A DNA stretch of 64,000 nt, taken from positions 62,001 through 126,000 of the forward strand of contig JAENYT010000003.1 of assembly GCA_016841665.1 (NCBI GenBank). The letters run 5' to 3'. The notes under the pieces were generated by a model. It did no database searches. It saw only the letters and a list, made by a program, of their open reading frames with translations, and was not told the DNA's origin. The DNA is from Methanobacteriota archaeon (lineage in GTDB: Archaea; Halobacteriota; Methanomicrobia; Methanomicrobiales; Methanomicrobiaceae). Of the stretch, positions 1-64,000 are shown piece after piece. The stretch's first letter is position 1, and every line of letters starts with the position of its first letter. The position numbers and the translations under genes are program-made.

Positions 1-342
1 CCCCGAAATGCCGGTCTGGGCCGTACCCGCCATCACCCCGTAACCTTTTTTTCACGCGCTCCGCTCCTGCAGGCAGGAGAGAACATTCTTTATGCCAGGG
101 CAGCTGATGCAGGGTATGAAACCGGGTGCAATCCAACCTGGCGATCTCTCGGAGGGGAGCGGTGTGGAGGGGCGCCGCGCGAACAGGAGGGAACCGCCCG
201 CACCACCCGGCGCAGATCAGGAAGCCGGCACCGAACATCCCCCCGCCCCACCCCGCAAGAAAAAGAATTTCAGGGGATCAGGCCGCCTGCATTTTCATGA
301 CGGCGGCGATGCCGATATCTTCGATTCGACCAGGCCCTGACA

Positions 343-747
343 TCAGGGCAGATGCACGATATCTCCACCTGATTGCGGGACGATCTCCAGCTCCCCGCGA
401 TACCGCTGGACGATGCCGGTCACCCTGATCCGGTCCCCCTCCCTGATTGCCACCTGTGCAGCGATGGGTGAGGGGAGGAACACGGTGGTGGTGTTGACGG
501 CAAGGATGAGGTGACCGCCCTCTGCGGTAGCCTGCACCCTGCTGACCACGCCTTCCATGACCACCAGGTCCCCCTCCTGCGATGCGGGAGAAAAAGGCGA
601 GGAAAACGTTTCTTTTCCCATGAATTCCACTGCGAGAGCTGATACGAGGACGATTGCCGTCACTCCTGCAAGCAGCAGCAGCGCCATGCGCTCCTCCCGT
701 TCAAGCATGAAATTGTATGGGTTGTCATGGTACTTTAGTCGATACAT
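343..747 (-). CDS. Membrane-anchored OB-fold-like protein (possible alternative start at 708)
   Basis: N-terminal hydrophobic segment MALLLLAGVTAIVLVSALAV followed by an OB-like beta-rich domain (VVMEGVVSRVQA...IREGDRIRVTGIVQRYRGELEIVP). Confidence 0.6.
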   Translation of the reverse strand: MYRLKYHDNPYNFMLEREERMALLLLAGVTAIVLVSALAVEFMGKETFSSPFSPASQEGDLVVMEGVVSRVQATAEGGHLILAVNTTTVFLPSPIAAQVAIREGDRIRVTGIVQRYRGELEIVPQSGGDIVHLP

Positions 748-751
748 TCAT

Positions 752-770
752 ATGTTAACAGCGTTAACAT
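752..770. promoter_or_regulatory. Perfect inverted repeat ATGTTAAC-AGC-GTTAACAT, candidate operator
   Basis: 8-bp arms with a 3-bp spacer, in the short divergent gap between the OB-fold gene (-) and the HTH gene (+). Confidence 0.55.
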
Positions 771-777
771 TATAAGT

Positions 778-1011
778 ATGAGTGAGATGAAGCTCCCGCC
801 CTCCTCGAAGAGGATCATGAACATCCTCGAGGAAGACGGCGAAATGACTCACAAAGAACTGGTGAACAGAAGCCGTCTCGCACCGCGTACGGTGCGGTAT
901 GCCCTGAAGAAGCTCAAAGAGAACAAGCTCATCCAGGAGAAGTTCAACTTCAGGGACGCACGGCAGATCATCTACCAGTTGAAGTCCGCACCGGCACAGG
1001 TGCATGCATAA
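778..1011 (+). CDS. Winged-helix/MarR-like transcriptional regulator (77 aa)
   Basis: MNILEEDGEMTHKELVNRSRLAPRTVRYALKKLKENKLIQEKFNFRDARQIIYQL is typical of an archaeal wHTH domain. Confidence 0.75.
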   Translation: MSEMKLPPSSKRIMNILEEDGEMTHKELVNRSRLAPRTVRYALKKLKENKLIQEKFNFRDARQIIYQLKSAPAQVHA

Positions 1012-1018
1012 GCATCCA

Positions 1019-1300
1019 ATGAACAAAGAAGGCAAACCATCTGAAAAGGGCGTGGTGCACCGTCTCGTCGGTGATTGCGCCTGTTGCGACGATGAGGTCG
1101 CATTCCGCCTCGGCCTTTCGTGTGACGCGGTCAGCGAGCACATAAAGAGGAAACAGCGGGGAGAGATGATCGATTTCGCCGAGGAGTACGGCCCGGCCAT
1201 CGACCTCAGAACAGGAGTGGCGTATGCAGGCGGCAGCGTCGCCGCTGCGCTCGGAACCCTTTTTTCCTGCGAGGTTCAGCTTCGCTGCCTCCTCGCGTAG
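1019..1300 (+). CDS. Hypothetical protein
   Basis: 94-aa ORF following the HTH gene; 3' end overlaps the convergent PLD gene by about 25 nt. Confidence 0.35.
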   Translation: MNKEGKPSEKGVVHRLVGDCACCDDEVAFRLGLSCDAVSEHIKRKQRGEMIDFAEEYGPAIDLRTGVAYAGGSVAAALGTLFSCEVQLRCLLA

Positions 1301-2952
1301 AGCAGCAGGAGCACCAGCAGGACTCCTGCAGCGATTACGATCCTGATCTCGCCGGGACCGATCCCGGCGGGATCGATCGGCGCGATCGATGCGCCTGCGT
1401 GCCAGTCGTCCTCGAAGACGGCGGTGTAGTAGGTGCCGATGTCGGGGTGCTCGAGGATCACCCCCGCTTCGCGGTTGAAGCATGGCGAGTTCTCATTCCA
1501 GTTGATGCTGCTTACGAGCACGCGTGTTCTGTCCACGATGACACCCTTATTGTGAATTTTCACCATGTTGTTCGCGTCCAGATCGGCACACCGCGCCTCT
1601 AAGGGGAGATGCTCGATCTTTGCGATATCGTTGATGAACGCCGCCATCTCGTCGTTGTCGTTGTCCCCTTCGATATTGTAGTAGTAGGAGTCAAGGAGCA
1701 CCCTGACCTGCACTCCCCGCCGCGCGGCATCGATGGCGGCATCGAGGTAGGGATTGGGCTGGCGATCACTCCAGTTGCTGATGTAGGCCTGCTCGATATC
1801 GATGCTCGATTGCGCACTTGCGATGAGGTCAAGGATAAGAAAGCTCGTGTCCGGGGAGAGCACCGGTGTTGCGCGGACGCCTGAGGCGGTCAGGGGTGCA
1901 AATTCCTGTTCATAGGTTCCCTCGGGCCAGAGGTTTACCGCCGGGTCTGCTCCCCCGTACCGGCTGACATCCCCGCCGCCGGTATCATGGGCAAACACCT
2001 CTTCGAAGTAGGCCGCCACACGCGCATCCTCGATATAGGCACCCCAGCCGCGATTGCCGCGCACCCCTGTTTCGGGGAATCCGGTGGGTTTGAAATTCTC
2101 GCTGGTGATGAATACCCCTTCATCGTCCACGATGCAGTACTTTGCGTGGTCGAACCGGTATTTCGCATGCGCCTCATCGGTTGTGCCCATCAGCAGCACC
2201 GATGCCCCACTGCAGGAGAGTGTCCGGGCGACGGCCTCCTCTTCAACGGAGATGCCTCCCACCGGCCCTCTCTCGAGGAGGACGGTGACCGCCACCCCCC
2301 TCCCGCAGGCGTCCACCAGCATGCCGGCGATGCCGGGATCGGTGAACTCGTAGATATTGAGGCGGATGGACGATGCCGCCCCTGCGAGCGTTGCATCAAG
2401 CACGTCCCGCGCGCAGTCGGGGGAGACGAATGCCACGACGGTGACGTTGTCGAAGGTTGCGGGGCTGAAGCGTGACTGTCCGAGGAGGAGGGGGCGGGGG
2501 TCCCAGACACCGCCTTCCAGGAAATGCACTTGCCCCTCCCGGCAGCAGAGGTCCCCTGGCCAGGCGATCTGCTGGAGCACGCCTTCTCCCCGTGCGAGGA
2601 TTAGTTCATCCGCCGCATTCGCCATGCGGAGATCGCCGCTGCGGATGACATCAGGGACGGACGAGGAGGAGTCATAGATCTCGTACTCCGGATAGACGCC
2701 GTGGATGGTGCGGTACGCCTCCCCGTTGCGGGCGACGACGATTGATGTGTCGATGGCGGCCTCTTCCGGAAAGCGGATGCCCCCCTCCCCGTCCCGGACG
2801 GTGACGCCGGCGAGCGATCCCGTCCCCTCGAGGATGAAGTACTCGTCGTTTTCTCCCTTCAGGTAGGTGTCCGGGCAGAATTCGGTGATCTGGAGGGCTG
2901 AGGCGGCAGGCAGCAGGATGGCGAAGAGGAGCAGCAGGCAGGCACAGCGCAT
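1276..2952 (-). CDS. Secreted/membrane-anchored phospholipase D-like protein with N-terminal lamin-tail-like domain
   Basis: Signal peptide MRCACLLLLFAILLPAASA; two HKD-like motifs (HAKYCIVDD and HNKGVIVD); C-terminal TM IVIAAGVLLVLLLLYARRQRS. The listed ORF (to 3315) is over-extended upstream. Confidence 0.8.
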   Translation of the reverse strand: MRCACLLLLFAILLPAASALQITEFCPDTYLKGENDEYFILEGTGSLAGVTVRDGEGGIRFPEEAAIDTSIVVARNGEAYRTIHGVYPEYEIYDSSSSVPDVIRSGDLRMANAADELILARGEGVLQQIAWPGDLCCREGQVHFLEGGVWDPRPLLLGQSRFSPATFDNVTVVAFVSPDCARDVLDATLAGAASSIRLNIYEFTDPGIAGMLVDACGRGVAVTVLLERGPVGGISVEEEAVARTLSCSGASVLLMGTTDEAHAKYRFDHAKYCIVDDEGVFITSENFKPTGFPETGVRGNRGWGAYIEDARVAAYFEEVFAHDTGGGDVSRYGGADPAVNLWPEGTYEQEFAPLTASGVRATPVLSPDTSFLILDLIASAQSSIDIEQAYISNWSDRQPNPYLDAAIDAARRGVQVRVLLDSYYYNIEGDNDNDEMAAFINDIAKIEHLPLEARCADLDANNMVKIHNKGVIVDRTRVLVSSINWNENSPCFNREAGVILEHPDIGTYYTAVFEDDWHAGASIAPIDPAGIGPGEIRIVIAAGVLLVLLLLYARRQRS

Positions 2953-3000
2953 GGCGATCAGAGTTATGGGAATACCCGTTCTATAATGTGACGAAATGCA

Positions 3001-3597
3001 ATGTCTGATCCCATGCCGCGTGTGGTCAAGATCGGGGGAAGCCTGACCGGCCGTTTTCCCCGGCTCATTCCCGCCATCGAGAGTAGCGATTGCCCGCTGC
3101 TCATCGTCCCCGGAGGCGGCCCCTTTGCCGATGCCGTACGATCGCTGGGGCTGGATGAAGAATCCTCGCACTGGATGGCCATCGCGGCGATGGACCAGGT
3201 CGGCTGGTGGATTACTTCGTTCGGCGTGAAACCCACGGATCGCATTGGTATGCCTGAGGCGGTCTCCGTCCTGCTCCCCTATGCCGAACTGCGGCGGTGC
3301 GACCCTCTGCCCCATTCGTGGGAGGTCACCTCCGATGTCATTGCCGCCTGGGTTGCGTTTCGGCTCGGGCTCGATCTCCTCCTGCTCAAGTCGGTCGACG
3401 GGCTGTATTCCGTCGGTGAGCTTGCTGAAGAGGTGACGTCACCCTTCGCCGCCGGGGAGGTTGACCCGCTCTTTCTGCCCTTCGTATTCGAGCACGGCGT
3501 TCGGGTGCAGGTGGTCAACGGCAGGTACGAAGACCGTGTGGCCGCGGCACTGCGCGGAGAGGCGGTCAGGGGAACCGTGATTCATCCAAGATTTTAA
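3001..3597 (+). CDS. mfnE: Amino acid kinase family protein, probable [5-(aminomethyl)furan-3-yl]methyl phosphate kinase (methanofuran biosynthesis)
   Basis: VVKIGGSL...LLIVPGGGPFADAVR...SHWMAIAAMDQ matches my recollection of methanogen MfnE proteins. Confidence 0.75.
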   Translation: MSDPMPRVVKIGGSLTGRFPRLIPAIESSDCPLLIVPGGGPFADAVRSLGLDEESSHWMAIAAMDQVGWWITSFGVKPTDRIGMPEAVSVLLPYAELRRCDPLPHSWEVTSDVIAAWVAFRLGLDLLLLKSVDGLYSVGELAEEVTSPFAAGEVDPLFLPFVFEHGVRVQVVNGRYEDRVAAALRGEAVRGTVIHPRF

Positions 3598-3641
3598 TAT
3601 CCGTGAGACAGAATTTGTAAGAGAATTCAGGAGTATTTATC

Positions 3642-3803
3642 ATGGCATTTGAGAAATGTTCTTCCTGCAACGCTCCTCTCTCCGAAGAGGGATGGACGAA
3701 ATTCGAGTGTCCCGGCTGTGGAACCATTATTTACCGCTGTCAGCGCTGCAGACACCAGAGTATCCCTTACGAATGCAAGAAATGCGGATTCAGAGGGCCG
3801 TAA
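3642..3803 (+). CDS. Small zinc-ribbon protein (53 aa)
   Basis: MAFEKCSSCNAPLSEEGWTKFECPGCGTIIYRCQRCRHQSIPYECKKCGFRGP: multiple CxxC pairs, immediately upstream of aEF-1beta. Below the ORF-list size cutoff. Confidence 0.8.
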   Translation: MAFEKCSSCNAPLSEEGWTKFECPGCGTIIYRCQRCRHQSIPYECKKCGFRGP

Positions 3804-3805
3804 GC

Positions 3806-4063
3806 ATGGGAAATGTAGAGATGATCATCAAAATCATGCCCGAATCGCCGGACATTGATCTCGCCGCGATGACGGCAACGATCCGGGAAAAAGTACCGCA
3901 GACTCGCGATGTCCAGGAAGAACCCATCGGTTTCGGCCTCAGTGCCATCAAGGTGCTGGTCGTCGTCCCTGACGAGGCGGGCAAGCCCGATGAGGTTGAA
4001 GCCACGCTCAACGCCATTGAAGGCGTCGAGAGCGTCGAGGTTATCCACACCTCGCTGTCCTGA
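3806..4063 (+). CDS. Translation elongation factor 1-beta (aEF-1beta)
   Basis: MGNVEMIIKIMPESPDIDLAAMTATIREKV...EEPIGFGLSAIKVLVVVPDEAG, archaeal EF-1beta signature. Confidence 0.9.
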   Translation: MGNVEMIIKIMPESPDIDLAAMTATIREKVPQTRDVQEEPIGFGLSAIKVLVVVPDEAGKPDEVEATLNAIEGVESVEVIHTSLS

Positions 4064-4162
4064 ATGCCGATAGCTCCTTTTCTTTTTCAACACTTTTTCC
4101 TGCTATCCGCAACGTCCGAACTGCACCGCGCTCCGAAAACATCCCGCACGCTGCTTCGCAGA

Positions 4163-5116
4163 CTAGGATGCCCGCTCTATCCGGGCGAACACTTCTTCGC
4201 TTATGATCCGGATCGTGTCCACCGAGTGCCTGAACGCTGCGATCTCGTCTTCATGGATGCGGATCGGCACTGGGAACGCGCCCTGCCGGTTGATGCGTGC
4301 CGGCACGCCGATACAGACGTTGCCGATATCGTGCACTTCACTTCTCACGTAGCTTGATACGGTGAGGATCCGGTTTTCGTCGCCGAGAATGGTCCGCACC
4401 AGCGTTCCGATAGCCTCGCCCGGCCCATACACCGTGGCGCCGATTTTGCGGATGATGTCTTCGCCTGCGGTGCGCACATCCTCCACCATCTTCGCGGATG
4501 GCAGGTCAGAGAACGTCGGCAGATTGTTCACGGTGATGCCGCCGATGGTGGTCGCCGACCAGAGGGGCACCATGGTTTCGCCGTGTTCGCCGATGATACG
4601 CGTGTGCACCTCGCTCACATGGACATCAAAATAGCTGGCAATAAGTGATTTCAGCCGCATCGAATCCAGATGCGTTCCCAGCCCGAACACCTGTCGCGCT
4701 TCAAGCCCCGAATACCTGAGCGCTACGGAGGTCATCACGTCCACCGGGTTGGTGACCATAAGAATGATCGCGTCTGGAGCGATATTTCCAATTTTTTTGG
4801 CAATTTCGGAGACGAGAAGGCCGTTTTTGAAGGCGAGATCGTTCCTGTTCTGGCCTGCCTGCCGGGGGATTCCGGCACTCACGATCACGATCTCCGATCC
4901 CCGCAGGTCTTCCATATCCGTACTCCATGAAAGATCCAGATTTCTCCCTTTTGCGGCGAACGAGTCGTAAAAATCGCGGGTCAAACCCTCGAGGATATCC
5001 GCCCTCCCCTCCCTGCCGAGCAACAGAAGTTCGTTCACGTGGGGAATACTCGAGACGGTGTGGGCCGTAAACCGTCCGACGTTGCCGGTCGCTCCAATGA
5101 TGGTTACTTTTGCCAT
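4163..5116 (-). CDS. mdh: Malate/lactate dehydrogenase family, probable malate dehydrogenase
   Basis: MAKVTIIGATGNVGRFTAHTVS..., IVIVSAGIPRQAGQNRNDL, IIGEHGETMVPLWS. Start set at 5116 because upstream sequence is SRP RNA. Confidence 0.9.
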   Translation of the reverse strand: MAKVTIIGATGNVGRFTAHTVSSIPHVNELLLLGREGRADILEGLTRDFYDSFAAKGRNLDLSWSTDMEDLRGSEIVIVSAGIPRQAGQNRNDLAFKNGLLVSEIAKKIGNIAPDAIILMVTNPVDVMTSVALRYSGLEARQVFGLGTHLDSMRLKSLIASYFDVHVSEVHTRIIGEHGETMVPLWSATTIGGITVNNLPTFSDLPSAKMVEDVRTAGEDIIRKIGATVYGPGEAIGTLVRTILGDENRILTVSSYVRSEVHDIGNVCIGVPARINRQGAFPVPIRIHEDEIAAFRHSVDTIRIISEEVFARIERAS

Positions 5117-5129
5117 ACAAGAGTCCTTT

Positions 5130-5437
5130 GGGGACACATCCTCGGTTGACACTACGTGCCTGCGTTCAACCGGAAATCCGTTCTCCACCCCGCGCCCCCA
5201 TGGGCGCCGAACGTCCACGGTAAGTCTGCTCCCTTCCGGGCCTGAACCGGTCCCCGCGGCAACAGGTCGCAGCTCCCTCCGGAGCATTGATCCCTGTCCG
5301 TCGACCTCATGGGACGAGGCTTCTTCGGCGGGATATACCGGCCTCCGGCAGGTCGCCAGAGCCGTCCTCGGATTTCGCCCCCCGCATACCGGCGGTTTCA
5401 GGTGACAGGTGACGCCGAACCACCCGGGCTAGTCCCC
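5130..5437 (-). ncRNA. Signal recognition particle RNA (archaeal 7S/SRP RNA)
   Basis: Minus strand reads GGGGACTAGCCCGGGTGGTTCGGCGTCACCTGTCACCTGAAACCGCCGG... with helix-8 core GGTTCAGGCCCGGAAGGGAGCAGACTTACC and a 3' GTCCCC that can pair with the 5' GGGGAC. Confidence 0.92.
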
Positions 5438-5453
5438 GGTACATATTCATCGC

Positions 5454-6485
5454 TTAAGGGATAAAAACCTCCCCGCCGACGAGTTGTTTCCAGTCTTCGA
5501 GGACTGATCTCACTCGCGCCGGCTGGTTCTTCTCGAAGAGATCGATGACCGTAAGGTCCGCCTTTGCGGGCAGCACGGCAGGGAGCTGGCGGAAATCGCC
5601 CTGGTACACCTCGATATGCTGGCTTCCTCCCGCGCTTTCGGCGATCTTTCTCGGTTCTGTGACCACGGAATGGGCTTTCATCTCCCCGTACCCGTAGTGG
5701 ATGTCGATCTCTTCGATATCGATGTGCTCACGGTTGACGCGGACGTTGTAGGCGGTCCAGTAGGCGGCGGCGTACCACGCATCGTTGAAGATGACGCGGG
5801 GAACATCGAGGAACGCCGCAACGATGCCCAGTTTTCCCGCACCGCTCAGGGCGTCTATGAAAGTCTGTGGCTTGAAATGCCTGACCTTGACGCCGACGGA
5901 GACGACCTTTGGATCGTAGCCCCGGGGAAATTCGATGTGCATGACCGACTGCTGCTTGTAGATGACGACCGGTTCTTCCTGCGTGAAAAAGACGTTTGCC
6001 CTGACATCGCAGCCGGCGAGAAGCTCGTTGGTGTCGGGGACACCGTCGAAATCGACGTCGGAGAGGCCCGGAACGACTCCCCGGTCCTTTACCACTCCCC
6101 TGATCTCGGGAACCTCCTCGAAGAGCCGACGGGCAGTGGGGGCCGTCACCGCCTTCGAGAGCAGTACCAGGGATTTTTCCGGGAGGTGGGGGGGCCTGGT
6201 CATGGCAAAGCCGGGGTGGACGAGGGGGACTCCCACCTCTTTCAGGGGCGCGTTCGCGGCAAGATCGCCTTCTTCCCTCATGATAATGTACGCGTGGGCT
6301 GTCACGGCATCGATGAACCGTTTGCCGCAGGAGCAGAAGGGAGGGATGGATGTATCGGTGAGGGGGGCGTCTTTGTTGAGGATTCTGGCCTCGCACTGCT
6401 TGCAGGGTGCAAAGACATCGTGGATGGTATCGATCAGCTCATGGGCATATTGCACGCAATTTTCGCCGCACACGGGGCATTTCAT
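5454..6485 (-). CDS. Conserved archaeal protein with N-terminal Cys-rich region and methyltransferase-like C-terminal region
   Basis: MKCPVCGENC...CKQCEARI...FCSCGKRF; DALSGAGKLGIVAAFLDVPRVIFNDAW resembles a SAM-binding motif I region. Confidence 0.55.
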   Translation of the reverse strand: MKCPVCGENCVQYAHELIDTIHDVFAPCKQCEARILNKDAPLTDTSIPPFCSCGKRFIDAVTAHAYIIMREEGDLAANAPLKEVGVPLVHPGFAMTRPPHLPEKSLVLLSKAVTAPTARRLFEEVPEIRGVVKDRGVVPGLSDVDFDGVPDTNELLAGCDVRANVFFTQEEPVVIYKQQSVMHIEFPRGYDPKVVSVGVKVRHFKPQTFIDALSGAGKLGIVAAFLDVPRVIFNDAWYAAAYWTAYNVRVNREHIDIEEIDIHYGYGEMKAHSVVTEPRKIAESAGGSQHIEVYQGDFRQLPAVLPAKADLTVIDLFEKNQPARVRSVLEDWKQLVGGEVFIP

Positions 6486-6556
6486 GAGTGAGCATGGGGG
6501 AAGGTGGTATATAGGATTTTATCAAACATTCCCGGCCGCGTGGTGCTGCATCGTTG

Positions 6557-7474
6557 TCAGCAGGAGGATTTGCCCTCGGCTTCCAGCTCCTGCAGTGCCC
6601 GCATGATGAGGGCCTTCTTCTCTTCGTCCACCCCCGGAAAGGAGAGGTCGAGCGACTTGATGGCGGCGGTGACGATGGTTGCCACCGCGGTGCGGGCGAT
6701 CCACTTATGGTCGGCGGGGATCACATACCAGGGGGCCCATTCGGTGCTCGTCGCGCTGATGGCCCCTTCGTACGCCGCCATGTACGCGTCCCATGACCGG
6801 CGCTCTCTCAGGTCGGAGGCGGAAAATTTCCACTGTTTTTCCGGGTCGGTGAGCCGCTCCAAAAACCGCTCCTTCTGCTCTTCCTTCGAGATATGCAGGA
6901 AGAATTTAAGGATGACCATGCCGTTTCGGACAAGGTAGCGCTCGAGGGCGTTGATATCCTCATAGCGCTGGTTCCAGAACGCCTCATCGCCGCGCAATCG
7001 AGGCGGGAGCTTCTGCCGGTCCAGCAGTTCGGGGTGCACCCGCCCCACGAGGACATCCTCGTAGTAGGAGCGGTTGAAGATCCCGATCATGCCCCGCTCA
7101 GGGAGCACCTGTACGTAGCGCCACAGGTAGGTATGGTCGAGTTCCTGGGGGCAGGGCTCCCTGAAGCTCCAGACGCGGCATCCCTGAGGATTCACGCCGG
7201 ACATCACGTGCTCGATGGTGCCGTCCTTGCCTCCGGCATCCATGGCCTGGAGGATGATGAGCACCGAGTAGCAGTCGCTTGCCCAGAGCAGCTCCTGCGC
7301 CTTGGTGAGTTCTCTCCGGTTTATCTCCAGAATTTCCTGCGCCCGTCTTTTCAGGACTCTTTTCTTGAGCTTCTTCATCTCACCGGTTTCGGTGAGGGTA
7401 GTGGATATTGCGTTCAGGCGGATCTGCCTTCCCGCGGGAACTTTCAAGGTGTTAATGACGTCCCTCGTGAACAT
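6557..7474 (-). CDS. Polyphosphate kinase 2 family protein
   Basis: LIILQAMDAGGKDGTIEHVMSGVNPQGCRVWSFREPCPQELDHTYLWR...GIFNRSYYEDVLVGRVHPE is a PPK2 signature. Confidence 0.93.
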   Translation of the reverse strand: MFTRDVINTLKVPAGRQIRLNAISTTLTETGEMKKLKKRVLKRRAQEILEINRRELTKAQELLWASDCYSVLIILQAMDAGGKDGTIEHVMSGVNPQGCRVWSFREPCPQELDHTYLWRYVQVLPERGMIGIFNRSYYEDVLVGRVHPELLDRQKLPPRLRGDEAFWNQRYEDINALERYLVRNGMVILKFFLHISKEEQKERFLERLTDPEKQWKFSASDLRERRSWDAYMAAYEGAISATSTEWAPWYVIPADHKWIARTAVATIVTAAIKSLDLSFPGVDEEKKALIMRALQELEAEGKSSC

Positions 7475-7671
7475 GCCACTTCTTCCCCACCATTGTCACA
7501 CAGAGAGGGCCATAACTGTAGCTGTCGGAATATTGCGGGATATCATGAGGGACCATCTGTATGATAACGCCCAAAAAAACCCTTTTTTCCCTATCATGCA
7601 CACCATGTCCGTCATTCAAGGGTTGTGGGCGGAGCGCATTGTTATGCGCTGATGATACCTCATTAAAAGCA

Positions 7672-8289
7672 TCACCGGCATGTGTTTCTGTGGCGGTATC
7701 TTCCCTCTTTTTTTCGGTCGCGCCGTGATATGCCTATGGGGAGGATCAAGCTCCTCTCCCTCTCCTCTTCTTTACGTTCGGCAATATCCAGGGCTGCGAA
7801 AAATTTTGATTCCAGCGTGAGAAGGGATTCAGGTACCACCAGGCCCTGGGCGAGGAGGATGCCGCCGATATCCATGAGGCCCTCCATAAAGCGTGCAGCC
7901 CAGACATGTTCGATAAGAATCAGTGCAGCGGCGCTTTCCGGCGGGATTTTATGGACAATATCCCGTAGCTCAGTAACAGAAAGCCCAAAATCATGCTGGA
8001 TATCAGGGCATTGTGCGCTGCCAGGGTCACCAGGGCGAACCTTTCTGGCACGGTCGCCAAGGCCGAGGAGATCGCCGATCAGGGTGGCATAGGGCATTGC
8101 CGCCTCTTCGCTGAGCTGATGGGCGTCAAGCTCGGAGATCGTACCCTCTGCATCCTTCTGGATGAAGAGCAGATCGATCAACCGGATAATTCCTTTCTCC
8201 CGGATAACACGCAAATTCCTGAGGATATTGCCGTAGAATTCCGGCTCCATAAATCCAATGACGATCATCTGTATCGGACCGAATGCCAT
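7672..8289 (-). CDS. DUF6325/DUF1269-like protein, copy A
   Basis: MAFGPIQMIVIGFMEPEFYGNILRNLRVIREKGIIRLIDLLFIQKDAEG; clear paralog of 28477-29040. Confidence 0.75.
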   Translation of the reverse strand: MAFGPIQMIVIGFMEPEFYGNILRNLRVIREKGIIRLIDLLFIQKDAEGTISELDAHQLSEEAAMPYATLIGDLLGLGDRARKVRPGDPGSAQCPDIQHDFGLSVTELRDIVHKIPPESAAALILIEHVWAARFMEGLMDIGGILLAQGLVVPESLLTLESKFFAALDIAERKEEERERSLILPIGISRRDRKKEGRYRHRNTCR

Positions 8290-8809
8290 GGTTCACTCCC
8301 TCCCTTATCGCACCTTTTTCTGCACTCAACGAAATTGCATCCAACCGTACCTGCAATTTCGGCGTTCATCCTCCTTCAGGACCGCACTGTTGCCTGCCCG
8401 CGGATCATTGCGGGTGGTAATCCTCACCATGTTTCTTCATCTATTCCTTCCTCGGAGGGAATGGATGGAGTTTTGTGCTGATGGGGCACTTTCGTTCGGT
8501 AAGATCCGTGGAAAAATGCACCGGGAAGACTGAATCGGTGAGGTCGAAGAGCGCCAGTACTCAGGCTCTATGGCTCCAAAATATATAATTGTTGACCCAT
8601 GTTTGTTCTCTTTGAAACATTCAGGAATGATCGATCCGCAGTCATGGATGCAGCCATCAATGTCCGGGGCAGGGATCCGGAAGGGAGAGTCCAGATCATG
8701 TGCGACGAGGAGGAGGGAAAATATCCTCAGGACTGCGATACAATTAGGTATATGTAATATAATACACATAATTGCATTGCATATTCACTCCTCGTGATGA
8801 TGATCCAGA

Positions 8810-9187
8810 ATGGCTAACAAGGAAATTGATGCGATCAAAGAAACTGAGGCGGATGCTCTCTCTCTTATCCAAAAAGAACGAGAAGAAGCGGGTAAATGGC
8901 TCCATGAGGCAGAGAAGAACGCCGAAGAGTTGATGCGACGCAAACAACACGAAGCACAGGAAGCAGTGCTCAGGATGAAAGTTGAAGCCGAGGAGGCAGC
9001 AATTGTTGAAGCCGAGCGAATCCGGAAAGAAGGAGAGAAAAAGGTCGAGGAAATGAAAAAACAAAGACCTCAGAGACTTCCAATTGCCGTCAAATCCATT
9101 TTAATGCATATTTTGGGTGACAACGGTGCTCTTTCCGCAAAAGATGAAACAGGTATTTATCGGGTTGCACCGAGCGTACCTGAATGA
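8810..9187 (+). CDS. A-type ATP synthase subunit H, operon 1
   Basis: Coiled-coil protein with IKETEADALSLIQKEREEAGKWLHEAEKNAEEL, first gene before subunit I. Confidence 0.8.
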   Translation: MANKEIDAIKETEADALSLIQKEREEAGKWLHEAEKNAEELMRRKQHEAQEAVLRMKVEAEEAAIVEAERIRKEGEKKVEEMKKQRPQRLPIAVKSILMHILGDNGALSAKDETGIYRVAPSVPE

Positions 9188-11105
9188 ATTGCTCTCAGAT
9201 CTGCACGAAGCCGGAATTCTTGAGATCACCAATATCTGGGATGCCGAAAGCAAGCTCTGTGCCACCCTGGATGAGGGCGAAAGGTGTCCTGAAATTGAGA
9301 AATGCGCCGAGAATATCCAGAATATCACCAGCATCATTGAAGTGCTGAGGGAATTCCGTGAGGATGAAGCGGGGTTCCTGCACCTTCTCCTATCCCCCCA
9401 ACCGATCAGGAAAATTTCTGTAGACAAAAAAGATCTCCTCCAGCTCTGCAGGGAAGTAAAAGAGGTCGTATCCGAAGCCGGTGCAGCAACTGACGTGAAA
9501 CGATCGCTTGATGCCCTTCATGCACGCATCGCTGGCTTGCAAGAACAGAGGGAATCGATCGGTCTTGTCATGCCTTTTGAACTGGATCTCGGGTATTTCG
9601 GAGAATCGGAGTTTCTCTACACTGTTCCGGCGGTAATCGACAATTCGGGATATCAGCGCTTTGCCGATAAGATCGACAATGAACTCTTCGATACCTTGCA
9701 TATCTCCAGGATTGCTACGGGATCACAGGCAGTCGTGATCCTTACCACGGTCAGGGCGGAACGGGAGCATCTCGATCGCCTCCTCCAGGAGCAATATATC
9801 AGGATCCTTGAGATTGAACCCTTCGCCGGTTCCCCTCAGGAAAAGGTCGACGCCATCCAGTCTGAAATTAAGGCGCTGTCCCAGAGGGAACTTGAACTCT
9901 TGGACGAGTTGCGAAACATCGATGCTCGCTGCGGTGAACAACTGCTCAGACTCCATGAGGAGCTTGGCATTGAAAAGGAACGCCTGATGACGCACACCCA
10001 TTTTGGCTGGACACATGATACGGTGGTGATAGAAGGTTGGGCCGCGGAAAAGGACTGTGCCCGGTTGCAGGAGATCTGCGATGCGGCGACAGCCGGTCAT
10101 GTATTCTACAAACTCCTCGACCCTGACGGCACGCCGGATAGGGTCCCTGTACGCTATGACAATCCCGGGTGGCTGCGCCCCTTTGAGGCGGTCACCACGA
10201 TGTTTGCCCGCCCCCGGTACGGAGAAGTTGACCCCACCATATTCACTGCGCCCATTCTCATTCTCTTCTTCGCCCTCATGCTGGGAGACGCGGTGTATGG
10301 GCTGTTCATCACCATTATCGCGATAGTGCTGTTCCGAGGTGCAGGAAAGGTCAGCAGGACGGTCCGCGACGTGAGCATCATCCTCATGACTGCGGGTGTG
10401 GCGACAATTATATCGGGAATCCTCCAGGGTGGGTATATGGGCGATTTTCTCCCACGATTTCTGGGAATAGCCCCACCTTTTGTGGTCATCAATGCACTGG
10501 AGCAACCGATCGAATTTCTCCGGATCGCTCTCATCATCGGGATTGTCCAGATAAATCTGGGGCTTTTCATTGCGGCGTACCAGAACATGAGGACGAAGAG
10601 GTATGTGGCTCTCCTCAAGGGCCAGGTATCCTGGTTTTTCCTGCAGCCCGCCGCAGCCGTATTTCTGTTCAGCTTCTTCGGGTGGGGGACATTCCCACCC
10701 CTGGTGATGGCGGTATCGACGATTGCAGCGGTTGTCGGTGTTGGCCTGATCCTGTTCAAGTCCGGTCCTCTCGGATTTTTCGATCTTACAGGATTCCTCG
10801 GGGACTGGCTTTCCTATGCACGCCTTCTCGCCCTCGCGCTGGCAACGGGAGGCATTGCGATGACGGTGAACATTCTTACCCAGATGGTTTCCGGAGATAA
10901 CCCCCTGTTTCTTCTCCTCGCTGCGTTCATTTTTATTGTCGGACAGACGTTTAATTTCGTCCTGCAATCGCTGGGCGCCTTCATCCATTCATTGAGGCTG
11001 CAATTTGTTGAGTTCTTCGGGAAATTCTACACCGGAGGGGGAAGGGAATTCTCCCCCTTTATGGCAAAAAGAGAGATTACCGAGCTCAATGGAGGCGATA
11101 TCTGA
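9117..11105 (+). CDS. A-type ATP synthase subunit I (a subunit), operon 1; GTG start
   Basis: N-terminal MKQVFIGLHRAYLNELLSDLHEAGILEI, multi-TM C-terminal half, GDWLSYARLLALALATGGIAM. Confidence 0.93.
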   Translation: MTTVLFPQKMKQVFIGLHRAYLNELLSDLHEAGILEITNIWDAESKLCATLDEGERCPEIEKCAENIQNITSIIEVLREFREDEAGFLHLLLSPQPIRKISVDKKDLLQLCREVKEVVSEAGAATDVKRSLDALHARIAGLQEQRESIGLVMPFELDLGYFGESEFLYTVPAVIDNSGYQRFADKIDNELFDTLHISRIATGSQAVVILTTVRAEREHLDRLLQEQYIRILEIEPFAGSPQEKVDAIQSEIKALSQRELELLDELRNIDARCGEQLLRLHEELGIEKERLMTHTHFGWTHDTVVIEGWAAEKDCARLQEICDAATAGHVFYKLLDPDGTPDRVPVRYDNPGWLRPFEAVTTMFARPRYGEVDPTIFTAPILILFFALMLGDAVYGLFITIIAIVLFRGAGKVSRTVRDVSIILMTAGVATIISGILQGGYMGDFLPRFLGIAPPFVVINALEQPIEFLRIALIIGIVQINLGLFIAAYQNMRTKRYVALLKGQVSWFFLQPAAAVFLFSFFGWGTFPPLVMAVSTIAAVVGVGLILFKSGPLGFFDLTGFLGDWLSYARLLALALATGGIAMTVNILTQMVSGDNPLFLLLAAFIFIVGQTFNFVLQSLGAFIHSLRLQFVEFFGKFYTGGGREFSPFMAKREITELNGGDI

Positions 11106-11827
11106 TGGCAATGGGGACCGGTACGGTGCTGGTGGTGATCGGTGCCGGCCTCGCGGTGGGACTGTCGGCGATCGGTGCCGGCATCGGAGTCGGCATTGCA
11201 GGTGCGGCTGCTTCAGGTGTCACGGCGGTGGATAAGGATAAATTTGGATTGGCACTCGTGTTTCAGGCATTGCCACAGACCCAGGGGATCTATGGTCTGC
11301 TGGTCGCCATCCTCCTGCTGATGTCCACGGGTATCCTGGGAGGCAACCCGGTTGATGTACCCGTATCGGTGGGGCTTGCCGCGATTGGTGTGGGTATCGC
11401 CGTGGGGCTTGCTGGTCTCTCGGCAATCGGCCAGGGAATTGCGGCAAGCAGCAGTGTGGCAGTTGCGGCGAGAGACCCGGAGATCGTGGGAAAGGGGCTT
11501 GTATTTTCTGTTCTTCCCGAGACGCAGGCAATTTACGGGTTGCTGGTGGCAATTCTCCTCATGGCCTTCAGCGGCATGTTCACCGGGGTCTTTACGATCT
11601 CCGAAGCAGTGGGATTTGCGGCGATTGGGAGCGGTCTTGCAGTCGGGTTTGCGGGATTGTCGGGAATTGGACAGGGTATTACCGCAGGAGCCGGTATTGT
11701 GGCCACCGCGCAACAGCCGGAGGTGATGGGCAGAGCCCTCATCTTCGCGGTGATGTCGGAAACGTTCGCCATATTCGGTCTGCTGATCGCCATACTGATC
11801 ATGTTCGGGAGTGGTCTTACGGGCTGA
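11105..11827 (+). CDS. A-type ATP synthase subunit K (c subunit), triplicated hairpins, operon 1
   Basis: Three internal repeats of about 80 aa: ...LPQTQGIYGLLVAILL..., ...LPETQAIYGLLVAILL..., ...MSETFAIFGLLIAILI.... Confidence 0.95.
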   Translation: MAMGTGTVLVVIGAGLAVGLSAIGAGIGVGIAGAAASGVTAVDKDKFGLALVFQALPQTQGIYGLLVAILLLMSTGILGGNPVDVPVSVGLAAIGVGIAVGLAGLSAIGQGIAASSSVAVAARDPEIVGKGLVFSVLPETQAIYGLLVAILLMAFSGMFTGVFTISEAVGFAAIGSGLAVGFAGLSGIGQGITAGAGIVATAQQPEVMGRALIFAVMSETFAIFGLLIAILIMFGSGLTG

Positions 11828-11846
11828 TGGTGAGGATGGCAGTTGT

Positions 11847-12446
11847 ATGAGTATGGAAACGATCATCGCCAGAATAAAGGCGGACACGGATGCCGAGGTC
11901 GACCGGATCAGAACCGAAGCAGAGGGGCGAAGAAAGGCGATCAATGGTGCGGCACAGATCGAGGCGGACAGGGAGTACGACCGCATCATTGCAGAAGGGA
12001 GGAGAACCATCAAGGTCGTCACCAGCCGGATACTATCCCAGGCCGTCATGGATGCACGCCGCATGGTCCGTGAAGAACGAGAAAAGGGGATTGCGCTCTG
12101 TTTATCCGAAGCAGAGAAAGAGTTGAACTACCGCATACAGACGACAGAATACGAGCGCATTTTGAGAAACCTGATCCAGGAAGGGATCGATGATCTCGGC
12201 GTCGATGAGGGCTTCGTCATCCCAACCGAGCGCGATCGCAGCCTCGTCCAATCCATCCTTTCAACAAGCCCTGAACGGTACGGGAAATTTGTGGTAAACC
12301 CGGAATGTGTTCTTTCCACCGGAGGCGTGGTCATCAGGTCCCGTGACGGAAAAATTACCCTCGATAACACCATAGAAGCGAGAATTGAGCGGTCCAGAAA
12401 CGATCTGGTGTACATCGTCGCCAAAGTGCTCTACCGGGGGGTCTGA
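11847..12446 (+). CDS. A-type ATP synthase subunit E, operon 1
   Basis: MSMETIIARIKADTDAEVDRIRTEAE...VLSTGGVVIRSRDGKITLDNTIEARIERSRNDL. Confidence 0.9.
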   Translation: MSMETIIARIKADTDAEVDRIRTEAEGRRKAINGAAQIEADREYDRIIAEGRRTIKVVTSRILSQAVMDARRMVREEREKGIALCLSEAEKELNYRIQTTEYERILRNLIQEGIDDLGVDEGFVIPTERDRSLVQSILSTSPERYGKFVVNPECVLSTGGVVIRSRDGKITLDNTIEARIERSRNDLVYIVAKVLYRGV

Positions 12447-12449
12447 GCA

Positions 12450-13643
12450 ATGGCAGCGGGTGATTTGCTCGGTCTCTCCATCCTCGATGGCGGTTCGGTG
12501 CCGCCTTCAATCCTGGCAGCGGTCTTCGCCCTCCTGATATTCCTGATCATTTTCCTCACAAAACTGATGGGGTATTTCAAAATATTATTGAATATTGTGA
12601 CGTTTACGTATCCGAATGCGTTTGTTTCGGTGAAGGGCAATCCCTGTATTCAGGAACGCGAGCTGAACCGTCTCATCGAGAGCGGAAGCGTGACCGATGT
12701 GCTGGCACTGCTGAAAGGATATGGATTTGCAATCGATATCGGGGACTATGCGACGATGGAGGAGATCGACCGGGGCCTTGAAGAATATTACCAAAGAGAA
12801 TGCTCGGAAATCGAACGTATGGTCCCCGATTCCGTGCAACCGTTTTTCAGGGTCTTCTGCATGCTCCAGGAAACAGAAGTTCTGAAGGCGGTGATCCGTC
12901 TGAAACATGCGGCGATGGACCCTCAGGAGATGGAACTTCTGCTGAGTCCGGTCGGCATTCTCAGCCAACCTCTTCTTCGAAAAATGGTTGATGCACGGAA
13001 TGTTGATGAGCTGATCCGCCTCCTTCAACCTACCGTCTATGGCCCCCCCCTCCTCAGTGCGCTCCCCGATGCGACAGTGGAGCAGACAACGCTCCCCTTC
13101 GAACATACACTCGACCGATTCGTAGGCGAACAGCTTCGCTCCTCGCTCTCGCAGAGCGATGTCCTCCAGACACCGGCCCTCATGGACTTCGTCATGTTCT
13201 ACTTTGACATCACTAATATCAAAATCGTCCTCAGGGGACTGAGAGATGGGTTGGAAATGGATGTTCTGGCGCACTACCTCCTCCCCGCAGGGCATCATCT
13301 CACGCCAGATGTACTGAAAAGGATGTCCGAAACCAGATCCGTCCAGGATACCCTTGCGCATCTCCAGCACACACCCTATTTCGATGCCTTTGATTCGGCA
13401 ATGGTAGTGTACGAAAAAAGCGGAAGCCTTCAGCCCTTTGAAGCTGCCCTCGACCGTGCACTGCTGGATGCGGTCATCAGGCTCTCGCTGGTCTACCATT
13501 TTGGTCCGGCCTGTTTGATCAAGTATCTCGTCGCGAAAAAGTTCGAACTCCAGAATATCAGGGCCATAGTATGGGGGATTCAGAACCGAATTGCCCCTGA
13601 AACGATGCGAGCACTGCTGATCCGAGAAGGAGGTGCGGCATGA
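12450..13643 (+). CDS. A-type ATP synthase subunit C, operon 1, with N-terminal TM extension
   Basis: Body aligns to operon-2 subunit C (MDFVMFYFDITNIKIVLRGLRDG..); extra N-terminal segment SILAAVFALLIFLIIFLTKLMGYFKILLNIVTF. Confidence 0.88.
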   Translation: MAAGDLLGLSILDGGSVPPSILAAVFALLIFLIIFLTKLMGYFKILLNIVTFTYPNAFVSVKGNPCIQERELNRLIESGSVTDVLALLKGYGFAIDIGDYATMEEIDRGLEEYYQRECSEIERMVPDSVQPFFRVFCMLQETEVLKAVIRLKHAAMDPQEMELLLSPVGILSQPLLRKMVDARNVDELIRLLQPTVYGPPLLSALPDATVEQTTLPFEHTLDRFVGEQLRSSLSQSDVLQTPALMDFVMFYFDITNIKIVLRGLRDGLEMDVLAHYLLPAGHHLTPDVLKRMSETRSVQDTLAHLQHTPYFDAFDSAMVVYEKSGSLQPFEAALDRALLDAVIRLSLVYHFGPACLIKYLVAKKFELQNIRAIVWGIQNRIAPETMRALLIREGGAA

Positions 13644-13969
13644 AGGTGGCGGTCATCGGCGATGTGGACGTAACCTCAGGATTCGGATTGATCGGGGTGC
13701 ATTCCCGCTTCATCGCCAAAAGAAAGAATGAAGTGGAAGCCGCTCTTTCCGCATGCCTCGATGATCCGGACATGGGCGTGGTCATCGTGCTCGCCCCCCT
13801 CGCAGACATGGTCCGGGATTCGATCACCAGAATCCAGGCCACACGGGTATACCCGCTGATCGTTGAAATTCCGGGAAAGGCCGGCCATACCCTTGAGGAA
13901 GCCGCGATAACCCGGTTGTTGGGAAAAGCGATCGGCATCTCGTTGCAAAGCGGAGGACTGCAGCAATGA
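13640..13969 (+). CDS. A-type ATP synthase subunit F, operon 1
   Basis: [24 protein letters not shown]...[13 protein letters not shown]. Confidence 0.9.
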
Positions 13970-15765
13970 AAAATGAAGGAACCATCGTCATGGTGACCGG
14001 GCCTGTCGTGACCGCCGATACTATGACCGGGTCGAGGATGTACGAACTCGTGAAGGTGGGGCATGAACGGCTCATCGGGGAGATCATTGAACTGGAGGAG
14101 GATGTCGCGACCATTCAGGTCTATGAAGAGACGACCGGGATCAAGCCGGGTGAGCCGGTCGTGGGAACAGGGATGTCGTTGTCCGTAGAACTGGGACCGG
14201 GGTTGCTCGGAACCATCTATGACGGAATCCAGCGCCCCCTGCCGCTCCTGCACGAGGAGAGCGGATTTTTTATCAAGCGTGGTATCCAGGTCCCTTCGCT
14301 TGACAGGGAGAGGGCCTGGGAGTTCTCCCCCGTCGTGTGTGCCGGGGATGCCGTCGAGCCGGGGGATGAACTCGGGCTTGTTGCCGAAACGAATACCATA
14401 TCCCACAGGGTTCTTGTTCCCTCCGGGATGAAGGGCACGGTCACGGAAATCGTGCCGGCAGGACGCTACACCATCGAAGACATCATCGCGCGGGTGAAGG
14501 TGGACCATGATATTGAACCTGTTCGTATGATGCACCGCTGGCCGGTACGCAAATCCAGGCCCTTTAAGGAGAAACTGGAGCCAAAGACTCCCCTGATCAC
14601 AGGGCAGCGAGTGATCGATACGTTTTTCACCATGGCAAAAGGCGGTACGGCGGCAGTTCCTGGCCCCTTTGGATCAGGAAAGACGGTTGTGCAGCAGCAA
14701 CTGGCAAAATGGGTGGATGCGGACATCATCGTCTACGTGGGGTGCGGCGAGCGGGGGAATGAGATGGCGGACGTACTCCGTGAATTTCCCGGTCTCGAAG
14801 ACCCGCGAACCGGTGAGCCACTGATGAAACGGACGGTGCTCATCGCCAATACCAGCAACATGCCCGTGGCGGCCCGTGAGGCCAGTGTCTATACGGGTAT
14901 CACCATCGCGGAGTATTATCGTGATATGGGGTATGATGTGGCCCTGATGGCAGATTCCACCTCACGCTGGGCAGAAGCATTGCGGGAGATATCAGGGAGG
15001 CTGGAGGAGATGCCGGGTGAAGAGGGGTACCCGGCATACCTTGCCTCACGCCTCGCGGATTTCTATGAGCGGGCAGGAAAAGTCCTCACGTTGGGCAGGG
15101 GAGAGCGCACCGGATCGATCTCGGTAATCGGTGCGGTGAGTCCGCCGGGTGGGGATTTTTCCGAACCGGTGACGCAGAACACGCTCCGGATTGCCAAGGT
15201 GTTCTGGGCACTGGATGCGGATCTTGCCAACAGGAGGCATTTCCCGGCAATCAACTGGCTGGAATCCTATTCCCTGTATGGTGGAGAGGTGAGCGACTGG
15301 TGGCACGAGCACCAGGGCAGCGACTGGGATGCCATGAGAAAACGAATGATGGGTATTCTCCAGAAAGAAAGTGAACTTGAGGAGATTGTGCAGCTTGTAG
15401 GCTCGGACGTTCTCCCGGATGCCGACAAACTTGTGCTTCTTGAGGCTGAGATTCTCAGGGAGAGTTTCCTTTTCCAGAACGCCTTTCATGCGGTTGACAC
15501 GTTCTGCTCACCTGCCAAGCAGTACCGCATGATGAAAATGCTCCACCGGTTTGATGAGCTGGCAAAAAACGCGCTCACCGAGGGCGTTGCGTTTGAAAAA
15601 ATCAACGAGATACCCGTACGAAGCAGCATTGCCCGCATGGCGAGGATTCCGGAGGATACCTACGAAGGAGCCTTTGGTGGTATCGAGAAGGAGATGCACG
15701 AGCAGTTCCTCGCGCTCGCCCATCCAGAAACCGAAGGCCATGAAGGGATTGTGGTGGACAAATGA
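13966..15765 (+). CDS. A-type ATP synthase catalytic subunit A, operon 1
   Basis: [74 protein letters not shown]. Confidence 0.97.
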
Positions 15766-17165
15766 TGCGTTCCAGTAACAGGGAGTATTCAACCGTTTCG
15801 AAGGTCAGCGGACCGTTGATTGTAGTGCACCGGATCAGCGATGTGGCGTACGGTGAGGTGGCCGAGATCAGGCTCCCATCCGGGGAAAAACGACTGGGAC
15901 AGGTGCTGGAAGCACGGAAAGACGCTGCCGTCGTGCAGGTGTTCGGTGGGACCAGGGATCTCGATACCGACAAAACCTCCATCCGGTTTACGGGCTCGTC
16001 GCTGAAAATGGCTGCATCGGAGGAGATGCTCGGGCGCATCCTTGATGGCGCCGCCCAACCGCTGGACGGGGGAGAGGGCGTGATCCCGGAAGTGATGCTT
16101 GATATCAATGGATATCCTCTCAACCCGTATTCGAGGGACTTCCCACAGGATTTCATCGAGACCGGCATTTCCTGCGTTGACGGGATGAATACCCTGGTCC
16201 GGGGGCAGAAACTGCCCATATTCTCGGGAGCCGGACTCCCCCACAACCAGCTTGCCGCCCAGATCACACGGCAGGCGAGAGTTCTCGGGGAACGAGAAGA
16301 ATTCGCCGTGATATTCGCAGCGATGGGAATTACCCACGAGGAAGGGAACTTCTTTGTCAGGGAGTTTCAGAATACCGGTGCCCTCGCGCGCACGGTGATC
16401 TTCCTCAACCTTGCCGATGATCCGGTCATCGAGCGGATTATCACCCCCAGGCTTGCCCTTACCGCCGCGGAGTTTCTGGCGTTCGAGAAGAACATGCACG
16501 TCCTCGTCATCCTCACCGATATGACCAACTACTGTGAGGCATTACGGGAGATTGCCGCCGCACGCGAAGAGGTGCCCGGGCGACGCGGCTACCCGGGGTA
16601 CATGTACACCGATCTCGCCTCACTGTACGAGCGTGCGGGACGTATCAGGGGAAAATCCGGCTCGATCACCCAGATGCCCATCCTCACCATGCCGGACGAC
16701 GATATCACCCATCCCATCCCCGACCTCACGGGCTACATCACCGAGGGGCAGATCGTGCTCTCCCGCGATCTCCACCGGAAAGGTATCTATCCGCCCATCG
16801 ATGTCCTCCCCTGCCTCTCCCGCCTCATGCAGGGTGGGATCGGTCCGGAAAGGACGCGTGAAGACCACCCCGATGTCAATACCCAGCTCTATGCCGCATA
16901 TGCACGGGGAAGAAGACTGCAGAGCCTTGTCGCGGTTGTCGGCGAGGAGGGCCTGAGCCACACCGATCGCCAGTATCTCACATTCTCCGACCTTTTTGAG
17001 AGGGAATTCATCAACCAGGAGTATGCAGCAGGAAGGAACATCGAGGAAACGCTCGATACCGCATGGTCGCTCCTCTCACTTCTCCCGGAATCGGAGCTAA
17101 AAAGGATTGATCCCCGGTTTATTGCCCGCTATCATCCGAACATGGGGGGTGAGCGCCATGCATAG
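15762..17165 (+). CDS. A-type ATP synthase subunit B, operon 1
   Basis: [63 protein letters not shown]. Confidence 0.97.
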
Positions 17166-17799
17166 AAAGGGGATACGCGGGGTCCGGCCGACGCGGATCG
17201 AACTGCTGAAACTGAGAAAACGGGAGCTCCTGGCACAGAAAGGGCATGATCTGCTGGAAGAAAAACGCGATGCACTTGTCATCGAATTTTTCCGCATGGT
17301 TGAAGACCTCCGTGAACGGCGACGCAGGCTCGATATGGCGATGGGGGAAGCGTATAAAAAACTGGAAGTGGCGCAAATGACGGTAGGAAACCGGAAACTG
17401 CGAGAAATTTCCTACGGTGTTCCCCGAATGGGTGAGATAGAGATCGATGTGCGGCACCTGATGGGAGTCGGCATGCCGGTGATCCATGCGGCCGGGCCGT
17501 CCCCGTCCTCCCGGATGCGGGGATACGGGTATGCCTTCACCTCTGCCACGGTGGATGAGGTTGCGGACAGGTTCGCGCGGGTTTTTGAGGAGGTGCTCTG
17601 CCTGGCGGAGATGGAAGGTTCCCTGCTGCGGCTGGCGCAGGAGATTGAGCGGACCAAACGGAGAGTGAATGCCCTTGAATCAATCGTGATCCCGCAGCTG
17701 CAGGCAACGCAGAAACACATTGAATCCCACCTTGAGGAGCTGGAACGTGAAGACATCTTCAGAAGAAAGCGGACAAAGATGCTGCTGCAGAAAGCCTGA
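17158..17799 (+). CDS. A-type ATP synthase subunit D, operon 1
   Basis: [38 protein letters not shown]...[36 protein letters not shown]. Confidence 0.95.
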
Positions 17800-17831
17800 G
17801 CCGGGGAATACGGGAATCTCGGAGTGGTACG

Positions 17832-17981
17832 GTGAATGATCCCTGGATTGAACGATTGTTGCGCCGTCCTGATGTGCGGGCGTGGGTACATCTCTTCACC
17901 CGCCTTGTGGCGCTCTCCTCGCTCGCGGCCATCGCCGCCGGCGTCCTCCTCCTCGTGACGTATTGTGCCGCCGCCATGTGA
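17832..17981 (+). CDS. Small single-TM protein (49 aa, GTG start) at the end of ATPase operon 1, AhaG-position ORF
   Basis: Translation VNDPWIERLLRRPDVRAWVHLFTRLVALSSLAAIAAGVLLLVTYCAAAM; about 30 nt after subunit D, same strand. Confidence 0.5.
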   Translation: MNDPWIERLLRRPDVRAWVHLFTRLVALSSLAAIAAGVLLLVTYCAAAM

Positions 17982-18123
17982 CACAGGTCACGGGCCGGTA
18001 GTCATGTTGCAACTCCGGGCACCCTATATTCATGGACCCCGTAACCCGATGAAAGGGGAGAGTTTTTTATTTTTCAAAAATGCATAAAAATGTGGCGAAC
18101 GATCGCTCCAGGAATGAGGGTGC

Positions 18124-18453
18124 ATGTCGGAAATTACCAATGATGAACTCGGAAGGAAGATGTTCCAGATCCAGAAGGAACGAACAGTGGAGGAAACAGT
18201 CGACAAAATTCGCCAGTCGCAGGGCAGTGCATGGATGTCCTTCTCTCCGGAAGACAGGAAAACACTCGAAGATCTGCTGGGAGAAGCATGGGTCTCCATC
18301 GGGCGGGCCGAGTGGAGAAGTTACGCGTTCAGCCGACTCAAAGGGGAGGATCTGGAGAGGCTGATTGGTATCGGGTACGAATGGGAACGAAAGAACATCG
18401 AAGAATCGGCTGCCATTGAAGAGGTCAGGATTGTGTTGAAGAACACAATATAG
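18124..18453 (+). CDS. Hypothetical protein between the convergent ATPase operons
   Basis: 109-aa soluble, charged ORF with ATG start downstream of operon 1. Confidence 0.55.
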   Translation: MSEITNDELGRKMFQIQKERTVEETVDKIRQSQGSAWMSFSPEDRKTLEDLLGEAWVSIGRAEWRSYAFSRLKGEDLERLIGIGYEWERKNIEESAAIEEVRIVLKNTI

Positions 18454-18493
18454 GCTGAGAAGGGCCATCCGGTCCTTTCTCGCCGCCATGTCG

Positions 18494-19210
18494 TCATTCC
18501 GTTTCAATTGCTATTTCCTGGAGTACAGACTGTGGAAGGCCGGCGATTTTTTCCGTTTTTATCTTTTTCTTGCGGTCCAGAATTTTTTTCACTTTTTTCA
18601 GTCTGAATAAATCCTCGCGTTCACGTTCTTCGATGGTGATCCTGATGTATTTTGCCTGTTTTTTCAATTCAGGAATCATCACCTGCTCGAGAGCGTTCAC
18701 CCGTCTCCTGGTCATCTGGATCTCTCCGCCGAGCCTCCTCAACGCGGTTTCAGTCTCTGCAAGCCCGATGATGAGATCCAGTTCCCGCTCAAATTTTTCC
18801 GCCGTCTCGTCGATGCGTCCGCTCACCCCGATGATGCTGTATCCCCGCTCGCAAATGGTCCGGGACACGCTTCGCTTCTCGATGATCGGCACCGGCACGC
18901 CCATGATATTTCTCCCCTTGATGTCCAGGCTTATGAGTCGTTTTGATGCAAATGATGCCGATGCCAGTGCAACCGAATCGTCGACGGCCTGCGCCGCAAG
19001 CAGAGAGCGTCGTGCGGCTTCGGAAAGGATCTCGAGTTCATTGCGGGATGTGGACACCGTCTCCATGATCTGGAAGAACTCCTGGATGAGTGCATCCATC
19101 TTCTCCTTCAGGAGATCCCTTCCCTGCTCTGCAAGACGAATCTGTGCGTTCTTTTTAATGAGCTCCATCCGCGTCGGATTAACCTGTTCCACGTCGTGCC
19201 CCTCCTGCAT
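18494..19210 (-). CDS. A/V-type ATPase subunit D, operon 2
   Basis: [37 protein letters not shown]...[41 protein letters not shown]. Confidence 0.93.
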
Positions 19211-20591
19211 AGTGGGGATGGTATTTCTGGATGAACTCCACCTTTACCCTCTTTAATTCGTACTCGGGAAGCAGTGAGAAGAGATCCCATGCGATCTCGA
19301 GGGTCCTCTCGATGCTCCTGTCCTCGTTCCCCTGGGAAACGAACTCCTTTTCGAATTTTTCCGCAAAGTTCAGGTATTTCTTGTCCACCTCGGTCAGCGC
19401 TTCTTCTCCGACGATCGACACCAGTCTGCGGAGATCTCGCCCGTAGGCATAGGATGCATAGAGCTGGTCGGCCACATTCCGGTGGTCTTCCCGGGTTTTC
19501 CCCGGTCCTATCCCCAGGTTCATCAGGCGGGAGAGGCAGGGGAGGACATCGATGGGCGGTTGCGCACCGCGCCTGAACAGGTCGCGGGAGAGCACGATCT
19601 GCCCCTCGGTGATGTAGCCCGTAAGGTCGGGGACCGGATGGGTGATATCGTCGTCCGGCATGGTGAGGATGGGGATCTGGGTGATCGATCCCTTGTTGCC
19701 CGTAATGCGCCCGGCCCGCTCATACAGCGAGGCGAGATCGGTGTACATGTACCCCGGGTAGCCCCGCCGCCCGGGCACCTCTTCCCGTGCGGTTGAGATC
19801 TCCCTCAGCGCTTCACAGTAGTTGGTCATATCCGTCAGGATGACCAGCACATGGAGACCGTGGGCGAATGCGAGGTATTCCGCAGTGGTAAGGGCGCACC
19901 GGGGCGTGGCAATCCGTTCAATGGTCGGGTCGTCGGCGAGGTTCATGAAAAACACCACCCTCTCCAGCGCTCCGCTGCGTTCGAAATCCCGCATGAAGAA
20001 GGACGCCTCCTTGTGGGTGATCCCCATCGCCGCGAATACCACGGCGAATTTCTCTCCTTCTCCCCGCACCTTTGCCTGCCGGGCGATCTGGGCTGCCAGT
20101 TCGTTGGCGGGGAGTCCGGCTCCCGAGAAGATGGGCAGTTTCTGCCCCCGGACCAGGGTATTCAGCGCATCGATTGCCGACACGCCCGTCTGGATGAAGT
20201 CGGAGGGTTTATCACGGGCATAGGGATTGATGGGCATGCCATTGATGTCCAGATAGTCCTCGGGGATAATATCCGGACCCCCGTCCCGGGGCCTTCCGAT
20301 CCCGTTCAGGACTCTCCCGAGCATGCCATACCCCACGAAGATCTTCGGCGGATCGCCGGTGAACCTGACCTTCGTTTTCAGGTCATCAATCCCGCTGGTT
20401 CCTTCGTACACCTGGACGATTGCCACATCTCCGGATATGTCGAGCACCTGTCCTGTTCTCTCTTCCCCGTCGGGTGTCGTGATTCTTGCGATCTCACCGT
20501 AGGAAACACCTTTTGGACCTTCGACAAAGATGAGAGGTCCCGAGACGTAATTGACCGTCTGATATTCCTTCGAAACAAGGCTCTGCTGCAT
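19179..20591 (-). CDS. A/V-type ATPase subunit B, operon 2
   Basis: [73 protein letters not shown]. Confidence 0.97.
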
Positions 20592-22339
20592 TATCCTCCC
20601 CCTCCTATCCCCTTGATTCCTGTGTTGATTTCCTCAATGATCCCCTTGATTTCGGAGACCTCCTCTATCTCCTTCATCCTCGCAATACGGGTCTTGAGGG
20701 GCAGGTCCAGGATCTGTTTCATGGACACCCCCCGCTCCATGGCATCGATGATGGCATCGTGGAAGAAGAGGATGACTTTCAGCATCCAGTACTGCTTTTG
20801 AAGGGAGCAGAACGAATCGACCGGGTCGTAGGCACTCTGCTGCAGGAAATCTTCCCGTATCATCCGTGTAATCTCCAGAATTGCCTTTTCATGTTCCGGC
20901 AATGCGTCCGGCCCCACGAGCTGGACGATTTCCTGCAGTTCCACCTCCTTTTGCAGGAGATACATGTTTCTGTCCCGCAGATCCTTCCAGTCTTCGGCGA
21001 CGTTCTCGACAAACCATTCGTGCACCATATCCAGGTAGAGCGAATAGCTCTTGATCCAGTTGATTGCCGGAAAGTGGCGCCGGTTTGCGAGGCTGGTATC
21101 CAGCGCCCAGAATGTGCCTGCAATACGGAGGGTGTTCTGGGTGATGGGTTCCGAGAAATCCCCTCCCGGCGGACTCACCGCGCCCACGATGGTCACGGAT
21201 CCGGTCCGCTCTTCAGACCCCATGCAGACAACCCGGCCGGCCCGTTCGTAGAATGCAGCAAGTCTCGCCGCAAGATAGGCCGGATACCCCTCTTCTCCCG
21301 GCATCTCCTCGAGCCGCCCGGAGACCTCCCGCAATGCTTCACCCCACCGCGACGTCGAATCGGCCATGAGCGATACGTCGTATCCCATGTCCCTGAAATA
21401 TTCACCGATGGTGATTCCCGTATAAATTGAGGCTTCCCGGGCTGCAACAGGCATGTTCGACGTATTCGCGATCATGACGGTGCGGTGAATCAGCGGTTTT
21501 CCGGTCCTCGGATCGACCAGTTCGGGGAATTCGGTGAGCACGTCGGTCATCTCGTTTCCCCGCTCCCCGCACCCGATGTACACGACGATCTGGGTGTCCG
21601 CCCATTTTGCGAGGGTCTGTTCGGATACGGTCTTTCCGGTTCCGAAGCCGCCGGGGATCATTGCCGTTCCCCCTTTCACCAGCGGGAACATGCTGTCGAA
21701 CACACGCTGTCCCGTGAGCAGCGGCACTGTGGGGTCCAGCTTTCTCGTATAGGGGCGGTTCTTCCGGACAGGCCAGCGCTGCATCATGGTCAGCTCGGTG
21801 CCGTCCTCGAGCACGCAGACAGTGTCCTCGACCGTGCACGGTCCTTCGTGGATGTGCTGCACGACGCCGGAGACGGTGGGGGGAACCATGATCCGGTGTT
21901 CGATGTGGTACTCCTGCACCGTGCCGAGGATATCTCCCGGCCCGACGGAATCTCCTTTCCTGACCGCAGGAGAGAAGTCCCATTTCCGTGATCTGTCGAG
22001 CCCCGGAACGGTAATTCCCCGGGAGATGAAACTCCCGCTCATTTCCGTCAGTGCCGGGAGCGGTCTCTGGATTCCGTCGTATATGGAGGAGAGCAGTCCC
22101 GGTCCCAGCTCCACGCTCAGCGGGACATCGGTTGTCGTCACCTTCTCCCCGACTTTGAGCCCTTCCGTGTTCTCGTACACCTGTACAACGGCCTCGTCGC
22201 CGTCGAGTCTGATGATCTCGCCGTTCAGTTCCTCGTCGCCCACAAGGACCACGTCGTACATCCTTGATCCTTTCATGTTCCGTGCAACGACCACAGGACC
22301 GGAAATTCTTGCCACCAATCCCTCTGCCATGTCCTTCAC
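20591..22339 (-). CDS. A/V-type ATPase catalytic subunit A, operon 2
   Basis: [89 protein letters not shown]. Confidence 0.97.
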
Positions 22340-22653
22340 CCTACCACGATGTTGTACCCGATCGCCCTTCTGAGCAGTTGCTCGATGTACCGGGACCGTT
22401 CAGCCCCCCTCGTTCCCACGGGAATAGGAATGATGATGGGCCGGAAGGTCTTCTCGATTCTATCCATCAGCCGTTCATCGACCATTGCCATGAAATCCTC
22501 GTTCACCGCGACGATGCCCGTATCGTCCTTCAGCAGCAGGGTGGGGAGCAGTTTTCGTGCTTCTTCAAGGTCGGATATTTCCATTACATCCACCCCCGCC
22601 AGACGAAATCCCGGAGCGGTGTCCGGATCAGTCACCACGACAAATCTATACAT
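22336..22653 (-). CDS. A/V-type ATPase subunit F, operon 2
   Basis: [32 protein letters not shown]...[10 protein letters not shown]. Confidence 0.88.
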
Positions 22654-23707
22654 AGAGCACCTCCTCCCGGATCTCCTCTTCCGGCAGGTAGGCGCCTTTA
22701 CAGTGGGAAATGATCCGGATATTGGTGATTTCGTTGTTTTTTGCCGCGATATAGCCGATTGTTCCGGCAATGCTCAGCGGATCGCCTTTGAACATCCCGA
22801 TCCCCTGTTCGATGAGATATCTGTCGAGCTCTTTCTCATATTCCGAAATTAATTCATTTCCCTGTCTTTTTTTCGTCAATGTGCTGAGAAACGAATACGG
22901 TGTATCCTTCAACGCCGCTCTGGCAGCGCGAACGGATGCGGTGTTCAGGAGATCGAGCAATGCCTGCATATCCAGGATCTTGCCACCGTCGATGAGTACG
23001 TTCTTTCCGTCCTCGGGTTTCACCCCGTCCCGGATAAGCCGCAGAACGCTCTTGATATTGACTACGTCGATTTCCATGGTGATAAGATCCCGGACATTGC
23101 GGTCATCGATGGATCTCCTGGCAAGGAGCTGGAGAGCACGCTCGTAATAGAACCGATCGAGGGCGTATTCCAGGATGGCGAGATCCTTTTTTTCCGCGTA
23201 TTTGCCGAAACGTTCCGTCAATGGCCGTGCATAGGCAATATCCCACGTTGCGAGGAGATCGATCACGCCCCGGACATCTGGCTGCTTGATCAGTTCTATC
23301 AGGGTCACCTCGTCCAGCTGTCCTGCCGGCACCAGGCAGGCCAGAATCTCATCTCCGGGGACATGGACATTTTTTCCCCTGATAATGGTCTTTATATTCT
23401 GTATATCCCATTTTTCGAGGAATATCCGTACGTGTTTCTCAAACGCCTCGTCCCTGACCAGGGATAATATCAGCCGGTATGTCTGCACGAGATTGAAGCG
23501 CAGTGCCTGATCGATGAGGCGTATTCCTGAAGACTGGACGCTCGCCTTTTCGATCGCCTCGTGATAGGGTGTTTTTTCGAGCTCGGTGATGATCGCATCG
23601 ATATCAGGCTTGTTCATCAGTTTCTCAAAGAACTCCCGATCCATCAGATGGCGCTTCATGCCCCGCACCCGTGCATTGACGTACTCGATGTACACGCTAA
23701 TCACCAA
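22646..23707 (-). CDS. A/V-type ATPase subunit C, operon 2
   Basis: YIEYVNARVRGMKRHLMDREFFEKLMNKPDIDAIITELEKTPY...LITMEIDVVNIKSVLRLIRDG. Confidence 0.92.
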   Translation of the reverse strand: MVISVYIEYVNARVRGMKRHLMDREFFEKLMNKPDIDAIITELEKTPYHEAIEKASVQSSGIRLIDQALRFNLVQTYRLILSLVRDEAFEKHVRIFLEKWDIQNIKTIIRGKNVHVPGDEILACLVPAGQLDEVTLIELIKQPDVRGVIDLLATWDIAYARPLTERFGKYAEKKDLAILEYALDRFYYERALQLLARRSIDDRNVRDLITMEIDVVNIKSVLRLIRDGVKPEDGKNVLIDGGKILDMQALLDLLNTASVRAARAALKDTPYSFLSTLTKKRQGNELISEYEKELDRYLIEQGIGMFKGDPLSIAGTIGYIAAKNNEITNIRIISHCKGAYLPEEEIREEVLYV

Positions 23708-24314
23708 AGAGCGTCGAAAAAACCTCCAGTCTCATCGTTTCCTTTGACCGTTCAAGCCTCGATTCGAGGGTGTTGTGGACGGTGATGCGTCCATCCGGCG
23801 AACTGGCGTCCACCCCGCCAATGCACGTAATGTCCTGGAGAATCTCGGATTTCAGGCCGAGCTCCTCCACAATGCTCCGGCAAAGATCCACATCCCTTGG
23901 GTCGATGTGCAGTCTAATGCGCTGCTCATCCAGTGTCTGCACCGCTTCTTTGAGCAGGAGTCGAAATATCTTCTCGTAGGAGGCTGTGTGACGGATCCCT
24001 TCCAGATCGCGCCGTGCCCTGCCGAATGCCAGATCGAATACCCGATTCTGCTCCTGGGTCGTGGTATTTTTTGCCTCATTTGAGGCTTCATAATGCTGCA
24101 CTATTCGTTCCCGCTCAACCGTTCTGGCCGCCTGTTCCATGTGGTGCCGCACTATCGTCTCTGCTTTCTTGCCTGCCTCTTCCCGTAACTTTTCCGCCTC
24201 TTTCTCACTGCTCTTCTTGATCCGACTGATCTCTTCTGAGGACTGTTCCTCCATTTCCCGCTTCAACTGCTCAAGTCTCATAACCTCATCCACAATTCTC
24301 AGGCTTGTCCTCAC
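23697..24314 (-). CDS. A/V-type ATPase subunit E, operon 2
   Basis: SSEEISRIKKSSEKEAEKLREEAGKKAETIVRHHMEQAARTVERERI...GGVDASSPDGRITVHNTLESRLERSKETM. Confidence 0.9.
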   Translation of the reverse strand: MRTSLRIVDEVMRLEQLKREMEEQSSEEISRIKKSSEKEAEKLREEAGKKAETIVRHHMEQAARTVERERIVQHYEASNEAKNTTTQEQNRVFDLAFGRARRDLEGIRHTASYEKIFRLLLKEAVQTLDEQRIRLHIDPRDVDLCRSIVEELGLKSEILQDITCIGGVDASSPDGRITVHNTLESRLERSKETMRLEVFSTLFGD

Positions 24315-24407
24315 ATATGCATCCGAGATTAAAATGGAGAATTACACATGGAATGGCTGCCCTTTTCAGGTTCACACCTGAACGAATGACCCGCCACCGT
24401 GCCCTTC

Positions 24408-24620
24408 TCACAGGATCAATATCATAGCGGCTATCACGAATCCTAAAATTACCATCGTTTCCGGGATCGCTTCAAGAATTATCACCGATCCCGTAAGTTC
24501 AGGATTTTCTGCAATTGTTCCCGCTCCGGCGGCTCCGATACGACTCTGAGCCCACGCAGTACTGATTGCGCAGACACTGATTGCAATTGCCGCTCCGATT
24601 GCTACTCCCATCTCGACCAT
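24408..24620 (-). CDS. A/V-type ATPase subunit K (c subunit), single hairpin, operon 2
   Basis: MVEMGVAIGAAIAISVCAISTAWAQSRIGAAGAGTIAENPELTGSVIILEAIPETMVILGFVIAAMILIL: two TM helices with PET. Confidence 0.95.
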   Translation of the reverse strand: MVEMGVAIGAAIAISVCAISTAWAQSRIGAAGAGTIAENPELTGSVIILEAIPETMVILGFVIAAMILIL

Positions 24621-24769
24621 GCTAAAACCACCAGATATACAATTATTTATTATTAATAGCTCTCATATAAGAACATAATGATTAATAGTTATAATTAAAG
24701 TTTGGTCCCTCTACCCACCGTCCTGTCCGAGGGGTGCGATGAAAAAAATCGTTATCGGGGGTAAAAGCT

Positions 24770-26692
24770 CTAATGGGTGAGCTCCTGTCGTTTAAAGGGG
24801 TCGTAGAACTTGCCGCCCCCTTCGTAAAATTTTGAAAAGCACTCCACCACATGGAGACGTATTGAATGCAGTGAAGGGCTGAACATTGCCAGAACAATAT
24901 TCAGGGTATGCAGAAGCATTGCCACCACCACCCCCAGAAGCAAGATGCCGAGCGCGTCCCCGAGGGTATTTGCCACCACTGCCAGAATGACGGACGCCAT
25001 GCCAATCGCCATAAGTCGTGCATAGGATAAAATGTTCCCAACGGTTCCCATGATTTCGAGCAATCCCATCGGTCCGGCGCCGTAGATGATCAGGGGCACC
25101 CCCATGATGAGTGCACCGAAGCCCGATTGGAGCAGAACCGGGGGGAGCGCCCCGGCAGCCGCGCCTAATATGAGGATCAGACCGGAAATTGCGAATATCA
25201 TGCCTGCTTTTTCGGCAGCATGCTTTATGCTCCGCATGGTGATGGCATTCATGATCCCGAGGCCCAGCCCCAAAAATACATGGACGACCCCGACCGCCAC
25301 GGCAATAATCAGCATGGGCAGCATCGCCTCCATCCGGTTCCAGGTGATCCCCATGAGGTGGACAGGATGGATCCAGCCCATCATCTCACCCAGATCCCCG
25401 AAAAACTCTCCGTAGAGGAATCCGAAGAAGATGGTGGGAATAGAGCAGATGATCATGATGTTCATGAGGCTCCGCAACCAATCGAGATCGGAAAACCGCC
25501 GTTTCATGAAGAGGGCGAATCCCAGGATCACCAGGCCATAGCCAATATCCCCTACCATGAGGCCGAAAAAAAAGGGGAAGAAGATGGCGAGAACCGGACT
25601 CGGGTCCACTTCAAGGTATTTGGGGGGTCGTACCAGCTGCATGAAGAACTCAAAGGGTTTGACAAGCCTCGAGTTTTCGTAGAATGTGGGGGCCTGATTA
25701 TAGTCTTCACGGCTCAGGCTGAGTTCGGTGACGACCACCCGATCCCCGAACTTACCTTCAAGCGCCTCCCTGGTCGCGGTCAGGTACTTCTCGGGCACCC
25801 AGCCCATGAACATGCAGGTATGGTCCGTATACCCGAAGTGACCGAAGGCTTCAATCTCCTTGTTTTTATCGAGAAGAACCTTTTCCAGGACGGAGAGCTC
25901 AGGATACCACTCATCCGACAGAGACGCAAGCTGCGTATTGACGGACTCCATTTCCGCAGTCGCCTGACGGATCTGCTCATCGATCAGCACCAGCACTTCG
26001 TTGAAAGGCCTGCCCACGTATTCGGGAGGAAGGCGGACTTCATTGACATTCTTGGAAAAGATAAACGAATGGACGGCATCGGAGTATCGCTTGCTGAATA
26101 CGGTGATGGTTGCGAGCGTATACTCATCGATCTCGGCAGATATCAGCTCAAACTGGTTGTTGGTGATGTTCACCAGCTCATCCTCGATGAGTGCGATTAC
26201 ATCCTCAAATTCCTTCTGGATCAGGAGAACCGTTACCTCAAATCCCTTCATTAACGGCAGTTGCTCCTCCAAAGGCTGGATTTTTCGAATGGTCTTTTCA
26301 TACCTTATCAGGGAGGCAATCCTGAACTGGAGATCGCTCTTTTTCGCAGCCAGATCCCGCGTTCTGGATTCCAGTGTGTGAACTACCTGATTCACTCGCT
26401 CGACAAGATTGCCATGGTCCATCCAGTACAGGTTTTCATAGATCTTTCGTTGATGCTCCCAGAGGGTCTTGATGGCGGGAAGAGTTCGTATAAGCCCGCC
26501 GATTTTTACCAGCGACGCAGTGATGTCATCTCCGTATCCGCTCTCCCATTTTTCAAGGTTGATGGTCTCATGGGAAAGCCGGTCGGTCACGTCCTCAAGG
26601 TGCAGGGTCCCTGTATGGTACAGCACGTCCACGATATCATGGAATTCCCTTTTCGGGCCGATGACCAGAATTCCATTCATCCTATGAAGCAT
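24770..26692 (-). CDS. A/V-type ATPase subunit I (a subunit), operon 2
   Basis: MNGILVIGPKREFHDIVDVLYHTGTLHLEDV..., GNILSYARLMAIGMASVILAVVANTLG, SLHSIRLHVVECFSKFYEGGGKFYDPF. Confidence 0.95.
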   Translation of the reverse strand: MLHRMNGILVIGPKREFHDIVDVLYHTGTLHLEDVTDRLSHETINLEKWESGYGDDITASLVKIGGLIRTLPAIKTLWEHQRKIYENLYWMDHGNLVERVNQVVHTLESRTRDLAAKKSDLQFRIASLIRYEKTIRKIQPLEEQLPLMKGFEVTVLLIQKEFEDVIALIEDELVNITNNQFELISAEIDEYTLATITVFSKRYSDAVHSFIFSKNVNEVRLPPEYVGRPFNEVLVLIDEQIRQATAEMESVNTQLASLSDEWYPELSVLEKVLLDKNKEIEAFGHFGYTDHTCMFMGWVPEKYLTATREALEGKFGDRVVVTELSLSREDYNQAPTFYENSRLVKPFEFFMQLVRPPKYLEVDPSPVLAIFFPFFFGLMVGDIGYGLVILGFALFMKRRFSDLDWLRSLMNIMIICSIPTIFFGFLYGEFFGDLGEMMGWIHPVHLMGITWNRMEAMLPMLIIAVAVGVVHVFLGLGLGIMNAITMRSIKHAAEKAGMIFAISGLILILGAAAGALPPVLLQSGFGALIMGVPLIIYGAGPMGLLEIMGTVGNILSYARLMAIGMASVILAVVANTLGDALGILLLGVVVAMLLHTLNIVLAMFSPSLHSIRLHVVECFSKFYEGGGKFYDPFKRQELTH

Positions 26693-26698
26693 GGCTCT

Positions 26699-27019
26699 TC
26701 ACTCAAACGCAACTGCGGAGAGGATCTGCCGTACCGCAGCGGGGATGTTCTTTTCCCCACGCGTTATTGCCGTGTTTCTCGCCCCGGCAGCCTCCTCTCT
26801 GAGCGACTCAATTTCCTGCCTCAATGTAATCCTTTCTGTTTCGGAGTACCGTTGCGCTGCGTCTTTTCCTTCATGCTCGGCCTGCGCAATAATACGTTTA
26901 TGTTCCTCTCGTGCTTCGGCAATGGTCTGTTCCGCGTTCCGTTTGGCTTCTTCGAGCCGGATGCAGCATTCTTCCTCTGTAGTACTAATTTCCTGAAGCA
27001 ATCCTTTTTCGGCCTCCAT
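26699..27019 (-). CDS. A/V-type ATPase subunit H, operon 2
   Basis: Coiled-coil ORF (LLQEISTTEEECCIRLEEAKRNAEQTIAEAREEHKRI) immediately upstream of subunit I. Confidence 0.8.
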   Translation of the reverse strand: MEAEKGLLQEISTTEEECCIRLEEAKRNAEQTIAEAREEHKRIIAQAEHEGKDAAQRYSETERITLRQEIESLREEAAGARNTAITRGEKNIPAAVRQILSAVAFE

Positions 27020-27031
27020 TGTTCCTCCCTC

Positions 27032-27205
27032 CTAAAGTCCATGCCGATGTTTCAGTATAGACGTCATGCCATGCTTCCGCGTGCTCAGATCCACAACTGA
27101 TAATGCCTCCCTCTTTGCTTCACGTGCCTTTTGTATCCGATCCTCGCACCTCTCCAGAGCCTTCCTTTTCAGATTCTGGATCAGCAGCAGTGTTTTTTGG
27201 TCCAT
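27032..27205 (-). CDS. 57-aa charged helical ORF, first gene of ATPase operon 2
   Basis: Manual translation MDQKTLLLIQNLKRKALERCEDRIQKAREAKREALSVVDLSTRKHGMTSILKHRHGL; ends 12 nt before the H start. Missing from the ORF list. Confidence 0.5.
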   Translation of the reverse strand: MDQKTLLLIQNLKRKALERCEDRIQKAREAKREALSVVDLSTRKHGMTSILKHRHGL

Positions 27206-27251
27206 TCTCTTTCCCTGACAACCTGTCCAAAGGCACGTATCAATTAACTTG

Positions 27252-27270
27252 AAATTATTTATATATTCCT
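27252..27270 (-). promoter_or_regulatory. Candidate TATA/BRE promoter for ATPase operon 2
   Basis: Minus strand GGAATATATAAATAATTTC about 50-65 nt upstream of the first operon-2 ORF, in an AT-rich gap. Confidence 0.4.
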
Positions 27271-27415
27271 ATAGAAAGAGCAGATTTAATTTCTGTCGAA
27301 TATGGGGTAAATTAATTGCATTACCTGCGCCTCCTATCCGCACGTGATAGGAAAAAGTGATGAGCAAAAATATATAAATAAAAAATGTTTATCAAGAGAA
27401 ATTTTGGAAAACGGC

Positions 27416-27700
27416 TTAATGCATCTCCGGAAATAATTTCCGAAGAGCACGGCTCGATATCGTGGCCGGATCTGAGGCAAGTTTCGTGAGCCTCTGACCT
27501 GCATCATAGTATTCGCCTTTTTTTGAGAGCATGGTTGCAGAATCGAGGCCGTTGATAATGTTCTGGAATTGCTCTTCATGTGTTATCGCCAGAGCATTCC
27601 TGGCCTCATTCAGGACTGACGACATCCCGGTGATGGCAATCTCCGATGCCGTACCATCCCCTTTTTGCGCCCTTTCTTCGTAAAGCCGGAGCGGAATCAC
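27416..27700 (-). CDS. Hypothetical alpha-helical protein
   Basis: 94-aa ORF MIPLRLYEERAQKGDGTASEIAITGMSSVLNEARNALAITHEEQFQNI.... Confidence 0.5.
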   Translation of the reverse strand: MIPLRLYEERAQKGDGTASEIAITGMSSVLNEARNALAITHEEQFQNIINGLDSATMLSKKGEYYDAGQRLTKLASDPATISSRALRKLFPEMH

Positions 27701-27903
27701 TCTCCATGATCCCTGCCCGAGGAGAGAATACAGCGGCGGCAGGTAACGTCCCCAATACCCTGTTCGGGTGCCTTTTCACGAACGTCTCCGCATGGGGTCG
27801 TAGCTACCGATCCCCCCGGGTCGCCTCCCCCTTGTCCCGGTAATCTGCGGAATTCGCGCACCTTCCGCTGCGGAATGAGAGGGGAAAAAGTGTGATCCCG
27901 CCC

Positions 27904-28440
27904 CTATCTCCCCGAATGGGCCATCATGTCGAGCGCAGTGCTGATGGCGAGCATCAGGGCGTCGTCCTGGTCCGGGGCGACTTCCACCCCGTAGGTGTCC
28001 CGGACGCGGAACCACTTTTTGGATACCTCGGCAACCTTCGTCCGCCCCTCCTCGATGCGGTACTCGTGGTCGAGGATGTTTCCCTTCACCTCCAGATCGG
28101 GCCCGTCCCTGATCTTGACCGACCAGCGGTCACGGATCGGGGAGATAATGGCCTTCTTCACCGTGGCGGCCACTTCGTCGCCCCGGTAGATGTCCATGGT
28201 GTCCTTGATGTGGAGCAGTTTCTCCTTGATGGTGTAGAGGTCGTTGCCCTGCATATCTTTAAACACCAGCGTCTCCCGGACCCGCAGAGCCTTGCCGTCC
28301 ACGTAGAAGGCCCGCTCGCCCGCCTCGTTCTCGATAAAGAAGTCGTCACCGATGGAGACCATCTTCTGGCGCATCTTGTAGTGTGTGGCCTGTTCGCCTT
28401 CGCGGCGGAGCACACCCGCACCTCTTCTCAATGGTGGCAT
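27904..28440 (-). CDS. LURP-one-related (tubby C-terminal-like) family protein
   Basis: YKMRQKMVSIGDDFFIENEAGERAFYVDGKALRVRETLVFKDMQGNDLYTIKEKLLHIKDTMDIYRG. Confidence 0.85.
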   Translation of the reverse strand: MPPLRRGAGVLRREGEQATHYKMRQKMVSIGDDFFIENEAGERAFYVDGKALRVRETLVFKDMQGNDLYTIKEKLLHIKDTMDIYRGDEVAATVKKAIISPIRDRWSVKIRDGPDLEVKGNILDHEYRIEEGRTKVAEVSKKWFRVRDTYGVEVAPDQDDALMLAISTALDMMAHSGR

Positions 28441-28476
28441 ATTCGTTCCCCCTTCAGAAAAAAATTGAGATTCCGG

Positions 28477-29040
28477 TCAGCGTGCAGGGGCGGCGACCTT
28501 CTTTTTCTCCATTGCCTGCTCTTCCCGCTCCGCCGCCTCCACCGCATCGGTGAGTGCCGCGCCCACCGAGAGCAGTAGCTCCGGCGTGATCATGCCCTGG
28601 GAGATCAGCACCCCGCCGGCACTGCGGAGTGCATCGCGGAAGTCGATGGCCCAGCGGTGCTCGATCAGCAGGAACGCTGCAGCGGAGTTCCTGGGGATGG
28701 CATCGCCGATGGCGTCGATATCGACTTCGGCGATCCCGTAGTCGTGCTCTGCCACCCGCATGGCGCCGAGCTCGGCACCTGCACGCTCCCCCTCCTCGCC
28801 TGCGGCGCCGTACCCGATCAGCCCGCCGACGACGGCACCGAAGCGTTGCCGCTCCTCCTCGGAGAGATCGGTCGCCTCGAGGGTGTCGATGTTACCGTCC
28901 TCGTCCTTGTACACGAACTGGAGATCGATCAGCCTGATGATCCCCGCCTCCCTGACCTTCTTGAGTTCCTCGTAGATCTGCCCGTGAAAGTCAGGGTTCT
29001 CAAATCCGATGACTAGCATCTGTACCGGTCCAATTGCCAT
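28477..29040 (-). CDS. DUF6325/DUF1269-like protein, copy B
   Basis: MAIGPVQMLVIGFENPDFHGQIYEELKKVREAGIIRLIDLQFVYKDEDG; paralog of copy A. Confidence 0.8.
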   Translation of the reverse strand: MAIGPVQMLVIGFENPDFHGQIYEELKKVREAGIIRLIDLQFVYKDEDGNIDTLEATDLSEEERQRFGAVVGGLIGYGAAGEEGERAGAELGAMRVAEHDYGIAEVDIDAIGDAIPRNSAAAFLLIEHRWAIDFRDALRSAGGVLISQGMITPELLLSVGAALTDAVEAAEREEQAMEKKKVAAPAR

Positions 29041-29146
29041 TTTTCATCACCTTTTTGTCTTTGTTTCCCGGCATGCCGGGGCAGTGCCGCCCCGCCCTCC
29101 CGGGATGTTCTCAATTCAAATCCTCATGCGGTCCTGCCGTACCCGC

Positions 29147-29572
29147 CTATCCGCCGCAGTTTGCCGAGGTGAACACCTGCTGCCAGGCCTGCTTGACCGC
29201 ATCGATCTGGGGCTGCAGCTGTGTCCTGGCCTCGCTGACGGTGATATCATTGGGGAGGCCCTGCACGGCATTGTCCAGGTCGGTGTAGGCGGCCTCGAGC
29301 TGGTCGGTGTTCACGTCTCTGCGTGTTTGTGCGGAACTCCTGACGTCGTTCCAGGCGCTGGTGACATTGGCTTCTGCCGCCTTCACATCGCCTATGGTTG
29401 CGGTTTCATTGAGGCTCTCGAGTTCCTGCAGCGACGTCTGGAGGTTGGTCAGATCCGCACAGAGCTGCGCCTCCGCCTCCTGCGGCGACGGCTGGGTACA
29501 CCCCGCGACACAGAGGAGCAGGACTGCGGCACCGAGCACCAGGATCCATTTCATGTAACTGTCCATTCTCAT
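29147..29572 (-). CDS. Predicted lipoprotein, helical
   Basis: Lipobox ILVLGAAVLLLCVAGC; internal start at 29572 preferred over the long ORF. Confidence 0.6.
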   Translation of the reverse strand: MRMDSYMKWILVLGAAVLLLCVAGCTQPSPQEAEAQLCADLTNLQTSLQELESLNETATIGDVKAAEANVTSAWNDVRSSAQTRRDVNTDQLEAAYTDLDNAVQGLPNDITVSEARTQLQPQIDAVKQAWQQVFTSANCGG

Positions 29573-29930
29573 TCCTCCCGCGACCGCAGGGGGATTCCGC
29601 CGGCCGCTGTACTGTGCGTGATCGGGCTCTGGTGAGCAGAAGGTTGTGGCGAATGGCGATATTTTCGACCCCACCGGGGTCTGCATGTTCATGAAGGCGC
29701 TGGACGTGTGCTGGACTGGGTCCCCTGCCCGATCCTTCCGTGGAATATGGCGATACGATATATAAATATAGCTGAATATATTGGAATGAAAGGGATTTTT
29801 GCATTTATCGCTCAGGCATGGAGATTTCATACCGTCCCATTCATCCCATGGGAAGGCGGTCCAACTCCTGATCCGCCGATAGTACCGCTCCTTACAAGGG
29901 AATATGGAAACGAACACCTGATCGTGACGT

Positions 29931-30482
29931 TTACCGGAGTATCGCCGCGAGACCGAGGGCGCCGATCGCCACGCCCAATGTTGCGAGGAAGAAGCCGAGG
30001 GTGATCAGCAGGACGGATTTCATCTTCTCCCACCGGAAGAGCCACGCGATAACCGGGCAGGCATAGAGGCCGAGCCCCGGGATCCAGGAGATAAAAATGA
30101 GTGAATAGATGCCGAATTTCTCCAGTCGTTCGAATTTTTTCATCTTTTCTACGATCCCATCGACCCTTGCTTTGACCCATTCTGACTGGTAGTAGAGGGT
30201 GTCGAGGATCTCGTAGATGGCGAGCACCATCCCGAAGGCATACGAGGTCATCACCGCCAGCACCAGTGACGCAGTGAGACCCGTGGCGAGCCCCACCGTC
30301 ACCGCGGTCGCCTGCAGGATGAGGGTGGAGAACACCAGGCCCAGGATTCTGCCCGAAGGAACACCGGCCAGCGCACCGAGGATCAGGGGGATCACGAGAG
30401 CGAACAACATCACAATGAGGAGCGCTTTCGAAATCTGGCGCAACCATGCGAAAAGACCCTGTATTTCCATGAAAATCTCCAC
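29931..30482 (-). CDS. Small multi-drug export (Sm_multidrug_ex) family membrane protein
   Basis: Multi-TM with LEKFGIYSLIFISWIPGLGLYACPVIAWLFRW...LGFFLATLGVAIGALGL. Confidence 0.7.
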   Translation of the reverse strand: MEIFMEIQGLFAWLRQISKALLIVMLFALVIPLILGALAGVPSGRILGLVFSTLILQATAVTVGLATGLTASLVLAVMTSYAFGMVLAIYEILDTLYYQSEWVKARVDGIVEKMKKFERLEKFGIYSLIFISWIPGLGLYACPVIAWLFRWEKMKSVLLITLGFFLATLGVAIGALGLAAILR

Positions 30483-30616
30483 ACCTGATCGTGAGGTGCG
30501 CTACCGCACGGAAGGGGCGAGCAGGTGATACATTACACAGAACGATGCTATAAAAATATTTTTATAATATATGGTGGTGGGGATACTCACAGCTCAACGC
30601 ACAGGGAGGAGCTGCG

Positions 30617-30823
30617 ATGAACAGAACGATGTGCTTGATTTTAGTGGTGCTCTGCATCGCGGGCCTGGTCCTGATTGCAGGGTGCACACAGGAGACTCCG
30701 CCGGAGACAACTCCGACGCCGACATCGACAGTAGAACTGCCCACCGAAGTCCCCAATGTCTCTCCCACGGAGGCAACGCCGGCAGTTGAGGTGACCGCGG
30801 AACCGACGGTGAACCAGACCTGA
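30617..30823 (+). CDS. Small predicted lipoprotein with Thr/Pro/Glu-rich tail
   Basis: MNRTMCLILVVLCIAGLVLIAGCTQETPPETTPTPTSTVE: lipobox LIAGC. Confidence 0.6.
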   Translation: MNRTMCLILVVLCIAGLVLIAGCTQETPPETTPTPTSTVELPTEVPNVSPTEATPAVEVTAEPTVNQT

Positions 30824-31002
30824 ACCACCAATCTCACCTTTTTTTCAGCCCTCAGCACGTCGGAGGGGAACCCGGGTCCGGAAGCGATGTTCTTTGCGAT
30901 GTACATTGGAGGGAGGTCCCCTGGTTTTTCCCGCTGTGCTGTAGTAATTATGCGATCCGTGTCCGTTCCGGCCAATGAATCCCATGGTCATTTATTTGTC
31001 GC

Positions 31003-31824
31003 TTATCTCTCCAGTTCTTCCTGCCTGTTACGCAATTCCCCCTCGATCTTCTCAAGCCGGCTGAGAATCTCGGCATACATCTTCTCCTGCTGCTCCATCA
31101 ATTTCCTGATTTCCGCGCTATTTGTGCCCTTATCTGGTTTCGTGGATGCGTGTTGGTCCCTGTGCCTCCGGGGGGCGATCAGCTTGTTGGAGAGAAACCC
31201 TGCCAGCGTACCAAAAATGCTCACGCCTGCGGCCATGAGAAAGACGCCCACGATCCGGCCCCGTGGGGTGACGGGGTACTGATCGCCGTAGCCGACGGTG
31301 GTGGTGGTTACGTAGGCCCACCAGAGGGCATCGCCTGCGGTCCTGATGTTTGCATCCGCAGCAGAGCGCTCCGCATGCAGCACCAAAATCGAACATAATT
31401 CGATGAGAGCGATGATGAAGAATATGACGAAATAAAGCGCTCCTGACGCTCGTTCTTCGGAAAAGTCATATTTCAACCGCCTGATGCCGAACTTTCGCAT
31501 CAGCGAGACGATTCTCCCGATGCTGAAAAGGCGGAAGATCTTCATGCCCGGCAACGGGACCGAGGAGAGGAGGTCGGCCCAGCCCCAGTCCCGGCTGACG
31601 TAGTAGGCCTTCGATTCTGCGGTGAACAGACGGTACAGGAAATCCGCGAAGAACACGGCGGAGAGGAAGATATCGATGACCAATGCCACTGCCGTTGCAT
31701 CAGGGTAGAACGTGGGAAAGATGAGAAAGATGATGTTGCACACTGCGAGCAGGGAGGTGAGCAGGATGAAACCCTCATAGCTTGCTCCCTTGAAGCCGAT
31801 GGGAGGCGTTGTGGGCTCGGTCAT
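31003..31824 (-). CDS. Voltage-gated-like potassium channel
   Basis: Multi-TM with pore motif TTTTVGYGDQYPVTPRGR; C-terminal coiled coil; start at MTEPTTPP. Confidence 0.9.
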   Translation of the reverse strand: MTEPTTPPIGFKGASYEGFILLTSLLAVCNIIFLIFPTFYPDATAVALVIDIFLSAVFFADFLYRLFTAESKAYYVSRDWGWADLLSSVPLPGMKIFRLFSIGRIVSLMRKFGIRRLKYDFSEERASGALYFVIFFIIALIELCSILVLHAERSAADANIRTAGDALWWAYVTTTTVGYGDQYPVTPRGRIVGVFLMAAGVSIFGTLAGFLSNKLIAPRRHRDQHASTKPDKGTNSAEIRKLMEQQEKMYAEILSRLEKIEGELRNRQEELER

Positions 31825-31863
31825 CGATATTCCCTCGTGGTGAGGCTCAGAATCCGGCATACT

Positions 31864-33180
31864 TCATCTGCCGCAGCACTTTTTGTATTTCAGCCCGCTC
31901 CCGCAGGGGCAGGTATCATTTCGCCCGATTTTTGCCGTTCTTTTCCCTCCTGCTCTCTCCTCAGCGGCGAGCATCGGCATCACCTCGTCGGCGTAGCGCC
32001 CCTGCCGGAGCAGGTCGGCCATCATCCGCATGGGGCGGTCGATGTGGGAGAAGAACATCCGGTAGCCCTCGCAGAGGTAGTTGAGGCCCGGTTCACCGTC
32101 CGGCGTCGTGGCAAACCGGTTCCTGGGGCAGCCGCCGTGGCAGGCGAACCGCACGGGACACTCCCGGCAGAATCCAGGGAGTGCGTTTTGCTTGTCCTGC
32201 CCGAATTGCCGCTGCTTTGCCGAGCCGACGAGTTCTGCGAGGGGTGTTGCCGTGATGTTACCCAGAAGGAAGCCCGGCTCCACGAAATGGTCGCAAGAGT
32301 AGAGGTCGCCGTTGTGCTCCAGTGCGACAGCGGCGCCGCAGGTGGGTGCAAACGTGCACAGCCCGGGGGGGTGGCCGATCCCTGCCGCGAGGGCAGCATC
32401 GAAGTGCTGCACGAACATCTCCCCCACATCATTCCGCACCCACTCGTCGAAGACGGTGCAGAGGAACCGCCCCCACTGCACCGGCCGGACCGAACGGTCA
32501 GTGGCCGTAGCTTCCTCCTGAACGCCGGCCCCGTTGTGCCGCTCGACGATGGGAATGAACTGGACGAATTTTGCCCCGGCCTCGTCGCGGAAGAATCGGT
32601 AGACGTCGAGGGGGTGGTCGCCGTTTGCGGCGTGCACCGCGCTGAGGATGTTGTACTCCACCCCGTGCTTTTGCAGGAGGCGACGTCCCTCCATCACCCG
32701 ATCAAAGGTCCCCCGCCCCTTCCTGTCCACCCGGTAGGCATCGTGCAGCGCCTTCGGCCCGTCGATGCTGATGCCGACGAGGAAGTTATGCTCCTGGAAG
32801 AATGCGCACCACTCGGCATCCAGGAGGGTGCCGTTGGTCTGGATGGTGTATCCCACCTGCATGCCGGGTTTGCGGTAGTGCTCCGCCAGCTCCACGGAGC
32901 GGCGGTAGAAATCGAGGCCCATCAGGGTGGGCTCCCCCCCCTGCCAGGCGATGGTCACGGCGGGCACCTTTTGGGCTTCGATGTACTGGCGGAGAAACTC
33001 CTCCAGCAGCGAATCGGACATGCGGAAGGTGCCGCCGGGGTAGAGCTCCTGTTTCGAGAGGTAGAAGCAGTAGCGGCAGGCGAGATTGCAGCGCGCACCG
33101 GCGGGCTTGGCGAGCACGTGGAAGGAGGGAGGTGGGGTGTTCACGGGCTCCTTCACCTCGTGTTCCCGGATATTCCGCAT
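31864..33180 (-). CDS. Radical SAM/SPASM anaerobic sulfatase-maturating enzyme, C-terminal SEC-C motif
   Basis: CNLACRYCFYLSK (CxxxCxxC), IAWQGGEPTLMGLDFYR, SPASM cysteines, C-terminal RNDTCPCGSGLKYKKCC. Confidence 0.9.
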   Translation of the reverse strand: MRNIREHEVKEPVNTPPPSFHVLAKPAGARCNLACRYCFYLSKQELYPGGTFRMSDSLLEEFLRQYIEAQKVPAVTIAWQGGEPTLMGLDFYRRSVELAEHYRKPGMQVGYTIQTNGTLLDAEWCAFFQEHNFLVGISIDGPKALHDAYRVDRKGRGTFDRVMEGRRLLQKHGVEYNILSAVHAANGDHPLDVYRFFRDEAGAKFVQFIPIVERHNGAGVQEEATATDRSVRPVQWGRFLCTVFDEWVRNDVGEMFVQHFDAALAAGIGHPPGLCTFAPTCGAAVALEHNGDLYSCDHFVEPGFLLGNITATPLAELVGSAKQRQFGQDKQNALPGFCRECPVRFACHGGCPRNRFATTPDGEPGLNYLCEGYRMFFSHIDRPMRMMADLLRQGRYADEVMPMLAAEERAGGKRTAKIGRNDTCPCGSGLKYKKCCGR

Positions 33181-33181
33181 T

Positions 33182-33724
33182 TTACCGCATCATGAGGCCC
33201 GCCACGATGGCCATGATCCCGCCGAAGATGGCGAGGATGCCGAAGGTCCAGGGCAGGATGATGGCGCCGGAGATGGGGTTGACGAGCAGCAGGATGCCCA
33301 GGATCACGATCAGGATGCCGAGGACTGCCGATCCCCAGCCCCCGCCCTTGAATCCCCAGGCGAGCCTGACCGCACCATAGATGATCGCCCAGATGGCGAT
33401 CATGATGACGAAGAACGACAGCAGAAAGATGGTGCTGTAGATGGGATACGCCAGTATGGCGAGTCCGGCGAGGATGCCCAGCACCCCGCTGAGCATCTTC
33501 CATCCCCAGTTCGATCGGTCGACAAATAGCCCGACCAGGGCGAATATGCCGCCGAACAGCCAGAAGATCCCCAGCACGGTGATGAGCGTGACCGTGGTGA
33601 TCCCCGGGGCAAATATCAGGAAGAGGCCGACGATGAGGGCGATGATCCCCTCCAGCAGGACCAGCCACCAGGGAACGGCCATCGCTTCATACCCCAGTCC
33701 GTATGTGGTTGCAGATGATTCCAT
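33182..33724 (-). CDS. HdeD-like (DUF308) membrane protein
   Basis: Repeated TM hairpins WWLVLLEGIIALIVGLFLIFAPGITTVTLITVLGIFWLFGGIFALVG. Confidence 0.85.
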   Translation of the reverse strand: MESSATTYGLGYEAMAVPWWLVLLEGIIALIVGLFLIFAPGITTVTLITVLGIFWLFGGIFALVGLFVDRSNWGWKMLSGVLGILAGLAILAYPIYSTIFLLSFFVIMIAIWAIIYGAVRLAWGFKGGGWGSAVLGILIVILGILLLVNPISGAIILPWTFGILAIFGGIMAIVAGLMMR

Positions 33725-34215
33725 CGAGTTTCACTCCAGAGTTCCTTTTATTTTCATTCTCGTGTGGTAATCGTGCCCTACCGAACGTCCGAAGGTCGAG
33801 AAAAATGGATTATCTGTGTCTGCATGCCTGGACAAGGCGTATCTTTGTGCGGGTATCCATGAGGGTCATGAGGTATCGCTTCGGTAGAATGAGCCTACTG
33901 TGCGCCTTCGCCATATAAGGATTGCCCCCACGTGGAGAAATCAGTGAAACGCCGCATTTTCCTGTATTTTCATGTATCTAGAGTGTTTTTCAGGTACGAG
34001 CCGCATGGATCCCGTCGCCCGGGTTGCGATGGACTTCGGAGCGAGAGGCGTGTGCATGAAGGTATCCGGCAACAGCGTGCTCACCGCTAGAGGCAACGAT
34101 AATTTGCCCGCAACCGTGTCATACACTCTCATCAGCATTCCTGTGCGGCCGCGGAAAAACTCTACCGGTTTTCAATGACCGGGATAGTGCTGAAGCTCCA
34201 CATTCATTCAGCCTG

Positions 34216-35454
34216 CTATCCGGGCTCGTGCTCCTGCAAGACAAATGTCCGCAGGAGAGACATCGAGAGGTGGGAAGTGACAACGGCAATGCCAATCGGA
34301 GCCATTGCGATTGGACCAATGCCAATCGTGCCGGCCGCTATCAGTATCAGGGAAACCGGTGCGCTCAAGAACGCACCGGGAATCGCCGCCAGCAAACATC
34401 CGACACACAGTGTAATGGGGAGCGCAGGGAAAATGCTGTGTACCAGGAGTCCCGCTGTCCCCCCTATAAAGATGATGGGAAAGACGATACCCCCTAAATA
34501 GCCGCTCGATTCACTGAACGCCACTGCGAACATTTTGGCGATCAGGACGGCAATAAGAAAACCCGCTCCGAGTGTGGCGGAAATCTGAAGTTCGGTGGTA
34601 AGCTGGCTGCTGCCGGAGGTCGCCGTAAGGGGGAGGGCGAATGCGATCAGCCCGACGAATGCACCACCGATCATGCCAGCCACAAGAGGATTGGAGATGC
34701 GCGCGAATACGGCTGAAACCACCTTTCTAATGAGGATTAAGAGCAGCAGCACGAATGCGGACAACACACCGAGCAGTGCTCCTACCAGCAGATGACTGAA
34801 ATTAAACTCATACGCCGGAAGAGCATAGGAACCCAGCATCGTGCTGCCGGTCACGCCAAAAAAAATCGCAAATCCGACGGTTGCTCCGAACAGTGCGGGA
34901 ATGAACGCAACCAGATAGTACCGCTTCGGGGTCGGTCCGAGTTCAGACGCCAGCACTGCCGCAAACAGGGGGGCGCTGAAGGCGGCTCCCATACCACTCG
35001 CCATACCGGTTAGCGCATACTCATGCTTTGCTTCTTTATCCCGTATTCCCAGGCGGGTTACAAACCATGAGCCGATACCCCCACCCAGCATGGTGAGGGC
35101 AAAAAACGGGCCCAGACTTGCGCCGGCAATAAGTGAGACTGCTGATATCGCAACCAGGGGGAGTACATTCCCCGGCTCGACCCACGCCTGGTGAGCGAGT
35201 GTTATTGGATCGGTGACTTTTTTTGGAATCTTCCAGAGTTTGCGTATCACGGCAACCGTAAGCCCCCCAAAGGCTGTCAATGGTATCCACCACCAGTTGC
35301 CGGTCCACCAGTCAGTACCGGAGTCACCGAAGAAAAAGTCTGTTCCCGTACCGGTAATTCCCATGAAGACGAGAGCTGATACGCCAGCAGCCACCCCGAG
35401 TACGAATGCATGCACGAGAAGTCGTTGGTACCACGATTGGTCAACCGGAAGCAT
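34216..35454 (-). CDS. ClC-family chloride channel/transporter
   Basis: GASLGPFFALTMLGGGIGSWF, GMASGMGAAFSAPLFAAVLASELG, SSGYLGGIVFPIIFIGGTAG. Confidence 0.88.
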   Translation of the reverse strand: MLPVDQSWYQRLLVHAFVLGVAAGVSALVFMGITGTGTDFFFGDSGTDWWTGNWWWIPLTAFGGLTVAVIRKLWKIPKKVTDPITLAHQAWVEPGNVLPLVAISAVSLIAGASLGPFFALTMLGGGIGSWFVTRLGIRDKEAKHEYALTGMASGMGAAFSAPLFAAVLASELGPTPKRYYLVAFIPALFGATVGFAIFFGVTGSTMLGSYALPAYEFNFSHLLVGALLGVLSAFVLLLLILIRKVVSAVFARISNPLVAGMIGGAFVGLIAFALPLTATSGSSQLTTELQISATLGAGFLIAVLIAKMFAVAFSESSGYLGGIVFPIIFIGGTAGLLVHSIFPALPITLCVGCLLAAIPGAFLSAPVSLILIAAGTIGIGPIAMAPIGIAVVTSHLSMSLLRTFVLQEHEPG

Positions 35455-35901
35455 ATCTGAATCCTGTCACTCTCTCCATGCCCCAGTATAGTTCCCGAAG
35501 CAGCGGATTGCAGTGGTGCGGAAATGCCCGGCGATGTTCGTGGGAATTGCCAGTATCTAGCCGAAATCGGAATCGACCGGGCTATTCCCGGTGCTCACCG
35601 AAGCTGTCATTTCACTATCTTTTGGGGAGCAACTCTGATGCACATGGGTGTTCGCACATTTACGCACTTTACGCCCATTTTGGACGGTCTGAACCTTGAT
35701 TTCGGGGCATTTTCCAATTTATTTACTAATATAAATATATTATTGCAGGCAGGCGGTACACGAACTCCGCAGCAATGGTTCGGATAGAACTGCGCAATAC
35801 CGGGTTCTCTCAAGGAGGAAAGAGCGGATCCGGGAGAGGAGGCGGTAGCCAAACTTTTTTTACCTCTCTTTCCGTTCATGCTTGCATGAAGGTGAGAGGC
35901 G

Positions 35902-36579
35902 ATGGCTGCCCCCGATGAGAACAGGGAGACCTCCGGCCGGACCCGGCTGACCCATATTCTTCCCACGGACCGGCTGAATGCGTTCGCCGACGGCGTGTTC
36001 GCGATCGTCATCACGCTGCTCGTGCTCGAAATCCCGGTGCCGGAGGTTGCCGACGGCCTGTTCTGGGCACTCGTGGAACAGTGGCCCGACTTCCTCGCCT
36101 ATCTCATCAGTTTTGTGTTCATCGGCGGGTTCTGGATGACACACGCAGCCATCACCCGGCTCACGGCGCAGGAAGACCAGGTCACCTTCCGCCTGACGCT
36201 TATTGCGCTCTTCTTCGTCTCCCTGATCCCCTTCTCCACGAGCCTGATGGCCACGCACCTCACCGGGCCGGGTTCCCGGCTATCGGTATCCATCTACGGG
36301 CTGGACCTGCTCATCGCCTCGATCATGCTGAGCGGGATCATGCGCTACCTTGCCCGGCGCCGTGAGCTGCTCGTGGACGGCCTCGCGGAGGAGGATTTTG
36401 ATGATATGGAACGAAAGCGGCGGTCGGGCATCATCTTCAACGGCATCGGGGTGCTGCTCGCCCTGCTCTTCCCCCCGCTGGCGGTCGCCGTGTACATCGG
36501 GGTGGCGATCTTCTTCTTCGTCCAGCCCCTGCTGTATAAACGGATTATACGGCGTTCTTTGAAAACGCACGGGGAGTGA
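35902..36579 (+). CDS. TMEM175-family (DUF1211) potassium channel-like protein
   Basis: DRLNAFADGVFAIVITLLVLEIPVPE, the TMEM175 FSD-type motif. Confidence 0.9.
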   Translation: MAAPDENRETSGRTRLTHILPTDRLNAFADGVFAIVITLLVLEIPVPEVADGLFWALVEQWPDFLAYLISFVFIGGFWMTHAAITRLTAQEDQVTFRLTLIALFFVSLIPFSTSLMATHLTGPGSRLSVSIYGLDLLIASIMLSGIMRYLARRRELLVDGLAEEDFDDMERKRRSGIIFNGIGVLLALLFPPLAVAVYIGVAIFFFVQPLLYKRIIRRSLKTHGE

Positions 36580-36620
36580 AAATCCCGCTCGCCGGGAAAA
36601 GCGGGAATATCAACCGTGAA

Positions 36621-37952
36621 TTATTTCTCTTCGCCTTCACCGGCCCCGGCATATTCGATTGATGCGTATTCAAGGACTCCGACCACGCGTCCCCGCCGGT
36701 CGGGAAGCTCCGGCACCTCCTCCTTTTCGGGCGCGGTATCTTGGAGAGTCTCTGCATACCGGGTGTAGCGTTTGATCGCGGGATTCGCCGAGATACCGTG
36801 GGCAAACACGCTCAGGATGACCGTTGCCGTGACGGCAAGGGAGATGGTCTGCATTCCCGGGAGCGTTCCCGCTTCCCCGAGAACAGCGAGCAGCAGCACG
36901 ATGGAGGCGAGGCCCCGGGGGCCGAACCATCCCAGAAACAGGACCGTAGCGGTGCCCAGGCGGGAGCCAATCAAGGCGATGGCCACCGGCAGCATGCGGA
37001 CGAAGGTGAGACTCAGCACCGCATAGAGGGCGAGGACGAGGCTGAAGTGCTGGATCAGGACGTAGGAGAGGATGCCGAGGATGAAAAAGATGGCATGGCC
37101 GAGGATCTCGCCTTCGGCCTCGGTGAAATCGACGAGGGATCGGACGACGTTCCGGTATACCGCTCCTGCGAAAAAACCGGCGATAAATGCGGCGATAAAC
37201 CCGGATGCCCCCAGGAGATCGGCGAGAATCCAGGCGATGATGGCGATACCCATCAGGGCAATCCACTCGTAGATCTGCTCCATCCATCCGTGTTCCACCG
37301 CCCTGTTCATTAACCAGCCCCCGGCAAGTCCGACCATCGCCCCCACGATTACGGCCAGCCCGATCTGGACGATTGCGGAGACGATCCAGAACCCGGGGGT
37401 AAGCTGCAGCTCTTCCGTGATAGCGATCGTTACCAGGACGGTGAGCACCGGGATCACCGCCCCATCATTGAGGCCTGCCTCCACGTTGAGCGCCTGGCGT
37501 ATCCGCAGGGGCACCTTCTCGCTGGACACGATGGCCTCGCCGAGCGCCGCATCGGTGGGCGAGAGGAGGCAGGCGAGGATTCCCGCTTCAAGAAGGGTGA
37601 GATCGGAAAAGAGGAGGACGCCCACCACAATGCCGGCCGCAATGGTCAGTGGCAGCCCGATCACGAGCAGACGTGCAGGGAGATCGCCGCTCCCTTTCAG
37701 CGCACGGAGGTTGATGCGGGAGGCATCGGAGAACAGGGTGAGCACCAGTGCGATCTCTGCGATCAGAAGCACGAATTCTCTCTCGGCGGTGAGCGTGACA
37801 AGATCGATGCCCCCCGGCCCGAGCAGCAGGCCCGTGGTGAGAAACACCATCGGTGCGGTGAGGAACGTCCCCTCGATCCGGCGGGAGACGAGGCTAAAGA
37901 GGAAGAGCACCGCCACAAAGGCGGCGAGAAAGATGATGACTTCTTCTGCCAT
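36621..37952 (-). CDS. CPA1-type cation:proton antiporter
   Basis: SPTDAALGEAIVSSEKVPLRIRQALNVEAGLNDGAVIPVLTV; GPRGLASIVLLLAVL. Confidence 0.9.
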   Translation of the reverse strand: MAEEVIIFLAAFVAVLFLFSLVSRRIEGTFLTAPMVFLTTGLLLGPGGIDLVTLTAEREFVLLIAEIALVLTLFSDASRINLRALKGSGDLPARLLVIGLPLTIAAGIVVGVLLFSDLTLLEAGILACLLSPTDAALGEAIVSSEKVPLRIRQALNVEAGLNDGAVIPVLTVLVTIAITEELQLTPGFWIVSAIVQIGLAVIVGAMVGLAGGWLMNRAVEHGWMEQIYEWIALMGIAIIAWILADLLGASGFIAAFIAGFFAGAVYRNVVRSLVDFTEAEGEILGHAIFFILGILSYVLIQHFSLVLALYAVLSLTFVRMLPVAIALIGSRLGTATVLFLGWFGPRGLASIVLLLAVLGEAGTLPGMQTISLAVTATVILSVFAHGISANPAIKRYTRYAETLQDTAPEKEEVPELPDRRGRVVGVLEYASIEYAGAGEGEEK

Positions 37953-38116
37953 ATCGTCACGGTCGTTTGCCTTTTACGGGGAGTATTCAATGCCTGCCCG
38001 GCCCCACACCTCCACTATCAGCTCCTTGCTGCTCTCCTCGCTACGAAACGTGTCTCGTCGAACGACCGGAAGAACACGGTCCCGGACGCCTTCCCGCCGT
38101 GTATAAAGGCCCTCTC

Positions 38117-38596
38117 CTATGCGGGAGTCTTTGCACTGATGCCGAAGGCCTCGGAGATCTCGTCAAGGACCGCCTTTTCCGGATCGCTCACGGCAACACC
38201 ATGCTCTTTTGCCGCTTCGGCCACCTTTTGACCTATCGCCAATGCCCACTTCTTATAGGCCATTGCCTCGTCGGGAGATACCTTGGACAGCGCCGCAGAA
38301 GCGGATTTTGCTGCCTCGATGGTCGTATTCCGATAGCCCGTCTGGTTATGCCTCAGCAGATCCTGTTGCTCTTTAATCAACGCCTTCTCCTCTGATTGCA
38401 TCTCGGCGGATACCAGGCCGACCAGGGCACTCCCGCTTTGGGCTGCCAGCGTAACGGGTTCCTGGATCATGGCTTTCGTCTCGCCCCATGCGCCCAGGAA
38501 CGATGGCGCTGCCGCAATGACCGTCATTGAAATTGCGAATGGCAGACGTACAAGGTTCTTCCATTCTTCATCCGTAAAATTCTCCTTTAGTTCCAT
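38117..38596 (-). CDS. Hypothetical protein
   Basis: 159-aa ORF with normal ATG; no recognised domain. Confidence 0.55.
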   Translation of the reverse strand: MELKENFTDEEWKNLVRLPFAISMTVIAAAPSFLGAWGETKAMIQEPVTLAAQSGSALVGLVSAEMQSEEKALIKEQQDLLRHNQTGYRNTTIEAAKSASAALSKVSPDEAMAYKKWALAIGQKVAEAAKEHGVAVSDPEKAVLDEISEAFGISAKTPA

Positions 38597-38934
38597 GTCC
38601 CACCACCGGGAAGGTCTATATCAGTGCATATTATAAGAGAATTTCTATAAATCACCTCGATATCAAGGGAATGGTACATTGCCAGACGAGGTGGCCGCAC
38701 AGATGCCCGTCCGTCCGGCATCCGCACTCCCCGTCGCCTCCAATGAGACGAGCAGCACCTTGACCGGCCCCCTCCCGATGAAGATGATCAGGAAGAGGTC
38801 AATGAGGGGGAAGATCGATTGCCATTACCGTATACCTCCCCGCATCAACACCCCTGGCGGAGCCGGTTGCCCGCCCATAGAGGCACGGATTCGCTCACCC
38901 GGCTCCTCCTCCCCCGAGGTACAGGGGCGGGATA

Positions 38935-41283
38935 TTAATCCCGCATGACCCAGGCGGTCACCTGTTTTTCGAAGTCGATATAGGGTTCGCCGCTCACATC
39001 AATCACCACCCGGTCGATGGTTCCGCCTGAAAAGGCGAACGGTGCGGCGTAGTCCGGCGATACCGGGGACCCGCTGTCACGGCCAATGCAGAGACCGTCG
39101 CCGGTGAGAGAGAAGTATCCAGGCTGGGTCTTGATCCGGCCCTCGCCCACCTTCTTCATGTCCATGTACAGGGTGAGGGTGCCCACAGGGCTCTTTGTCT
39201 CCGTATCCTCCCCGTCCTTGGCGAACTCCGCGGTGAAGACGTGCCGGCCGGCGGGCACGGCGCGTTCCGAGGAGATCTTCTGGATGGCGTCCCCCAGCCA
39301 GTTGTAGACATAGTGCAGGCGTCCATCGGCGATGTACAGGCTGTGGCCGCCGGCCACACCTCCGTGGGCAAACAGCACACCCTGGACATCCGGGCCGTCG
39401 ATAACCGCGCCGGCGGCGATGGTGTACGATCGCCCGCGGATATTGACGGCCACCGACTCGGGAACCTCGGCGGTGCCTGGGTAGTAGACATAGCGGTTCC
39501 TCGGCCGGGAGGGCTGGGGCCGCGGCGTGGTTAAGAGCTCCAGCGCGCTGCGGTCATCAAGCGGCATACCATGGTAGACGCCCGCATAGTAGAACCAGAG
39601 CCCCTTGAGGAGCTCCAGCATATCGGGGTTCTGGTCTGCAAGGTTCTGCATCTGGGCCCGGTCCTCCTTCAGGTTATAGAGCTCCCAGACATCGTGTTCG
39701 AAGTTGCTCCAGCCGGAGAGAGGCGGGTGGAGGGTGTTTGCCAGCCAGCCCTGGTGATAGATTGCCCTCATGCCGAGCATCGCGTAGAACTGGGTCTCCC
39801 GTCCCGGTGCGTCGGGATTCTCAAAGCTGGCGTGGAAACTCTCCCCCTCGATCGGGCTCTGGGTGTAGCCCTTCAGCACCTCCGGCGGCTCGATTCCCAG
39901 CAGTTCATAGAGGGTGGGGACGATGTCCACGGCGTGGATGTACTGGTGGCGGATCTCGCCATGGGCGCGGATGCCCTGAGGCCACGCAACCAGGCACATG
40001 TCCGCGAGTCCGCCCTCGTATCCGGCGAACCGTTTCCAGTACGGAAACGGGGTATCGAATGCCCACGCCCACCCGGTGCAGTAGTGGTTGTATGTCCCCG
40101 GCCCCCCGAGCTCGTCGATGTGGGGGAGGTTTGCCTCGAGCGTATCCGGTACATTGTTGAAGAACTTGTTCTCGTTGAACGATCCGCTGGGACCGCCCTC
40201 GGCGCTGGCGCCGTTGTCGGATACCACGACGATGATGGTATTGTCGAACTGGCCGGACTCTTCCAGGTAGTCGAGGATCCGCCCGATCTGGGCATCGGTA
40301 TACGTGACATAGCCGGCATAGACCTCTGCCATACGGATAAACAGCTTCTTTTCGTCCTCGTTCAATGCATCCCAGGGCGGTACGAAGTCGAGGGCGGGCC
40401 AGGGCTGCCCATCGGGCCCGGTCGTTGCCGGTTCGCCATGGGGATTGATGGGGGATAACCTGGTGTTTTCCGGCAACAGCCCCATCTTCTTCTGGTTCTC
40501 CAGGATCTGCTCACGGATCTTCTCGTAGCCTATATCGAACCGGCCCCGGTACCGGTCGGCCCACTCCTTGAAGACGTGGTGCGGGGCGTGGGCACACCCG
40601 GGACAGAAGTACATGAACCAGGGCTTTTCGGGAGCGATGGTCCTCGAGTCGCGGATGAACTCGATCGCTTTTTCGGAAATATCTCTTGAGAAGTGGTAGC
40701 CCTCATCCGGCCGATACCGTTGATCCATGGGGTGGTTGTCGTAGACAAGGTCGGGGTACCACTGGTTGGTCTCCCCGCCCAGGAATCCGTAGTAGCGCTC
40801 AAATCCCCGCCCGAGCGGCCAGCGCCCCTTCCATGAGGACATGTCGGTCTCTTCTCCCGGGGTCAGGTGCCACTTGCCGATGGCGTAGGTGTTCCAGCCC
40901 CGTTCGTTCAGCACCTCCGAGATAAACCCGTTCTCGAAGGGGATTCGGGAGGAAAGCCCCGGGAAACCGGCCGAAGCCTCCGTGATGCAGGCCATGTTGT
41001 TACTGGTGGCGTTGCGGCCGGTGAGCAAAGAGGAGCGGGTAGGTGAACAGAGCGCGGTGGTATGGAAATTGCCGTACCGTATGCCCGCATCGGCGATACG
41101 CTGCATGGTGGGCGTCTCGATGGGCCCCCCGAATACATCCATGGCCCCGTAGCCCACATCGTCCCAGACGATCATCAGGATGTTGGGGGCCCCCTTCGGT
41201 GCCTGCGGCTGCAGGAAGGGGTCCCAGTCCGGCACCGAATCCCGGATATCGAGATTGATTGTTCCATTAAATTGTTTTGCCAT
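38935..41283 (-). CDS. Arylsulfatase family protein (Cys-type FGly site)
   Basis: NILMIVWDDVGYGAMDVFGG, TTALCSPTRSSLLTGRNAT (CxPxR), IVVVSDNGASAEGG; additional C-terminal beta-rich domain. Confidence 0.95.
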   Translation of the reverse strand: MAKQFNGTINLDIRDSVPDWDPFLQPQAPKGAPNILMIVWDDVGYGAMDVFGGPIETPTMQRIADAGIRYGNFHTTALCSPTRSSLLTGRNATSNNMACITEASAGFPGLSSRIPFENGFISEVLNERGWNTYAIGKWHLTPGEETDMSSWKGRWPLGRGFERYYGFLGGETNQWYPDLVYDNHPMDQRYRPDEGYHFSRDISEKAIEFIRDSRTIAPEKPWFMYFCPGCAHAPHHVFKEWADRYRGRFDIGYEKIREQILENQKKMGLLPENTRLSPINPHGEPATTGPDGQPWPALDFVPPWDALNEDEKKLFIRMAEVYAGYVTYTDAQIGRILDYLEESGQFDNTIIVVVSDNGASAEGGPSGSFNENKFFNNVPDTLEANLPHIDELGGPGTYNHYCTGWAWAFDTPFPYWKRFAGYEGGLADMCLVAWPQGIRAHGEIRHQYIHAVDIVPTLYELLGIEPPEVLKGYTQSPIEGESFHASFENPDAPGRETQFYAMLGMRAIYHQGWLANTLHPPLSGWSNFEHDVWELYNLKEDRAQMQNLADQNPDMLELLKGLWFYYAGVYHGMPLDDRSALELLTTPRPQPSRPRNRYVYYPGTAEVPESVAVNIRGRSYTIAAGAVIDGPDVQGVLFAHGGVAGGHSLYIADGRLHYVYNWLGDAIQKISSERAVPAGRHVFTAEFAKDGEDTETKSPVGTLTLYMDMKKVGEGRIKTQPGYFSLTGDGLCIGRDSGSPVSPDYAAPFAFSGGTIDRVVIDVSGEPYIDFEKQVTAWVMRD

Positions 41284-41412
41284 AATTCTTCCCCCAATGT
41301 GCTGCGATGCCAGCATTGGATTGGGGCAGATACTATTCGAGGATATTTATATTGGTTGTGCGATGGGTGACGCGAACCGATCGGCGTGGAGCACCCTATC
41401 ACGGGGACCGCA

Positions 41413-42498
41413 TTATCTTCTCCCCCCTCGCATGGTGAATCTCCCGAACAGTCCCGATGCCGCGGGTGATTCCGCCTGCCCCATCAGCGCTGCGATCCAG
41501 CGGGTCTCATCAAAGCCTGCCAGCAGGTACTTCACCATCAGGGTGAGGGGGACGCCGAGAAACATGCCCGGCACCCCGAGCACCCATGTCCAGAAGAGGA
41601 TCGAGATGATCACAACAAGCGGGGAGATATCGAGCCGTTTGCCCGCCATCTGCGGGAACACGATGTTCTCTGCAGCAAAGTTGATGGCGCCGATGCCTAC
41701 AAGGACAACCACCGCCCCCCCGAGACCGAGCTGAAGCCAGGCGATCCCCACGGGGGGGATGGAGGCGAGGGCGAGCCCGAAGTAGGGGATGAAGCTCATT
41801 ACGAAGACCACGAGCCCCCAGAGCAGGGCCGACTGGATCCCCATCGCCCACAGCAGGACGGCCGTCGCCGCCCCGGTGATGAGGTTGATCTGGATCCTGA
41901 TGACCACGTACTCGATGAGCTGGTCGCTAAAATTGATGAATTGCCCGAGCACAGTTTGTGCGGCTTTTGGTGTTTGATCCAGAGTGGCTCCCCATTTCGA
42001 TACTTCAAGCAGCATGAACACGCTGAGGATAATAACCAGGAGCACATCGATGAGGAACTGGATCATCCCGGCGATGATCGTGGTGATGGTGGGAATGAGG
42101 GAGGTGGTGCTGCTGATAATATCGATCTCCCTCATATCCGGGATTACGAGGCCGAGTGGTGCGATCAGACCCGCAACGCGGGCGATCTGCTCGGCGAGCA
42201 GGTCCTGGTATGCCGGGAGTGCCCCCTCCAGTTCGGGGACAGAGAGGTTGAGAATGGCGATGAACAGGATCGCCACGAGGGCGAGGCCGGCAATGAGGAT
42301 GAGGACCGCCCCGAGCGTGGGGATCCCTCGCGCTTCGAGCTTTCGAAGCCAGGGAAGTGCGATGATGGCCAGAAAAAAAGAGAAAAGAACTACATTGACA
42401 ATGGAAGCGCCGAAGTGCATGCCCGCAAGCAGCACCACGGTGCACGCCGCCGCAATGAGGGCCCGCGCCGGTGCGGAGAGAGCCGCTTCCGCTGTCAT
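41413..42498 (-). CDS. AI-2E family transporter (PerM-like)
   Basis: Multi-TM, ENIVFPQMAGKRLDISPLVVIISILFWTWVLGVPGMFLGVPLTLMVKYLL. Confidence 0.88.
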   Translation of the reverse strand: MTAEAALSAPARALIAAACTVVLLAGMHFGASIVNVVLFSFFLAIIALPWLRKLEARGIPTLGAVLILIAGLALVAILFIAILNLSVPELEGALPAYQDLLAEQIARVAGLIAPLGLVIPDMREIDIISSTTSLIPTITTIIAGMIQFLIDVLLVIILSVFMLLEVSKWGATLDQTPKAAQTVLGQFINFSDQLIEYVVIRIQINLITGAATAVLLWAMGIQSALLWGLVVFVMSFIPYFGLALASIPPVGIAWLQLGLGGAVVVLVGIGAINFAAENIVFPQMAGKRLDISPLVVIISILFWTWVLGVPGMFLGVPLTLMVKYLLAGFDETRWIAALMGQAESPAASGLFGRFTMRGGRR

Positions 42499-42535
42499 GG
42501 TATCTCAGTACACGGTGGCCGTGCAGCGCACACCC

Positions 42536-42958
42536 TCATCCCCGCGGCACAGGCGTGACTTCGCGTCCTCTGTACAATTCTTCGGGGTTTTCACGCAGCC
42601 AGTCCCAGGCGTCAACGATCTGCTCTTCGCTGAAGTAGCGGATATCGGTATGCGAGATAAACCCGAAGATCTTCGAGATCCAGGTCATCAGCTCCTCCCT
42701 TGAGTTTTCGCCGACCACTGCAATCCGCTCGATATTTTCGAGTTTGGACCAGAGTTTGAGGTCCTCCCATGCGGCCTCTGCGGTCCAGCCCTCGAAGTGC
42801 TCTAATTTGAAAAGCAGCCTGACATCCCCGTACTCGTCGATTGCCTCCTCGAGCAGGGGAATGAAGTAATCAGCATAATCGTCGTCGGTCAGTTTCTCTG
42901 AGGCCTCAAACCCGATCACTTTTCCTGAAGATCTCTCCATCCACCGGATCATGTGCAT
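42536..42958 (-). CDS. SpoIIAA-like/STAS domain protein
   Basis: KVIGFEASEKLTDDDYADYFIPLLEEAIDEYGDVRLLFKLEHFEGWTAEAAWEDLKL...IERIAVVG. Confidence 0.85.
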   Translation of the reverse strand: MHMIRWMERSSGKVIGFEASEKLTDDDYADYFIPLLEEAIDEYGDVRLLFKLEHFEGWTAEAAWEDLKLWSKLENIERIAVVGENSREELMTWISKIFGFISHTDIRYFSEEQIVDAWDWLRENPEELYRGREVTPVPRG

Positions 42959-43044
42959 CCACCCTGATTGGATTTGGTTTTTCTGGAAGCGATACGGAGG
43001 TGTGGCGGGGAAAGCCCCGCAACCCCTGCCGGACAGGTATTGGA

Positions 43045-43566
43045 TCACCCCATGGGCGGTATGCCCTCAACCGCTCGTGAAGGCGCTTCGCTGAACGCCT
43101 CCCGCAGTTTTTCCTCGTTCTCCTCCGATAGCGAGGTCTGGATGACCGTGCCCTTGAACTCGGTCAGCCCGGCGAGCACCTTGTCGGGCGTGGATTCCTT
43201 GATGAGCATGAAGACCGCGGAATTGCCCGGCTGAATCGTCTCTGCAATCTGTTCGATAAATTTGTCATCGATCCCGTAGTCGGAGAAATGTCCTGCAAGC
43301 GCACCGGTGATAGCACCGATTGCAAGGCCGAAGAGCGGCATGAAGAAGATGAGGCCCAGTAACAGCCCCCAGAAGCTACCGCTGAGTGCGCCGACCCCTG
43401 CCATACTTACCGACTGTTTGATATCGGGTTTGCCGTCCTGGTGGCGGACGACAACGACCAGATCCTCCAGTTTGATGATATGTTCCTTCTGCATCTGTTC
43501 CAGCCGGTCCTTCACCTGGAAAGCCGTCTGTTCATCATTGAATGCAACAACCACTAAATCACTCAT
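43045..43566 (-). CDS. DUF1269 domain membrane protein
   Basis: VVVAFNDEQTAFQVKDRLEQMQKEHIIKLEDLVVVVRHQDGKPDIKQSVSMAGVGALSGSFWGLLLGLIFFMPL. Confidence 0.88.
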   Translation of the reverse strand: MSDLVVVAFNDEQTAFQVKDRLEQMQKEHIIKLEDLVVVVRHQDGKPDIKQSVSMAGVGALSGSFWGLLLGLIFFMPLFGLAIGAITGALAGHFSDYGIDDKFIEQIAETIQPGNSAVFMLIKESTPDKVLAGLTEFKGTVIQTSLSEENEEKLREAFSEAPSRAVEGIPPMG

Positions 43567-44204
43567 TGTCCCACCCCACGATGGTCTCTACTCACCGTGC
43601 GATCAGTGCGAGGTAGGGGAACCATGCGCAGTGCCGTGTCTGCAACCGCCTGTTGTCCCTCACGCTGCTGAGTGTCATTGCAAATTATTTATATTAATTG
43701 GTGAATACCCATGGCGGGGGAGAGAGTACGCTTGCGAGATAATGACGCCATCCAATATTCATCGTGCAGGACGGAGCGTGGAAAGGACGGTATCGACCTG
43801 ACATCGCAGATCCTGCATGTGCAGGAGCGGATCATCATGACCGACGGGTACGGCCCTCCCGCCCTGCTCCTGTTCTGGATAGGGCTTGCCGCGTTCTACG
43901 CACCGAAAATACGCCGTGTCTGCAGTCCCGGCCTGCGGCGGGTCTCGCACAGCATTCCGCGTCCTGCCATCCTCACCCTGTCCGGCAGAAGGCGGTAACC
44001 CGGAGTGGGTACGCAGCGATCGGCCCTGTGTTCCTGCCTTTTGCGGTCTTTGTCGTGCCGAATCCCTCTTAAGCATGCCCTGACATGACCAGTCGAGCCA
44101 CGCCGGGCAACGGCAGTTATAACTGTGTAAATATTAAATGAACTATTATACTTGCTGCCGGGCGATGGCCGGATCCTCCGGACCACCGGAGCAACCAGGG
44201 GAAT

Positions 44205-45461
44205 GTGTTCATGCGACGGCGAGTGTGCGGGCGGATGCGAGAGCTCGGAATGATAGCAGGTACCTGCATGCTGGTGCTGGCGCTGGTCTGCAGCGGGTGC
44301 ATCGAGCCTTCGGTTCCCGGGCGGAATGGCGGCGCAGCGGGAAGCATGCCCGAAGACCTGACCGGGGGAACCTGGGTGCTGGACCACTATATGGCGGGTG
44401 ACACCCAGTTTAAACCGGTGATCAACGGCACCCAGATCACCGCTATGTTCGGCGCAGACGGTTTGTTGAGCGGATCCGGGGGATGCAATATCTATGCCGC
44501 CCAGTACGACGCCGGGGAGGAGCTGCTCTCCATCGGCCCGGTTGCCTCGGCAAAGACCATCTGCTCCCAGCCTCAGGGCCTGATGAACCAGGAGGCCGCC
44601 TATCTCACTGCACTCGACTCGGTTGCTGCCTACACGTTCTCCGGTGATGAATTGAGTCTGCTGGACGAAAAGGGCAGAACCGTTCTCGTCTTTTCCCGCG
44701 GCGACTTCTCCGCTCCAACCGAGCTTACCGGAAGGACATGGCGGCTGACGCATTTTGACAACGGGATGGGGAAGATCCTGCCGGTCGTCGACGGCACGAC
44801 GGTGACGGCATACTTCGACCACGAGGGATTCCTGCGGGGATCGGCCGGGTGCAATGCCTATGCAACAACCTGCAATGCCAACGGAGAAACGCTGGACATC
44901 GGAATCGTCGACGTCACGCAGACCTTCTGCAGCCGCCCGACGGGAATCATGCAACAGGAGGCTACCTATCTCTCCATGCTCAAACAGGCCGACACCTATG
45001 AGATCGACGAGAACCACCTGGTCATCAGGGATAACGAAGGGAATACCATCCTCATCTTCGAGAGCGCCAGATCCGAAGCCTTCATCTCGCTGACCGGGAA
45101 GCTGACCGGGAGGGCGTGGCACCTGCGGCGCCTTGCCGATGACGCCGGCGATATGGTGCCGGCCCTCTCGCAGGGCACCGTGACCGCGGTGTTTTCCGAG
45201 GATGGCCATCTGAGCGGGGCGGCCGGGTGCAACTGGTACGGGACCTACTACCGCCTTGAGGGGGACCGGTTGTTCCTCGAAGACATTGCCTATACCGACT
45301 TCTACTGCTCCACTCCCGAGGGCATCCTGCAGCAGGAACGGCAGTATTTCTCTCTTCTGAACCGCGTCGCGGCATACGAGATCAGGAGCGGCACACTGAT
45401 CCTCTACGATGAGAATGACACACCCCTGCTGGAATTTTCGGGCGGCCCGCTGGGAGGATGA
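44205..45461 (+). CDS. Predicted lipoprotein with three tandem META (HslJ-like) domains
   Basis: Lipobox LALVCSGC; three repeats beginning LTGGTWVL, LTGRTWRL, LTGRAWHL, each with a GSGGCN/GSAGCN/GAAGCN motif. Confidence 0.85.
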   Translation: MFMRRRVCGRMRELGMIAGTCMLVLALVCSGCIEPSVPGRNGGAAGSMPEDLTGGTWVLDHYMAGDTQFKPVINGTQITAMFGADGLLSGSGGCNIYAAQYDAGEELLSIGPVASAKTICSQPQGLMNQEAAYLTALDSVAAYTFSGDELSLLDEKGRTVLVFSRGDFSAPTELTGRTWRLTHFDNGMGKILPVVDGTTVTAYFDHEGFLRGSAGCNAYATTCNANGETLDIGIVDVTQTFCSRPTGIMQQEATYLSMLKQADTYEIDENHLVIRDNEGNTILIFESARSEAFISLTGKLTGRAWHLRRLADDAGDMVPALSQGTVTAVFSEDGHLSGAAGCNWYGTYYRLEGDRLFLEDIAYTDFYCSTPEGILQQERQYFSLLNRVAAYEIRSGTLILYDENDTPLLEFSGGPLGG

Positions 45462-45479
45462 AAAGAGGCGTAAATACGA

Positions 45480-45551
45480 TGGGCCCGATGCGATTCGAAC
45501 GCATGACCGTCCGGTTATGAGCCGGACGCTCCACCACTAAGCTACGGGCCC
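45480..45551 (-). tRNA. tRNA with CAT anticodon (Met or tRNA-Ile2)
   Basis: Minus strand GGGCCCGTAGCTTAGTGGTGGAGCGTCCGGCTCATAACCGGACGGTCATGCGTTCGAATCGCATCGGGCCCA; full cloverleaf with a 7-bp acceptor stem. Confidence 0.95.
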
Positions 45552-45686
45552 GCACGGTGCGCACCATTGCGGATTATGATGCGTGTATATATACAGCAAT
45601 CGGTGGTAAAAAAGGTTGCCGGGTTTCGGGGTGCACAGTGTGCGCCGATCGTGCTCTACCCCTGCCCGGGAGGGATTTTCTCCCTC

Positions 45687-47066
45687 CTAGAACCCTTTTC
45701 TCCGCTTCAGGTTCCTGCTGCGCACCACCTTGATGCCCGCTCCCACCAGGATAATGCCTGCCACGGAGAGACCGGCGAGCCCGAACAGTGTCAGGTCGAG
45801 CTCTTTTTCGAGGGTGATGGTGACCGAGCGCTCCCCTTCGCCAGGCTCGATGCCGATTGCTGACCAGGAGGTTGTGTAGCCCTCCACCGATGCGGTGAAA
45901 TTATAGGACTCGGCCGGCGGAAGGCTGTCGGTGATCGTTCCCTTGGCATCGGTAATCCCGAACGTATCACCATTGACGGCAACATGCGCCCCGGCGATCA
46001 CCTGGTGGTCCTGGTCTTCGACCAGCACGCTGACCGTCGCCAGCTCCCATGCCAGCTCGGCGGCAAGGTCCTGTCCCGCCTGGTCGATCATTTTCTCCTC
46101 TTCCCAGGCGACGTAGCCGTCCTTGGTGATAGCGATCGCGTAGGTTCCTTCCAGTACGTCCTGGAGGCTGAACCGGCCGTAGGTATCCGTTTCACCCTCT
46201 CGCTCCCCGTCGAGGAAGACCGCTGCACCCGCAACCGGGACTCCTGCGGTGTCGACCGCGATCAGGGAGACGGGGTAGGTGGCCAGCGCGAGCGAGAGAT
46301 CCAGGATCAGGTCATCGTCGTCAATGTACCTGGCGAGCGTGAGATCGCGGAAGCCGTCGGCCTCAACTCGCAGCTGCACCTGTTCGCCCCGTTCGAGGCG
46401 GGTGATGAGGATGCCGCTGCTGCCGGTCACCCCGGTGCTCTTCCCATCGATGAAGACCTCGGCACCCGCGATGGGCGCATGGTCTGCAGCGCTGAGCACC
46501 CGCAGGGCAAAGCGCTCATCGTGCACGATCCAGCGATGCAGCGTGACGGTATCGGCATCGACTTCGTACTCCCAGGATTCGGGTGCGTAGTCGTCCGCCT
46601 CGATCTCGATGGTGTACTCCTCCCCGTTCACGAGGTCGAAGGTGACGCTACCGTCCGTGCCCGTCCGCTCCGTCTCCGTATCGTCGCTGCCCGTCGTGGT
46701 CACCCGTACGCGGGCGTTATATACCGGGCGGAGCGTGTCGGCGTCGTAGACCACAATCTCGATGCTCGCAGTATCCAGGACCAGGTCCACATCGACGGAG
46801 GTGTCGTCCTCGTCGATCCAGTCGCTCCAGTCCTCATATCCGCTCTTCTTCACTTCGAGCTCGAAGGACTCATCGAACGAATGGGAGAAGGAATAGTCCC
46901 CCTCGCTGTCGGTCTTTCCCTCGTAGTCCCCGTCGATATAGATGGAGGCCCCCCCGATCGCAGTTCCGTCGTCGTCATCCTGGACCGTTATTTCCAGTGT
47001 TATTGCCTGGACGGCACAGACCAGCACCGAACACACCAGAAGGGCTAAAAACAGGCGAATTCGCAT
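45687..47066 (-). CDS. Secreted/membrane-anchored repeat protein with carboxypeptidase-regulatory/PEGA-like domains
   Basis: Signal peptide, repeated IGGASIYIDGDYEGKTDSEGDYSF / IAGAEVFIDGKSTGVTGSSG / VAGAAVFLDGEREGETDTYG / IAGAHVAVNGDTFGITDAKG, C-terminal TM. Confidence 0.82.
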   Translation of the reverse strand: MRIRLFLALLVCSVLVCAVQAITLEITVQDDDDGTAIGGASIYIDGDYEGKTDSEGDYSFSHSFDESFELEVKKSGYEDWSDWIDEDDTSVDVDLVLDTASIEIVVYDADTLRPVYNARVRVTTTGSDDTETERTGTDGSVTFDLVNGEEYTIEIEADDYAPESWEYEVDADTVTLHRWIVHDERFALRVLSAADHAPIAGAEVFIDGKSTGVTGSSGILITRLERGEQVQLRVEADGFRDLTLARYIDDDDLILDLSLALATYPVSLIAVDTAGVPVAGAAVFLDGEREGETDTYGRFSLQDVLEGTYAIAITKDGYVAWEEEKMIDQAGQDLAAELAWELATVSVLVEDQDHQVIAGAHVAVNGDTFGITDAKGTITDSLPPAESYNFTASVEGYTTSWSAIGIEPGEGERSVTITLEKELDLTLFGLAGLSVAGIILVGAGIKVVRSRNLKRRKGF

Positions 47067-47250
47067 GAAAATGTATTTTCATCTATGGATTTGAATTCAT
47101 CGGTTTGCATTGGAGGTGCTCTGGTGTCGGGTTTGGCCAGGGGCTCATCGTTCGGTGGTCGTGGCGTGCCGCCCCCTGAGTATCGATTCCGCGGGTGAGC
47201 CCCGACGGACTGATACATTAATCCGGGTGTACGTGCCATTCGGGGACGCC

Positions 47251-48432
47251 ATGAACCATACCGCATCAACCGCGTTTGTCCGGGAGATCATGATGGATTT
47301 TGCCGGTCTGACCGGACTGGAGCCTCCCGGTGCACGTCCGATGCGCTATCTATGGACGGATGCCTTTGCGGTCTGCGCCTATCTCGAACTCTTCCGCCGG
47401 ACCAATGACGAGACCTGCCTGGACCTCGCGTTGCGCCTCGTCGACCAGGTGCACCACATCCTCGGCCGGCACCGGGATGACGATGCACGACGCGGCTTTA
47501 TCAGCGGGCTGTCTGAGACGGAGGGGGCGCTGCACCCGACCGCGGGGGGCTTGCGGATAGGAAAGCGCATGAACGAACGCAAGGCCGGCGAGCCGCCCGA
47601 CCCACGGCTTGAATGGGACCGGGACGGGCAATACTACCATTATCTGACAAAATGGATGCACGCACTCAACCGTGTGGCCGCTGCCACCCGGGATCCGGTG
47701 TATCTACGGTGGGCGATGGAGCTCGCGCAGGCAGCGCATGCCGCGTTTACATATGCCCCCCCGGCCGGCGACAGGAAGAGGATGTACTGGAAGATGAGTA
47801 TCGATCTTGCCCGCCCCCTCGTCTCCTCCATGGGCCTGCACGACCCGCTCGACGGCCTTGTCACCTACCACGAACTGCAGACGGCGGTTGCGAGGAATTT
47901 TGAGGGATCGGTGCAGCTCGATCTGTTCCATGAGAGTGCCGATGCGGCCGCGATCTGCCGGGGCATGAGCTTCGCCACGGACGATCCGCTCGGGACAGGC
48001 GGGCTCCTCTTCGACGCCTGGCGCATCGCGCAATTGATCAGGGAGGGGGGGTTTTGTGACGAAGGTCTCCTCGCATCCGTCATGGATGCAGCCCTGTTCG
48101 GCCTGGAATCCTTTGTTGCAAGCAATACTCCTGCGCTGCCCGCCGACGTTCGCCTGGCGTTCCGTGAGCTGGGGCTTGCGATTGGGCTGAAAGGAGTCGA
48201 GAACCTTCAGGAAGAGATCAGGGAGCATCCGGGCGTTTTCGGCCGGAGCAGTTCCCTTCAGCAACGAGCCGAATTTCTCATGGGCTATGTGCCGCTCGCG
48301 GACACGATCGATCAGTTCTGGATGGATAAGAGAAACCGGGAAGCCAGCACCTGGATCGAGCACCGTGAAATCAACATGGTGATGCTCGCTATCAGTCTCG
48401 CTCCCGGGGAATTCCTGAGGGTACAGGATTGA
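47251..48432 (+). CDS. Hypothetical protein, possible alpha/alpha-toroid glycoside hydrolase-like fold
   Basis: Helical repeats such as YLWTDAFAVCAYLELFRRTNDETCLDLALRLVDQVHHILGRHR and WMHALNRVAAATRDPVYLRWAMELAQAAHAAF. Confidence 0.6.
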   Translation: MNHTASTAFVREIMMDFAGLTGLEPPGARPMRYLWTDAFAVCAYLELFRRTNDETCLDLALRLVDQVHHILGRHRDDDARRGFISGLSETEGALHPTAGGLRIGKRMNERKAGEPPDPRLEWDRDGQYYHYLTKWMHALNRVAAATRDPVYLRWAMELAQAAHAAFTYAPPAGDRKRMYWKMSIDLARPLVSSMGLHDPLDGLVTYHELQTAVARNFEGSVQLDLFHESADAAAICRGMSFATDDPLGTGGLLFDAWRIAQLIREGGFCDEGLLASVMDAALFGLESFVASNTPALPADVRLAFRELGLAIGLKGVENLQEEIREHPGVFGRSSSLQQRAEFLMGYVPLADTIDQFWMDKRNREASTWIEHREINMVMLAISLAPGEFLRVQD

Positions 48433-48678
48433 CTTCGAGGGAAAATGGCCGGATTACAGACTGTCTGGTACCGTTTCTCAGCGCCGGTGTTCGGTCGATT
48501 TTTCCGGAGCAGGGCAACTGTGCCCCCCTCTCTCCAGTAGTAGATCGCGAATCGGGCGCGGCCGATGATGTGATCCGACTGCGACCATTGCTCGGTGAAC
48601 TGGGTTGCCCGAAAGGGAAAACAGTATGAGAAGATCCGTTGGATTTTTGGGCGGGCGGGGATCTGAGAAGCTACCTTT

Positions 48679-49119
48679 ATGTGCGTTGAAGTGATCAGAA
48701 GCCCGGCGATCTGTATGATCGGAGAAATGATTGGAGAGATGACAGGCAAAGTGACCGGGAAGCGCCTTGTCCACCATTACGGGGGAGACCTGAAGCTCGA
48801 GACGACCATTGAGTCGAAAGGGACGATTCTCGGAACCGAAATCACCTTTATTGCCACATTCTGGTCGAAGGAGAGGCGTCAGGGCGGCAAGTTCTCGAAA
48901 GGCAACGGGATCATGATGACCGACTCCGGTGAAATGGCCGTGCTGCATGGCTCCGGAATCAGCATGCCGGGAAAAGGCCCCGCATGGAACCTGCGTGGAG
49001 TCCGGTATCTGCAGACCTCTTCGCCGGCCCTGAGCCGCCTCAATGATGTGGCGCTGGTCTTTGAGATCGAAATCGATCCTGACGGGACGGTCCACGACAG
49101 GATGTGGGAGTGGAAATAA
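48679..49119 (+). CDS. Hypothetical protein
   Basis: 146-aa ORF; IESKGTILGTEITFIATFWSKERRQGGKFSKGNGIMMTDSGEMAVLHGSGIS. Confidence 0.6.
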   Translation: MCVEVIRSPAICMIGEMIGEMTGKVTGKRLVHHYGGDLKLETTIESKGTILGTEITFIATFWSKERRQGGKFSKGNGIMMTDSGEMAVLHGSGISMPGKGPAWNLRGVRYLQTSSPALSRLNDVALVFEIEIDPDGTVHDRMWEWK

Positions 49120-49391
49120 CTTCTTCACCAGAACGGCATGGGACAACGGAAAGGTTTGATCGGCAGTGCCCGGTGCACCCTGAGAGAGCGCGTCGCGGGA
49201 GTAACGGGCATTCTTTTCTGGAAGTCATGAACCCGTGATATCGGGTCCGGAGAGGGATTTGGGGCGTGTCAAGGTGCATAGGGAGAAATATTGGAGGCCA
49301 TGCACCGTTATTCCGGGATCGCGGGTGAGAGAAGGCCCCCTCCACCCGGATCCGCGCCTCAGACCGGCACCCGGACTTCCCGGGAGGGCGT

Positions 49392-49733
49392 TCACACCGG
49401 TTGCGTGATCTCCGGCTTTACTTCCTTGGCTCTGGCCGCATAGACCTTGAAGTCCTTCACCTCGGGCGGGCCCGTGAGGTACTTCTCCAGCTCCTCAAAC
49501 GGCCCCTTCAGGGTTCCCCCCGGATGGAAGATCTGCTCTGCAGAGGCTTTCATCGCCTCCTCGTCATCCCAGAACGTGAGAATAACCTCGGAATCAGGAT
49601 CCTCCCTCGACAGCAAGATGACATCCCCCCGAAACCCTCGCATGCCGGTTGCCATAATTTTGTCGAGCGTGGCAAGCGCCCGTTCCCGCTGTCCGCTCTT
49701 GTACTTCCAGACAGTCATCCGTGCAACTACCAT
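49392..49733 (-). CDS. Antibiotic biosynthesis monooxygenase-like (ferredoxin-like fold) protein
   Basis: VVARMTVWKYKSGQRERALATLDKIMATGMRGFRGDVILLSREDPDSEVILTFWDDEEAMKAS. Confidence 0.65.
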   Translation of the reverse strand: MVVARMTVWKYKSGQRERALATLDKIMATGMRGFRGDVILLSREDPDSEVILTFWDDEEAMKASAEQIFHPGGTLKGPFEELEKYLTGPPEVKDFKVYAARAKEVKPEITQPV

Positions 49734-49879
49734 GGTAACCGGGATTACGGATGGACGGATCAATTATATACGTTCTGCCGGCTGGTTGCGGGGTGTCCTC
49801 CAATCCCTGTACCTGAGATTGCAGGGGAACCGCTCCATGGTGCGGGCCGGAATGGGCGAGGAACGGAGGGGCTGCCCTT

Positions 49880-50302
49880 TCAGCGCGGCCCTGTCCGTCC
49901 TGCACCGCCGCACACGGTGCACGTCCCGGTCTGCACGCAGAGGACCCCGCCGCACTGCGGGCACCGCCATTGCTCCCGCTGGGCTTCGAGGAATCGTTCG
50001 ACACCCACATCCCGGATCCGGAGGAGGGTGTCGATCACGCTCAGGTGGTATTGCTTGCGGAAGCGGCGATCCAGCCGTTGCAGTCGTTCGCAGGGGAACT
50101 CCCCGCATTCAAAACAATAGGAACAATCCCCCTCACGAAGGTGACGACAGTAGCGCTTGAGGGCCCAGCACTTTTTGTTGTCGTTCCGGCAGCCGCGGCA
50201 GGGGGTGAGCGTCCATTGGTTCCGCACCCAGTCCTGGTACCTGCTGCAGAGGGCGCAGTTCATACCGCAGGGGGCGATGAGCTCCGCGGACATCCGGATC
50301 AT
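49880..50302 (-). CDS. DUF3795-like cysteine-rich protein with C-terminal zinc ribbon
   Basis: LIAPCGMNCALCSRYQ...CRGCRNDNKKCWALKRYCRHLREGDCSYCFECGEFPCERLQRLDRRFR. Confidence 0.8.
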   Translation of the reverse strand: MIRMSAELIAPCGMNCALCSRYQDWVRNQWTLTPCRGCRNDNKKCWALKRYCRHLREGDCSYCFECGEFPCERLQRLDRRFRKQYHLSVIDTLLRIRDVGVERFLEAQREQWRCPQCGGVLCVQTGTCTVCGGAGRTGPR

Positions 50303-50571
50303 ATTGGTAAATAGGTATTCTCATAGCTGAAATTATTGATTGGTGGTTATAATGGGGCATGCAGAATGGCCGGGAAATGGGTGCGGCGGTAGCGGGGGTG
50401 GATGGTGGAGGCGGGGGGAGACGAGCATCAGCCGGCCTGCATCATCGGACGGTGGCGGCACATCGCCCCAGGATTCACGGTTCTCTCCGGGAGCACCCCC
50501 GCCCCTTATGGTGCGCAGAAATAAATCCCTGAGTACCTGACGAACCATTGCACAGGGAGGAATTCTGGGGT

Positions 50572-51087
50572 ATGGAACGGGGATATATTCACCTATATAC
50601 GGGAAACGGCAAAGGGAAGACGACTGCGGCACTGGGGATGTCGCTCCGGTGCGTCTGTGCCGGCAAACGGGTGTTCTTCGGCCAGTTCATCAAGGACTGG
50701 GCATACAGCGAACTGAAAGCAGGTACCCTGCTTCCGCGTTTCGAGATCGTCCAGTTCGGGCGCGGATGTTTCATCGACCGCGACCCCGATGAAGGGGATT
50801 TCATTGCCGCCCGCGAGGGCCTCGCACGCTGCGACCGGATCCTCCAGTCGGGCGAGTACGACCTTGTGGTGCTCGATGAGGTCAACGTGGCGCTCTCCTA
50901 CGGCCTCTTCGGCGTGGATGATGTGATTGCGGTGCTGGAGAGGAGGGATCCTCGCGTGGAGGTGGTGCTCACCGGAAGGTATGCACCACAGGAGCTGATC
51001 GATGTCGCGGACCTGGTGACCGAGATGAGGGAGGTCAAGCACTATTACCACGAAGGGGTGGGGGCCCGCAAGGGCATCGAACGCTGA
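50572..51087 (+). CDS. cobO: Cob(I)yrinic acid a,c-diamide adenosyltransferase
   Basis: MERGYIHLYTGNGKGKTTAALGMSLRCVCAGKRVFFGQFIKDW...DLVVLDEVNVALSYGL. Confidence 0.92.
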   Translation: MERGYIHLYTGNGKGKTTAALGMSLRCVCAGKRVFFGQFIKDWAYSELKAGTLLPRFEIVQFGRGCFIDRDPDEGDFIAAREGLARCDRILQSGEYDLVVLDEVNVALSYGLFGVDDVIAVLERRDPRVEVVLTGRYAPQELIDVADLVTEMREVKHYYHEGVGARKGIER

Positions 51088-51260
51088 CGGATCGGCGATC
51101 TGCCGCCTGCATCCCCGTTTTCTATGTCCGGCGCAGGATCAGCGCGAAGGATCGGTGCGCGTGTGAGAGCGGCGCACTGGGTGCAGGAATCCGGGAAGAC
51201 GAACATTCCGGACGTATCCCGATCCGTTCAGATCCACGGCGGGGACGCGCAGCCCCAGGA

Positions 51261-52967
51261 TCATTCCTCCCGGAGATCTGAGATGGCGGCCGCAACCTCT
51301 GCCGATGCCTGCTGCAGCCGGGCGAGATCAGCCGCCGTTTCATTCAGGTGCTCCTTCCTCTTCCGGTAGGCGGCGGTGATGCCGCCCTGGGTGGTGTCGA
51401 TGTTCTGGAGCGTCGCCCACCGGAGGTTCTCGGCGTTCCTGACCGCGAGATAGGCGATCTGCTTATCCAGCCGCCCCCGGATCCGCTTTTCCCGCATCGC
51501 ACGGGGCAGGGCGCGGTCGAGGAGTTCCTTGGTGATCGGGCTGAAGGTGCTCTCCCAGCCCTTTCGAGAGACCCAGTACGGTTCCTGCCGCATCGAGAAT
51601 ACCCTGGCGCTCTCCGGAGCGCGATAGGGAATATCGAAGAGGTCTTGGGCGGCAAGCCGGATCGACTCGATGAGGTCGTCGGCCCGCTGCTGGTGGGATT
51701 GCAGGAGTGATGCCACCTCCCGCTCGATCGCGGCGGTTGTCTCCCCGAGTTCATGCTCGTAGAACGGTGGGATGGCGGCAGAAACGGCTTCCTGTGTCGC
51801 CTCCTCGTCCGGCCCGGCGGGATCGGCGAGTGCCCCCTCCGCTGCGTCCCGGAAGTGCACGAGTGACCGCTCCCGGAGCGCATCCACCTGCGCTTCAAGC
51901 CGCGCCACCACCCGTCTGCGATCACCTTCCAGGATGTCGGCGGCATGCCGCCGCTGCAGCTCCGCCTCACGGACCTTCCCCTCGAAGGTGCGCATTCGAT
52001 CTTCGAGGGTATCGAGCGGCATCTCCAGCGCCCGCCTCGAGAGCCCTATCCGCAGTGCGACATCGCCCAGCAGATCCAGGGCTTTCTTCCGGACCGCATC
52101 CCTGAGCACGGCGTTTTTCTCTGCGGCGAGGAACCCGATCAGGTGTTCCGAGACCGCCGCCATCCCGCTTGACTGCCAGAGGTCTGCGTCAGCGGCCGTT
52201 GCAGCGGCAAGCCCCTGCTTTGCCGATACCGGGAATACGGTGACCGCCCCTTCGATTCCTGCCCGGTCCCGGAGCACCGCCTCGAAGAAGGCGAGCGCCG
52301 TCTCCTGCTCGTCGTCGCTGAGGTAATCCACCTTGTTGAGAACGAAAAAGACCCTGGCGACTGTATCCCTGATCATATGGAGGAATTCGACCTCCACCTT
52401 GGTGATCGGCGGATCTGCGGAGACCAGAAAGAGCGTCGCGTCGCACTGGGCAAGAAAATTCAGGGTCATCTCCGTATTGTGCTGGTGGACGGACCCGATC
52501 CCCGGTGTATCGATCAGGACGACACCCTTTGCCAGGATCGCGGCGGGGTGGGTCACCTCCACCTGCAGGACGCCCCGCTCGTTGTTCGGGTTGAACTCTT
52601 CCGAGACATACCCGAGGAGCGCCTGGTGCAGGTCCCGGGTGCTGTCGCTCTCGACGACCTCATCCTCGCGGTCGCCCTGGAAGCGGACGCGGACGCACCG
52701 CCGGTTGCCATGGAAGATGAGTGTGGGGATGGCGGTGAGGGGGATCACCGAGCTCGGGAGGAGGGCTTCGCCGAGAAGGGCGTTGATCAGGGTGCTCTTC
52801 CCCCGCTTGAACTGGCCGAGCACGGCGAGGTGGAACCGGCCGGTGTCGAGACGGTCCACCAGTGCCCCGAGCATCTCGGCACAGGGCGCATACTCAGGAC
52901 CGAACGACCGGATACGGTTAACCTCCAGGGCAAGGATCTCGGGCAGAGACCGGATGTGGCTACTCAT
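51261..52967 (-). CDS. Dynamin-family GTPase (bacterial dynamin-like)
   Basis: FHLAVLGQFKRGKSTLINALLGEALLPSSVIPLTAIPT, VVLIDTPGIGSVHQHNTEMTLNFL, FVLNKVDYL. Confidence 0.92.
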   Translation of the reverse strand: MSSHIRSLPEILALEVNRIRSFGPEYAPCAEMLGALVDRLDTGRFHLAVLGQFKRGKSTLINALLGEALLPSSVIPLTAIPTLIFHGNRRCVRVRFQGDREDEVVESDSTRDLHQALLGYVSEEFNPNNERGVLQVEVTHPAAILAKGVVLIDTPGIGSVHQHNTEMTLNFLAQCDATLFLVSADPPITKVEVEFLHMIRDTVARVFFVLNKVDYLSDDEQETALAFFEAVLRDRAGIEGAVTVFPVSAKQGLAAATAADADLWQSSGMAAVSEHLIGFLAAEKNAVLRDAVRKKALDLLGDVALRIGLSRRALEMPLDTLEDRMRTFEGKVREAELQRRHAADILEGDRRRVVARLEAQVDALRERSLVHFRDAAEGALADPAGPDEEATQEAVSAAIPPFYEHELGETTAAIEREVASLLQSHQQRADDLIESIRLAAQDLFDIPYRAPESARVFSMRQEPYWVSRKGWESTFSPITKELLDRALPRAMREKRIRGRLDKQIAYLAVRNAENLRWATLQNIDTTQGGITAAYRKRKEHLNETAADLARLQQASAEVAAAISDLREE

Positions 52968-53254
52968 AGAATCTCTCCTTGACAATCGGCATGCATCGAT
53001 GGGCATTCGGCGTCCCGTATCCCCCGATGTACGGTAGGAGTCATCAGCCACAAAAGCGGTTAGAGGTGAACTCCATCACCTTAATCTGTATCATCTGTAT
53101 CTCGCATTGCAGAACAATTAATGCTTTGTCCTTCGACACCCTGCATCGCCGTTGCTGCCTGCGTCTCCCAACCGGTTCGCCTCCTCATCCACCACATTTC
53201 CGGCGATGCGCACAAATGAACAGGTTTTTCCCGCCCGTTGCGCTATCTCGTTGT

Positions 53255-53344
53255 ATGACGGATGTGATCGGCAAGCTGATCCGGCTCGTGCTCATCCTGG
53301 CCGCGGCCTGTGTGGTGTTCATCATGGTGCTGGTGATCGTGTAG
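53255..53344 (+). CDS. Possible tiny TM peptide (29 aa)
   Basis: MTDVIGKLIRLVLILAAACVVFIMVLVIV; very short, weak call. Confidence 0.25.
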   Translation: MTDVIGKLIRLVLILAAACVVFIMVLVIV

Positions 53345-53890
53345 CCGCGCCGGACCCGCCTTCGGCCCTTTTGCGCCTCAAGGGAACGCACTGGGAGGGG
53401 TGGAGGGTGCCGGGAGGATTTCAATACCTTTTTGACACGATATGCCGACCCTTTTTCCAGGAAGGGCACATCGGCAATACCTTCCGTCTCCCCCCAAGGA
53501 AGAATCAAGTGTCGAATCATGTGCAACCTGATTTCAGCACCCCCCCAACGTAGGCCAGTAATTGATTCTCTTACCATAATCTCTCCAGTGTGCCCTTCCT
53601 GCCCTATCGTGGCTGTCTTTTAAGTCTTCTGGAGGGTTACTGCGGCACATCGGGAACGGTTCGGCGGCCGATGTGGTCCAGTCAGCGCATCATCCATTGA
53701 AATGCCCTGATTAGCCGTTTTCATCGGAACCAGTACGCTGAATCAGGGATAATGGAACACCTGGCTGATCAGTACGGGCTTTGAAGTTCCCACAACAGGG
53801 AAATAATGGCCTATTTATAAAAAGGATATATTATAATCACTTTTTTATCTCCTTGTGATGATTGTTCTTACTGCATACCGGAGCTGATTT

Positions 53891-54166
53891 ATGATCCGTC
53901 TGCTGCTTGTCGACAATGAATCCATTGCTCTCGTCATGACCAAAACATTTCCTGGAAGAGACCATGCTGATATCGAGTGCGATACCGCCAATTCTGCACG
54001 GGAAGCTCTGGATAAACTGGCTGCTTCACCCTACGATGCCATCGTCTCCGACTATGAGCTGTCGAAGATGGACGGCGATGCCCTGAACCCTGTTGCGATA
54101 GAAGATCTGGTTGCGGTACTGAAGGGAAATAGGGCCAGGACCACCCGAAGCCGGGTTCCGGAGTGA
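53891..54166 (+). pseudogene. Truncated response-regulator receiver domain
   Basis: MIRLLLVDNESIALVMTKTF...IECDTANSAREALDKLAASPYDAIVSDYELSKMDG parallels the first ~65 aa of the 61604-63988 protein, then diverges and stops. Confidence 0.7.
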
Positions 54167-54170
54167 AGCG

Positions 54171-55187
54171 ATGCAAAAAAAGCGCGTGATAGCCGGACTT
54201 GCAGTCATCGCCATGCTAATGTTGGTCGGATTTGGCGTATGGCTTGTTCTCGACTCCCAGAAAACCACTGCAGAACCTGTGGAATCGATCACGGTTGCGT
54301 ATTCGCCGTTCGAGTTGACGGCACTGCTCTGGATCGCCGAGGACCGGCATTTCTTCGAGGACAATGGCCTTAACCTTACCCTGCGGAAATATGATTCCGG
54401 GGCCGGTTCAGTGGAAGGGGTCCTGAACGGCGAAGCAGATATTAGCGTGGGTGTCACGGAGTTCCCCCTTGTCGGGAAGGCATTTCAGGACGCTCCCGTC
54501 CGCGTGATCGGGAACATCGACAAGGGCGATATCATCTATATTGTGGCGCCAAAGGACCGGGGAATCAGAAATTTCTCCGACCTCAAAGGAAAACGGGTCG
54601 GAACCACTATCGGAACGGTCGCAGAATTCCACCTCGGAAGGTTTCTCACGCTGCATGGCATGACCCTGGGGGATATCACCCTCGTCGACGTAAAAACCCC
54701 GGACGGTTGGGTAAATGCGGTTGCCGAAGGTGAGATCGATGCGATTTCGACCGCTCAACCATATGCCAATGCAGCCTGCGTTCGTCTCGGGGATAACGCG
54801 GTTTTCTGGCCCGCACAGAGCGGCACGCCAGTGTTCTCGCTGGTGGCCTCCACTGATGAATGGATAGCAGGGCATCCTGTACAGGCGGAGCGGTTCCTCG
54901 AATCCCTCGTACAGGCAGAGGAGTACACCATCATGCACCCTGCTGAAGCCCGGGCCATCGTGCAGAAACGGCTGAACCTCGATGCCGGGTATATGGATAC
55001 TGTCTGGGAGCAAAACCAGTTCTCGGTCTCGCTCGACCAGTCGCTCGTCCTTGCGATGGAGGACGAGGCGCGGTGGATGATCAGAAACAACCTGACGAAC
55101 GCAACGTCGGTGCCGGATTTCAGGCATTATATCCACACGGAGAGCATGGAAACCGTACGACCCGGTTCGGTGAATATCATCGGGTGA
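54171..55187 (+). CDS. NMT1/SsuA-like substrate-binding protein with N-terminal membrane anchor
   Basis: ITVAYSPFELTALLWIAEDRHFFEDNGLNLTLRKYDSGAGSVEGVLNGEADISVGVTEFP; uncleaved-looking TM at the N-terminus. Confidence 0.85.
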   Translation: MQKKRVIAGLAVIAMLMLVGFGVWLVLDSQKTTAEPVESITVAYSPFELTALLWIAEDRHFFEDNGLNLTLRKYDSGAGSVEGVLNGEADISVGVTEFPLVGKAFQDAPVRVIGNIDKGDIIYIVAPKDRGIRNFSDLKGKRVGTTIGTVAEFHLGRFLTLHGMTLGDITLVDVKTPDGWVNAVAEGEIDAISTAQPYANAACVRLGDNAVFWPAQSGTPVFSLVASTDEWIAGHPVQAERFLESLVQAEEYTIMHPAEARAIVQKRLNLDAGYMDTVWEQNQFSVSLDQSLVLAMEDEARWMIRNNLTNATSVPDFRHYIHTESMETVRPGSVNIIG

Positions 55188-55200
55188 GGGAAGGAACGCC

Positions 55201-57171
55201 ATGAAAGTCAGGACACAGTTGATCGCCGGACTGGTCATCTTCGCCCTTCTCCTAGCGTTCATATCCGGTCTGGTGATCACGACAAACCAGCAGGTTGACC
55301 AGCTCGTCGCACAGGAGCGGATCGCAAACGAGATCGCTCTCGAGGTCGGCGAGCTCGGGTACCTCTCAAACGACTTTATCCTCTACCGCGAGCCCCAGCA
55401 GGTCCAGCGGTGGGAAGCGAAGTACGCCTCACTCTCCGACCTTATCGCAGGTCTCTCCGTTGAACCGCCGGAGCAGCGCGCGATCGTACGCAACCTTGCA
55501 GCAGACCTCAGGAACACCAGATCCGTCTTTGGCGACATCGTGTCAAACCCCGTGCAGCCCGGTGGGACGGATACCGAATTTGCCCAGCTTTCGTGGAGCA
55601 GGATGGCGGTCCAGAACCAGGGGATGGTCTTTGATGCGGTGAAGCTCGCCACCTCCCTCGGCGACCAGGCCGACGAACTGAGACAGGCACGGAACCTGTT
55701 CATCTTTGCGCTGACAGGAGCGTTCGTCGTGTTCCTCCTCACCAGCTACTTCCTCTTCTCGCGGCGGACGCTGAAGTCGATTGCGGACCTGCAGGAAGGG
55801 GCACGGATCATCGGGTCCGGGAACCTCGATTATACCATCGAGGTGAAGGGGGACGACGAGATCAGCGCACTCTCCCAATCGTTTAACCGGATGACATCCG
55901 ATTTACGACGCGTTATCGCCACCAAGGCCGACCTGGAGTGGGAGATCGCCGGCCGGAAACAGGCCGAAGAGGAGCTGATTCGTGCCAACGCACAGCTCGG
56001 CCACAGCGAACAAAACCTGATCCAGCAGAATATCGAGCTCAACGCGCTCAACGAGGAGCTCACTGCAACGCAGGAAGAGCTGGAGCAGAACATCCACGAG
56101 CTCACCCGTGCCGAAACAGAGCTCCAGAGGCTCGCCGAGCAGCGCCAGGTTGCGCTGGATGCCGCCCGCATGGGCTGGTGGCACTATGACCCGATTACGC
56201 GTACAGGGTCGTGGGACGAACGCTACAGGGAGATCTTCGACGTTATCGGGTATCAGGGATCCAACGATGAGATCCTCGCCACCCGCATGCATCCTGAGGA
56301 CCTTCCGGGTGTCTGGGCCAGTGTGGAGGCGGCCCTGGACCCGGTCCATCCGCAGTTCTATTCGGCGGAGTACCGCATCAACCTGCCCGACGGGTCGGTG
56401 CGATGGATCGAGGCGCATGGGATCGCGTCGTTCGAGGGGAACGGCGAGAACCGCCGGGCAACGCGTCTCGTCGGCACAGTCGCCGACATCACCGACCGCA
56501 AGCAGGCCGAAGGAGCCCTCAAGGAGGCGAGCAAAAAGCTCAACCTGCTCACCAGCATCACCCGGCATGACATTCTCAACCAGATTACGGCACTGAAGGC
56601 GTTTCTCGTCCTCCTGGAGGATCTGCAGCACAGTGAAGGCGGAGCAAGGGAGATGTTCCACAATGTAGAGACGATTGCCGATACCATCCGCCGCCAGATC
56701 ACGTTCACCGGCGATTACCAGGATATGGGCGAGCGCGATCCCGAATGGCAGCATGTGGAATGGGTGGTGATGCGGGCGGCAGCAAGTGTGCGGCGAAACG
56801 GGGCAGCGCTCACGGTGACCACCGGTTCCCTGGAAATCTTTGCCGATCCCATGTTGGAGAAGGCCTTCTATAACCTGCTGGACAATGCCGTCGTCCACGG
56901 AGAGGGGGTGACGAATATCAGCGTATCGTTCCGAAATGAAGCAGACGCCGGAGTGCTTGTGTTCGAGGATGAAGGCGTGGGCGTGCCCGCGTCCATGAAG
57001 GACGATATTTTCCAGCGAGGGGTTGGTAAAATCACCGGGTACGGGCTGTTTCTGGTAAAAGAGATCCTCGATATTACGGGTATGTCCATCCGGGAGACCG
57101 GAGAGGAAAAGAAAGGGGCGAGGTTCGAGATCGAGGTGCCGGCCGGGAAGTGGCGGATTGCTGAGAATTGA
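55201..57171 (+). CDS. Membrane HAMP-PAS sensor histidine kinase
   Basis: Two TM helices flanking an extracytoplasmic domain, HAMP region, PAS, LLTSITRHDILNQITALKAF, GVGKITGYGLFLVKEIL ATPase motifs. Confidence 0.92.
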   Translation: MKVRTQLIAGLVIFALLLAFISGLVITTNQQVDQLVAQERIANEIALEVGELGYLSNDFILYREPQQVQRWEAKYASLSDLIAGLSVEPPEQRAIVRNLAADLRNTRSVFGDIVSNPVQPGGTDTEFAQLSWSRMAVQNQGMVFDAVKLATSLGDQADELRQARNLFIFALTGAFVVFLLTSYFLFSRRTLKSIADLQEGARIIGSGNLDYTIEVKGDDEISALSQSFNRMTSDLRRVIATKADLEWEIAGRKQAEEELIRANAQLGHSEQNLIQQNIELNALNEELTATQEELEQNIHELTRAETELQRLAEQRQVALDAARMGWWHYDPITRTGSWDERYREIFDVIGYQGSNDEILATRMHPEDLPGVWASVEAALDPVHPQFYSAEYRINLPDGSVRWIEAHGIASFEGNGENRRATRLVGTVADITDRKQAEGALKEASKKLNLLTSITRHDILNQITALKAFLVLLEDLQHSEGGAREMFHNVETIADTIRRQITFTGDYQDMGERDPEWQHVEWVVMRAAASVRRNGAALTVTTGSLEIFADPMLEKAFYNLLDNAVVHGEGVTNISVSFRNEADAGVLVFEDEGVGVPASMKDDIFQRGVGKITGYGLFLVKEILDITGMSIRETGEEKKGARFEIEVPAGKWRIAEN

Positions 57172-57367
57172 TTGTACTTGTCATGGGTGAATGTGACAAG
57201 GAAGATCTTCGGGCGGGGTCGGGGAGCGGTTCATAGTCAAGTTTTTCCATCCTTGTTGTCCAGGACAGCGGCCCGTTCTGGGCCAAGATACCCCTGATGG
57301 TACACTAAATGCAAAATCAAAGGGAAGATAAGACGATGATTTTCTCGCCGTTTCTCGATCGGTCGAT

Positions 57368-57654
57368 CTTGCTCGCTCGCTGTGGCGGGCCTCCGCTCAC
57401 TTCGCATGAACAGAGTTCATGCTCGAAGCCGGAATCCATGGATGGATTCCGGCATTTCGCAACACCTCCCTTGTTTTTACCCGGCTGACGGGATCGGTGA
57501 CGCCCTCACGCGTCGCATCTCCGCTTCGCTCCGGTGCTCTGCGTGACGGCTGCTCGTACACGCCGCTCTCGCAGACTGCTCCGCGGCTGTGTTCTGGTGG
57601 AGTGCGAACGCCGCCAGGAATATCAGGTCTGCCGCCCTTCGGCGGCACCGCTCC
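57368..57654. repeat. Dispersed repeat copy 1 (with internal ~55-bp palindromic insertion)
   Basis: Shares CTTGCTCGC..GCCTCCGCTCACTTCGCA and ACACCTCCCTTGTTTTTACCCGGCTGACGGGATCGGTGACGCCCTCACGCGTCGCATCTCCGCTTCGCTCCGGTGCTCTGCGTGACGGCTG... with copies 2 and 3. Confidence 0.9.
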
Positions 57655-57738
57655 ATGGACAATTTCCGAGTCTGAGAGAGAGGGGACGATATCCCTGCCC
57701 GGTGTTCCAGGTGGCCCTCTCTTGAAAAAAATGGTATA

Positions 57739-59001
57739 TTATCCCGCAACAGGTTCTGCAACCCTTCCCATGAAGAGCACATTGCCGTTTTCGTCGTCTA
57801 TGATCATGAAGACGAAGGGGTGGTCGGCCCGAAAGACCGGAACGGGTTCTTCTTCCATGGCTGCGCTCTTTCCAAACACGACCGCGGTGGCAGCGGCGGC
57901 CTCTGTCCCCTCCTCGTTCACCTCCACGAAGGCCTTGTGGATCACATCGGTGATGAAGAGTTCATGCGTCCCATCCAACCCCGAAAAATCGGCACCGGGG
58001 CCGAACGCGGTCGGCATGCCCATTGCCGGGAGTGTATCGGTCAGCAGGTAGTCGCACTCAAGGGTGAATTTCGGGAAGTATACACGCACCCGCTCATCTC
58101 GCATCCCTGCAATCGCATCGGAAAGCTCTTGGGTTCCGAGGGCCTCTTCCGCCATCCCGATATCGTTCGTCTTCGGGAGGAGGATAAGCATGGAGAGCGA
58201 CGTTGTACCCTCGTGTTCATACGGCATCCTCAGGATCTGGAGGCTGTCGGTCTCCGTGTAGTTATAGCGGGCGTCCTCGTCCGTTCTCTGCATCATATCG
58301 ACCGTGACTGTCTCTCCCCGGGCGGTCGTAAACGCCCACTCGGAGGTCAGCTCCTCATCGAACTGGAGCACCCACGCGCCCTTGAAGTAGACCGCATTGG
58401 TGATTACGAGGCGCGTGAGGGAGTCGATGGCCCCGGCGGGGATCAAGTCCTTGATTTTCTCTTCTGTCCGGTCCTCCACCCACCGGTTGATGGTTTGCCT
58501 CGACGCTTCGGGAGCGGATACAAAGTCCATATTTTCCACCTCCGCACCATAGTAGTCCTCTGCGACGGAGATGTAGCCGGGCAGGAACGCATGGGTTTTT
58601 TCGGCCCAGAGCGCATTTGCGGTGCGGAGCGTGAAGTTGCTATCGTTTCTGTTGATACCTGCAATCAGACTTCTGTATTCCTCCCTGAGAGAACTCTTGT
58701 TTTCAGGGAAGTAGAAGACGGAGCGGATCTCGTCCGCAGTCTCTCCCCCAGCCCCCTCGTAGGTCAGCGCAAGGGCCGTGGAGATGCTGTGGGGCGAGAA
58801 GAAGATGTTTTGGCCCTCGTTTCTCTCTTCGTCGCTGAGCGTGCGGTAGAGATCGCAGGCAAAGCGGTTGTTTGCCTCGATAACCGTCCCTGTGTCTGCG
58901 GGGGAGGGTTGTTCCTCAGCGGTCGTGGTGCACCCGCCCGCAAGGATGCCGAAGAGGACAAGTACCGCCAGGGCTCCGGTCACCATCACTTTGTGATTCA
59001 T
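57739..59001 (-). CDS. Serpin (serine protease inhibitor family) lipoprotein
   Basis: Lipobox LFGILAGGC; NIFFSPHSISTALALTYEGAGGETADEI; hinge VEVNEEGTEAAAATAVVFGKSAAMEEEPVPVFRADHPFVFMI. Confidence 0.95.
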   Translation of the reverse strand: MNHKVMVTGALAVLVLFGILAGGCTTTAEEQPSPADTGTVIEANNRFACDLYRTLSDEERNEGQNIFFSPHSISTALALTYEGAGGETADEIRSVFYFPENKSSLREEYRSLIAGINRNDSNFTLRTANALWAEKTHAFLPGYISVAEDYYGAEVENMDFVSAPEASRQTINRWVEDRTEEKIKDLIPAGAIDSLTRLVITNAVYFKGAWVLQFDEELTSEWAFTTARGETVTVDMMQRTDEDARYNYTETDSLQILRMPYEHEGTTSLSMLILLPKTNDIGMAEEALGTQELSDAIAGMRDERVRVYFPKFTLECDYLLTDTLPAMGMPTAFGPGADFSGLDGTHELFITDVIHKAFVEVNEEGTEAAAATAVVFGKSAAMEEEPVPVFRADHPFVFMIIDDENGNVLFMGRVAEPVAG

Positions 59002-59258
59002 GATGTGTTGTTTTGTGCGGCATCACATAATTCTGGCGTAGATTACGATTTTTTTTGAACTTATCGAGAAGCGGGGGGTCGTTGTTACTCTGTCTTATCC
59101 CTCCTATGGTGCGGCCCCGGTATCGGGAGAGGACGTGGTGGTATACACGATGTGCCGATCGGGCGAGGTCAGCCAGCTCTGTGATCCGGGCGCCCCGGTG
59201 ATGGAGCTGCTTGGGGTGGAGGGATGACCCCCTGCCCCAGTTTTTGCGATCGGCCGGG

Positions 59259-59411
59259 CTTGCTCGCTGCGGCAGGCTTCCGCTCACTTCGCAACACCTC
59301 CCTTGTTTTTACCCGGCTGACGGGATCGGTGACGCCCTCACGCGTCGCATCTCCGCTTCGCTCCGGTGCTCTGCGTGACGGCTGTGTACTGGTGCAGTTC
59401 GAACGCCGCCA
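59259..59411. repeat. Dispersed repeat copy 2 (internally deleted)
   Basis: Near-identical core to copy 1 over ACACCTCCCTTG...GTGACGGCTG, then missing ~39 bp between GGCTG direct repeats. Confidence 0.9.
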
Positions 59412-59649
59412 TTTACAGTGGTATTCGATCATGTTTGTTCCAATTCTCGTAGAATAGGGGTATTTTCTTGCAGATCAGGGAGGGCGCCGGTCGGAAGCGA
59501 ACCAGCATTCCGTCGAACCATCAAAACGTGCCAGAGCGCTCATCTGCAGTGATCCGGCTTTTTTCGCAGATGGGCGTATATTACCGATTTTAAGCATGGT
59601 TTCTCTTCCGAACACTATAATTACCATGTATATATTATAGCTAACAAGC

Positions 59650-60993
59650 ATGGTTCGGTTTCCGAACTTCTCGGCCATTGCCTCCGATCTGGGCCGCATC
59701 TTTCTCTTCATGGGCCTGGTGTCCTACCTTCCCCTGCTCGTCGGCCTCTTCTACGGGGAGTACGGCATCCTTCTTCCGATGATATCTGCCCCGGTGGCTT
59801 TCACCGCGCTCGGGCTTCTCCTCCTCCGAATCCGGAGGCCATGTCCGGCTGGACTTCAACCGGTTTATCGCTGATTCCCAATGTCGATGCCGTACCCCAG
59901 ACGCTACTCTTCTGGCGGTCCCTCACCCAGTGGATGGGCGGCATCGGGATTGTTGCCTTCAGCGTGGCCCTTGCGAGCCGGTCAAGCCTGACAAGTTTCC
60001 GGCTCTACCGGGCCGAAGGCCGGAGCGAGACGCTCTGATGCCCAGTGTGGTGGCAACGGCGGCCCAGATGTGGCGCATCTACCTCATCCTCACCATAGCT
60101 GGGGTCGGCCTGGTTATGCTCTCCGGCATCCCTCTCTGGGATGCGGTCAATATCTCCATGACCGCGATAGCCACCGGCGGGTTCTCGGTGCACACACAGG
60201 GCATCATGTACTACCAGACCCGCTGCTCGAGATGCTGATCATCCCCATCATGATCGCCGGCGCACTGCCCTTTAAGCTCTACTACCTGACGTACTACCGG
60301 AAGCAGACTAATTTCTTTGCGGACTCGCAGGCACGACTGCTCTTCCTGCTGATCGCACTCGGTGTCGCGCTCGTCACCTTCGACCTCGTCACGCTCACAA
60401 AGGCTGTTCCGTTCCAGGCACTCAGGGAAGGGCTTTTTATGGTGACGAGCGGCATCACCTGCACCGGCTTTCATAACTCTAACCTGTATACCTGGTCCAG
60501 CGTCACGGTGCTCTTTCTCTCCGTGCTCATGCTCATCGGGGGATCGTCGGGGAGCACCGCCGGCGGCATCAAGCTCTCCCGGGTGAACCTCGGCATCGAG
60601 ACCCTCGTGTGGTGGTTCAATAAACCGTTTAAGGGTAGTCACGCGCTTACCTCATTCCGCCATAATGGAAAGGCAGTCGGGATTACCATTGCCGAGTATG
60701 AAATCTCCAAGAACATGCTTGTCATCGCGCTCTTTATCCTGACCATCTTTACCGGAACGATCCTCCTCCTTCACCTGGGGCACACGCAGGGGTTCGACTC
60801 GAGCGAAGTGATCTTCGATGTGGTCTCTGCCATATCGAACGTCGGACTATCCAGCGGATTTGTCAACCCGCAGATGAGCATGGCTGGGAAATGGCTCTTC
60901 ATTATCATCATGTGGGCCGGGCGTCTGGAGATTCTGCCCGTGATCGCGCTTGTGATGGGGCTTTCCGGGCAGTTCAGCCAGAAACGGGGGTGA
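59650..60993 (+). pseudogene. TrkH-type potassium uptake protein, frameshifted/partially deleted
   Basis: TrkH motifs spread over successive frames: SGWTSTGLSLIPN..QWMGGIGIVAFS (59841-60038), MTAIATGGFSVHTQG (60038-60238), MVTSGITCTGFHNSN and GGSSGSTAGGIKLSRV (60070-60993 frame). Confidence 0.85.
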
Positions 60994-61129
60994 AAGGGGA
61001 GCGGTGGGCATATGCCGAGAGCTCCCCTCCCTTCTGAAATGGAGCCACATCCCATCCAGTTGACTGTGATTTGGATTGATTCGCTACATACAAATCATGC
61101 CCCTGTGTCGGGATATCCTGGTATGCGGG

Positions 61130-61375
61130 CTTGCTCTCTCGCTCCGGCAGGCCTTTGCTTGCATCGCAACACCTCCTTTGTTTTCGCCCGGTTGATGGTC
61201 ATTGGTGACGCCCTCACGCGTCGCATCTCCGCTTCGCCCCGGTGCTCTGCTTGACGGCTCCTCGTGCACGCCGCTCTCGCAGACTGCTGGCGCAGACTGC
61301 TCCGCGGCTATGTTCTGGTGCGGTGCGAACGCCTCCAGGAATATCAGGTCTGCCGCTGTTCGGCGGCACCGCTCC
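61130..61375. repeat. Dispersed repeat copy 3 (diverged, with ~12-bp tandem duplication)
   Basis: GGTGACGCCCTCACGCGTCGCATCTCCGCTTCGCCCCGGTGCTCTGC...CGCAGACTGCTGGCGCAGACTGCTCCGCGGCT...GGAATATCAGGTCTGCCGC..TTCGGCGGCACCGCTCC. Confidence 0.88.
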
Positions 61376-61603
61376 CTCCGGTCGCTGACCAGATAATCCG
61401 GGCGGCTGGCCCTGATAAAATCCCCTCATTTCCTGGGATACTTGAGCCAGAACTCTTGGTTGTGTGAGTTGCGAAAAGCTGAGTGTCGATACGAGTGGCG
61501 AAGATTTCTGGAAGGGAATATTAGAATATTATAACAATAGTGTATCATAATTACGTTTTTATTGCATTAGATTAATTGTTCTGTTTAACGTACTGGAGAG
61601 TTT

Positions 61604-63988
61604 ATGATCCGTCTGCTGCTCGTCGATGACGAACCCCTGTTTCTCATCGTAAGCAAAAAATTTCTTGAAAAAGACGATTCTGGTATCGAGTGTGATATCT
61701 GCGATTCTGCTCAGGAAGCCCTTGAAAAATTGGCTACTTCCTCCTATAACGCCGTTGTTTCCGATTACGAGATGCCGATAATGAATGGTATCGCCCTGCT
61801 CAAAGCGGTGCGTGCTCAGCACCCCGGCCTCCCCTTCATCCTTCTGACGGGGCGGAGCCGCGAGGAGGTGGTCATCGAGGCGCTGAACGAGGGCGCCGAC
61901 TTTTATCTGCAGAAGAGCGCGGAGCCGAGCGCGCTCTATGCCGAGCTGGCCTCCAAGATCCGTCACGCAGTGGACCGGCGTCGTGCGAGGGAAGCACTGC
62001 AAGAGAGTGAGGAGAAAGCGCGTGCCCAGCTCACCGAGATCGAGGCGATTTATACCTCGGCACCGGTCGGGCTGTGCCTTCTCGGTACGGATACCCGGTA
62101 TCTGCGGGTCAACGAACAGTTTGCGGAGATGGATGGATTCTCCATTGAGGATCATCTCGGGAAAAAGGTCAGGGAGCTGGTTCCGGAACTTGCGGATGCG
62201 GCTGATGAACTCACCAGAACAGTGGTTGAGACTGGTGAGCCCGTACTCGATATCGAGATCGAGGGAGAGACCCCTGCACAACCGGGCGTACAGCGTTACT
62301 GGAAGGAATCCTGGGTGCCATTGAAGGATGCCCTGGGGCGTGTCAGGGCAATCAACATCGTTGCCGAAGATATTACCGATAGCAAGAGGGCGGAAAAAGA
62401 GTTACGGCAGAGTCAACAGTCCGTTGCGGCGGAGCTCGACACCGCCCAACGCCTCCACCAGGTCAGCACGCAGCTGATCCAGGCCGACAGAATCGAGGCG
62501 CTCTATGAGCAGATTCTCGATACCGCGGTGATGATCATGCAGTCCGATTTCGCGAGCATCCAGATGCTCTACCCGGAACGCGGAACCATGGGGGAACTCC
62601 TCCTTCTGGGATACCGTGGCTTCACTCCAGAAGCCGCTAGGTTCTGGAAATGGGTGCGCCCGGATTCCGAGAGTTCCTGTGGAAAAGCTCTACGCACCAG
62701 GCAGCGCGTCACAGTCCCGGATATTCAGCACTGCGAATTCCTCGCTGGCAGCGCCGATCAGGAGACATATCTCCAGACTGGCATCCATGCTGTGCAGACC
62801 ACACCGCTGATCTCGCGTTCAGGCACCCTGCAGGGAATGATTTCCACGCACTGGCGCGTGCCGCACGAGCCTACAGCAGATGAGCTGCGTTCCTTCGATG
62901 TTCTGGCACGCCAGGCCGCCGATCTCATCGACCGCACGCGGGCCGAGGGAACCCTCCGACATCAGACGGAGATGTTCCAGCGCCTCATCGATACGATTCC
63001 GGCGATGATCGCAATCTTCGATCCGAAGCTACACCGGTTCCGGTTCAACGAGGCGTTCCGGGACATTCTAGGCTGGACCAAGGAAGATGCCGCCAAAGGC
63101 GACTTCATGGCAATGCTCTACCCGGATCCTGCGTACCGGGCGCAAGTCTCGGCATTCATGCAATCGCTGGAACCTGGCTGGCAGGATTGGAAGGCGAAGG
63201 CAAAAGACGGAAGTATCGTGGAGAGCTCATGGGCGACCATCCGCCTCTCGGACGACACCCTGATCGGCATCGGCATCGATCTCCGGGAGCGCAAGAACGC
63301 GGAAAAATCACTCAAAGATGCGAATAAAAAGCTCAATTTGCTCACCAGCATTACCCGCCACGACATCCTCAACCAGGTCACGGCACTGAAGGCATTTCTC
63401 ACCCTGATGCAGGATCCGGACTACAATGAGGGCGAAGCAATGCAAATACTTCATCAATTGGATACAATCGCCGATACCATCCGCCGCCAGATCACCTTCA
63501 CCGGCGATTACCAGGACATGGGGGAACGCAAACCCGAATGGCAGCAGGTGGAGTGGGTGGTGATGCGGGCGGCGAAGAGTGTGCGGCTGAACGGAGCTGC
63601 GCTCGCGGTGGATACCGGGTCCCTGGAACTCTTTGCGGATCCCATGCTGGAGAAGGCTTTCTTCAACCTGCTGGACAATGCGGTCATCCACGGAGATGGG
63701 GTCAAAAATATCATCATATCGTTCCGTAAGGAAGAAGGCTCGGGAATGCTTGTGGTCGAGGATGACGGCGTGGGCGTGCCTGCATCCATTAAAGATACGA
63801 TTTTCGAGCGCGGGGTGGGGAAAGTCACCGGATACGGCCTCTTTCTGGGAAAAGAGATCCTCGACATCACGGGTCTGTCCATCAGGGAGACCGGTGAGGA
63901 AGGGAGCGGAGCACGGTTCGAGATCGAGGTGCCGGCCGGGAAATGGCGGATGGCGGAGCATGAGTGTGCCTTTCATGGACGGTTGTGA
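61604..63988 (+). CDS. Hybrid REC-PAS-GAF-PAS-histidine kinase
   Basis: N-terminal receiver LLLVDDEPLFLIVSKKF...VVSDYEMPIMNG...PFILLTGRS; PAS, GAF, PAS; LLTSITRHDILNQVTALKAF and GVGKVTGYGLFLGKEIL. Confidence 0.93.
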   Translation: MIRLLLVDDEPLFLIVSKKFLEKDDSGIECDICDSAQEALEKLATSSYNAVVSDYEMPIMNGIALLKAVRAQHPGLPFILLTGRSREEVVIEALNEGADFYLQKSAEPSALYAELASKIRHAVDRRRAREALQESEEKARAQLTEIEAIYTSAPVGLCLLGTDTRYLRVNEQFAEMDGFSIEDHLGKKVRELVPELADAADELTRTVVETGEPVLDIEIEGETPAQPGVQRYWKESWVPLKDALGRVRAINIVAEDITDSKRAEKELRQSQQSVAAELDTAQRLHQVSTQLIQADRIEALYEQILDTAVMIMQSDFASIQMLYPERGTMGELLLLGYRGFTPEAARFWKWVRPDSESSCGKALRTRQRVTVPDIQHCEFLAGSADQETYLQTGIHAVQTTPLISRSGTLQGMISTHWRVPHEPTADELRSFDVLARQAADLIDRTRAEGTLRHQTEMFQRLIDTIPAMIAIFDPKLHRFRFNEAFRDILGWTKEDAAKGDFMAMLYPDPAYRAQVSAFMQSLEPGWQDWKAKAKDGSIVESSWATIRLSDDTLIGIGIDLRERKNAEKSLKDANKKLNLLTSITRHDILNQVTALKAFLTLMQDPDYNEGEAMQILHQLDTIADTIRRQITFTGDYQDMGERKPEWQQVEWVVMRAAKSVRLNGAALAVDTGSLELFADPMLEKAFFNLLDNAVIHGDGVKNIIISFRKEEGSGMLVVEDDGVGVPASIKDTIFERGVGKVTGYGLFLGKEILDITGLSIRETGEEGSGARFEIEVPAGKWRMAEHECAFHGRL

Positions 63989-64000
63989 CGCAAAATCGTA

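What the first reader, a model, noticed from the sequence alone, without database searches (positions are those of the whole stretch)
11105..11827. Triplicated c subunit with an ion-binding carboxylate missing from hairpin 1
Subunit K contains three hairpins of ~80 aa. The residue at the ion-binding position is Gln in hairpin 1 (LPQTQ, codon 11276-11278), Glu in hairpin 2 (LPETQ, 11519-11521) and Glu in hairpin 3 (MSETF, 11759-11761). Hairpin 1 also lacks the helix-1 Gln (GAG instead of GQG), while hairpins 2 and 3 keep it. A similar triplication with two functional sites is known from Methanocaldococcus jannaschii. The Q plus ET pattern is consistent with Na+ coordination. Pairing this rotor with a single-hairpin rotor in the adjacent operon is the notable point.
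Basis: partly seen in the sequence, partly recalled or inferred. Interest (0 to 1): 0.75.

Follow-up and report, generated by a model that had tools for sequence, protein, structure and literature searches.

The report
Three-hairpin sodium rotor of archaeal ATPase
A methanogen carries an extra ATP-making/ion-pumping motor whose ring protein is three fused hairpins with only two ion-binding sites; this type is known, but its relatives show a strict rule by which each fused chain of n hairpins carries n-1 sites.

Summary
It is under purifying selection, and hairpin 1 lacks the acid in 139 of 140 multi-hairpin relatives, so it is not an error. K belongs to a complete A-type ATPase operon facing a second one with a single-hairpin K; the genome has a third on another contig.
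Best reading: an ordinary member of the Methanocaldococcus-type triplicated rotor, probably Na+-coupled, with two complete E. hirae-like sites per chain. Hairpin 1 gives Thr59/Gln60/Tyr63 to the site of Glu139; hairpin 2 gives Thr140/Gln141/Tyr144 to that of Glu219; hairpin 3 has lost the donor residues (F221, F224), so the joint between chains carries no site. The same rule (first hairpin donor only, last acceptor only) holds in relatives with 2, 3, 4, 6 and 13 hairpins.
Pairing with a single-hairpin rotor is general in Methanomicrobiales and reported for Methanospirillum hungatei. Ring size, ion and direction remain untested.

The parts
11105..11827 (+). atpK: three-hairpin rotor subunit K (240 aa)
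   Evidence: NF004913 over cut-off; AlphaFold2 pLDDT 92.8; best PDB match 2bl2, E. hirae K ring
11276..11293 (+). hairpin 1 donor half-site: Q58 in place of the acid, then T59, Q60, Y63
   Evidence: aligned to LPGTQGLYG of E. hirae K (2bl2)
11189..11191 (+). Val29, hairpin 1 residue at the helix-1 Gln position (no acceptor half-site)
11432..11536 (+). hairpin 2: acceptor Q110, E139 (11519-11521) and donor T140, Q141, Y144
   Evidence: invariant in alignment A1
11672..11776 (+). hairpin 3: acceptor Q190, E219 (11759-11761); donor residues replaced by F221 and F224
8810..9187 (+). AhaH-like subunit of the triplicated-rotor operon
   Evidence: TIGR02926 E 7e-8, below curated cut-off
9117..11105 (+). 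subunit I (a): conserved SYARL and HSLRL arginines present
11847..12446 (+). subunit E (start codon inferred)
12450..13643 (+). subunit C
13640..13969 (+). subunit F
13966..15765 (+). catalytic subunit A, Walker A GPFGSGKT intact
15762..17165 (+). subunit B
17158..17799 (+). subunit D (start codon inferred)
   Evidence: NF001545 over cut-off
24408..24620 (-). single-hairpin K of the convergent second A-type operon (Q25, E54; Met and Leu at the donor Gln/Tyr positions)
18494..26692 (-). second, convergent A-type ATPase operon (I K E C F A B D, read from 26692 down to 18494)
   Evidence: conserved beside the triplicated operon in L007-L010

Best explanation
The gene encodes the rotor of a Na+-coupled A/V-type ATPase. 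Each K chain is an arc of three hairpins. A complete site sits between neighbouring hairpins of one chain: the first supplies a backbone carbonyl, Thr, Gln and a supporting Tyr; the next supplies its helix-1 Gln and the Glu. So T59/Q60/Y63 + Q110/E139 form site 1, and T140/Q141/Y144 + Q190/E219 form site 2. Hairpin 1 has no acceptor half and hairpin 3 no donor half, so the joint between two K chains carries no site. The ring therefore carries two ions per three hairpins: 8 per turn (2.7 per ATP) for 4 K chains, or 10 per turn (3.3 per ATP) for 5. It is an accessory enzyme beside two A-type ATPases with single-hairpin, proton-type (or mixed) rotors, and most likely exchanges ATP against the Na+ gradient made by methyltransferase Mtr. 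Shown: sequence, conservation, operon, half-site rule, rotor fold. Inferred: Na+ as the ion, site geometry in the ring, ring size, direction.
For: Half-site bookkeeping in 140 distinct multi-hairpin K with 2, 3, 4, 6 and 13 hairpins: first hairpin lacks the acid in 139, last lacks the donor Gln in 138, 278 of 301 middle hairpins are complete Q,E-T,Q,Y (per-locus table, earlier set). Exceptions support pairing of hairpin i with i+1. L082 (13 hairpins, all with acid) keeps the donor in its last hairpin, as a self-closing ring needs. L063 lost the acid in hairpins 6 and 10, and the donor Tyr just before each. L046/L053 lost the donor in hairpin 3 and the helix-1 Gln in hairpin 4. Best solved relative is the E. 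hirae Na+ K ring 2bl2; its Na+ ligands (L61, T64, Q65 of hairpin 1, Q110, E139 of hairpin 2, Tyr68) are described in PMC2359735. AlphaFold2 model: pLDDT 92.8, all-helical hairpins. Methanocaldococcus genomes have only this K, so such a rotor can serve an organism as its only rotary ATPase. Mtr genes are present in the window's genome.
Against: No ion, ring or enzyme activity was measured for this or any 3-hairpin K with these tools, and no 3-hairpin ring is among the solved structures found. Ion choice is predicted from ligands; complete ligand sets can also carry H+ (PMC2359735). Relatives are not independent samples, and they were found with this K as the query. The structure model is a monomer made from 13 sequences, so inter-chain contacts were not modelled.
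Confidence: 0.75

Rival explanations
1. Same rotor and same two sites, but proton-coupled or of mixed Na+/H+ use in the cell.
For: Na+-type c rings can carry H+ when Na+ is scarce (PMC2359735). This genome's single-hairpin rotors keep the helix-1 Gln, Glu and Thr yet lack the donor Gln/Tyr, so partial sets are tolerated.
Against: Both sites have all the side-chain ligands of the E. hirae Na+ site plus its Tyr, conserved in nearly all relatives.
Confidence: 0.18
2. The missing carboxylate is compensated: in the ring the Gln58 hairpin forms a third working site with residues of another chain.
For: Gln58 is well conserved rather than drifting in the 3-, 4- and 6-hairpin proteins, so it may have a role.
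Against: Its helix-1 Gln is missing too, and the hairpin before it in the ring (hairpin 3) has lost the donor Gln and Tyr; a site there would have none of the key ligands. In 2-hairpin relatives the position is Met, Gly or Gln, so no fixed chemistry is kept there. The E. hirae hairpin 1, with Gly at this position, gives only donor ligands (PMC2359735).
Confidence: 0.03
3. Sequencing error or decaying gene.
For: Gln CAG is one base from Glu GAG.
Against: dN/dS about 0.05; acid missing from hairpin 1 in 139 of 140 relatives across archaeal phyla; intact operon.
Confidence: 0.01
4. A statement about direction, compatible with the best explanation: the enzyme runs mainly as an ATP-driven Na+ exporter, while a single-hairpin enzyme makes the ATP.
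For: Fewer sites per hairpin lower the ion/ATP ratio, as in V-type pumps (general knowledge). The genome has two other A-type enzymes with full-density rotors.
Against: In Methanocaldococcus the same kind of K is the only rotor, so synthesis must be possible there.
Confidence: 0.4

Closest known systems
Methanocaldococcus jannaschii triplicated proteolipid/subunit K (Ruppert et al. 1999, from my own knowledge; triplication mentioned in PMC2359735)
   Same: Three hairpins, acid missing from hairpin 1, acids in 2 and 3. Methanocaldococcus-type K read here (L047, L068) have the same half-site pattern and 62% identity.
   Different: Loops between hairpins longer here. In Methanocaldococcus it is the only rotor; here it is one of three.
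Enterococcus hirae NtpK (PDB 2bl2), two-hairpin Na+ V-ATPase rotor
   Same: Hairpin 1 donor only (LPGTQGLYG), last hairpin acceptor only (VETYAIL); same Na+ ligands, even the same numbering Q110/E139.
   Different: Two hairpins and one site per chain; ring of 10 chains (50 chains in 5 entries). Here an extra middle hairpin with both halves.
Methanospirillum hungatei JF1 three A1Ao clusters Aha1-3 (PMC4704411)
   Same: Three A-type ATPases in one genome, two of them adjacent. Methanospirillum-type loci L022 and L027 have a 3-hairpin K operon followed by a single-hairpin operon.
   Different: Tandem orientation in those loci, convergent here; the section of that paper read here does not discuss hairpin number or ion sites.
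Methanopyrus kandleri 13-hairpin K (Lolkema and Boekema 2003, cited in PMC2359735)
   Same: Fused hairpins with the same motifs.
   Different: All 13 hairpins carry the acid; L082 found here is of that kind, others (L063, L067) lack it in hairpin 1.

Membership tests
[quoted passage not shown]
   NF004913 over cut-off
[quoted passage not shown]
   same in L047 and L068
A-type (archaeal) ATP synthase | Complete operon H I K E C F A B D with intact catalytic subunits | tested here: met
   H only weakly matched; A, B and D over a subfamily or equivalog cut-off, the other subunits significant but below the curated cut-offs
Na+-coupled V/A-type rotor (E. hirae-like) | Complete Na+ ligand set (Leu C=O, Thr, Gln, Gln, Glu, Tyr) | tested here: met
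   By sequence for both sites, against PMC2359735
Na+-coupled V/A-type rotor (E. hirae-like) | Na+ binding and Na+-dependent activity | not testable with these tools
   Needs biochemistry
E. hirae-type two-hairpin K | Two hairpins, one site per chain | tested here: not met
   Three hairpins, two sites; works like it, not a member

The most novel reading that the evidence does not exclude
In this rotor family every chain end costs one ion site, so the number of hairpins fused per chain sets the gear ratio. Hairpin number has changed at least 12 times on the A- and I-subunit trees but only 2, 3, 4, 6 and 13 were found; 3, 4 and 6 all fit a ring of 12 hairpins, which would give 8, 9 and 10 ions per turn. 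Fusion or loss of middle hairpins would then be an evolutionary gear shift at constant ring size.
Probability: 0.25. Interest if true: 0.75.

Novelty: new member of a known kind. Interest (0 to 1): 0.45.

Why it matters
The number of ions per ATP decides how small an energy gradient an archaeon can live on. Here one genome appears to hold rotors of two ion types and two site densities, and the relatives give a natural series (2, 3, 4, 6, 13 hairpins per chain, n-1 sites) in which ring size and gear ratio can be measured directly. The half-site rule also turns any new K sequence into a prediction of how many ions it carries per chain.

Tried and rejected
Helix-1 columns from the first alignment were off in hairpin 1; replaced by the fixed 29-residue spacing. 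Regex location of the acid (some rows) and trimmed alignment columns misplaced positions; superseded. Apparent 5-hairpin proteins (L031, L045, L056, L081) are cut by contig ends, split or frameshifted, so no 5-hairpin K is claimed. The first-hairpin Gln as an error was rejected by the relatives. A terminator/promoter scan between the convergent operons found nothing. Papers on the M. jannaschii and P. furiosus proteolipids were looked up by DOI and are not in the library; they are cited from memory.

Full report
Observation. Window 11105-11827 (+) translates to 240 aa with LPQTQ, LPETQ and MSETF at the three ion positions. Codons: Q58 11276-11278, E139 11519-11521, E219 11759-11761, exactly as reported. 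The helix-1 Gln is Q110 and Q190 in hairpins 2 and 3. The protein is over the curated cut-off of NCBIfam NF004913, the 220-aa subunit K. Purifying selection is strong in all three hairpins (dN/dS 0.04-0.10).

Surroundings. The gene lies in a complete A-type ATPase operon, H I K E C F A B D, at 8810-17799 (+). It faces a second complete operon at 18494-26692 (-) whose K has one hairpin. The genome (a Methanoculleus-like draft genome, nearest K 96% identical in L007) holds a third complete A-type operon with a single-hairpin K on contig C46. The three operons are old paralogues: A subunits 60-62% identical; C, E, F and I subunits 20-33%. Mtr, the Na+-pumping methyltransferase of methanogens, is encoded (MtrA family).

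Relatives. A scan of species genomes gave 78 loci; further searches added genomes of the window's phylum and of the phyla of L023 (Thermoplasmata) and L047 (Methanocaldococcus). Complete multi-hairpin K chains have 2, 3, 4, 6 or 13 hairpins. Among 140 distinct chains the first hairpin lacks the acid in 139 and the last lacks the donor Gln in 138; 278 of 301 middle hairpins have the full set. The two outliers are informative: L082 is a 13-hairpin chain with every acid and an intact last donor, as a one-chain ring would need; L124 has a three-hairpin chain with no acid at all, next to a single-hairpin gene with a full site.

How it works. In the solved E. hirae Na+ ring, Leu61, Thr64 and Gln65 of hairpin 1 and Gln110 and Glu139 of hairpin 2 hold the ion, with Tyr68 supporting (PMC2359735). 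That ring protein is the best match both by sequence and by fold (2bl2), and the AlphaFold2 model is confident (pLDDT 92.8). Mapped here, T59/Q60/Y63 serve E139, and T140/Q141/Y144 serve E219. Hairpin 3 has F221 and F224 where the donor Gln and Tyr should be, matching the missing acceptor in hairpin 1 of the next chain. Losses elsewhere fall on the partner halves of one site: hairpins 5/6 and 9/10 of L063 and 3/4 of L046 and L053. This supports donor i to acceptor i+1 from sequence alone. So a chain of n hairpins has n-1 sites and the chain-chain joint has none. Ring size is not known: 4 chains give 8 ions per turn, 5 chains give 10.

Ion. The donor Gln and the Tyr, rather than Gln plus Glu-Thr, separate the Na+ type. 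Both complete sites have them. The single-hairpin rotors of this genome have Met/Leu and Ile/Phe instead, which the criterion of PMC2359735 would read as proton type where the donor position is aliphatic. That is a prediction; promiscuous archaeal rotors are known (own knowledge).

Pairing. Among 119 Methanomicrobiales genomes, the subunit I of this operon type occurs in 37 and that of the adjacent single-hairpin operon in 51 (E below 1e-130); both occur in 21, and in 10 of these the two lie next to each other on one contig. Genomes with an intact multi-hairpin K always have at least one single-hairpin K by hairpin counts; three fragmentary cases (G081, G082, G083) cannot be judged. The convergent layout is shared by L007-L010; a tandem layout is found in Methanospirillum and Methanolinea loci. 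M. hungatei JF1 was reported in 2016 to have three A-type clusters, two adjacent (PMC4704411). So the pairing is real and conserved, but not new.

Hairpin number. Trees of subunits A and I need at least 12 and 13 changes of hairpin number (quick trees, several long branches, so approximate). First and last hairpins match their counterparts in other 6-hairpin proteins (first 61-93%, last 62-87%) better than they match other hairpins, while middle hairpins resemble one another. The caps are kept and the middle is expanded or contracted. A close relative of the window's operon has 4 hairpins (L013). That 3, 4 and 6 all divide 12 hints at a 12-hairpin ring, but the solved two-hairpin relative has 20 hairpins (10 chains), so a constant number of about 10 sites is an equal contender for 2, 3 and 6.

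Verdict. Correct observation, mostly correct interpretation, a new member of a known kind. The useful additions are the half-site rule, its spread over 2 to 13 hairpins, the third ATPase, and the correction on what marks Na+.

Noticed in passing
L124 (G127 contig C1), minus strand, about positions 3664-4620: A three-hairpin K without any carboxylate (LPQTQ, IPQTQ, LPQTQ; Asn at the helix-1 Gln in hairpins 2 and 3) is followed directly by a single-hairpin K with a complete site: probably a mixed rotor of acid-free and acid-bearing chains.
   Followed up: partly
L063:8572-11908: 13-hairpin K of a Woesearchaeota draft genome with the acid lost in hairpins 1, 6 and 10, and the donor Tyr lost in the hairpins just before 6 and 10.
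   Followed up: partly
L006 (G000 contig C46), 3652-11672: Third complete A-type ATPase operon of the window's genome, single-hairpin K.
   Followed up: yes
G000:C17:52863-54314: Two neighbouring MtrA-family open frames, suggesting a duplicated mtrA.
   Followed up: no
L081:8452-11170: Methanogenium cariaci record in which the ATPase genes (I, K, A, B) are split over several frames, suggesting decay or sequencing errors.
   Followed up: no
L046, L053, L129, L130: Six-hairpin K with a damaged site between hairpins 3 and 4: donor Gln/Tyr to Pro/Thr in hairpin 3 and helix-1 Gln to Leu in hairpin 4, the acid kept.
   Followed up: partly
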